A stretch of 38,659 nucleotides of DNA from Acidobacteriota bacterium (lineage in GTDB: Bacteria; Acidobacteriota; Terriglobia; Terriglobales; Acidobacteriaceae), in the NCBI GenBank assembly GCA_023265315.1, contig JAHFUA010000003.1:1-38659 (forward strand). The letters run 5' to 3'. Shown piece by piece: positions 1 through 38,659 of the stretch (its first letter is position 1; every line of letters starts with the position of its first letter). The notes below the pieces were generated by a model that worked only from the letters and a program-made list of their open reading frames with translations, made no database searches and was not told the DNA's origin. A program made the translations under genes and the position numbers.

Positions 1-377
1 TCGTCGCCAACCAACTCCTTGGCCATGAGCACGGCGTGGCCCAGCCCCAAAGCCTCTTTCTGGCGCACGTAGGCCACGTGGATCATGTCCGAGATCTGCC
101 GGACCACCGCCAGGAGATCGGTCTTGCCCCGCTCCTCCAGCATCTTCTCCAGTTCGTAGCTGACGTCGAAGTGGTCCTCGATGGCGCTCTTGCCGCGGCC
201 GGTGATGATGATGATCTGGTCGCAGCCCGCGGCCAGCGCCTCCTCCACTCCGTACTGGATGATGGGCTTGTCGACCAGCGGCAGCATTTCCTTGGGCTGC
301 GCCTTGGTGGCGGGCAGGAAGCGCGTGCCCAGGCCGGCGGCGGGGAAAACGGCTTTGCGAACTTTCATTTTTGTCAT
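1..377 (-). CDS. galU: UTP--glucose-1-phosphate uridylyltransferase, N-terminal part (runs off left edge)
   Basis: Reverse-strand translation [71 protein letters not shown]...: GalU nucleotidyltransferase signature. Confidence 0.95.
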
Positions 378-423
378 GCAATAGGAGAATAGCACTCAGC
401 AGTCAGCACTCAGCAAGAGCCTA

Positions 424-472
424 ACGACCGACGACCAACGACCAACGACCAACGGCCAACGACCGCCGACCC
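424..472. repeat. Heptanucleotide tandem repeat, about 7 units of ACGACCA/ACGACCG
   Basis: acgaccg acgacca acgacca acgacca acggcca acgaccg ccgaccc, period 7. Confidence 0.85.
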
Positions 473-474
473 GC

Positions 475-2259
475 TCACAATACCGGCGAATCATCCCCTA
501 TCATCGCCCTCCGGATGATCTTCACCGGAGGAAAACCCTGCTTGAGGAACTGGTCGTGGAATTCCTGCAGGTTGAACTTCGCTCCCAGCTTCCGCTGGTA
601 GTCCTCGCGCAGTTTCAGGATCTCGAGCTTCCCCAGTGTGTACACGAGATAAGTGGGATCGGAGGTGCCGCGCTTGCTCTCAGTCTCGGCCACGGCACGC
701 GACTGGTAGCCTTCCTTCACGAAGAAGTCCACCGCCTGCTCGAAGGTCATCTTGCCGGTGTGCATCTCGATGCCGGCGATGTAGCGCGCGTTCCGCAGCA
801 AGGCGTCCTGCAACTGCCCCAGGCGGAGCTTCAGATACTTCTGGTCGCTGCGTCCGTTCGCCGGCTTGCCGTAGCCCTCATCCAGCATCATCTGCTCGCA
901 GTAGTGCGCCCAGCCTTCGGCGTTGGAACCTGAGCCCACCAGCTTGCGCACCTTCGAGGGCGCATTCTGCACCCACAGGAACTGCACGTAATGCCCGGGA
1001 TAGGCTTCGTGTGTGGCCACCGCGGTCAGGGTGTCGTAGTTGAACTGCGCCATGAACTCGCGCACGTGTTCCGGCGTCCAGTCCTTCTCCGGCAGGGTGA
1101 TGTTGAAGAACGCTTCCTTGGCGGTATGTTCGTAGGGGCCGGGCGTATCCATGGAGGCGAAGGTGAGCGCGCGCATGAAGGGCGGCGTCTCCTCGACGAT
1201 GGGCAGCACCGGCGAAGGAATGGTCACGATGCGGTCGCGTTCAATAAACCCGCGCAGGTCGCTGAACATGTCGCGCACCGCCTCGAGCAGCTTGTCGGGC
1301 GGCGGATAGTTCTTCTGGGAATCGGCCAAGACTTCTTGCGGCGTCTTGCCGGGATCGATCCGCGCCGCGGCCTCCTTCAGCCATTGTTGATTGCGATGCA
1401 GGTCGGCATAGCCGAGCTTCAGCAGCTCGTCCAGCGGCGTGTCCACCATTTCGTCGTACAGCAGCTTCTTGCGGTAGTTCTCGGCGCCGATGCGGAAATC
1501 GCCGTTGGAGCGCGGCAGCAGGTCGTCCTGGAGCCATTTCTGGTAGGCGCTGAGGCTGTGGATCACCGCCTGGTTGTTCTGCTTGAATTCCTCGAGCAGC
1601 TTCGCCTCTTTCACCTCGTGGAAGGCCCCGGGGACGTCCTGCTGGAAGAAGCGGATGATCCCCGGAAGTTGCAGCAGCGCGATCTGGGTATAGATCTTCG
1701 GAGGGTTCGTCAGGTTGGCGTGCGCCGCCTCGAACACCTTAGGCATCTGCCGCTCGCGCGCGATCAGCGACCGCAGCCGCTCCTCCGCCGGTGCAAACTT
1801 GCGGCTCATGATCAGGAAAACGCTGTAGGTGATGCCGCTCGCGTAGCGGTCCGGATTCTTCTCCCACTGCCGGATCTCTTCCAGCTCGAGCAGCCGCCCG
1901 TCGATCTCGTGCAGCAGCAGCTCGCGGTCGGCCTGCCGCTCGGCTGCGAGCCCGTTCGCGCTGAATCCCGCGATCTTTCCCCGCACCTGCTTCAGCGCCT
2001 TGATCTCGGCTTCAACTCCGGCGCGCGAATAGTCTTCCAGTTGGGTATCGTAGCGGTGGAATCCGGCTGACGTGCCGCCAGTGGGATGGAAGGGGAAGTA
2101 GTAGTCGTCGAAGTACTGATCCACCAGCCGGTCCCAGGGGTTCTGGGGTGCGGCGTGCTCTTCCGCTGGTGCCGACTTCTGCGCCACGACTTGATTACCG
2201 ATACAGATGAGAACCGACAGGCACAACAAAACGCCACAAAAAGGCCGCTTCATCGCCAC
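475..2259 (-). CDS. Secreted DUF885 family protein (putative metallopeptidase-like)
   Basis: 594 aa ORF with signal peptide; ATHEAYPGHYVQ and GWAHYCEQMMLDEGYG motifs typical of DUF885. Confidence 0.88.
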   Translation of the reverse strand: MAMKRPFCGVLLCLSVLICIGNQVVAQKSAPAEEHAAPQNPWDRLVDQYFDDYYFPFHPTGGTSAGFHRYDTQLEDYSRAGVEAEIKALKQVRGKIAGFSANGLAAERQADRELLLHEIDGRLLELEEIRQWEKNPDRYASGITYSVFLIMSRKFAPAEERLRSLIARERQMPKVFEAAHANLTNPPKIYTQIALLQLPGIIRFFQQDVPGAFHEVKEAKLLEEFKQNNQAVIHSLSAYQKWLQDDLLPRSNGDFRIGAENYRKKLLYDEMVDTPLDELLKLGYADLHRNQQWLKEAAARIDPGKTPQEVLADSQKNYPPPDKLLEAVRDMFSDLRGFIERDRIVTIPSPVLPIVEETPPFMRALTFASMDTPGPYEHTAKEAFFNITLPEKDWTPEHVREFMAQFNYDTLTAVATHEAYPGHYVQFLWVQNAPSKVRKLVGSGSNAEGWAHYCEQMMLDEGYGKPANGRSDQKYLKLRLGQLQDALLRNARYIAGIEMHTGKMTFEQAVDFFVKEGYQSRAVAETESKRGTSDPTYLVYTLGKLEILKLREDYQRKLGAKFNLQEFHDQFLKQGFPPVKIIRRAMIGDDSPVL

Positions 2260-2306
2260 CTCGCCAACTGAAACAACTTACCATAACGGCCACTCGGAAC
2301 TTGCGC

Positions 2307-5300
2307 TTAGAAACTTGAAACTGGTTTCTGCTCCCCCGCCAATTCCTCCAGCAGCCGCTTCAGCCGCTCCAGCACCTCTTCCGCCTGGGACGCCTTAAGC
2401 GAAAACTTCAGCACGCCCGACGGTGAGAACTGCGCTCCGGCCTGCCCGGCCACGAAGTGCGCCAGCTTCTCCGGATCGACGGCCGCCTCCTGGGTGAAGC
2501 GTATGCTCACCTGGTCGCGACGGCGGTCGATGGCCGCGACACCCAACTTCTGGGAAGCCAGCTTGAGCCGCGCGTACTCCAGCAGGTTGCGCACCGCTGC
2601 CGGAGGCTCGCCGTAGCGGTCTGCCAGTTCCTCCTGCACGTCGTTGAGCTGCGCCTCGCTCTCCACTCCGGCCACGCGCTTGTACATCCTCAGACGCTGA
2701 TTCTCTTCCTTGATGTATTCGGCGGGAATGCGGATGTTGATGCCGAGGCTGAGCTGCACCGCGATCTCCTCCCGCGCCACCTCGCCCTTCATCTCGCGCA
2801 CCGTGCGGTCGAGCATGCTGGTATAGAGCTCGAAGCCGACAGCATCGATGTGGCCGCTCTGCTGCCCGCCCAGCAGGTTTCCGGCGCCCCGCAGCTCGAG
2901 GTCGAGGGCAGCGATCTTGAACCCAGCGCCCAGGTCGGAGAACTCCTTGAGCGCGGCCAGGCGGCGGCGCGCCAGCGGCGTCAGTTCGATCTCTGGCGGG
3001 ACCAGCAGGTAGGCATAGGCCCGCCGGTTGGACCGCCCCACGCGTCCGCGCAACTGATAGAGCTCGGAGAGCCCATGGCGGTCGGCGCGGTTGACGATGA
3101 TGGTATTGCACAGCGGGATGTCGAGCCCGTTCTCGATGATCGTGGTCGCCACCAGCACGTCCGCCTCGTGCCGTATGAATTTCAGCATCACCTTCTCCAG
3201 CTCCGCTTCCGACATCTGCCCGTGCCCCACGGTAACCCGCGCCCGAGGCGCCAGCTCCTGCACCTTGGCCGCGATCTCGTCGATTGACTCCACGCGGTTG
3301 TGGACGAAGTAGGCCTGCCCGCCGCGCTCCAGCTCGTGCTCGATGGCGGTCTTGATCAGCTTTTCGTCGAACGCCGCGACCACCGTCTGGATGGCGATGC
3401 GGTCTTTGGGCGGGGTCTCGATCACGCTCATGTCGCGCACGCCGATCAGCGACATGTGCAGCGTGCGCGGAATGGGCGTGGCCGACATGGTCAGCACGTC
3501 CACCTCCTTCTTCAGCTTCTTCAGCCGCTCCTTGTGGCGCACCCCGAAGCGCTGCTCTTCGTCCACCACCACCAGCCCGAGATCGGAGAACTTGATGTCC
3601 TTCGAGAGCAGGCGGTGGGTGCCGATCAGGATGTCCACCTGCCCGGCCTCCACCCTCTGGAGAATTTCTCTCTGCTGCCTGGCCGTGCGGAAGCGGCTCA
3701 GCATCTCGGTGCGAATGGGATAGGCCGCAAAGCGCTGCTTGAAGGTCTCAAAGTGCTGGAAGGCGAGCACGGTCGTCGGCGCGAGCACGGCCACCTGCTT
3801 GTTGTCGTTCGCCGCCTTGAAGGCTGCGCGCATGGCGACTTCGGTTTTGCCATAGCCCACGTCGCCCACCAGCAGCCGGTCCATGGGCGTGGACGCTTCC
3901 ATGTCGCGCTTCACGTCCACGACGGCCTCTTCCTGGTCCTCGGTCTCCTGGTGTTCGAAGGCGTCTTCGAATTCGCGCTGCCAGTCGGTGTCGCGCGGGA
4001 AGGCGTGCCCCTCGGCCAGGCGACGCTCGGCGTAGAGCTTGAGCAACTCTTCCGCCATGTCCTGCATGGCCTTCTTGACCCGCGCCTTGGTGCGCGCCCA
4101 GGCGGTGCTGCCCAAGTGACTGAGGGCCGGCTTTTGGCCCTCGGCCGAGCGAAACTTCTGCACCAGGTCGAGCCGGGTGAGGGGAACGTAGAGCCGCGCG
4201 CCCTCAGCATACTCCAGGATCATGAATTCGCCCGTGGTATCGCCTTGAGTGATCTCCTTCAGCCCCTGGTACTGGCCGATCCCGTGTTCCACATGCACGA
4301 CGTAGTCGCCCACTTGCAGGTCGCGGAAGTCGGAGAGGAAGGCTGAAACCTTGGATCCCCTGCGTAGAGGACGGGTGAGTACGGCCTCGGACTCGTCGAA
4401 CAGGTCACGGGCGCCGAAGATGGCCACGCCAGCCTGCGGCAGGGCAACGCCGTCGGGAACATTGGCTCGTACTACCGTTGTAGTTGATATGTTCTGGGCG
4501 AAGTAGGCAGTCTCATCCAGGTAGCTCTCCCCGCCCGGGGTGGGGGTCCGGCTGCCCAGCCGAAAGGGGATACTGTATTCGGTGAAGACGTCCGCCAGAC
4601 GCTCGACTTCGCCCATCGTCGGCACGGCGAAGATCACCCGCCTGCCCTCGGCCGTGAGGCGCTGGACCTCCTCCACCATAGCCGGCATGGAGCCGTGAAA
4701 GCGGGTAGTCGGCTGGGACGAAAACGACATGTGTAGTATATGATCGGCTTCTGTGCCGGTCTCGATCCCGAGGTGCTCCAGGCTGCCTCCGGGCCGGCTC
4801 GCCAGCAGGCTTTCGAACTCCTCCGGCGAGAAGTAGAGGTCGTCGGGCCGGACCAGCCGTCCGATTCCAGCGCGCTCGTGGGCTTCCCGGACCCGCTCCC
4901 ACCAGTGCTCGATCTCCCGGGCGATATCCTCCGGTTCATCCACCAGGACCGCCGCCTTGGGCAGCAGATCAAACACCGATTCCGTGGGTGCCCCACCCGG
5001 ACCCTGCCCCGAGCGAAGTCGAGGGGCGGTTTTGGAAGGGTGGGGAATTTGAGCCGCCACGGGCGCGTAGAACTCCCATCCTGGAAAGACCGAGACGCCC
5101 CCTGCCACCACCGCCTCGGCCACCGCGGCTTCAGCCCCGCTGATGCGCGCACCCGAAAGCCGCGCATGGATGGCGCCCAGGATCTCGTCCGTAACCGGCG
5201 TTTCGGCCAGCGGCAGCAGGACCACTTCCTCCACAGGATTTGACGAACGCTGGCTGGCGGGGTCGAACTTGCGCATGGATTCGACCTCGTCGCCAAAGAA

Positions 5301-5918
5301 CTCGATGCGTACCGGGCGGTCCATCTCCGGCGAATAGACATCCAGGATGCCGCCGCGCAGGGCGAACTGCCCCGGCATCTCGACCACGTCCACCGCAGCG
5401 TAGCCAACGGTGTTCAGGTGCTCCACCAGCCGCTCGACATCAATAGTCTCGCCGCGGCGCACCACCCGCGCCAACTCGGCATAGAAGCTGGCCTCGCGCA
5501 TCGGCATCAGCGCGGCACAGGCGGGCATGATGACGATAGAAGCGGCGCCGGTCGAGATCTTCCACAGCGCGGTGGCCCGCTCTTCCTGGATCTCGGGGTG
5601 GGGGGAGAGGTTCTCGAAGGGCAGGACATCGAAGCAGGGCAGTTTGACCACCGAGCCGGGCGGAGGGCCGCCGGTCAGGTCGCAAAATGCCTCGAGGACC
5701 GGCAGCATCTCTTCCGCCGCGCGGTTGTCGCGCACCAGCACCACCAGGGGCCGGGATGCCAGGCGCGCCAGCATCGCCACGTACAGCGATTTGGCCGTAG
5801 GGGTGAGGCCGGAAACACCAATCCGCCCCGCGCCAGCTTTTAGGTGGGTAGCCGCACGCGCCAGGGCTTCTATCTTTTCCACGTCCGCAAAGAGTTCGCG
5901 GACGAACGGCAGGACCAT
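2307..5918 (-). CDS. mfd: Transcription-repair coupling factor
   Basis: 1203 aa; GDVGYGKTEVAMRAAF Walker A, VDEEQRFGVRHKE, SATPIPRTLHMSL, RGRVGRSNRRAYAYLL. Confidence 0.97.
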   Translation of the reverse strand: MVLPFVRELFADVEKIEALARAATHLKAGAGRIGVSGLTPTAKSLYVAMLARLASRPLVVLVRDNRAAEEMLPVLEAFCDLTGGPPPGSVVKLPCFDVLPFENLSPHPEIQEERATALWKISTGAASIVIMPACAALMPMREASFYAELARVVRRGETIDVERLVEHLNTVGYAAVDVVEMPGQFALRGGILDVYSPEMDRPVRIEFFGDEVESMRKFDPASQRSSNPVEEVVLLPLAETPVTDEILGAIHARLSGARISGAEAAVAEAVVAGGVSVFPGWEFYAPVAAQIPHPSKTAPRLRSGQGPGGAPTESVFDLLPKAAVLVDEPEDIAREIEHWWERVREAHERAGIGRLVRPDDLYFSPEEFESLLASRPGGSLEHLGIETGTEADHILHMSFSSQPTTRFHGSMPAMVEEVQRLTAEGRRVIFAVPTMGEVERLADVFTEYSIPFRLGSRTPTPGGESYLDETAYFAQNISTTTVVRANVPDGVALPQAGVAIFGARDLFDESEAVLTRPLRRGSKVSAFLSDFRDLQVGDYVVHVEHGIGQYQGLKEITQGDTTGEFMILEYAEGARLYVPLTRLDLVQKFRSAEGQKPALSHLGSTAWARTKARVKKAMQDMAEELLKLYAERRLAEGHAFPRDTDWQREFEDAFEHQETEDQEEAVVDVKRDMEASTPMDRLLVGDVGYGKTEVAMRAAFKAANDNKQVAVLAPTTVLAFQHFETFKQRFAAYPIRTEMLSRFRTARQQREILQRVEAGQVDILIGTHRLLSKDIKFSDLGLVVVDEEQRFGVRHKERLKKLKKEVDVLTMSATPIPRTLHMSLIGVRDMSVIETPPKDRIAIQTVVAAFDEKLIKTAIEHELERGGQAYFVHNRVESIDEIAAKVQELAPRARVTVGHGQMSEAELEKVMLKFIRHEADVLVATTIIENGLDIPLCNTIIVNRADRHGLSELYQLRGRVGRSNRRAYAYLLVPPEIELTPLARRRLAALKEFSDLGAGFKIAALDLELRGAGNLLGGQQSGHIDAVGFELYTSMLDRTVREMKGEVAREEIAVQLSLGINIRIPAEYIKEENQRLRMYKRVAGVESEAQLNDVQEELADRYGEPPAAVRNLLEYARLKLASQKLGVAAIDRRRDQVSIRFTQEAAVDPEKLAHFVAGQAGAQFSPSGVLKFSLKASQAEEVLERLKRLLEELAGEQKPVSSF
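4991..5045. repeat. Palindromic repeat element inserted in-frame within mfd
   Basis: Outer arms ccccaccc (4991-4998)/gggtgggg (5038-5045); inner gcccc (5006-5010)/ggggc (5023-5027) around gagcgaagtcga; encodes QIPHPSKTAPRLRSGQGPGGAPTE. Confidence 0.75.
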
Positions 5919-5948
5919 GGAGATTTGATTGTAGCAGTGGAAGGCGTC

Positions 5949-6539
5949 CTACGACGCGGTCCCGAACAGGCGGTCGAACAGCGACCAGAAGATAGCGTAG
6001 TCGCGGTCGGGACGGTCGTGGTGGGCCAGGTGGTGGGCGCGGGCGCGATCGAGCCAGGAGGGCAGCCATCCGCCCATGTGGAAGCGCCAGTGGATCTCTT
6101 CCGTCAAGAAGAAGTACAGACTAAAACTCACCAGCACTCCGGGCGCGAAGTCCCAGTGCAGGAGCCAGTCGGCGATGACCACTGGCGCGCCGTTGCCGGC
6201 GAACATCGTCACCACGTAGATCGCCTTGCCGCCCAGGTTGACGTGCAGCGGCTCGTGCGGCATGCCGATCGAGGCATGGTGCAGCAGGTGGCCTTCGAAG
6301 GCGTAGGTGCCGGGCACGTGCAAGATCCAGCGGTGCAGGGAGTATTCGAAGAAGTTTGCCCAGACGAAGCCGGCGACCAAGCCGATCAGCCACATCTCCA
6401 GTCGCGGTGGATGCAAGTAAGCCAGCACCGCGGCCGGCCCGCAGCCACACAGCGTGGCGACAATCGCGTTGCGAATGTTGATGGCGCGACCCTGTTCGAG
6501 CGCAGCGAGATCGACGACAGGTTCGGCAGGCATTCTCAT
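5949..6539 (-). CDS. Fatty acid hydroxylase / sterol desaturase superfamily membrane protein
   Basis: His-box motifs SLHRWILH, HLLHHAS, IHWRFHMG, HHLAHHDR; likely start MRMPAEP at 6539 (ORF open to 6617). Confidence 0.83.
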   Translation of the reverse strand: MRMPAEPVVDLAALEQGRAINIRNAIVATLCGCGPAAVLAYLHPPRLEMWLIGLVAGFVWANFFEYSLHRWILHVPGTYAFEGHLLHHASIGMPHEPLHVNLGGKAIYVVTMFAGNGAPVVIADWLLHWDFAPGVLVSFSLYFFLTEEIHWRFHMGGWLPSWLDRARAHHLAHHDRPDRDYAIFWSLFDRLFGTAS

Positions 6540-6661
6540 CCCCCTAATGAGATGCGGGAGAGACTGGCAGTGGGCGTATCTTACACCTGCTTTGGCCGAC
6601 GGCCAGGGCGTGCGCAAGTGACGGCGGTAATCCGGCTGGGGCTGCTATAGTAACTGGTCGC

Positions 6662-7972
6662 ATGCAACCCACAGCCACCCGCAAGCTCGACCGATCGCGC
6701 CAGCTCCAGCAGCGCGCGGAGAAGCTCTTTCCCGGGGGCGTAAATTCGCCGGTGCGAGCCTTTCGCGCCGTGGGCGGCGATCCGCCGTTCGTCGTCAAGG
6801 GACGCGGCTCGCGCATGTGGGACGCCGACGGCAACGAGTACATCGACTACGTCGGCTCCTGGGGACCGCTGATCCTGGGCCACGCCGCGCCCGACGTGGT
6901 GGAGGCCATCGAGCGCGCCAACCGCGATGGCGCCAGCTTCGGCGCTTCCACGCCGCGCGAAGCCGACCTCGCCGAAGCCGTGCTCGAGGCCTTCCCGGCG
7001 ATGGAGAAGCTGCGTTTCGTCAGCTCAGGGACGGAGGCCACGATGTCGGCCATCCGGCTGGCGCGCGCCGTGACCGGGCGCAAGTACGTCATCAAGTTCG
7101 AGGGCTGCTATCACGGCCACACCGACGCGCTGCTGGTGAAGGCGGGCTCGGGCGTGGCAACCCTCGGCATCCCCGGCTCGGCGGGCGTGCCCGAGGAGTT
7201 CGTGCAGTTCACCCTCGCCCTGCCCTACAACCACATCGAGCGCGTGGACGACGCGTTCAAGCGGCTCAAAGGCGAGATCGCGTGCGTGATCGTGGAGCCG
7301 GTGGTGGGCAACATGGGATGCGTGCCGCCGGCGCCGCAGTTCCTCGACGGCCTGCGCTACCTCACCTCGCGCGAGGATGCGCTCTTGATCTTCGACGAGG
7401 TGATGACCGGCTTCCGCGTGGCCTTCGGCGGCGCGCAGGAGCTCTACGGCACGCGTCCCGACCTGACCACGCTGGGCAAGATCATTGGCGGCGGCCTGCC
7501 GGTCGGCGCATACGGCGGCCCGGCCGAATATATGGACCAGGTTGCTCCGCTCGGCCCCGTGTATCAGGCGGGAACGCTCTCAGGCAATCCGCTGGCGATG
7601 GCCGCGGGCCTGGCTACGCTGCGGCACCTCCGCGACAACCGCGAGCTCTACGGCCGGCTGGACCGAGCCGCGGCCACGCTGGTGGACATGGTTGCGGACG
7701 CGGCGCATCAGGCCGGCGTCGCCGTGACGGCGAACCGCGTCGGTTCGATGTTCACCTGGTTCTTCGCCGGCGAGCCTGTGACGGACTGGGATTCGGCAGC
7801 GAAATCCGACACGGCGCTCTTCGGAAAATTTCATCGCGCTCTGCTCGAGGAAGGCATCTGGCTTCCGCCGTCGCAGTTCGAAGCGGCCTTCCTCTCCGCC
7901 GCTCACTCGATGGACGACATCAGCCAGACGGTTGTGGCGGCGCGCAAAGTATTGGCTGCCATTGGGAGATAG
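6662..7972 (+). CDS. hemL: Glutamate-1-semialdehyde 2,1-aminomutase
   Basis: 436 aa; [63 protein letters not shown]. Confidence 0.97.
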
Positions 7973-7992
7973 CCACGGCGAAGAGAGGAAGC

Positions 7993-8066
7993 AGGAGGCA
8001 GGAAGCAGGACGCAGCGGGAGGAGATTATGCCGTTCCTGCCTCCTGCGTCCGGCCACCTGCCTCCT
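7993..8066. repeat. Imperfect intergenic hairpin, AGGAGGCAGGAAGCAGGA family
   Basis: aggaggcaggaagcaggacgcag versus reverse complement of ctgcgtccggccacctgcctcct. Confidence 0.75.
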
Positions 8067-8072
8067 GGCTTT

Positions 8073-8798
8073 TCAGCCGACGACCGACGACCGAGAGCCG
8101 ACGGCTGCCTTCATCATCTCCGTCACGCTCACGAACTCGTAGCCCTGGTCCTTCAAGCGCCGGATCAGCCGATCGGTCGCTTCAACCGTGTGCGCGCGGT
8201 TTGCGCCCATGCGAAGGTGGCCGCCATCGTGCATCAGGATCACGTCCCCACCGCGGATGCGCCGGTTCACGCGCTGCTCGATGCCGTCCGCCGTGTGGAT
8301 CTTCCAGTCATTTGAGCTGACCGTCCACATCACCGGCTCGAGCCCCAGCTTGCGACCGACGCTCAGCACATGCGGCAGGCGCGCACCAAACGGCGGACGC
8401 CACAGCGTCGAATGCTCGCCCACGGTGTCTGCCAGCATCTTCCGGCATTGTTCGAGTTCGCTGCGCACCGTTGCGGCTGAGCAGAAGATCAGGTTGGGAT
8501 GGTTGAAGGTGTGATTGCCGATGGCGTGCCCGGCACGCGCCACCTCGCGCGCGATCTCCGGCTTGGCGGCTACGAATTTCCCGATCAGGAAGAACGTGGC
8601 TTTGACGCCGTGCCGGGCCAGCACTTCCAGCAGGCGAAGCGTGTGGGGATCGTTGGGGCCGTCGTCGTAGGTCAAGGCAAGCTGCCGCGAGCCGCGGCCG
8701 GCGCCCAGATATGTTCTTCCGTAGAGCTGCGACCGCGGCGCGTAGCAAGCGTAGCCTGCATAGCCGAGGGCGGCAGCGCCGATCAGAGGTCCGAGCAT
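8073..8798 (-). CDS. Polysaccharide deacetylase (CE4) family protein
   Basis: LTYDDGPNDPHT, VKATFFLIG, IGNHTFNHPNL, WRPPFGARLP: NodB-homology motifs. Confidence 0.93.
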   Translation of the reverse strand: MLGPLIGAAALGYAGYACYAPRSQLYGRTYLGAGRGSRQLALTYDDGPNDPHTLRLLEVLARHGVKATFFLIGKFVAAKPEIAREVARAGHAIGNHTFNHPNLIFCSAATVRSELEQCRKMLADTVGEHSTLWRPPFGARLPHVLSVGRKLGLEPVMWTVSSNDWKIHTADGIEQRVNRRIRGGDVILMHDGGHLRMGANRAHTVEATDRLIRRLKDQGYEFVSVTEMMKAAVGSRSSVVG

Positions 8799-8938
8799 TG
8801 CCGCAATTTTAAGCTGGCTGTTGGCTTTTGGCTCTGGGCTTTTAGCTCCTCCGTGTCCTCTGTGGTTTTCATCTTCCTATTTACTCAACTCGCAATTGCA
8901 CCGGGCGCTCGCCCGATATATTCTCGCGATATTCGGTC

Positions 8939-9601
8939 ATGGCCAACTTTTTCGAGCTGCCCCGCTACATCGCCATCGAGGGTCCCATCCGGGTGGGCAA
9001 GACGACGCTGGCCAACATCATTGCCGAGCGCCTGCATGCGCAGCGGGTGCTCGAGCCCGAGGACAACGCCTTCCTGCGCGCCTTCTACGATGGCGAGCGC
9101 GGCGCCGCCTTCCAGACCCAGTTCTCGTTTCTGGTCGAGCGCTACCAGCAGTTGCGGGCGCTCGAAGCCGGCCCCAACTCCAACAAGACCATCATCGCCG
9201 ACTACATCTTCGAGAAGGACAAGATCTTCGCCTGCGTCAACCTGAGCGACGCCGAGCTGGCCGTCTACAACCGCTATTACGAGATCTTCCGGGAGCAGGT
9301 GCCCACGCCCGACTTGGTCATCTATCTGCAGGCCACGCCCGAGGTGCTGAAGAAGCGCTTGCGGAAGAAGAAAGCTGCGAGCGAAGCCGCCATCCACGAG
9401 GACTACATCGGCGAGGTGGTGAAGGCCTACGAACATTTCTTCTTCCACTACAGCGCGTCCGACTTGCTGGTGATCAATACCTCGGACATCGACTTCGTGG
9501 AGCGCCACGAAGATCTGCAGCAGCTCCTGCGCCGGCTAACGGAGCCGATCAAGGGGACACAGTACTTCCTGCCGCTGGGAGCGGAATCGGCAAGCGCGTG
9601 A
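8939..9601 (+). CDS. Deoxynucleoside kinase (deoxyadenosine/deoxycytidine kinase family)
   Basis: YIAIEGPIRVGKTTLANIIAERL P-loop, EDNAFLRAFYDGERGAAFQTQFSFL, DLVIYLQATPEVLKKRL. Confidence 0.9.
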   Translation: MANFFELPRYIAIEGPIRVGKTTLANIIAERLHAQRVLEPEDNAFLRAFYDGERGAAFQTQFSFLVERYQQLRALEAGPNSNKTIIADYIFEKDKIFACVNLSDAELAVYNRYYEIFREQVPTPDLVIYLQATPEVLKKRLRKKKAASEAAIHEDYIGEVVKAYEHFFFHYSASDLLVINTSDIDFVERHEDLQQLLRRLTEPIKGTQYFLPLGAESASA

Positions 9602-9602
9602 G

Positions 9603-9677
9603 AAAAAGGAGGCAGGAAGCAGGAGGCGGGAGGCAGCAGAAAAGGCTTGATTTTCCTGCCTCCTGCCTCCCTTTTTC
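9603..9677. repeat. Intergenic hairpin, AGGAGGCAGGAAGCAGGA family (second copy), with T-rich 3' flank
   Basis: aaaaaggaggcaggaagcaggaggc... versus cctgcctcctgcctcccttttt. Confidence 0.75.
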
Positions 9678-9760
9678 CTTGCTTCCCGCCCTCCCCCAAG
9701 GCATCCTATAAGGTGTAACAGGCTGTATCCGCCGACGGGCGGAGCGGCACTGGAGGTCCC

Positions 9761-10651
9761 GTGAGCGTTACCTCGATCAACTCCTCTCCGAAAGTCACCA
9801 CTACTACACTCTTGGAAAAGAAGCAGCGGCGCGAACCCATCACCTCTCTGACCGCGTACGACTACCCCAGCGCGCGCCTGGTGGACGAAGCCGGCATTGA
9901 CGTGATCCTGGTCGGCGACTCGCTGGCCATGGTCATGCTCGGCTACGACAGCACCATGCCGGTCACCATGGACGAGATGCTGCACCACGTCCGCGCCGCG
10001 CGCCGGGGCGTGAAGCACGGCATGCTGGTCGCCGACATGCCCTACGGCTCTTACCAGGTCAGCAACGAGGAAGGCGCGCGCAACGCTGCGCGCTTCGTGA
10101 AAGAAGGCGGCGTCGAGGCCGTCAAGCTGGAGGGCGGCGAGAAGCGGGTGGAGTTCATCCATCGCCTGCTCGACGCCGAGATTCCCGTCTTCGGCCACAT
10201 CGGCTTGACCCCGCAATCGGTGCACACCATGGGCGGATACAAGGTGCAGGGCAAGACGCTCAGCGCCATTGAACAGCTCATGCGCGATGCGGTGGCGCTC
10301 GATCGCGCCGGCGTTTGCGGCATGTACCTGGAAGGCATCCCGCGCGAGGTCGCAGCCATGATCACCGCCGAGGTCAAGGCGCCGACCATCGGCATCGGCG
10401 CCGGTCCTGACTGCGACGGTCAGGTGCTGGTGCTGCACGACATCCTCAATCTGACCTTCGCTCCCCCGGCCAAGTTCGTGCGCCACTATGGCGACGCCGC
10501 CGCGCTGATTTCGAACGCGGTGAAGGCGTTTAAGCACGATGTCGAGAGCGGCGCGTATCCCGCGGACGAGGAGTCGTACCACCTGCCGAGAGAAGCGCGC
10601 GCGACCATCGAGACTATCGTGGACCGCAAGCATGCGGTCGGAGGTCGCTGA
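9761..10651 (+). CDS. panB: 3-methyl-2-oxobutanoate hydroxymethyltransferase
   Basis: EPITSLTAYDYPSARLVDEAGIDVILVGDSLAMVMLGYDSTMPVTMDEMLHH; GIGAGPDCDGQVLVLHDIL; GTG start after ggaggt. Confidence 0.97.
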   Translation: MSVTSINSSPKVTTTTLLEKKQRREPITSLTAYDYPSARLVDEAGIDVILVGDSLAMVMLGYDSTMPVTMDEMLHHVRAARRGVKHGMLVADMPYGSYQVSNEEGARNAARFVKEGGVEAVKLEGGEKRVEFIHRLLDAEIPVFGHIGLTPQSVHTMGGYKVQGKTLSAIEQLMRDAVALDRAGVCGMYLEGIPREVAAMITAEVKAPTIGIGAGPDCDGQVLVLHDILNLTFAPPAKFVRHYGDAAALISNAVKAFKHDVESGAYPADEESYHLPREARATIETIVDRKHAVGGR

Positions 10652-10667
10652 GACCCTATCAGCCCTG

Positions 10668-10790
10668 TCATGCTGAGCGAGCCTCGGCCGCTTTTGCCGA
10701 GGCGAGTCGAAGCACCCCTACTTCATCGTACGGGTAGCGGTCCTTCGACTCGCACGCCAACATCGGGCGCGCTCGCTCAGGAAGACAGCA
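10668..10790. repeat. Dispersed intergenic palindromic repeat (core GAGTCGAAGCACCCCTA / CCTTCGACTCGC)
   Basis: tgtcatgctgagcgagcc...gcgagtcgaagcacccctac...tccttcgactcgcacgcc...gcgctcgctcaggaagaca; related copy at about 15018-15170. Confidence 0.85.
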
Positions 10791-10809
10791 CCGGAAGTGT
10801 GCGTGAGGT

Positions 10810-11439
10810 TCACTGCCCTGCCGCTGGCGCTTCGTTCCAGATAGCCCGGGCCACGCGCCAGTATCCATCTGCTTCGCGCTTGAGAATGCGCACGGCGTGG
10901 ACGGCGCCGCCAATCTCGCTGCCCGTCGGCGGCTTCATGCGAAAGCTGACTGTGCCCCACTGGTAGGCGTACTCGCCGATCACCATCACTTCGTTCCATA
11001 CTTCGTTGTAGGCAAGCATGTCGTAATTCGCATACTGCTGTTTCTTCTCTTCCAGGAACTGCCGCAGCGCCGCCCTGCCCACGATGGGCTCATGATGCGG
11101 CGGGAGCAGCACGGCATCATCCGTCCATTGATCGAGCAGCCCGTTCACGTCGAAGGCCATGCTGGCCGCGATCTCGCGTTTCTGCAGTCCCGCGATGCCT
11201 TCGCGGTCTTGCGCCTGTGTCGGCGGAGGTTGCAGCGGCCTGTGTGCGGGGTGCTTCTGGGATCCGAGCGGCACCGGGCTCGTCAGAAGAAGAATCAGGG
11301 TCGCAGCCGCAATCGCCATTCGCAGGCGCAGAGGAAGCCGGTACAGTGCAATGCATAGATCCTTCGCTCGCCCTGGCTTCGCATGCTCAGCTCGGGCATC
11401 GCTCTGGATGACATTCCGCAACGGTCGACGGGAACGCAT
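10810..11439 (-). CDS. SnoaL/DUF4440-like protein with N-terminal signal or TM segment
   Basis: MAFDVNGLLDQWTDDAVLLPPHHEPIVGRAALRQFLEEKKQ... with C-terminal VRILKREADGYWRVARAIWN; start may be 11319 (MAIAAATLILLL). Confidence 0.75.
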   Translation of the reverse strand: MRSRRPLRNVIQSDARAEHAKPGRAKDLCIALYRLPLRLRMAIAAATLILLLTSPVPLGSQKHPAHRPLQPPPTQAQDREGIAGLQKREIAASMAFDVNGLLDQWTDDAVLLPPHHEPIVGRAALRQFLEEKKQQYANYDMLAYNEVWNEVMVIGEYAYQWGTVSFRMKPPTGSEIGGAVHAVRILKREADGYWRVARAIWNEAPAAGQ

Positions 11440-11520
11440 GATCGGACCTCCCGGCAGGCGGACTATTGTACCCGCCGCCGGCTCGCCCCCACCCGCGCCG
11501 AAGTGCTACATTCGTAGGCA

Positions 11521-12579
11521 ATGTCCGCTCCTGAATCCCGCTTTGTAAGGGCCTGCCGAGGGCTGCCGGTGGACCGCACGCCCCTGTGGTTCATGCGCCA
11601 GGCGGGACGCTACATGGCCGAATATCGCGCCGTGCGGCAGCATTACTCGCTGGTGGAGATCTGCAAGAAGCCGGCGCTGGCGGCCGAGGTCACCATCACC
11701 GCCGCCGAGCGGCTGGGAGTGGACGCCGCCATCATCTTCGCCGACCTGCTGCTGCCGCTCGAAGTCATGGGCGTGCCCTTCTACTTTGCCGCCGGCGAGG
11801 GACCGGTGATCGAAGAGCCGTTGCGCGATGCCAAGGATGTAGCCGCCCTGCGCACTGACCGCGCCGGCCAACTGGGATATGTCGCGGAAGCCATCCGCCA
11901 AGTCGCAAAGCATTTCGGCGAGAAGCTGCCGGTGATCGGCTTCTGCGGTGCGCCCTTCACGCTGGCCAGCTACATGATCGAGGGCGGCAGCTCGCGCAGC
12001 TACACCAACACCAAGCGCCTGATGTACCGCCAGCCCATGGTTTGGGGCGAGCTGATGTCGAAGCTGGTGGCGGTGCTGGCGGAGTACAGCGTGGAGCAGG
12101 CGCGCGCCGGCGCGGACGTGATCCAGGTCTTCGATAGCTGGGTCGGCTGCCTGAGCGTGGAGGACTATCGCAGCTTCGTGCTGCCGCACGTCACCCGGCT
12201 CATCGAACGTCTGCGGCAGACGGGCGTACCGGTCATTTATTTCGGCACCGAGACCGCCACGCTGCTGCCGCACATGAAGGAGACCGGCGCGGAGGTGATC
12301 GGGGTGGACTGGCGCATTCCGCTGGACGATGCGTGGCATAGCCTCGGCTTTGTGGGCGCAGTGCAGGGGAACCTTGATCCCGCGCTGCTCTTCGCCGACC
12401 AGAAGATCCTTTGCGAGCGCACCTACGACGTGCTGAATCGGGCCGGCGGCCGTCCTGGACACATCTTCAACCTCGGGCATGGCATCCTGCCCGGCACGCC
12501 GGTGGAGAATGTGCTCGCCCTGGTGGAGTGCGTGAAGGAATACGCGGGCCGCAACGTCGCCGTTTCCAGGACCCCATGA
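11521..12579 (+). CDS. hemE: Uroporphyrinogen decarboxylase
   Basis: TPLWFMRQAGRYMAEYRAVR, GFCGAPFTLASYMIEGG, GNLDPALLFA, FNLGHGILPGTPVENV. Confidence 0.97.
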   Translation: MSAPESRFVRACRGLPVDRTPLWFMRQAGRYMAEYRAVRQHYSLVEICKKPALAAEVTITAAERLGVDAAIIFADLLLPLEVMGVPFYFAAGEGPVIEEPLRDAKDVAALRTDRAGQLGYVAEAIRQVAKHFGEKLPVIGFCGAPFTLASYMIEGGSSRSYTNTKRLMYRQPMVWGELMSKLVAVLAEYSVEQARAGADVIQVFDSWVGCLSVEDYRSFVLPHVTRLIERLRQTGVPVIYFGTETATLLPHMKETGAEVIGVDWRIPLDDAWHSLGFVGAVQGNLDPALLFADQKILCERTYDVLNRAGGRPGHIFNLGHGILPGTPVENVLALVECVKEYAGRNVAVSRTP

Positions 12580-13526
12580 GCCCGCAATCAAAATCCGCCG
12601 TCCTGCTGCTGGCCCATGGCAGTCCCGGCCGGGTGGGAGAGATCCCCGAGTTCTTGCGCAACGTGACGGGAGGCCGTCAGCTGCCGGAAGCGGCGGTGAA
12701 AGAGGTTCAGCACCGTTACGGCCTGATCGGCGCCTCGCCGCTCACGCGCATCACGCTCAAGCAGGGTGAGCTGCTGGCCCGCGAACTGAAGCTGCCGGTG
12801 TACGTCGGCATGCGCAACTGGCGCCCGCTGATCGGCGACGTAGTGGCCGAGATGCGGCGGGAGGGCATCACGCGCGCGGTGGTCATTTGTCTGGCGCCGC
12901 AGAATTCGCGCACCAGCGTCGGACTGTACCGCAATGCGCTCCTGGGCGATTCCGGCGCGGCACCGTTCGAGGTCGATTTTGTGGACAACTGGCACGATCA
13001 TCCGCTGCTGATCAAGGCATTCGCCGAGAGGCTCGAAGCCGGCTGGAAGCGGGCGTGCACAGAAGCAAGCGCGCGCGTACCCATCATCTTCACCGCGCAC
13101 AGCGTGCCCCAGCGCACCATCGCTGAGGGCGATCCCTACGAGGCGCAGGCGAAAGAGACGGCGTCGCTGGTGGCGATGGAAGCGCCGCAGCTCACCGTCG
13201 ACGACTGGCAGTTCGCCTTCCAGAGCCAGGGCATGTCGGGCGGGGCATGGCTCGGCCCGACGGTCGAAGACACCATCCGCGGACTGAAAGCCAAGGGCCA
13301 TTGCGCCGTGTTTCTCCAGCCCATCGGGTTCCTGTGCGATCACGTGGAAGTGCTGTACGACATCGATATCGCCTTCCGCCAATTTGCCGAGAAGGAAGGC
13401 ATGCGGCTGTGGCGCGCGGAGTCGCTGAACGAGTCGCCCACGCTGATCGCGGCGCTGGCGGATGTGGCGCGTTCTCGCCTGGAGCCGGCCGGTGAGCCGA
13501 AGCAGCAGATCGTGCAGATTGGATAG
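12576..13526 (+). CDS. hemH: Ferrochelatase
   Basis: ATG at 12576 overlaps the hemE stop (ATGA); VLLLAHGSPGRVGEIPEFLRNV, RYGLIGASPLTRIT, IIFTAHSVPQRTI, VFLQPIGFLCDHVEVLYDID. Confidence 0.93.
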   Translation: MSPQSKSAVLLLAHGSPGRVGEIPEFLRNVTGGRQLPEAAVKEVQHRYGLIGASPLTRITLKQGELLARELKLPVYVGMRNWRPLIGDVVAEMRREGITRAVVICLAPQNSRTSVGLYRNALLGDSGAAPFEVDFVDNWHDHPLLIKAFAERLEAGWKRACTEASARVPIIFTAHSVPQRTIAEGDPYEAQAKETASLVAMEAPQLTVDDWQFAFQSQGMSGGAWLGPTVEDTIRGLKAKGHCAVFLQPIGFLCDHVEVLYDIDIAFRQFAEKEGMRLWRAESLNESPTLIAALADVARSRLEPAGEPKQQIVQIG

Positions 13527-13527
13527 T

Positions 13528-13593
13528 CGCCAGTAGCCAGTTGCCGGTCGCCAGCACATTGAGAACTGACGACTGGCTACTGACGACTGGCTA
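13528..13593. repeat. Intergenic hairpin of CAGTAGCCAGT type between hemH and hemG/Y
   Basis: gtcgccagtagccagt versus actggctactgacgac (15 of 16 complementary); second gactggctac copy follows. Confidence 0.8.
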
Positions 13594-13605
13594 CTTTCTT
13601 TCGTG

Positions 13606-15003
13606 ATGAAAATCGCCATCATCGGCGGCGGCATCAGCGGGCTGAGCGCCGCATTTCACCTGGAGCGCCGGCGCCGCGGCGGCGCAGACGTCCGCTACAC
13701 GCTCTTCGAGTCGAGCGACCGCCTGGGTGGCGTGATGCGCACCGAGCGCGTCGAGGGCTGCCTGATCGAGGCTGGGCCCGATTCTTTCCTCTCCGAAAAG
13801 CAATCCGCCGCCGACCTCTGCCGTGAGCTCGGCATCGCGGATCAACTGGTCGGCTCGAACGACGCCCACCGCCGGACCTACATCCTCGTCAAAGGCAGGC
13901 TGGTCGAAATGCCCGACGGCCTGCAGTTCATGGTCCCGACCAAGCTTTGGCCCACGGTCATGACCCCGCTCTTCTCCTGGGAGACCAAGCTGCGGATGGC
14001 GCGGGAGTTCTTCGCCAAGCCGCACACGGCGAACGGCGACGAATCGGCAGCGGCGTTCATCGAGCGGCACTTCGGGCCGGAGGTGGTGGACCGCCTCGCC
14101 GACCCGCTGCTGGCGGGCGTCTACGGCGGCTCGGCTGAGCGGCTGAGCGTGCGCGCCGTGCTGCCCCGCTTCCTCGACATGGAGGCGAAGTACGGCAGCC
14201 TGAGCCGCGCCATGCTGGCGGCCATGAAAAAACGTCCCGCCAACGGCGCGCGCCCGATCTTCACCTCAATGAAAGACGGCATGCAGCAACTGGTCGACGC
14301 GGTTGTGGCCGAGCTCGATCCCGGCGCGATTCGCACCAGCTCCCGCGTCATGGCACTCGGACGCGAAGGCGGCGACTGGGTGGTCCTGCGGCAAGACTCA
14401 ACTGCTGTACGATTCGACCGCGTTATCGTGGCCACGCCCGGCTACATCGCCGCCGGACTGCTGCGCAGCGTCGAGCCGCGCCTGGCCAGCCTGCTGGGAG
14501 AAATTTCGTATAGTTCGTCGGTTACTGTTGCTCTGGGGTATGCCGCAGCCGGGTTCGACGGACGCGGTGGCAAGCAAGAGGACGGCTTCGGCTTCCTTGT
14601 CCCACGCAGCGAGCGAAAGCGCCTGCTCGCCTGCACCTTCGTCCACAACAAGTTTCCGCACCGCGCGCCCGAAGACCGCCTGCTGCTGCGCGTATTTCTG
14701 GGCGGGTCGCACGATCCGGCGGCGCTTCAGCTCGGCGATGAAGAGATCCTGCGCACGGTGCGCGACGAGCTGCAGCAGATCCTGGGTCTCACGGCCGAGC
14801 CGCGCTTCAGCCGCATCTATCGCTGGGAGCGCTCCATGGCGCAGTACGAAGTCGGGCACCTGGAACGGGTCGCCGAGATCGAGCGCCTGCGGGCCGGGCT
14901 GCCCGGGCTGGCGCTGGCCGGCAATGCCTATCGGGGGATTGGCGTGCCAGACTGCATCAAGTCAGGGCTGGATGCGGCGGCGGAATGTTTGCGCTGCAAA
15001 TGA
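13606..15003 (+). CDS. hemG: Protoporphyrinogen oxidase (FAD-dependent, HemG/HemY type)
   Basis: MKIAIIGGGISGLSAAFHLE, SSDRLGGVMRTERVEGCLIEAGPDSFLSEKQ, GNAYRGIGVPDCIKSGLDAA. Confidence 0.94.
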   Translation: MKIAIIGGGISGLSAAFHLERRRRGGADVRYTLFESSDRLGGVMRTERVEGCLIEAGPDSFLSEKQSAADLCRELGIADQLVGSNDAHRRTYILVKGRLVEMPDGLQFMVPTKLWPTVMTPLFSWETKLRMAREFFAKPHTANGDESAAAFIERHFGPEVVDRLADPLLAGVYGGSAERLSVRAVLPRFLDMEAKYGSLSRAMLAAMKKRPANGARPIFTSMKDGMQQLVDAVVAELDPGAIRTSSRVMALGREGGDWVVLRQDSTAVRFDRVIVATPGYIAAGLLRSVEPRLASLLGEISYSSSVTVALGYAAAGFDGRGGKQEDGFGFLVPRSERKRLLACTFVHNKFPHRAPEDRLLLRVFLGGSHDPAALQLGDEEILRTVRDELQQILGLTAEPRFSRIYRWERSMAQYEVGHLERVAEIERLRAGLPGLALAGNAYRGIGVPDCIKSGLDAAAECLRCK

Positions 15004-15017
15004 TGCTCCTTATGCTG

Positions 15018-15170
15018 TCATGCTGTAGCGAGTGCGGGCCGCCCCGTCGACTTCGCTTAGGGCAGGCTTTGCCCGCACGAGTCGAAGCACCCCTATTTCC
15101 ACGATTTCGTTTGAGTAGGGCTCCTTCGACTCGCGCGCCAAAACCAAGGCGCGCTTGCTCAGGATGACAG
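15018..15170. repeat. Dispersed intergenic palindromic repeat, same family as 10668-10790
   Basis: tgtcatgctgtagcgag...cgagtcgaagcacccctattt...ggctccttcgactcgcgcgccaa...gcgcgcttgctcaggatgaca. Confidence 0.85.
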
Positions 15171-15218
15171 GTTATATATAGTTTCTTCGAAAGCGTTGTG
15201 AGAAATATGGGGTGACGT

Positions 15219-15542
15219 ATGACCAAGACTCGGAAGGTTTTTGCCGTCCATCCCGGAGAGATCCTCAAGACCGAGTTCATGGAACCGATGGGCGTAAGCG
15301 CTTATGAATTGGCGAGAGCGCTGAACTTTCCCGGCATTTATGAAATCGTGCGCGCAGAGCGGGCCATCAGCGCGGACACCGCAATTCGCCTGGGAAAGTA
15401 TCTCGATTTGCCGGCGCAGTTCTGGCTCAATCTTCAGAACGACTACGATCTGAGAATCGCGGAGGCAAACGGCGCCGGTAAGGGAATCAAGCCTCGTAAA
15501 GTTGAGCAGGACGCAAAGTTGACCGGCGTGTCGCGTGCCTAA
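15219..15542 (+). CDS. higA: HigA-family (XRE-type HTH) addiction-module antitoxin
   Basis: HPGEILKTEFMEPMGVSAYELARAL...ISADTAIRLGKYLDLPAQFWLNLQNDYDL: HigA signature. Confidence 0.9.
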   Translation: MTKTRKVFAVHPGEILKTEFMEPMGVSAYELARALNFPGIYEIVRAERAISADTAIRLGKYLDLPAQFWLNLQNDYDLRIAEANGAGKGIKPRKVEQDAKLTGVSRA

Positions 15543-15554
15543 GCTGATTGCAAG

Positions 15555-15592
15555 CTAGACCGCACTTTTTGAAGCAAAGTGGCAAGGTCTAG
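15555..15592. repeat. Interrupted hairpin downstream of higA
   Basis: ctagacc (15555-15561)/ggtctag (15586-15592) plus cacttt/aaagtg. Confidence 0.65.
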
Positions 15593-15673
15593 TCCCTCCG
15601 ATACCTGTGATTACCTTTGTGTCGGCAACAAAGCCGCCGTTCCCGTGTTAAAGCAAGTATGTGGGAACGCCTT

Positions 15674-16471
15674 ATGAGTAAGACCTGGCGGCTGCTTCTG
15701 CTGATGGCAGGCACGTTCATCTTTGCGGTTCTGGCGCTGGTCTTGGCCAGTTCGCAAGACCACCCCGGCATGGCCGGCATGGACCACTCCAAGATGAACA
15801 TGCCGCAGGGCTCCGACCAGGCCGATGCGCAGGAGATGGGCCACACCATGCAATCCATGTCCACCAAGCACATGGACATGGGCCCGCACATGAAGATGAC
15901 CGAGCTGCGGCCGCGGAAGCCCGGCGACCAGGAGCGCGCCGGCAAGATCGTGGCTGACCTGCGGTCGTCAATCGCCCAGTACCAGGACTACCATGCTGCG
16001 CTCGACGACGGTTACAAGATCTTCCTGCCCAACGTGAAGATGCCGATGAAGCACTTCACCAACTGGAACTATGCGGTCGAGGCCCTGTTCCGCTTCAATC
16101 CCGAGCACCCGACTTCGCTGCTCTATGAGCAGCACGGCGACAGCTACAAGCTGATCGGCGCCATGTACACCGCGCCCAAGCGCTACGGCGAGGACGACCT
16201 GGACAAGCGCATCCCGCTCAGCGTCGCGCAGTGGCACGAGCACGTGAACCTGTGCAAGCCGCCCAAGGGCCAGGAGCGGGAGATGCTCTCACCGCATGCG
16301 CGCTTTGGCCTGGCCGGCTCGATCAGCCGCAAGGACGAATGCGAGGCCGCGGGCGGCAAGTTCTATCCCATCGTCTTCAATTGGATGGTCCACGTTTATC
16401 CCTTCGAGAAGAACCCGCAGGATGTGTGGTCGATGGAGCGCCAAATGCCGGGACACCGGCACGGAGATTGA
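15674..16471 (+). CDS. Secreted or membrane-anchored protein with Met/His-rich N-terminal segment (putative metal-binding)
   Basis: MSKTWRLLLLMAGTFIFAVLALVLASS signal/TM, then DHPGMAGMDHSKMNMPQG...MGHTMQSMSTKHMDMGPHMKM. Confidence 0.75.
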   Translation: MSKTWRLLLLMAGTFIFAVLALVLASSQDHPGMAGMDHSKMNMPQGSDQADAQEMGHTMQSMSTKHMDMGPHMKMTELRPRKPGDQERAGKIVADLRSSIAQYQDYHAALDDGYKIFLPNVKMPMKHFTNWNYAVEALFRFNPEHPTSLLYEQHGDSYKLIGAMYTAPKRYGEDDLDKRIPLSVAQWHEHVNLCKPPKGQEREMLSPHARFGLAGSISRKDECEAAGGKFYPIVFNWMVHVYPFEKNPQDVWSMERQMPGHRHGD

Positions 16472-16504
16472 GTCACGGTCTCGGTTTTTTCGAAAAACAA
16501 CCGC

Positions 16505-16565
16505 ATGGTCCCTCGACTCGCGCTCGGCTCGCAGGCTTGCCTCGCGCTTCGCTCGGGATGACAAC
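16505..16565. repeat. Dispersed repeat of gcgaagcg/cgagtcgaggga type in convergent intergenic region
   Basis: ggtccctcgactcgcgctcggctcgcaggcttgcctcgcgcttcgctcgggatgacaacc. Confidence 0.6.
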
Positions 16566-16576
16566 CGTTCTGTTGT

Positions 16577-17629
16577 CTATTTCATTCCATTCGGATACAG
16601 CAGAATCTTGCTGGCTTCTCCGGTGCGCAGCCGCTCCATGCCCCTGGAGAAATCCTTCATCGCCAGGCGGTCGGTGATCACCGGGTGGAGGTCGAGTTTG
16701 CCGGCCTTGAGCAGGGCCTGCATCTGGTACCAGGTCTGGTACATGCGCCGGCCGTTGATGCCCTGGATGGTGATGCCCTTAAAGATGATGTCTTCGGAGA
16801 AGTTCAAGGAAACGGGCTTGGAGGTGAGGCCGAGGAGGGAGATGCGTCCGCCGCGCCGCACGATGTCGAAGGCGGTGCGGATGGCGTCGGGATGCCCCGC
16901 CATCTCCAGCACCACATCCACGCCCATACCGCCGGTGTGATCGAAGACGATCTGCTTCACGTCATCGCGGCTGGGATCGAGCACGTGGTCGGCCTTCATC
17001 TGGGTGGCGATCTTGCGCCGGTACGGGTTGACTTCGATGGCGAACACCATGGTCGCGCCCACCGCGCGCGCCACCGCGATCGCGAACAGCCCGATGGGGC
17101 CGCAGCCAGTGATGGCTACCGTCTTGGCGGCGATCTCACCCGCGAGGACCGTGTGCACGGCGTTGCCCAGCGGGTCGAGGATGGAGGCGTATTCCTGCGG
17201 GATCGCCGGGTCAAGCTTCCAGATGTTCGATTCGGGGATGCGCACGTACTGGGCGAAGGCGCCGTCGGCGTCCACGCCGATGATCTTCACGTTCTGGCAG
17301 ATGTGGGCTTCGCCGGTGCGGCACTGGTAGCACTTGCCGCAGTTGACGTGCATCTCGGCGGAGACGAAATCGCCTTCCTTGACCGTGGTGACCTCCGCGC
17401 CCACTGCCGCCACTTCGCCGCAGAATTCATGTCCGGGAATGAGCGGCGGATGGATGCGATGCTGCGCCCAGGAGTCCCAGTTGTAAATGTGCAGGTCAGT
17501 GCCGCAGACCGAGGCAACCTTCACCCGCACCAGCACGTCGGTCAGGCCAATTTCGGGGACCCTGACGTCGCGCAGATCGGCGCCGGGGGCGGCCTGGGCT
17601 TTTACCACCGCCAGCATGGAGCTAGGCAT
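16577..17629 (-). CDS. tdh: L-threonine 3-dehydrogenase (zinc-dependent MDR family)
   Basis: VCGTDLHIYNWDSWAQHRIHPPLIPGHEFCGEV, CGKCYQCRTGEAHICQN, GINGRRMYQTWYQMQALL. Confidence 0.95.
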   Translation of the reverse strand: MPSSMLAVVKAQAAPGADLRDVRVPEIGLTDVLVRVKVASVCGTDLHIYNWDSWAQHRIHPPLIPGHEFCGEVAAVGAEVTTVKEGDFVSAEMHVNCGKCYQCRTGEAHICQNVKIIGVDADGAFAQYVRIPESNIWKLDPAIPQEYASILDPLGNAVHTVLAGEIAAKTVAITGCGPIGLFAIAVARAVGATMVFAIEVNPYRRKIATQMKADHVLDPSRDDVKQIVFDHTGGMGVDVVLEMAGHPDAIRTAFDIVRRGGRISLLGLTSKPVSLNFSEDIIFKGITIQGINGRRMYQTWYQMQALLKAGKLDLHPVITDRLAMKDFSRGMERLRTGEASKILLYPNGMK

Positions 17630-17706
17630 CGGTAAACCTCACCTTGTCACCTCGGGTCAGGAGTTCTCGCAATTAAAATTCTAGCATCCGGGCGCTGGCA
17701 CCGGCG

Positions 17707-18249
17707 CTACGGCCGCTTTTTCTCCGCATCGGGTGCAGGGGCATTCGACTGTCCGCGCGGAATGCTCAGCGACTTCCACCCGGTGCTCTTCAGGTGCTTG
17801 GCCAGGAAGACGATCTGTCCCACATGATAAGCGTAGTGCGCCACCTGGCGATGCACCGCCTGGAGCACGCTGTGCGGCTGGCCGCGGACGGTGACGGTCC
17901 TCAGCAGGTCTTCCGGTTTCAGCGAGTTCACGGTGTCGAACACCAGATTCCAACTATCTTCCCAGCGCCGCATCAGCTCGGCGCGGGTGGCGCCGGGCTC
18001 GATGATGAACTCCTGGTCGCGCTTGCGCCAGGGCTTGTCGCCGTCGCTGGTGAGGAAATCGGTGAAGCGCGAGCGCATGTTGCCGGCCAGGTGCTTCACG
18101 ATGATGGCCACGCTGTTCGACTCGGGATCGAGGATGCGGAAGAACTGCTGGTCGTCGATTTGCGCCAAGGCGCCTTCGGCCAGGCGCTTGTGCCCGCGCA
18201 GGCTGCGGAAAGCTTCGTCGAGATAGGCGGCCCCGATCTTCTCATCCAT
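17707..18249 (-). CDS. DUF1572 / DinB-like family protein
   Basis: MDEKIGAAYLDEAFRSLRGHKRLAEGALAQI...HLAGNMRSRFTDFLTSDGDKPWR...HRQVAHYAYHVGQIVFLAKHL; start inferred at 18249. Confidence 0.85.
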   Translation of the reverse strand: MDEKIGAAYLDEAFRSLRGHKRLAEGALAQIDDQQFFRILDPESNSVAIIVKHLAGNMRSRFTDFLTSDGDKPWRKRDQEFIIEPGATRAELMRRWEDSWNLVFDTVNSLKPEDLLRTVTVRGQPHSVLQAVHRQVAHYAYHVGQIVFLAKHLKSTGWKSLSIPRGQSNAPAPDAEKKRP

Positions 18250-18359
18250 GCTGTTTCTCCCGGCGATGAAGACGTGCGCGGGAGTGTACGACAGAAACCA
18301 AAGGGCAGGAAGCGGGACGCCGGAGATGTGTCGCGCGAGTTTCCGCCGCAAGAATCCTG

Positions 18360-18389
18360 TTGACACAGCGCGCAAGCCGCCGCAATATC
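18360..18389 (+). promoter_or_regulatory. Candidate sigma-70-type promoter upstream of the 12-codon ORF
   Basis: TTGACA (18360-18365), 18-nt spacer, AATATC (18384-18389). Confidence 0.45.
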
Positions 18390-18400
18390 TGCGCAAGCAT

Positions 18401-18431
18401 CCTCATGGCTGCCGATGAAGCAGCGGTGAGG
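18401..18431 (+). promoter_or_regulatory. Leader hairpin upstream of the 12-codon ORF
   Basis: cctcatggctgc / gcagcggtgagg, 7-nt loop, arms pair apart from a 2-nt internal position. Confidence 0.55.
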
Positions 18432-18485
18432 AACGGGCCCGAATCAGAAAGACTCCTTAGGGAGAAAGTTCAGGAGGAAAGCTCA

Positions 18486-18524
18486 ATGGCAACGAAAAAG
18501 AAGGCGAAGAAGAAGAAGCACTAA
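18486..18524 (+). CDS. Putative 12-aa Lys-rich micropeptide MATKKKAKKKKH
   Basis: ATG GCA ACG AAA AAG AAG GCG AAG AAG AAG AAG CAC TAA, with AGGAGG at 18472-18477 and an 8-nt spacer. Confidence 0.55.
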   Translation: MATKKKAKKKKH

Positions 18525-18550
18525 GGAAGCCTGTTGGAAGTTTTCCAAGG

Positions 18551-18604
18551 GCCTCCACGCACCCGGTGCCTGCGATGGACCAGGAGCGTGGGGGCTCTTG
18601 CTGT
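18551..18604 (+). terminator. Terminator-like hairpin after the 12-codon ORF
   Basis: gcctccacgc (18551-18560)/gcgtgggggc (18586-18595), then tcttgctgttt; U-tract is weak. Confidence 0.45.
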
Positions 18605-18610
18605 TTGCAA

Positions 18611-18673
18611 TGGGAAGTGGAAAGTGAAAAGTGGTAAGCGTCCGTTCCTCACTTTCCACTTACCACTTCCCAC
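18611..18673. repeat. Intergenic hairpin of GTGGTAAGTGGAAAGTG family, copy 1
   Basis: tgggaagtggaaagtgaaaagtggtaag versus cactttccacttaccacttcccac. Confidence 0.75.
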
Positions 18674-18784
18674 TGTTTGAGGCCCCCTGCGCAAGCCTAT
18701 TGACCGGCTGCGCCGCCCGCCGTACTATCCGGACACGCCCTCGTCAGTGTGCGCTGCGGGCCCCGCCGCGCGCGAGTCGTGCCC

Positions 18785-19174
18785 ATGGCCTCGAAGAACA
18801 AGAAACAATCCGGCGAAGTGCTCATCCCCGACAAGCTCTATTTCCGCATCGGTGAAGTGGCGCGGTTGTGCCGGCTTCCCGCCTACGTGCTGCGCTTCTG
18901 GGAGACCGAGTTCCCGCAGTTGAAGCCTTCCAAGAGCAGCACCGGACAGCGCATGTACCGCCGGCGCGACGTGGAAACGGTGGTGCTCATCAAAAAGCTG
19001 CTGTACGAAGACGGGTTCACCATCGCCGGTGCGCGGCAACTGCTGCGTTCCGAAAATCGGCCGAGCAAGACCCAGAACCCGCTGCTCTTCGCGCGCCGCC
19101 CCTCGCGCGACGGACTGCGCCAGGTGCGGCAGGGGCTGAAGGAGATCCTGGGCATGCTGTCCACCCGCCGCTGA
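18785..19174 (+). CDS. MerR family transcriptional regulator
   Basis: LYFRIGEVARLCRLPAYVLRFWETEFPQLKPSKSSTGQRMYRRRDVETVVLIKKLLYEDGFTIAGARQLL. Confidence 0.92.
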   Translation: MASKNKKQSGEVLIPDKLYFRIGEVARLCRLPAYVLRFWETEFPQLKPSKSSTGQRMYRRRDVETVVLIKKLLYEDGFTIAGARQLLRSENRPSKTQNPLLFARRPSRDGLRQVRQGLKEILGMLSTRR

Positions 19175-19222
19175 TATCCGAGCCAGAACCCATTTACCGC
19201 CAAGTCCGCCGAGTCCGCGAGT

Positions 19223-19277
19223 AGTGGTAAGTGGTAAGTGAAAAGCGGTAAGCGATTTCCACTTTGCACTTACCACT
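19223..19277. repeat. Intergenic hairpin of GTGGTAAGTGGAAAGTG family, copy 2
   Basis: agtggtaagtg (19230-19240) / cacttaccact (19267-19277). Confidence 0.75.
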
Positions 19278-19322
19278 GTTCACTGCTCCGGCTTGTCGGC
19301 GGCGAAATTCACGGAGGTCCCG

Positions 19323-20336
19323 ATGAAGCGCTTCGTGGCTGTTCTGCAGCTGGCATGCACCGCGAGCGCGGGGTCCCCAGCAAACCCGGCTTTGGTTTGC
19401 TGGGGTGGGAGCGCGTGGGCGCAGCACGACCATCACTCGATGGCCGCCATGAAGACCTCATCCGCAGCCCGGCTCGAGGTCCAGGACGATACCGTGGCGC
19501 AGGTGCTCACCCTCCGCGTGGGTCCGCTGAACCTGCCGGCAAACTCCAACCACATGGCGGTGGCGCAGGCGCCGACGGTTTTCCTGGAGATCCCCTTCGA
19601 TGGTTGGATCACGGCCTACCATCCCCGGCTGATGGACGGAGCCAGCCAGCCGGCGCCGAGCCGCTTGCTGCATCACGTCGCCTTCTACAACACCGCGCGC
19701 CCCGACTTCCTGTGTCCCAACAAGCAGGAGCACATCTTCGGCGCGGGCAGCGAGATGAACGACTGGCCCGCGCTCGCGGGCTTCGGCTATCGCGTATACA
19801 AGGGCGACCGCATCCGCGTCAGCACCATGTTCCACAATCCCACCGCGACCAGCTATCCGCAGACCTGGCTGGAAGTGAAGCTCGACTACCGCAGCGCCGC
19901 CAAAGGCGAGCCGCTCAAAAGCGTGTACCCAGCGTGGTTCGACGTGGGCGAGTGCGGAAACTCGGGATACGACCTCGGTCCCGGCAGAACTCTGAAGATG
20001 GGCGAATTCAAGCTGGGCTTCAGCGGCCGGCTGCTGGGAGTTGGCGGACACATGCACGATTACGGCCGGCAGCTTGACCTGTTCAACGTCACCCGCGGTG
20101 AGGACATCGCCGCGCTGAAAGCGCAACTCGATCCTTCCGGCAAGATCCAGGGCATGCCGGTCGTGCGCTTCACCGACCGCGGCGGCTACAAGCTGAGTAA
20201 GGGAGATGTGCTGCGGGTGAGTTCGATCTATGACAATACGCTCGGCAAGTCCATCCCCGAGGGCGCTATGGGGATCGTGGTGGGATATTTCCTGCCGGAC
20301 AACGACGCGGAAGTGGCGGCGCTGAAGAAGCAGTAG
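19323..20336 (+). CDS. Copper type II (PHM/DBM-like) monooxygenase-fold secreted protein
   Basis: LLHHVAFYN (HH) and GVGGHMHDYGRQL (HxH) arranged as in peptidylglycine hydroxylating monooxygenase-like proteins; Sec-type N-terminus. Confidence 0.65.
   Translation: MKRFVAVLQLACTASAGSPANPALVCWGGSAWAQHDHHSMAAMKTSSAARLEVQDDTVAQVLTLRVGPLNLPANSNHMAVAQAPTVFLEIPFDGWITAYHPRLMDGASQPAPSRLLHHVAFYNTARPDFLCPNKQEHIFGAGSEMNDWPALAGFGYRVYKGDRIRVSTMFHNPTATSYPQTWLEVKLDYRSAAKGEPLKSVYPAWFDVGECGNSGYDLGPGRTLKMGEFKLGFSGRLLGVGGHMHDYGRQLDLFNVTRGEDIAALKAQLDPSGKIQGMPVVRFTDRGGYKLSKGDVLRVSSIYDNTLGKSIPEGAMGIVVGYFLPDNDAEVAALKKQ
19375..19405. repeat. Perfect 12-bp-arm palindrome inside the signal-peptide coding region
   Basis: ccccagcaaacc (19375-19386) cggcttt ggtttgctgggg (19394-19405). 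Confidence 0.9.
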
Positions 20337-20392
20337 CCAGTTGCCAGTTGCGCAGCTTCAAGATTCTGCATTTCCATGGGCTCCCAGGTGCC

Positions 20393-20412
20393 ATGTGCAA
20401 GGCTTTGCACAT
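20393..20412. promoter_or_regulatory. Short palindrome ATGTGCAA-GGCT-TTGCACAT upstream of the polysaccharide locus
   Basis: 8-bp perfect arms around 4 nt; possible operator or hairpin. Confidence 0.35.
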
Positions 20413-20692
20413 TAGTTCACCATCTCATCGACGGAGCTCTTCTCACATCCCACGAAGTGCTTGGCCAGGCACCCACTTACGGCGATGAACCGGGAGTGAT
20501 GTTAATGGGCACAAATATGCAATAGCCATGACAGGCCCAGCGATGGCTGGCCACTTGGCAGAAATTGTTCCATCCTCTGTCAAGTTCCCCCCTGGTTTTC
20601 TCCCCCTTTGCCTGGAAGCCCTGAGCGGCTCAGCCGGTTTCGAGCGCGGCTAGCGGGGCGTTGCCGGGCGACATAAGTCAACGGGAGGTTGG

Positions 20693-21778
20693 GTGGTGCC
20701 GCCGCTTTTTGGGGTGCAGCACTTCTCAAATCGGCTCGTGATCAACAGGTCCTGGGAGCAAGAGTTTCGGGCAGAAAAAGTTCTCGCGGCCACGCGGGTG
20801 CTGCTGGCTGCCGCATGGTTCGTCGCCGCGCTCGCGGCCCCCTGCCTCGCCCAGGAGGTGCATCCGATTCCGCTCACGGTCTTGCCGTGGAACGGGCACA
20901 AGGCCGCGGTCTCGCTGACGTTCGACGACGCCTTGCCGTCGCATCTTGATGTGGCGATGCCCGAGCTGCAAAAGCGCGGACTGCACGCCACCTTTTTCGT
21001 CGTCATCGCCAAGCTGCAACGGCTAGACGAATGGAAAAAGCTGCCCTCCGAGGCCCAGGAGATCGGCAATCACAGCGTCAGCCACGCGCGTCCCGCCGGC
21101 ATGGCCCCCGAACAAGAAGGCACGGAGGTCGAGGACGCGACCCATTTCCTGCAAGGCAACCTGGGTGTCCGGGCGCGGACGTTCGCCTACCCGTACAGCG
21201 AGATTACGCCGGGACTCAAGGATTGGGTGTCGAGATTTTGTTTCGCGGCGCGGACGGGCTTTACCGGGAACTATTACCTGGCTCCGGATTCTACGCCGGA
21301 CTGGTACGCCATCCCGGGCCAGCTTGCCAAGACGCAGACGCCACTGTCCGAATACCAGGGGTGGGTGGACAAGGATGTCGCTGCCGGGACATGGACGGTG
21401 TTTCAGATTCACGGCATTGGAGAGGCGCGCGTTGGGTACGAGCCGATCGCCCCGCAAACTTTCACGGCGCTGCTGGACTACCTCAAAGCCAAGCAGGCGG
21501 AGGGACTGTGGGTGGCCAGCTTCGGCGAGGTGGCGGGGTATTGGCGCGCGCAAAAGATTTTCGAGGGCGGCAAGCTTGTAACCCAAGCGCAGGGGGCGGT
21601 CATGCGCTGGGACGTGCCGCCGCAGTTTCCGAACGGGATTGTCCTGAAAGTGAAGGCGCCCGCCTACCTGCGCCTTTACCAAGGCGGCAGGCAACTGGCG
21701 GCCGACAATGGCGTGTACTCCGTCGCGTTGGACGCCAAGGCGCTGACCCTGGTGTTGGGGGAGAGCGATGGGAAGTAG
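20693..21778 (+). CDS. CE4 polysaccharide deacetylase-like protein with extra C-terminal domain
   Basis: GHKAAVSLTFDDALPSHLDVA, LHATFFVV, EIGNHSVSHA; GTG start after gggagg. Confidence 0.82.
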   Translation: MVPPLFGVQHFSNRLVINRSWEQEFRAEKVLAATRVLLAAAWFVAALAAPCLAQEVHPIPLTVLPWNGHKAAVSLTFDDALPSHLDVAMPELQKRGLHATFFVVIAKLQRLDEWKKLPSEAQEIGNHSVSHARPAGMAPEQEGTEVEDATHFLQGNLGVRARTFAYPYSEITPGLKDWVSRFCFAARTGFTGNYYLAPDSTPDWYAIPGQLAKTQTPLSEYQGWVDKDVAAGTWTVFQIHGIGEARVGYEPIAPQTFTALLDYLKAKQAEGLWVASFGEVAGYWRAQKIFEGGKLVTQAQGAVMRWDVPPQFPNGIVLKVKAPAYLRLYQGGRQLAADNGVYSVALDAKALTLVLGESDGK

Positions 21779-22793
21779 GCTCTGCGTGATAGTCCCGGCG
21801 AAGGACGAGGGCAGGGTGATCGCCCGCACCCTGCGGAGCATTCTTGCAGCCCGCGTTCTGCCCTCCGACGTGTATGTGATTGACGACGGCTCCAGCGACG
21901 GCACGGGCGAGATCGCGAAGGGGTATGGCGTCAACGTGATCCGCAACCAGCGGAACCTGGGCAAGGCAAATGCGATTGCCCGGGGGGTGCGGGAATTCAG
22001 CCTTGTCGACCGCTACAACATCATTTCGCTGATGGATGCGGATACGACGGTCAGCCAGAACTACTACGCCGAAGTCCGAAAGGGATTCGAGGACCCGGAG
22101 GTGGCGCTGGTTTGCGGCCGCGCCAAGAGCGTCCCCTACAACTGGCTCACGGCGTACCGCTGCTTCGGCTACTTCGTGACCCACTTCGTCTACCGGGGGG
22201 CCCAGAGCAACATGGGGGTGGTCAACGTCGCCCCGGGTTGCGCTTCCAGCTACCGCTCGGACGTGTTCCGCCAGCTCGACTGGAACCGCGACACGCTGGT
22301 GGAGGACATGGACGTGACCGTCCAAGTCCACAGGAAGGGGCTGGGCAAGATCGTCTACTGCCCGAAGGCGCGGGTTTTCACCCAGGACCCGCGCACCCTG
22401 CGCGACTACGTCAAGCAGATGTACCGCTGGTACACGGGCACCTGGCAGGTCGGGATCAAGTACCGGATTCTTCCCGGCTGGACCTGGCTGGACTGCGAGT
22501 ACAAGCTGCTGATGGGCGAGGGGCTGGTTTTCGCAAGCATGATGGCATTGACGCCGCTATGGCTGGCCCTGTGGCCGCTGCGCACACTGGCCGCTATGGG
22601 TTGCGACCTGCTCGTCACAACGGCGATTGCGGCACTCTGCGGGCTCATGGACAAAAGGTTCGACGTGGTCGCGGCGTCCCCGGCGTACCCGCTCATGCGG
22701 TTCGTGGATTGCGGGGTGCTCCTGTACAGCTTTTGGAAGACGGTGGTCCAACGGCAGAACGTGCAGAAGTGGTTTGCGGTGCAACGATACTGA
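21768..22793 (+). CDS. Glycosyltransferase family 2, membrane-associated
   Basis: LCVIVPAKDEGRVIARTLRSIL, VIDDGSSDGTGEIA, LMDADTTVS, LVEDMDVTVQVHRKGLG, QMYRWYTGTWQVG (QxxRW), C-terminal TM segments; overlaps upstream CDS. Confidence 0.92.
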   Translation: MGSRLCVIVPAKDEGRVIARTLRSILAARVLPSDVYVIDDGSSDGTGEIAKGYGVNVIRNQRNLGKANAIARGVREFSLVDRYNIISLMDADTTVSQNYYAEVRKGFEDPEVALVCGRAKSVPYNWLTAYRCFGYFVTHFVYRGAQSNMGVVNVAPGCASSYRSDVFRQLDWNRDTLVEDMDVTVQVHRKGLGKIVYCPKARVFTQDPRTLRDYVKQMYRWYTGTWQVGIKYRILPGWTWLDCEYKLLMGEGLVFASMMALTPLWLALWPLRTLAAMGCDLLVTTAIAALCGLMDKRFDVVAASPAYPLMRFVDCGVLLYSFWKTVVQRQNVQKWFAVQRY

Positions 22794-22818
22794 AAGGGAC
22801 TTAGCGGGAGAGAGGACT

Positions 22819-23688
22819 ATGAAAGCCAAGTTGTTCTGGCTCGCAGTGGCGGCGCTGGTATGTGTGGGGGCGTGGGCGCAAGACGGCCCGCCTCCGCCGG
22901 CGAAGGGCAGCGCCCTCGCCGTTCAAGCATTCCCGGGACAAGCGTGGACGTCGCTGGGCGATTCCAGCCCGGTCGAGCACGGGAACATCCAGTCCGAGAT
23001 CTACGCGGAGCAGGGCGTGACCGTTTTCAGCGCCCAGGGGGGCTCGTTCACCTTCACTCCCTACACGGCGTTGGAATTCAGCAACGATACTTACGGCTTT
23101 GCCTGGAACAACAAAGTTATCGTGCGGGCGGGCGGGAAGTTCAGCAAGCTCTTCCGCCACGGCATCGTGAGCGTGGGCGGCGGATACGCCTATGAGAACC
23201 GCTACAAGAACGACCCCAATATCGATGTCAACCTGCTCAACGGCACGCATGCCCTGCCCGCGTCCGCGGGTGCAGCCATCGGCTACGTTCAGGGCTGGTT
23301 CGGGTGGCAGCCTGTGGCCGACAGGCGGAGCCGGTACCCCGGCTCCCTGTGGTTCGCGGCCGGCAACATCGAGCCCGTCGAGCACGGCAACGTGATCGGC
23401 ATGGGCAACGTGCAGCAGGGCTTTGTGATGGCTCGCCTGGGGCGGGTCATCCTGATTCCCTACGCGGAACTGCGTCTGTCCGGCGACCTGCAAGGCTACG
23501 ACTGGGAAAACAAGGCCGCCGGCGGTGGCGGCATCAAGGTCGCGGTGCCCCGCGGCAATGCCTATACGGAGATCGGCGCGGGGGTGCGGCACGAGAGCCG
23601 CTTCCTCTCGGGCCTCTCGGCGAGCGGCGTCTATGTGTTCCTGAACACATCATTTAGCTGGGCCCTTTTCCACAAGAAAGGCAACTGA
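22819..23688 (+). CDS. Secreted, probable outer-membrane beta-barrel protein with internal duplication
   Basis: Signal peptide MKAKLFWLAVAALVCVGAWAQ; two repeats containing PVEHGN...PYAxL...YGFAWNNK/YDWENK...G(A/G)GxxxExR(Y/F). Confidence 0.7.
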   Translation: MKAKLFWLAVAALVCVGAWAQDGPPPPAKGSALAVQAFPGQAWTSLGDSSPVEHGNIQSEIYAEQGVTVFSAQGGSFTFTPYTALEFSNDTYGFAWNNKVIVRAGGKFSKLFRHGIVSVGGGYAYENRYKNDPNIDVNLLNGTHALPASAGAAIGYVQGWFGWQPVADRRSRYPGSLWFAAGNIEPVEHGNVIGMGNVQQGFVMARLGRVILIPYAELRLSGDLQGYDWENKAAGGGGIKVAVPRGNAYTEIGAGVRHESRFLSGLSASGVYVFLNTSFSWALFHKKGN

Positions 23689-23689
23689 A

Positions 23690-24226
23690 ATGTACGGCTC
23701 GGTTGGCGGCAGTATCTCCGGCGTCCTGCACATGGTGGCGAAGCGTCCGTACATCTCGGCGGCCATCGCAGTCCTGGCGTCGGTAGCGGTGGCAACATCG
23801 CTTGCTCCGCCACCGCCCCCAACCCCGCCGCCTCCCCCGGCTCCGATCGTGGTGGCGAGCGACGTGCCGTTCCTGGTCGCGCCGCCCGGGGTTCTGGGCC
23901 CGGCCCTGGCGACAACGAGGCCGGTACCGACCGTGGTGGGCTACTGTGATTTGGTCGGGACCGTCGTCAACAATGTCTGCAAGGCCCATTTGGATGACGC
24001 TGCCCTGCGCTTGCGCCGCGATCCCGGCTCCACGCTGGTGGTGAGCGGCACCCCGCGACGGGCCGCCAAGGTCAAGCGGTACCTGACCAGCGGCGAGGGC
24101 AAGGCCGGCATCGACCCGCCCCGGATCACGCTCAGCACCGCCGGCCGCAGCGGTGATATCGTCGAACTGGTGGTCGTGCCCGCAGGGGCGGCGCCGGCGT
24201 CCGCAGCAGCAGGATCGGGGAAATAG
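23690..24226 (+). CDS. OmpA-like C-terminal domain protein with TM and Pro-rich linker
   Basis: TM SAAIAVLASVAVATSLA, PPPPPTPPPPPAP, then CKAHLDDAALRLRRDPGSTLVVSGTPRRAAKVKRYLTSGEGKAGIDPPRITL: divergent OmpA-like. Confidence 0.6.
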   Translation: MYGSVGGSISGVLHMVAKRPYISAAIAVLASVAVATSLAPPPPPTPPPPPAPIVVASDVPFLVAPPGVLGPALATTRPVPTVVGYCDLVGTVVNNVCKAHLDDAALRLRRDPGSTLVVSGTPRRAAKVKRYLTSGEGKAGIDPPRITLSTAGRSGDIVELVVVPAGAAPASAAAGSGK

Positions 24227-24286
24227 TGCACCGGGGTTGACAGGGACCACCTGAAAAAGCAAAGACCGGCTACGTCCTACTGCTCG

Positions 24287-25813
24287 CTATCGCTCGAACG
24301 TCTCGTTCACTTCCATGCGCCCATTCGACTCGACGGTGATGGTTTTGCGCACTGGCCTGTATCCGGTCAGGGTGAGGGTCACTTCGTAGGTGCCGGGACC
24401 GAGCAGGAATTCCGCCGGCGAGGCGCGGTCCATCATGCGCTGGTTGAACATTATCTGAGCGCCCTTGGGGAAGGTGCGCACCTGGACGCGCGCCGTGCCC
24501 TCCTGCCCGCCGCGGCCGAGCAGCTTCTTGAACTTGCCTACCTGCTTGATGTCGTCGGCGTTGCCCAGCGGCTTCAGCGTGGGCAGGAACTGAAAGGTTT
24601 CGCCCGGATTCAGCGCCATGCTGGCCGAGGTCTGGAGATATCCGGCCTTGCGCAGCACCAGCGAGTGGTTGCCTTGTCCCACCACGAGTTTTGCGGGAGT
24701 GACTTTGCCGGTGTCGCGACCGTCAATGATGATGGCAGCGCCCGGAGGCTCGCTGGCGATCGCGGCCACCGCCGCCAACTGGCCCAGGCTCACGGCCAGC
24801 GCGGCCCTGGTGCCGCCCTGGACCAGCACACTGCGCGATTCCACCGCGTATCCCGCCTTCGACAGCACCACCAAGTGCTGGCCGGGGCTGAGATTGGCCA
24901 GCGCGACCGGGGTGAGGCCGGCTCCCCTGCCGTCCACCTGCACCTGCGCGCCTTCCGGCACCGAATTGATGGCCAGCTCTCCCACAGCGAGCGCAGCGGG
25001 AGCGACCACTGCCTTGCGGCGCGCTTTGGCCGTTCTTGTCGCGGGCACGATCTGGATCGCCGTGGGCTGCGGCTCAGGCTCCGATACCGGCGACGCGGTG
25101 AGCGGATCGGGCATTGCCGTACCCATCAGCGGAGCCGCGGCTGCGGCTTCAGCTTCCGCCTGCATGCGGCGCGCGCGCACACCATCGGCGATCATGACGC
25201 TCACCATCACCACCAGCGCGGCGCCAATGACCCCGACCAGGATCTTGATCTGCTGGGGCGTGAGCGAGATCGGGCGGCTCGCAGCCGCCGCACGAGGCGG
25301 TGGTGGAACGATCGTCTCCCGCGCTTCACTGGGCGCAGCGGCCGCTGGCGCCGCCACTGCCCGCACCGAGCTCGTCACCCAGGAGGGTGTTGCCGGTGCG
25401 AGTTTGGCGGCGAAGCTCGGCGCTGGCTCGATTGGCGGCGCGCTGGGCGCCGCCGACGCAGAAAGTGTCACGCTGCCGAGGTTGGTGGACAGACCGGGGA
25501 TCATGGGCGACCCGGTTTCCAGGCGGGGCAGCGCAGGCGGCGGCACGTTGACCTGCGGAACGTTGATCTGCGGGACCCCCGGCAGGGACGGCCGGCTGGC
25601 CGTGCCGCACTCCGCTTCCAGTTCGCTCACCAGGTCTCCGGCACGCTGGAAGCGGTATTCCGGGTTCTTGGCCAGCGCCTTCATGATTACGCGGCTGATC
25701 CCGATCTGCACCGTGCGATTCAATTCGTTAGGCGCGGGCGGCATGACTTCCAGGATCTCGCGCTGCACGCCTGCCGCATCGCCATCCCCGAATGCCTTCC
25801 GGCCGGTCACCAT
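24287..25813 (-). CDS. PEGA-domain protein: C-terminal part of interrupted Ser/Thr pseudokinase
   Basis: MVTGRKAFGDGDAAGVQREIL...IMKALAKNPEYRFQRAGDLVSEL (end of kinase C-lobe), TM ILVGVIGAALVVMVSVMI, repeats INSVPEGAQVQVDGRGAGLTP, IASEPPGAAIIIDGRDTGKVTP (PEGA). Confidence 0.85.
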   Translation of the reverse strand: MVTGRKAFGDGDAAGVQREILEVMPPAPNELNRTVQIGISRVIMKALAKNPEYRFQRAGDLVSELEAECGTASRPSLPGVPQINVPQVNVPPPALPRLETGSPMIPGLSTNLGSVTLSASAAPSAPPIEPAPSFAAKLAPATPSWVTSSVRAVAAPAAAAPSEARETIVPPPPRAAAASRPISLTPQQIKILVGVIGAALVVMVSVMIADGVRARRMQAEAEAAAAAPLMGTAMPDPLTASPVSEPEPQPTAIQIVPATRTAKARRKAVVAPAALAVGELAINSVPEGAQVQVDGRGAGLTPVALANLSPGQHLVVLSKAGYAVESRSVLVQGGTRAALAVSLGQLAAVAAIASEPPGAAIIIDGRDTGKVTPAKLVVGQGNHSLVLRKAGYLQTSASMALNPGETFQFLPTLKPLGNADDIKQVGKFKKLLGRGGQEGTARVQVRTFPKGAQIMFNQRMMDRASPAEFLLGPGTYEVTLTLTGYRPVRKTITVESNGRMEVNETFER

Positions 25814-26392
25814 TTAATAGAGGATCGCGCCCCAGTTGAAGACATTCGAGCGCGCGTCGGGCGCACGCCCCTGCACTTGCTCGGGCGACAGGTAGCGGAG
25901 CTGGTCGCCGGTCTGGCCTTCGAGCGGGCCGGGATCGGGGGCGAAGTCCAGGATCTTCACCGTGCCGTCCCATTCGGTAAGGATGCCGTGGGGCGTCAGC
26001 CGGCGGTGGACGATGCCCTTGGAGTGAGCGTGATCCAGCCCGCGGCAGACCTGGCGCGAGATGTCGAGCAGTTCGCTGGAGGAAAACCCTTGCTGGGTAG
26101 CCAGCGCGGCGTCCAGGGGAACGCCCTCCACGTACTCCATGACCACATAGGCCAGGCCTTGCTCCTCAGCGCCGGCATAGATGCTCACGATGTTGGGGCT
26201 GTCGAGGACGCTCGCCGCCTTGGCCTGCTGCAAATACTGCCGGGAGCGCTCGATGGCTTGCGGGGTATCGGCGCACAGCACGCGCAGCGCCACCGTGCGC
26301 TTCTTTTTCGGGTCGTAGGCCTTGTAGACCGTGCCCAGCTCTGATTTTCCAATTTCGCGAACGACTTCGAAACGGCCGATGGCGGGCGTCAT
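25814..26392 (-). pseudogene. Ser/Thr protein kinase-like (pseudokinase) N-terminal part, ends at in-frame TAA contiguous with the downstream ORF
   Basis: GRFEVVREIGKSELGTVYKAYDP...VALRVL...HRRLTPHGIL...DFAPDPG...YLSPEQVQGR...NWGAILY-TAA-ATG GTG ACC; same frame as 24287..25813. Confidence 0.75.
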
Positions 26393-26582
26393 AAACTGTA
26401 ATCAGGCCTCCGGCGACACACCTTCACCGCCGCAAGGTTACTGGTAACGATAGCCCAGGTGGCGGGCCAGCCGGAGGTTACGGAAGTTCTAACGGGATGG
26501 GAGCACCGTGGGGTTTGTTGCATCTGCTGAGCTGCCTTAATGATCGCAGCCGAAACGCCCACAGCGAATTAGCACCTCAAAC

Positions 26583-26954
26583 CTATGCGCCCGCCAGCGT
26601 GATCTCCAGAAAGATGTTCTTCCGGCTCCACAGCCAGGGGAAACGCATCAGGAAATACTTGCTGGCGAGCGCCTGCCGGGCGACGCCTTCCTTTTCTCGA
26701 CCGAGGATGCGGGCGTGCGCCTCGATCCAGGCGCCGGTAACCTTCCCCCGCGCAGTGCAGGGCGCCAGCCGCACCTGGGGATGGTTGCGGATGCGTTTGT
26801 ACTTGCCGGAATCGCTGCGGGTCATGACGTAGAGCTTGCCGGCCTGCTCGGCAAACCACACCGGGGTCCGCACCTCCTGGCCGTTGCGGCGCAAGGTGGC
26901 CAGGCTGATGTACTTCTGACCCCGAAGTGGCGCGGCTGACGAAGGCTGGCTCAT
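26583..26954 (-). CDS. PPOX-class (pyridoxamine 5'-phosphate oxidase-like, F420-type) family protein
   Basis: YISLATLRRNGQEVRTPVWFAEQAGKLYVMTRSDSGKYKRIRNHPQVRLAPCTARGKVTG. Confidence 0.88.
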   Translation of the reverse strand: MSQPSSAAPLRGQKYISLATLRRNGQEVRTPVWFAEQAGKLYVMTRSDSGKYKRIRNHPQVRLAPCTARGKVTGAWIEAHARILGREKEGVARQALASKYFLMRFPWLWSRKNIFLEITLAGA

Positions 26955-27068
26955 GATTGGTGCGGCTCTTATCTTCGCATGCCGGCGCGTCACACGCGGC
27001 CCTGTCGCCGGTCACTGACCGTTCCCTGAAAGAGTTATACTTTTTTGAAGGTGCCATAGGAGGAAGCC

Positions 27069-27353
27069 ATGGCAGAAACCACCTTTGCCAAGACAGTGCG
27101 GGCAGGTGAAAAAATCGCGGAATCGGTGTGCGACATCGAGAACGCCAAGGCCGCTATCTCCGCCGCGGTGGACGAAGGCAAGGAGGCGGCCCGCCGCGTA
27201 GTCATCCGCGGGCGCCGTGCCGCCGAGGACCTGGAAGAAGATGCGGTGCGGGGCGTCCGCCGGTATCCCCGGGCGTCGGTGGGGGTCACGTTCGGCGTGG
27301 CGATGGGCGCGGGGCTGCTGCTGGGCTGGTTGCTCGGCCGCGCGCGCCGGTAG
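27069..27353 (+). CDS. DUF883/YqjD-like small membrane-anchored protein
   Basis: Helical charged N-terminus, then RRYPRASVGVTFGVAMGAGLLLGWLLGRARR. Confidence 0.7.
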   Translation: MAETTFAKTVRAGEKIAESVCDIENAKAAISAAVDEGKEAARRVVIRGRRAAEDLEEDAVRGVRRYPRASVGVTFGVAMGAGLLLGWLLGRARR

Positions 27354-27633
27354 TCCGCAGGCGCGGTAGCTTCGGGTTCCTCAGGGGTTGTGTCCGCAGT
27401 TGCCGGGCAGAAGGAACAGTGTCGGCCGCGGGTGGTGCCCGCCCTTTGCTCATCCCCCCTCAGGTGGCAACTTGAAGCTGCGCCCGGCTGGTTATGTCTT
27501 CCCAGCGCGGTCGGCGAGCATCGCTGTTGCCGGACCGCTTCTCCCGCCTATATCATCCTGGGCTCGCTCAGCCAGGAGCGGCTTGAACCCAGTGGGCGCG
27601 AAAACCCAACTTGCAGGCCAGCAGAAGAAAGGC

Positions 27634-28530
27634 ATGGCGCGCGGGCTGACCTTGCTGACCATGCGCCGCGACGGCGAGTATCGCCTGGGCGTCAAGACCG
27701 GCAAAGGCATTCTCGAAGTGCAGCAGGCGGCGGAGATGCTTCACCTGCACGCTCCGCCCACCATGGACGACCTCCTCCAGAATGAGGACGGGCCGGCCCT
27801 GAACGCACTGGTGGAGACCGCCATGAACTCCAACGGCGTGCAGATGGCGTTCCTGAAAGAGGAGACCATCGAGTACGGGCCGCTCGTGACGCGTCCCGAA
27901 AAGATCGTCTGTGTGGGCTTGAACTATCGCCGGCACGCGCAGGAGATCCGCATGCCGATCCCCGCACAACCGGTGCTTTTCAGCAAATTCAACAACGCGC
28001 TGAGCAACCACAACGGGCGAATCCAGTTGCCGGTGGCGGTGGCCAGCAAATTCGACTATGAGGTCGAGTTGGTGATCGTGATGGGCAAGCAAGCGCACAA
28101 CGTCAGCGAGAAAGACGCGCTCTCCTATGTCGCCGGGTACGCCACCGGTAACGACTTCACCGCCCGCGACCTGCAGCTCGAGACCGGCGGCCAGTGGCTG
28201 GTCGGCAAGACACCCGACGGTTTTGCGCCGCTGGGCCCGTATCTGGTTACCGCCGAGCAGATCAATCCCGACAATCTGAAGGTCGAGTGCCGGGTGAACG
28301 GCGAAACCCGCCAGTCCTCCAACACCAATGACCTGATCTACAACTGCAGCCAGCTCATCAGCTACACCGCGGCGCGCATGACCCTGCGGCCCGGCGACCT
28401 CATCCTTACCGGCACCCCTGAGGGCGTCATTCTGGGCAGGCCCAAGGACCAGCAGGTGTGGCTCCAAGCCGGCGACAAGATCGCCTGCAGCGTGGAGAAA
28501 CTGGGCGAACTGAGGTTCGAGCTGGTGTGA
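27634..28530 (+). CDS. Fumarylacetoacetate hydrolase family protein
   Basis: EKIVCVGLNYRRHAQEI, FSKFNNALSNHNGRIQLP, DYEVELVIVMGKQA, VAGYATGNDFTARDLQ, ILTGTPEGVILG. Confidence 0.93.
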   Translation: MARGLTLLTMRRDGEYRLGVKTGKGILEVQQAAEMLHLHAPPTMDDLLQNEDGPALNALVETAMNSNGVQMAFLKEETIEYGPLVTRPEKIVCVGLNYRRHAQEIRMPIPAQPVLFSKFNNALSNHNGRIQLPVAVASKFDYEVELVIVMGKQAHNVSEKDALSYVAGYATGNDFTARDLQLETGGQWLVGKTPDGFAPLGPYLVTAEQINPDNLKVECRVNGETRQSSNTNDLIYNCSQLISYTAARMTLRPGDLILTGTPEGVILGRPKDQQVWLQAGDKIACSVEKLGELRFELV

Positions 28531-28675
28531 CGTGCTTCATGTGCAGATGCAACATGCTTCGTCTCCACATCATTCGCATCCGTACCGCCAGCCTCGTTAC
28601 CGGTAGGCGCCGGGCAGGACGCTCCCACCACATGCACCCTGTCGAACCCATGCCTTTGGTTCAGGGTGCGGACGT

Positions 28676-28706
28676 AACCGGCTCCCGATTAGCCGGGTTC
28701 TTGTTG
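28676..28706 (+). terminator. Candidate intrinsic terminator downstream of the FAH-family gene
   Basis: ccggct (28678-28683)/agccgg (28691-28696) followed by gttcttgttg; a second stem gcaccctg...cagggtgc lies just upstream (28634-28669). Confidence 0.5.
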
Positions 28707-28727
28707 CCCCATGATTAGTGCAATAGT

Positions 28728-28958
28728 ATGATTCGCAGCCCATCGGAGGGGACCATGCGGCTGGCAGGCTGGGCGGTGCGGGTGTTGCTGCTGATCACCG
28801 CGCCCATCTATTACCTGTGCCGCACTGTCGCCGCCTCCATGTCCCGCCTGGATGAGTGGTCGTGGCGAGCGATTCACGCGGGGGAGCTGAGGAAACCACC
28901 GCAGTCCGAAACCTCTAAGAAACAGCCAGAGCGCAGCGCCAAGAGAACTCTTCTCTAA
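28728..28958 (+). CDS. Small hypothetical protein with one TM segment
   Basis: 76 aa, LAGWAVRVLLLITAPIYYLCRTV; no family recognised. Confidence 0.4.
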   Translation: MIRSPSEGTMRLAGWAVRVLLLITAPIYYLCRTVAASMSRLDEWSWRAIHAGELRKPPQSETSKKQPERSAKRTLL

Positions 28959-29365
28959 GAGCCCAGCATCAGGGCCGCGCCTATCCACAGCACCCCGCCC
29001 ATGATGGCGCCGGCGACCCCGCCGAAGATGTGGACCGGGATCCAGAAGGAAGCCACGATGACGGCGGCGCCGGCCAGCAGTCGCAGCACCACCCACGCGA
29101 GCCGCGGCACACTGCGCCTCTCCCAACCCCACCACGCGTAGAAACGGAAGTTGCAGCGGTGACAGCGATACGGACGGATAGTGAGAAGACTGAGCAGCGT
29201 TTCCCAGACCCGGCGATGACGGCTGCGCCGCACATGGCGACTCCGGCATTGCGGGCAGAAGCGCGCTCGCAGGAAAATCTTCACTACGTTACTTGGTAGG
29301 CCCCCTGGGACATTTCTTACCGCATTATTGCCACACTCCGAATTCAAAATCAAAGTGAATCTCAC
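28955..29365 (-). CDS. Zinc-ribbon-like small membrane protein
   Basis: CPQC...CHRC motif pair followed by two hydrophobic segments; start uncertain. Confidence 0.55.
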   Translation of the reverse strand: MRFTLILNSECGNNAVRNVPGGLPSNVVKIFLRARFCPQCRSRHVRRSRHRRVWETLLSLLTIRPYRCHRCNFRFYAWWGWERRSVPRLAWVVLRLLAGAAVIVASFWIPVHIFGGVAGAIMGGVLWIGAALMLGS

Positions 29366-29445
29366 CGGAATCGCCGGCGGTTGCGCGCAGGTACTGACCA
29401 GGTCAACACCGGCTAGCCTGAATTATTCATCCTGTGTGGGATTGC

Positions 29446-29507
29446 CCAGGGTGGAGCAGGCCTTCAGGGCTGCCTCAATGCAGGCCTGAAGGCCTGCTCC
29501 ACCCTGG
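29446..29507. repeat. Perfect 23-bp inverted repeat (16-nt spacer), MITE-like
   Basis: ccagggtggagcaggccttcagg (29446-29468) / cctgaaggcctgctccaccctgg (29485-29507), flanked by imperfect inverted gaattattca / tgaataatcc. Confidence 0.9.
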
Positions 29508-29825
29508 TGAATAATCCGGCCTACCCGCGGCCTTTCGCCGGCGCGACTTGCTTGCGCGCTGCACCCGCTTCGAGAGCAAGATCTTTGCTTTTTCCAGCTC
29601 GGCGCGCCGCTCGGCGCTGAGGCCTTTTCCCGCGCGATTGATGAAAAACGCCAGCATCCGCATGCCCGAGCCCGGCCCCTTGGGTGAAACTTTCCTGGAA
29701 GCCAGCGTCCGGGCGATGGTTGCGGCGCTTTTGGTGAACAGGCCAGGGGGTGGATAAGTCGAGACTGTCTTGACGCTGGCTATCCATCTTCTGTTCTTTT
29801 TTCCGTTCTTTTTCTTTGCAGGCAT
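29475..29825 (-). CDS. DUF3175 family protein with repeat-derived C-terminus
   Basis: KNRRWIASVKTVSTYPPPGLFTKSAATIARTLASRKVSPKGPGSGMRMLAFFINRAGKGLSAERRAELEKAK. Confidence 0.8.
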   Translation of the reverse strand: MPAKKKNGKKNRRWIASVKTVSTYPPPGLFTKSAATIARTLASRKVSPKGPGSGMRMLAFFINRAGKGLSAERRAELEKAKILLSKRVQRASKSRRRKAAGRPDYSPGWSRPSGLH

Positions 29826-29991
29826 GGTCTTCCCCCTTGGAGTTGGGATGCGCCAGTCTCCTTCGCCGTCTGTATTGGCGGGAGAGCCGCGATACCGGCA
29901 ACGGAAATGCGCGATAGGGGCAGGGAATGGTCGGGGCATGGGGAAGCACACGATACCCCAGGGCTGCGCCTATGCACAGAGCAGAGGCATG

Positions 29992-31116
29992 CTATCGAAG
30001 AAGCGCATTCAGGAGCCGGGCTAGCTGTGCTTTCTCGCGCAGGCCACTGGACGCTTCGGGATCGTCGGTGAGGACCGTAAGCTGGTGCGCCAGCACTCGT
30101 ACGGCGGCGTCCCGTGGAAGGTAAATATCGCCCTGCGGGAGCACCACCTCCCAACTGTTCTGATCCCGACGACGTAAGGGCCACCGCTGCCGCTCCGGCG
30201 GTTTCCTGTGCTTCACCTGTCCTGCCGTGACCGGCAGCAGGCGCCTGAGCCTGACCGCAGCCCAGCCCTGCCCGCGTTCGACGCCCACGCGTTCGACTTC
30301 CAACCGGTCAAATGCGATCAGGGGCAGCGCCAACACATCTTGCCCGCGGAGCGCCTCAGCGGTATCGCTGAATGCCTGAGACAGCGCTTCTGTAATTTCG
30401 CCGGCGCTGGGCCGCTCTGAATCTACGACCGCCACGCGCGCCACCGGCAGGTTCATCGCGTGGAGTTCGGTCGGTGCTGCGGGTGATGGCGTCTTCATCT
30501 CGGCTTTTTCCTGGTCGTCGTGCAATGCAGCGCCGCCCAAGGTGGCGGGTGCCAGGCGTGCAATGCGGGCGTTGGCTGCGTTAACCGTCGCCGGAGTTGC
30601 CTTGACGTAGCGATAAAAGCGGACTCGTCCGCGCGCTCTCCAATAAGGGGCATCGTACTTCTCCACGCCCAGTCCGGAATGCAGCGCACTGTAGAAGGAG
30701 TGCTGGACAGGACTGATGGCGATCCCCACATGTCCGGGCCAGGCCACAAGATCACCGGGCTGCGGACGTGTGACCCGCCGAAATTCGCCGATTCCGGCGT
30801 AAAGGTCGGAAGAACTGGCGTACAAGTAGGGAAAGCCGGCTCGCTCATAGATGGCATGGACAAGGTGCGAACAATCCGACTTAGTGCCAGGGTGGGCACG
30901 GGATTCCAAGGCGGCGCCGAGGACCGACAAGCTCTCGTCCAGACTCAGCAGCCGAGCCGCCGCCGGATCTTCATGCCGATTCCCGCTTCTGGCAACTGTC
31001 CCGGAGGTCGCGGCTGCAGGGCCGCGGTTCGGAACCGCCCGCTGCGCTGACAAGGTGTCCCAAGCGAATGCGAACAGCAGCAGGAGGAAGCCAGCGGGTT
31101 TCGTGCGGAACCGCAT
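29992..31116 (-). CDS. Secreted NlpC/P60-like cysteine peptidase
   Basis: TKSDCSHLVHAIYERAGFPYLYASSSDLYAGI...PQPGDLVAWPGHVGIAI; signal-like N-terminus; start 31116 or 31146. Confidence 0.75.
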   Translation of the reverse strand: MRFRTKPAGFLLLLFAFAWDTLSAQRAVPNRGPAAATSGTVARSGNRHEDPAAARLLSLDESLSVLGAALESRAHPGTKSDCSHLVHAIYERAGFPYLYASSSDLYAGIGEFRRVTRPQPGDLVAWPGHVGIAISPVQHSFYSALHSGLGVEKYDAPYWRARGRVRFYRYVKATPATVNAANARIARLAPATLGGAALHDDQEKAEMKTPSPAAPTELHAMNLPVARVAVVDSERPSAGEITEALSQAFSDTAEALRGQDVLALPLIAFDRLEVERVGVERGQGWAAVRLRRLLPVTAGQVKHRKPPERQRWPLRRRDQNSWEVVLPQGDIYLPRDAAVRVLAHQLTVLTDDPEASSGLREKAQLARLLNALLR

Positions 31117-31517
31117 CACCCGGGTATTTTCACGCGGTTTCGCCAAGCGGCGTAGGTTACAACAGTGCTACACAACCCGAGAGCTTCAGTTGCTCCCGAG
31201 GTGCAGGCCAGATGCCATTTCCCACGAAACTGAGAATGACTGCGGCATCCGATTGCGGAGACAGACAGTTCTTTCGGACAGCGCATCGCTGGCCGCGATT
31301 TCACTCCCGCATGCTATGAAAAATCTACCCGCACGGAGCTGTGGCCCTGCATTTCTGTCCTAGTAAGCAGCTGGTAAACAGGCAAAAAGTTCCGCATCCG
31401 CTTCCCGCCCCTCGCCAGACCTCCCCGCGGGCTATGCCGTTGCCCAGGTTGCGGTTATCAGGGGTCCCGCCGGTCGGCACGCAGAATGCAAATGGAATCT
31501 GCGAAAGGATGTGGGCA

Positions 31518-31667
31518 ATGAATCCGACCTACTACACCGTGACGCGTTTTCTGTGGAGTATCGCTCTCAAGTGTGAGGTTTGGTTCCGTCTCACATATGA
31601 GCGTACTTATTTACCCGAGCGCGGCTTGTATCGCGACAAGTTGATTCACTCGGAAATTGCAAGCTAG
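31518..31667 (+). CDS. Possible small protein, 49 aa
   Basis: MNPTYYTVTRFLWSIALKCEVWFRLTYERTYLPERGLYRDKLIHSEIAS; weak support. Confidence 0.25.
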   Translation: MNPTYYTVTRFLWSIALKCEVWFRLTYERTYLPERGLYRDKLIHSEIAS

Positions 31668-31828
31668 CGGTTTTGCCGCAACAGTTCTGGCCACGGCAGA
31701 CCACCTGCGCCCAGGATCGCGCATCAGAAGATGCCAGGTAGTTCCGCGCAGCTCCCGCCTTCACTTCCCGCTCTTCGTCCGGGGGGAGTAGTGTGCGGGG
31801 CAATTCGGACACGAGGAGACTGAGACCG

Positions 31829-32416
31829 ATGAAACGATCAGCAATTATGTTGGCAGGAGCGCTGGCCTTCTATCTTGCGCCAGCGTTGTACGCCCAGGAT
31901 TATGACCACGCCGAGGTGGGTATCTTCGCCAACTATTTCCGCGTTAGCCAACTCGGCAACCTCAACCAGGTCGGTCTCGGCGGGCGGGCGGGGTTTAACG
32001 TGCGCCACAACGTGAAGCTCGAAGGGGAGATGGCCTGGGATTTCAACCAGGGGTTCACCGAAAGCTGTAGCGGCTGCCTGCCGGTGCAGACGGCGCGCTC
32101 GGGCGTAAGGATCCTGCACGGCCTCTTCGGCCCGGCGCTGGAAGGCGGCACTCACTCGGCCAAGGTGTTTGTGACCCTCAAGGGGGGCTTCGTGAACTTC
32201 CGCTTTTCGCCGGAGCCCGGGACCTTTGGAAATTTCGCCAGCGACGTACAGGCCTTGCGTTTCAATAACAGCAATGCAGCGCTGTATCCGGGCGGGGGGA
32301 TCAAGCTGTTTGCGGGTCCGTTCGGTTTCCGCGTGGATGTCGGTGACGAGATCTACTTTCGCGATGGCGCCCATCATAATCTGCGCATCGCCGGCGGCCC
32401 GGTGATCCGTTTTTGA
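31829..32416 (+). CDS. Outer-membrane beta-barrel-like protein
   Basis: MKRSAIMLAGALAFYLAPALYAQDYDHAEVGIFANYFRVSQLGNLNQVGLGGRAGFNVRHNVKLEGEMAWDFNQGF; terminal aromatic VIRF. Confidence 0.78.
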   Translation: MKRSAIMLAGALAFYLAPALYAQDYDHAEVGIFANYFRVSQLGNLNQVGLGGRAGFNVRHNVKLEGEMAWDFNQGFTESCSGCLPVQTARSGVRILHGLFGPALEGGTHSAKVFVTLKGGFVNFRFSPEPGTFGNFASDVQALRFNNSNAALYPGGGIKLFAGPFGFRVDVGDEIYFRDGAHHNLRIAGGPVIRF

Positions 32417-32546
32417 GCCGCTATCCGACGAGGCGGAGAAAAGCGTCTCTGCACGACTGCTTTCCTCCGCCCTCGTCGGGATGGCCGAGGACGAGAAGAG
32501 AAGGGGAAACAGCAACCAGGGTCGCATAGCGCGACCGGAGGAATCG

Positions 32547-32827
32547 ATGACACTTGGCGGAATTTCACAAGATTCGGAAGGGCGCTGCTCGTTGCCGCAG
32601 CGCTGAGCGTGCTGCTGTGGTTTGCCGCGGTGCCGAGTTCCCATGCGGACGACAGGGCAAGGTGCCAGCAGCGAGTTGAAAAGGCGGAGGCCAGACTCTA
32701 CCAGGCGGTTCGCAGGCGCTCCCGGGCGCCCCGACGCGGAGAAATTACGACGATGGCCGAGCATGTATTGTCTGCCCCGAAATGGGAATGGCTGGTTTTG
32801 GCCGCGATTGTGTCCCCATTTTTATAG
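32547..32827 (+). pseudogene. Probable frameshifted remnant of a small secreted protein
   Basis: SD ggagga (32537-32542) and ATG 32547 give a 19-codon dead frame; another frame encodes FTRFGRALLVAAALSVLLWFAAVPSSHADDRARCQQRVEKAEARLYQAV, a signal peptide plus charged mature region. Confidence 0.4.
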
Positions 32828-32872
32828 CGGGTTAGTGGCCACCGCCAGGCGCAGCCGTTCATCGGAGAGTTT

Positions 32873-33421
32873 ATGGAGGAAAGAATGATGAAGAATGGCA
32901 TGGGAAGATGGCGCCAAGAAGGCGATAGGGCGCCCATCCGGGCAGGCCCGACGCCACGTCCGCGAGAGCTGGACGAATTTCACATTTTCTATGAGCGCTG
33001 GAGCTCCCGGATCTCTGCCTTCTGTCTCCTGGTCTGCGGAGATCAGGAAAAAGCGGAGCTGCTGACCGAGCAAACCTTCAATTTGTATTTCCGCTTTGCG
33101 GATTTGGTGGCCTTGCACACCTGCTCCCACGTTCCCGTCGCCCTGCTGCGCTTTGCCTCCGACCTCGCCGAAACTCACTGCCCTCAGCGATTGCCGGCGG
33201 GCTCTCGCGGACATGCCCCGGACCTGTTGGCGCTGCCCTTTAAGGAACGAGCCGCCTTGATACTGGTCAGCATATTGAGAGTTCAACCCTCGGTCGCTGC
33301 GGTCGCGCTGCGACTGCGGAGCAGCCAGCTTGCGGCATGCTGGACAAGAGCAGCGTTACGCCTTCGCTGGTTCGGGCTAGGGACCGGTCAGCCGCAGGAA
33401 ACCGCTCAACGGGTCGCTTGA
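32873..33421 (+). CDS. Degenerate ECF sigma-70-like protein
   Basis: FHIFYERWSSRISAFCLLVCGDQEKAELLTEQTFNLYFR (region-2-like) and LLALPFKERAALILVSILRVQPSVAAVALRLRSSQLAACWTRAALRLR (region-4-like). Confidence 0.55.
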   Translation: MEERMMKNGMGRWRQEGDRAPIRAGPTPRPRELDEFHIFYERWSSRISAFCLLVCGDQEKAELLTEQTFNLYFRFADLVALHTCSHVPVALLRFASDLAETHCPQRLPAGSRGHAPDLLALPFKERAALILVSILRVQPSVAAVALRLRSSQLAACWTRAALRLRWFGLGTGQPQETAQRVA

Positions 33422-33430
33422 CTGCCCGGC

Positions 33431-33715
33431 TCAGCCGATGTCCACTTCCAGTCCGCCGACCCAGCCGGCGGCGAGGTTGTAGACGCCTGCGCCGATCACT
33501 GCCCCGATGCCGCCGATGATCCCGTAGATGATCGGGCACAGGATAAAAGCGAAGACGCCAACCTTAGCGAACGGCAGGTGTGCCTGACGGGCGATCGGGA
33601 ATGCGCCCACAGCGACCAGGCTGCAGAACACGCCCAGCACGAAGCCCGCAATCCCGTACGCCACCAAACCCACCTTGAACGCGGAAGCCGGAGAAACACG
33701 CTTGAGGACGCTCAT
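33431..33715 (-). CDS. DUF3566-like transmembrane protein
   Basis: SVLKRVSPASAFKVGLVAYGIAGFVLGVFCSL...FILCPIIYGIIGGIGAVIGAGVYNLAAGWVGGLEVDI. Confidence 0.8.
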   Translation of the reverse strand: MSVLKRVSPASAFKVGLVAYGIAGFVLGVFCSLVAVGAFPIARQAHLPFAKVGVFAFILCPIIYGIIGGIGAVIGAGVYNLAAGWVGGLEVDIG

Positions 33716-33833
33716 AGGAGACCTCCGGGAAGGAAGACGAGCAGTCTAAGCCCCTTCCTCTTAATTGAAACTACGCACAAGGTGACGGAAAGTTCCCGGG
33801 TGCAGCATCCCTGGGCAGCCCCAGCAGAACCGG

Positions 33834-34310
33834 CTACTTGCCATCCTTCAACTGCTCGGACAAGTAGTTTGCGATCCCGACCTCCTGGATGGAATGAAGC
33901 TGCGCTTCCAGGAAGTCAACGTGCCGTTCCTCGTCCTGGATCATGCGCTCGAACAGTACCCGCGAACCGTCGTCGCCCGCCGCCACGCAGATCTTGGCGG
34001 CGTCGTTGTATTGCTCGGAGGCCTCGATTTCGTCCTTGAGGGCGATTTCCAGGTGCTGCTTGACGTTGGTGCCGATGCGCGGACGCAACCCTACCGTCAC
34101 CTCGGGCGTGCCATCCAGAAACAGGATCCGCTCGATGAGCCCTTCGGCGTGCCGCATCTCCTCGATGGCGCGCTTCTTGGTCAGCTCGCCCAGGCGCGCG
34201 TAGCCCCAGTTGTCGCACATCTCCGCCTGCACCATATACTGCACGATGGCGGTCAGCTCGGCGCTGAGCGCCCCATTCAACTGCTCGATCACCTTCTCGT
34301 TGCCACGCAT
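33834..34310 (-). CDS. bfr: Bacterioferritin
   Basis: GNEKVIEQLNGALSAELTAIVQYMVQAEMCDNWGYARLGE...IEEMRHAEGLIERILFLDGTPEV...DEIEASEQYNDA...DEERHVDFLEAQL. Confidence 0.96.
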   Translation of the reverse strand: MRGNEKVIEQLNGALSAELTAIVQYMVQAEMCDNWGYARLGELTKKRAIEEMRHAEGLIERILFLDGTPEVTVGLRPRIGTNVKQHLEIALKDEIEASEQYNDAAKICVAAGDDGSRVLFERMIQDEERHVDFLEAQLHSIQEVGIANYLSEQLKDGK

Positions 34311-34536
34311 CCCTTCCTCCCTCGATCACCGCAGAATCAGACCATAAGGCGAACCGGAGAGTATAAGACATATGCCCCCGTTACCAGCGGGGCACCCGCC
34401 CCAGTGTCCCATTGCACAGGCACAACGGCACTTCTGGGAGCCCCCGATACGACCGCGCCGGGTTAACTTATAGGGCACAGGCTCAGGTACATTCGTCGGC
34501 CTGGCGGGCGCGTACTCGTCACCACGGGGATACTTA

Positions 34537-35913
34537 ATGCACAGTCCAAACCTACCTGGCACCATGCGGCGCAGTTCACGGGTGCCCATGACCATGCCCA
34601 TCACCATCACCAGCCTGGAGCCGGCGGCCCAGGTCTTTGAAGTCTGCGAGACGCTGGTGGTCAGCGCGCACGGCTGTGCGATGCGTTCGCCCATTCAGCT
34701 GGAAGCCGGCGCTCTGCTGCAGTTTCGGGTCAAGGATGGACGGCAGACCACGGCCCATGTGGTGGACTGCCAGCCCATCGGCTCCAACCAACCGGGCTGG
34801 AGGCTGGCCGCCGGGCTGGATCTCCCGGGGAACTTCTGGGGACTGAGCTCCTGTCCTGATGATTGGATGCGGTTGACGGACATGCCTTCCGCCGGCAAGC
34901 CCCTGCCGCTTCCCGGCAACAACGCTGCTATGCCCAAGATGCCCATGCTGAGGGCCCTGGTCGCCGATATGGTTGAGCCGTTGCAAGCGGGACTGGCGGA
35001 TCTGGAAGAAAGGCTGGTCCTGCAAAGAGAACGCAATCGGTTTGAGGTTTCGCTGTCGCGCATCCCTCCCGAAGTCGAAGACAGGCTGTGGATGCGCCTG
35101 CGGGAGGAACTGGGTGCGCAAGCCCTGCGACAAACCCGAGAGCAGGCGGACAAGGTGCTGGGTGCGGCGCAATCCGCCATCGAGCTGAAGATCACCGAAG
35201 CCCAGGAAGAGTTTCGGCACTGGGTTCGAGAACAACTGCAAGTCGTCGAGCAGCACGTGCTAGCTTTGTCGGAGCAGACCGCGGATGAGCTGCGGCAGCA
35301 GCTTGGAGCCGCCAGCGCGGCGTTCGAGCAGCAGGCGTCGGCCGCGGGCGCCCGTCTTGGGCAGCAGGGCGCGGAGTCCCTCGAGGCCTTGCTGCAGCGT
35401 CTGGGAGAGGAGCGCGAAGCGCACCGCCGTGAGCTGGAAGCAGTGCAGGTTGCGGCTGCCTCGGAATCCTCCCGCCTGCAAGCGCAGCTCACCGAGATTG
35501 GCCGCCGCATGGCGGAGCTGGACGAGGCTGCCCACCGCCTCGAGTCCGGCCTGAACACCCGGCTGATACGGATGGCCACCGAGACCGTGTCCGGGGTCCG
35601 TACCCAACTCCAGAGCGCCGCCGATTCGATATGCGAGAACCTGGCAGCGCGCAATGCCAAGGAGCTGGAACATCAGCTCGATGAGGCAACCGCACGATTG
35701 AAGAGCATCCAGAACGAGATCGAAGTCTTCGTTTCCGAATCGGCGAAAACCAATGTCTCGGAAGCTCTCCAGGGTTTCGAGAAGACGATGAACGAGTCGG
35801 CGCAGCGCTCCGTGGGACGTTGGCGCGTGGCTCTGGCGCGCGACTTGAATTCAGTCGCCAACATCCTGGGCGAACACTTCCGCTCGGCGGAGGCCGACAG
35901 CGGCGAAAAGTGA
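34537..35913 (+). CDS. N-terminal PilZ-like domain plus long coiled-coil protein
   Basis: RRSSRVPM (RxxxR-like) and VVSAHGC (xSxxG) in N-terminus; residues about 150-440 rich in heptad-like Glu/Gln/Ala. Confidence 0.6.
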   Translation: MHSPNLPGTMRRSSRVPMTMPITITSLEPAAQVFEVCETLVVSAHGCAMRSPIQLEAGALLQFRVKDGRQTTAHVVDCQPIGSNQPGWRLAAGLDLPGNFWGLSSCPDDWMRLTDMPSAGKPLPLPGNNAAMPKMPMLRALVADMVEPLQAGLADLEERLVLQRERNRFEVSLSRIPPEVEDRLWMRLREELGAQALRQTREQADKVLGAAQSAIELKITEAQEEFRHWVREQLQVVEQHVLALSEQTADELRQQLGAASAAFEQQASAAGARLGQQGAESLEALLQRLGEEREAHRRELEAVQVAAASESSRLQAQLTEIGRRMAELDEAAHRLESGLNTRLIRMATETVSGVRTQLQSAADSICENLAARNAKELEHQLDEATARLKSIQNEIEVFVSESAKTNVSEALQGFEKTMNESAQRSVGRWRVALARDLNSVANILGEHFRSAEADSGEK

Positions 35914-35936
35914 GCAAGGCCGAAGGGTCGGCAAGG

Positions 35937-36179
35937 TTATTCGGATTCCAATCGAGACCAGCGCGCTCTCCGCTGGGCGGTGAACGAAGAGTAGACGGCA
36001 GCCGCGGCGACGATCACATTCGCAACCACCACCGGCATGGCGCCGATGAGGAAACCGTACACTACCCAGAGAAGGGCCGCTCCGGCTTGAATTTTTCGCA
36101 GGGTCGTAGCTTGCCGAAAAAAGTAGGAACTGGCGAATACTGCGGTTGCGACCCATCCGATCGCGTTCAGCATGGTCAT
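35937..36179 (-). CDS. YgjV/SemiSWEET-like small membrane protein
   Basis: MTMLNAIGWVATAVFASSYFFRQATTLRKIQAGAALLWVVYGFLIGAMPVVVANVIVAAAAVYS. Confidence 0.65.
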   Translation of the reverse strand: MTMLNAIGWVATAVFASSYFFRQATTLRKIQAGAALLWVVYGFLIGAMPVVVANVIVAAAAVYSSFTAQRRARWSRLESE

Positions 36180-36185
36180 GGTTCC

Positions 36186-37016
36186 TCAGACAGTTGCGCT
36201 TTCCGCTAACCCGGTTTCGGCCGGTCGGAGGGTCAGCCAGTCGGTCCGGACCTTGGCCCACTCCTGGACCAGCAATCCGTGCGACTCGAAGAATTCACGA
36301 ATCTGCGGCTGCTGCCAGCCCACCACCTTCTCCAGGATCGGAACCAGCATGGCGAGCGCGTTCGAGCTCAGCACCGTGCGCTTCGCCACCTGGGTGACGT
36401 ACCGCTTTTCGGAGACCGCGATGGTCAGCCCGTCGCATCCGTTCACGTGCAGCATGGCATGGAGATCGGAGCCGCCGTCGCCGGCGTAGATCAGGTGGTC
36501 CGGGCCGATCTGCAGTTCGGCCTGCAGTTGGTCGAGACGCACCACCTTGCCGTAACCAGCCGTGGCGCGCGCGATGGTCTCGATCTCGCCGGCGGCGTTG
36601 TAGGTGAACTCGGTCCCGAAGATGTGGCTCGCGGGCACGATTCCCGCCAGCGCCGCCTGCACGATCTCCACCGGCGCCGCCGAGAGCACGAAGAAATCGA
36701 AGTGATACCCGTCGATGCCGTTGTCCAGGATCTTGTAGAGCAGCTCAATATTCTGCTTCAGAGGAGTCTGTTTTCCGACTGCGAGCAGATGCTCGCGGCG
36801 AACCCGGCTGCGGAATTGCGGATCATGCAGCAGCAGATAGGCCAGCTCAGCGCCCTGCTGAACCAGGTTCAGCTTGGCCATGCCGGTGGCCTTGCGGTTG
36901 AAGTCCTCTACCGGGATCCCCAACAGTTCGCTGAGCACAAAACCGGAGTCGTTGAAGCTGAGCGTCTGGTCGAAGTCACTGGCAAAAAGATAGCGTTTAA
37001 GAAATTTGTCGCTCAT
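36186..37016 (-). CDS. HAD-superfamily phosphatase-like protein
   Basis: YLFASDFDQTLSFNDSG (DxDxT), FFVLSAAPVEIVQAAL, HLIYAGDGGSDLHAM; start at 37016 likely. Confidence 0.85.
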   Translation of the reverse strand: MSDKFLKRYLFASDFDQTLSFNDSGFVLSELLGIPVEDFNRKATGMAKLNLVQQGAELAYLLLHDPQFRSRVRREHLLAVGKQTPLKQNIELLYKILDNGIDGYHFDFFVLSAAPVEIVQAALAGIVPASHIFGTEFTYNAAGEIETIARATAGYGKVVRLDQLQAELQIGPDHLIYAGDGGSDLHAMLHVNGCDGLTIAVSEKRYVTQVAKRTVLSSNALAMLVPILEKVVGWQQPQIREFFESHGLLVQEWAKVRTDWLTLRPAETGLAESATV

Positions 37017-37181
37017 CCTGACATTAGATAACAAAGCCCTGTGAAAAGACTGCAAAAGTACTGCCGAAATAACGATTCACCCCAGCCGTTTTTCTGATGC
37101 CGATCAAGGCCGCAACTGGCAGAAAACAAGTCTGTTACAAGGCCATCCCAAACCTGGAGTTTTCCCCAAAAAGAGGCGACT

Positions 37182-37209
37182 AAAGTCAGTAACGGTTAAT
37201 GCCGATAGA
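37182..37209 (+). promoter_or_regulatory. Sigma-28 (FliA)-like promoter
   Basis: TAAAGTCA, 12 nt, GCCGATAG; compare TAAAGTTT-N11-GCCGATAA. Confidence 0.5.
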
Positions 37210-37215
37210 AGACGA

Positions 37216-37454
37216 ATGGATCTCTCAGCGATCGCCCTTCAGGGGTTGCAACAGGGGCAAGCTCAACTGGAGCAAGCCGTCACCAGGCTGGCCGGTGCGG
37301 GAGCCGAGTCCCCGACGGCGCCAGCGTGGACACGGTGGATCTCAGCGCGGAGATGGTCGCGCTGATGTCCGCCAAGACCCAATTCTCGGCCAACCTCAGC
37401 ACCCTGAAAACCGCCGGCCAAATACAGAAAAATGTGCTCGATCTGATGGCCTAA
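37216..37454 (+). pseudogene. Small flagellar basal-body/hook-like protein gene interrupted by an apparent 1-nt deletion
   Basis: MDLSAIALQGLQQGQAQLEQAVTRLAGAGAES then, after adding one C to cccc at 37310-37313, PDGASVDTVDLSAEMVALMSAKTQFSANLSTLKTAGQIQKNVLDLMA-TAA. Confidence 0.65.
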
Positions 37455-37573
37455 CTTGAGGCGCTCAGCGGGCGTGGGTCGAGCGGGAGAGCCGAGGCCG
37501 AGCAACGCGAGGCTGAGCCCTGAGCGAAGCCGAAGGGCCGCTGCCGAAATCCCGAGCGTGGCGAGGGATCTCA
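37455..37573. repeat. Diverged copy of the right-edge repeat, carrying an internal nested insertion
   Basis: cttgaggcgctcagcgggcgtgggtcgagcggga...ccgctgccgaaatcccgagcgtggcgagggatctc. Confidence 0.8.
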
Positions 37574-37626
37574 ACTGCCAAGTGGCCCTATTGTCCTGAG
37601 TGCTACTGCCCCGGACCTGTTGGGTG

Positions 37627-38283
37627 TTATTGTCTGTCCATAAGATATCTCACGGGATGAAGAAGTTGAAGTTTGCGGTGCTGAGGGAGATCTTCTTCCA
37701 CTAGTGGTGGGACATCCACCGGAATGTCAAGCAGAGCATCGAGGACACCACGCGACTCCGGGAAGCTTACCGCCGGTGGCAACGGCCTCGGATTGGCTGC
37801 AGGCAGCGGACGGAAGCTCACCGCCAAGGGTACAGCAGCGTTGTGGAAATACGCTCGCAGCGAGGTATTGGGGGTCACACCGAGTTCCGTCGAAACTATC
37901 TTGACCCACGGACGCCAATTCTCGGCGTAACGACGCCCAACTTGGTTGAGAGTCATGTTCGAGTGGTAATAGCGCGAGCTCCCATCCACCATCTTGACAA
38001 TGCAATCCCTCAAGGCAGCCTTGCCAGCCTCATCGTCCTTAAAAACGATATGGCCAGCCTTGCCAATGCGTACCTGCCCCGCCATTGGGAGGGAGCCTTT
38101 GCGCGCTTTCAGGTCGCCTGGGTTGTGGTACCGGCTGGGGATGGTACCGCGTCTGCCGAAGCCTTCGGCATGGGATATGGCGGTGGCTAAGTCGTTGATT
38201 TTACTAGTATCGGGGGCTTGGGCGCGCCCCCCAACGGACGATGAGACGATGAGCAGTGCTACTGCTAAGTGATTGATTCTCAT
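37627..38283 (-). CDS. Secreted hypothetical protein (lysozyme/muramidase-like NPGDL motif)
   Basis: Signal peptide; ISHAEGFGRRGTIPSRYHNPGDLKARKG...GHIVFKDDEAGKAALRDCIVKMVDG...YAENWRPWVKIVSTELGV. Confidence 0.6.
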   Translation of the reverse strand: MRINHLAVALLIVSSSVGGRAQAPDTSKINDLATAISHAEGFGRRGTIPSRYHNPGDLKARKGSLPMAGQVRIGKAGHIVFKDDEAGKAALRDCIVKMVDGSSRYYHSNMTLNQVGRRYAENWRPWVKIVSTELGVTPNTSLRAYFHNAAVPLAVSFRPLPAANPRPLPPAVSFPESRGVLDALLDIPVDVPPLVEEDLPQHRKLQLLHPVRYLMDRQ

Positions 38284-38452
38284 AGCGAGTTTGGTGTTTC
38301 AACCGCTGGAAACCCTGTGCTCGTATGCTCTCCTTCTCTGGGGCAATTTCCTTCATGGTCGTCCCTAATGATACCTAGGAATCGGCACTTTAAACTTTAC
38401 GTTTCAGTTACTTACGGTCGTTGAACTGACGATACGACGTAGGAAAAGTTGA

Positions 38453-38659
38453 GCCGCTTTGCGGGCGTGAGCGAAGCGGGAGCCCGCTGCCGAAATCCCG
38501 AGCGTAGCGAGGGATCTCTTCCACGAATTTGGTCGGGACGGGCAGATTTGAACTTGAGGCGTTTAGCGGGCGTGAGCGAAGCGGGAGCCCGCTGCCGAAA
38601 TCCCGAGCGTAGCGAGGGATCTCTTCCACGAATTTGGTCGGGACGGGCAGATTTGAACT
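38453..38659. repeat. 105-bp tandem repeat, two copies visible and probably continuing past the window edge
   Basis: gcgggcgtgagcgaagcgggagcccgctgccgaaatcccgagcgtagcgagggatctcttccacgaatttggtcgggacgggcagatttgaact begins at 38461 and again at 38566. Confidence 0.95.

Follow-up and report, generated by a model that had tools for sequence, protein, structure and literature searches.

The four-gene locus described here, which lies within the window (the whole 38,659-nucleotide stretch of Acidobacteriota DNA that was analysed), is best explained as a synthase-dependent exopolysaccharide machine whose type has apparently not been described before, a reading to which we give a probability of roughly one half. 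A literature search returned no description of such a locus, which is no proof of absence. Counting towards this reading are the pairing of a GT2 glycosyltransferase with a nameless beta protein (gene 3) in both Acidobacteriota and CPR, usually with a CE4 deacetylase nearby in Acidobacteriota, the processive motifs and nearest models of the GT2, a gene 3 model with alternating strand faces that resembles outer-membrane barrels, a GH16 enzyme common to loci of both groups, and Omp85 in the window's own genome (G000).

All four genes are on the forward strand and encode a CE4 polysaccharide deacetylase (20693-21778, GTG start), the GT2 (21768-22793), gene 3 (22819-23688, ATG start) and a small membrane protein, gene 4 (23690-24226). 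The CE4 and GT2 genes overlap by 11 nt, and gaps of 25 nt and 1 nt separate the GT2 from gene 3 and gene 3 from gene 4, so that the co-directional, tightly packed arrangement with an overlapping first pair described in the first-pass annotation holds in every respect. Just 5' of the locus, a 347-aa protein (19293-20336, forward strand) has no Pfam match; its His/Met motifs are, on visual inspection, reminiscent of copper type II monooxygenases. A second CE4 deacetylase is encoded about 12 kb from the locus (8073-8798, reverse strand), with a Pfam match of 120 bits that is stronger than that of the locus CE4, and a possible c-di-GMP receptor, whose PilZ match is marginal (23.0 bits vs. a cut-off of 22.5), lies about 10 kb away (34537-35913, forward strand). 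The Ser/Thr kinase encoded at 24287-26392 (reverse strand) has PEGA repeats; its gene is interrupted by a single in-frame TAA at 25814-25816 (GAILY*MVTGRKAF) and its halves appear as neighbouring ORFs, so that the gene is either truly broken or affected by a sequencing error.

The CE4 protein begins with a signal or anchor segment, matches PF01522 (E 6.7e-19) and has the motifs TFDD, NHSVSH (NHSxxH) and a late FQIH. The GT2 matches PF13641/PF00535 at E ~1e-24 (PF13641, E 3.4e-24). Its processive-type motifs DDGSSDGTG, DAD, ED and QMYRW and its C-terminal transmembrane (TM) segments are all present, as first noted, and QxxRW and ED are invariant among the GT2s compared. By hydropathy, all 14 GT2s examined share a 0+3 topology, with no N-terminal TM segment and about three at the C-terminus. 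The best NCBIfam match of the GT2 is TIGR03937 (PgaC_IcaA), at 81 bits against a cut-off of 422; NodC is also among the nearest models, and there are distant matches to chitin synthases in the PDB. The AlphaFold model of the GT2 (pLDDT 54) is too poor to judge a processive fold.

With gene 3 alone as the query, nine of the 398 genomes sampled from the window's family yielded homologues, and the same GT2 (52-61% identity) lies 0-43 nt 5' of gene 3 at all ten loci of these nine genomes. A CE4 gene is within about 5 kb of the locus in 8/9 carriers, and the CE4 orthologues in Acidobacteriota loci with gene 3 are 46-52% identical to that of the window. This co-occurrence of gene 3, GT2 and CE4 across relatives bears out the earlier view of the gene set as a conserved unit. 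In a phylum-wide sample of 396 genomes gene 3 was found only in the window's own; no relatives were recovered from viral contigs (queried with gene 3 and its alignment) or from a plasmid collection. The locus is conserved but rare. Fuller Acidobacteriota loci also contain genes for GH16 enzymes (G047, G165, G242), a galactose-oxidase-like copper enzyme (PF09118 in G047; locus homologues in G165, G242 and G151), an M48 peptidase-like protein and a TonB_C protein. PF09118 is present somewhere in the genomes of all eight other carriers, with no match in the window's genome, and the window thus carries a minimal form. In G125, a 491-aa ORF with no Pfam match occupies the position of the CE4 and overlaps the GT2 start (L027:5570-7045, forward strand). 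The GT2 gene of G151 is broken into two ORFs of 243 and 94 aa (L018:1971-2996 / L023), probably by a frameshift or sequencing error.

The gene 3 protein has a signal peptide-like start followed by two repeats, each of ~110-125 residues. Repeat 1 (22933-23316; FPGxxWxxxGxxSPxExGN...DTxGxxWNN...GYxYExR...WFGW) and repeat 2 (23335-23667, placed by internal alignment) share the pattern PGxxWxxxGxxSPxExGN, DTxGxxWNN, YExR, WFGW. The duplication, which the first-pass annotation had proposed for a barrel protein, is real because the two halves align with each other at E 2e-14 (32% identity across 92 aa), and the repeats are in register in every double-repeat homologue. Conserved W, E, K, R and D residues occur among the homologues. 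Searches of Pfam, NCBIfam and PDB sequences with gene 3 gave no match, and gene 3 profiles gave only chance matches to PDB sequences. An assignment to NfrA_C (PF13283) was rejected: neither gene 3 nor its homologue in Candidatus Kaiserbacteria has a Pfam match, and PF13283 was absent from 100 genomes including the window's own, with a positive E. coli control.

The AlphaFold model of gene 3, built on six sequences (mean pLDDT 70.9, pTM 0.67), has 12 main strands, of which eight measure 13-14 residues, and predicts with medium confidence that the protein folds as a 12-strand barrel. Foldseek matches of this model in the PDB include autotransporter barrels, OmpG, the KdgM/VhGalP oligogalacturonate porins and PgaA (4y25, E 1e-3); the top matches are all outer-membrane barrels, as are nearly all of those listed, with TM-scores of about 0.3-0.6. 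A fold search of BFVD likewise returned mainly generic outer-membrane barrels. Hydrophobic/polar alternation in the strands exceeds that of permuted strands (the observed value was reached by 23 of 2000 permutations for Acidobacteriota and 1 of 2000 for CPR), a property that by itself does not discriminate a membrane barrel from a soluble one. The earlier suggestion that the third gene encodes a secretion pore therefore stands in part: the protein models as a beta-barrel of outer-membrane type, while a pore specifically in the outer membrane sits poorly with homologues from CPR genomes in which no Omp85 is detectable, three of which have TM-LysM anchors.

These CPR homologues came to light in a genome-contig search with gene 3, through a Candidatus Kaiserbacteria contig on which GT2, CE4, gene 3 and gene 4 are consecutive and which bears chromosomal housekeeping genes (infC- and rplT-like, by eye). 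The gene 3 and GT2 pair occurs in 5 of 384 CPR genomes sampled from the class of the Kaiserbacteria genome; a second sample, of 380 genomes from its phylum, recovered that genome alone. The GT2 is paired with gene 3 at all five CPR loci, gene 4 is present in four carriers, and CE4 genes are in the locus in two and elsewhere in the genome in the other three. In three carriers (L035, L036 and L037) the gene 3 part is preceded, within a single fusion protein, by a TM helix at the N-terminus, a LysM domain (Pfam E 1e-6 to 1e-7) and a Pro-rich linker. The fifth locus, L038, has the order CE4, GT2, GH16, repeat, and encodes a single-repeat gene 3 homologue of 145 aa and a GH16 that is 46% identical to the GH16 of the Acidobacteriota loci. 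At the related loci L035:9042-11964 and L036:9090-11756, genes for a small TM protein, a histidine kinase-like protein and a response regulator-like protein follow the cluster at its 3' side in identical order (by eye). One further weak CPR match (G1478, E 4.5e-5) was discarded as a chance match; it falls inside an apparent ABC-type substrate-binding protein and has no adjoining GT2. In the gene 3 tree, Acidobacteriota and CPR form two clearly separate groups (100/98). The GT2 tree has long branches and does not resolve, so that the trees do not show the direction of any gene transfer.

Omp85 had no match in any of the five CPR carrier genomes, whereas seven control genomes were positive and the window's own genome gave two matches; the absence is persuasive mainly because it extends to all five, the completeness of these genomes not being given. 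The presence of Omp85 in the window's genome implies that this organism is able to build an outer-membrane barrel. CPR cell envelopes are poorly characterised, and the few described are monoderm (PMC8871954), so the lack of an outer membrane in CPR is a presumption. The homologues in CPR suggest a module that can also sit on the wall or the cytoplasmic membrane.

Gene 4 has no Pfam or NCBIfam match, nor does its C-terminus alone match the Pfam OmpA family. The part common to relatives is the N-terminus, ~M-Y-x-P-G-x-G-S-x-S...H-L...P-x-V-x-A and then a hydrophobic segment; in the window this TM stretch (MYGSVGGSISGVLHMVAKRPYISAA..., 23690-23803, forward strand) is shared with the CPR loci and is followed by a Pro-rich linker. 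Directly 3' of gene 3, the pattern was found in the window, in G242, G424 and G125, and at four CPR loci (loci besides the window with the pattern after the beta-protein gene: L024, L025, L026, L020, L035, L036 and L037); in the G047/G052/G165 group no such gene was seen adjoining gene 3. The G125 protein consists of the TM stretch and a Pro-rich tail, 62 aa in all. The first-pass label "OmpA-like" captures a weak likeness: residues 93-168 of the window protein (23966-24193) share ~50% identity with part of Acidobacteriota proteins of ~550 aa, and one of these alone has a sub-threshold PF00691 match (E 0.003) in the corresponding region. The label goes no further than this, given the missing Pfam match and a loop, expected to bind peptidoglycan, that by eye is shortened in gene 4. 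The OmpA-like tail of the window's copy is a local, degenerate addition, and the proposed role as a peptidoglycan tether is not upheld, the tail being variable among relatives and the TM stretch being what they have in common. Since the GT2 lacks an N-terminal TM helix in 14/14 sequences, it is a reasonable guess that gene 4 is a membrane partner of the synthase.

In the machine that we propose, the GT2 would polymerise a sugar, probably an N-acetylated aminosugar, and feed the chain across the inner membrane, with the gene 4 protein possibly supplying the helix that the GT2 is missing, the N-terminal TM helices of PgaC-type enzymes being absent from it. The secreted CE4 would then strip acetyl groups from the polymer outside the cytoplasm, and the predicted 12-strand barrel of gene 3 would pass the product outward across the outer membrane. 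In relatives, the GH16, copper radical oxidase-like, M48 and TonB-like proteins may trim, oxidise or help assemble the product. Outward passage via gene 3 is the weakest step of this scheme, although an outer-membrane pore would fit both the model and the diderm Acidobacteriota. Counting against the machine as a whole are the 12 strands of the model, compared with the 16-18-strand barrels of outer-membrane translocons in synthase-dependent systems (PMC9601211), and the lack of the TPR part that several of these carry; the barrel model itself (pLDDT 71, six sequences), the homologues in CPR genomes with no detectable Omp85, of which three are TM-LysM fusions, the low TM-scores to outer-membrane barrels (about 0.3-0.6) and a 0+3 topology with few TM segments for a chain-translocating synthase also weigh against it.

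Instead of a pore, gene 3 might be a glycan-holding or wall-embedded surface domain that binds the GT2 product and either anchors or guides this polymer on the cell surface, tethered by TM-LysM in CPR and secreted free in Acidobacteriota. We regard this as possible, if somewhat doubtful. The TM, Pro-rich linker and LysM fusions of L035, L036 and L037, the Omp85 result (0/5 CPR genomes vs. seven positive controls, with two matches in G000), the single-repeat 145-aa version in L038 and the conserved W, E, K, R and D residues all favour it; however, the meander strands, which are long and amphipathic, and the model look like outer-membrane barrels, as nearly all listed Foldseek matches attest, and the absence of an outer membrane in CPR is presumed for envelopes that are poorly characterised (PMC8871954). 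A bolder and rather improbable variant keeps the barrel in both groups: in CPR, lacking Omp85 and probably an outer membrane, an outer-membrane-type barrel tethered by a TM helix and LysM would form a wall-spanning polysaccharide conduit, the same module would be an outer-membrane pore in Acidobacteriota, and a GT2 with a small TM partner would serve both.

The 0+3 topology of the 14 GT2s would also suit a non-processive enzyme that transfers single sugar residues to a lipid carrier, in the manner of polyprenyl-phosphate glycosyltransferases whose TM part is C-terminal, in which case the locus would decorate a surface glycan made elsewhere. This is unlikely in view of the invariant QxxRW and ED, the place of PgaC/IcaA and NodC among the nearest models, and deacetylase and GH16 partners that fit a polymer. 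That the locus is a divergent PNAG (Pga/Ica) locus, as the combined CE4 and GT2 logic and the top NCBIfam rank of PgaC_IcaA might suggest, we consider highly improbable: the PgaC_IcaA score is 81 bits against a cut-off of 422, the PgaD, PgaB hydrolase fusion and TPR-porin components are missing, gene 3 has no sequence relation to PgaA, and the partner genes are others (GH16, copper oxidase, M48).

A barrel-like protein without a family stays linked to its putative synthase in two distant groups, one of them apparently without barrel-assembly machinery. The locus opens to direct testing how polymer exits CPR cells, about whose surface glycans little has been learned, and whether an outer-membrane-type fold can be used without an outer membrane, and it provides a small, well-delimited gene set for a polymer of soil Acidobacteriota.

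As the first-pass annotation had argued, the set fits no known Pga, Ica or Nfr system, and by the tests run the locus belongs to none of them. It resembles PgaABCD and IcaADBC (poly-beta-1,6-GlcNAc) in its CE4 and QxxRW GT2 and, for Pga, in an outer-membrane barrel that is predicted here, and this resemblance is functional only. Its GT2 falls under the PgaC/IcaA cut-off and lacks an N-terminal TM segment, the partner genes differ, and the modelled barrel has 12 strands in two repeats, not 16. No PgaD- or IcaC-like partner and no PgaA TPR-porin was found in the locus, judging from the missing Pfam/NCBIfam matches of genes 3 and 4 and inspection of the ORFs at 17.5-28 kb, in agreement with the contrast to PgaABCD drawn at the outset. 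NfrA/NfrB (NGR glycan, PMC8669472) likewise combines a GT2 with a separate export barrel, a putative one in the window, but gene 3 is not NfrA_C and has no TPR part, the GT2 has no MshEN-like domain, and a CE4 is present. With CslA-GlxA of Streptomyces the fuller relatives share a GT2 synthase and a copper radical oxidase; the available part of the source (PMC11022532) gives CslA seven predicted TM helices, cellulose as product and an oxidase coupled to the synthase gene, and describes no barrel-like protein, while the window's genome has no PF09118 match. The EpsX/EpsY composite OPX/beta-barrel translocon (PMC9601211) has 18 strands, a Wzx/Wzy pathway and an OPX partner, no gene for which was seen adjoining the window locus; it offers the likeness of a stand-alone barrel without a TPR part that has been proposed as a polysaccharide exit. 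Outer-membrane pores have 16-18 strands in the small number of synthase-dependent systems known, and the pore gene tends to disappear from bacteria that lack an outer membrane (PMC9601211, PMC7112194); among Gram-positive bacteria, pore genes are the ones lost most frequently (PMC7112194). In the present case, the barrel-like gene has been retained.
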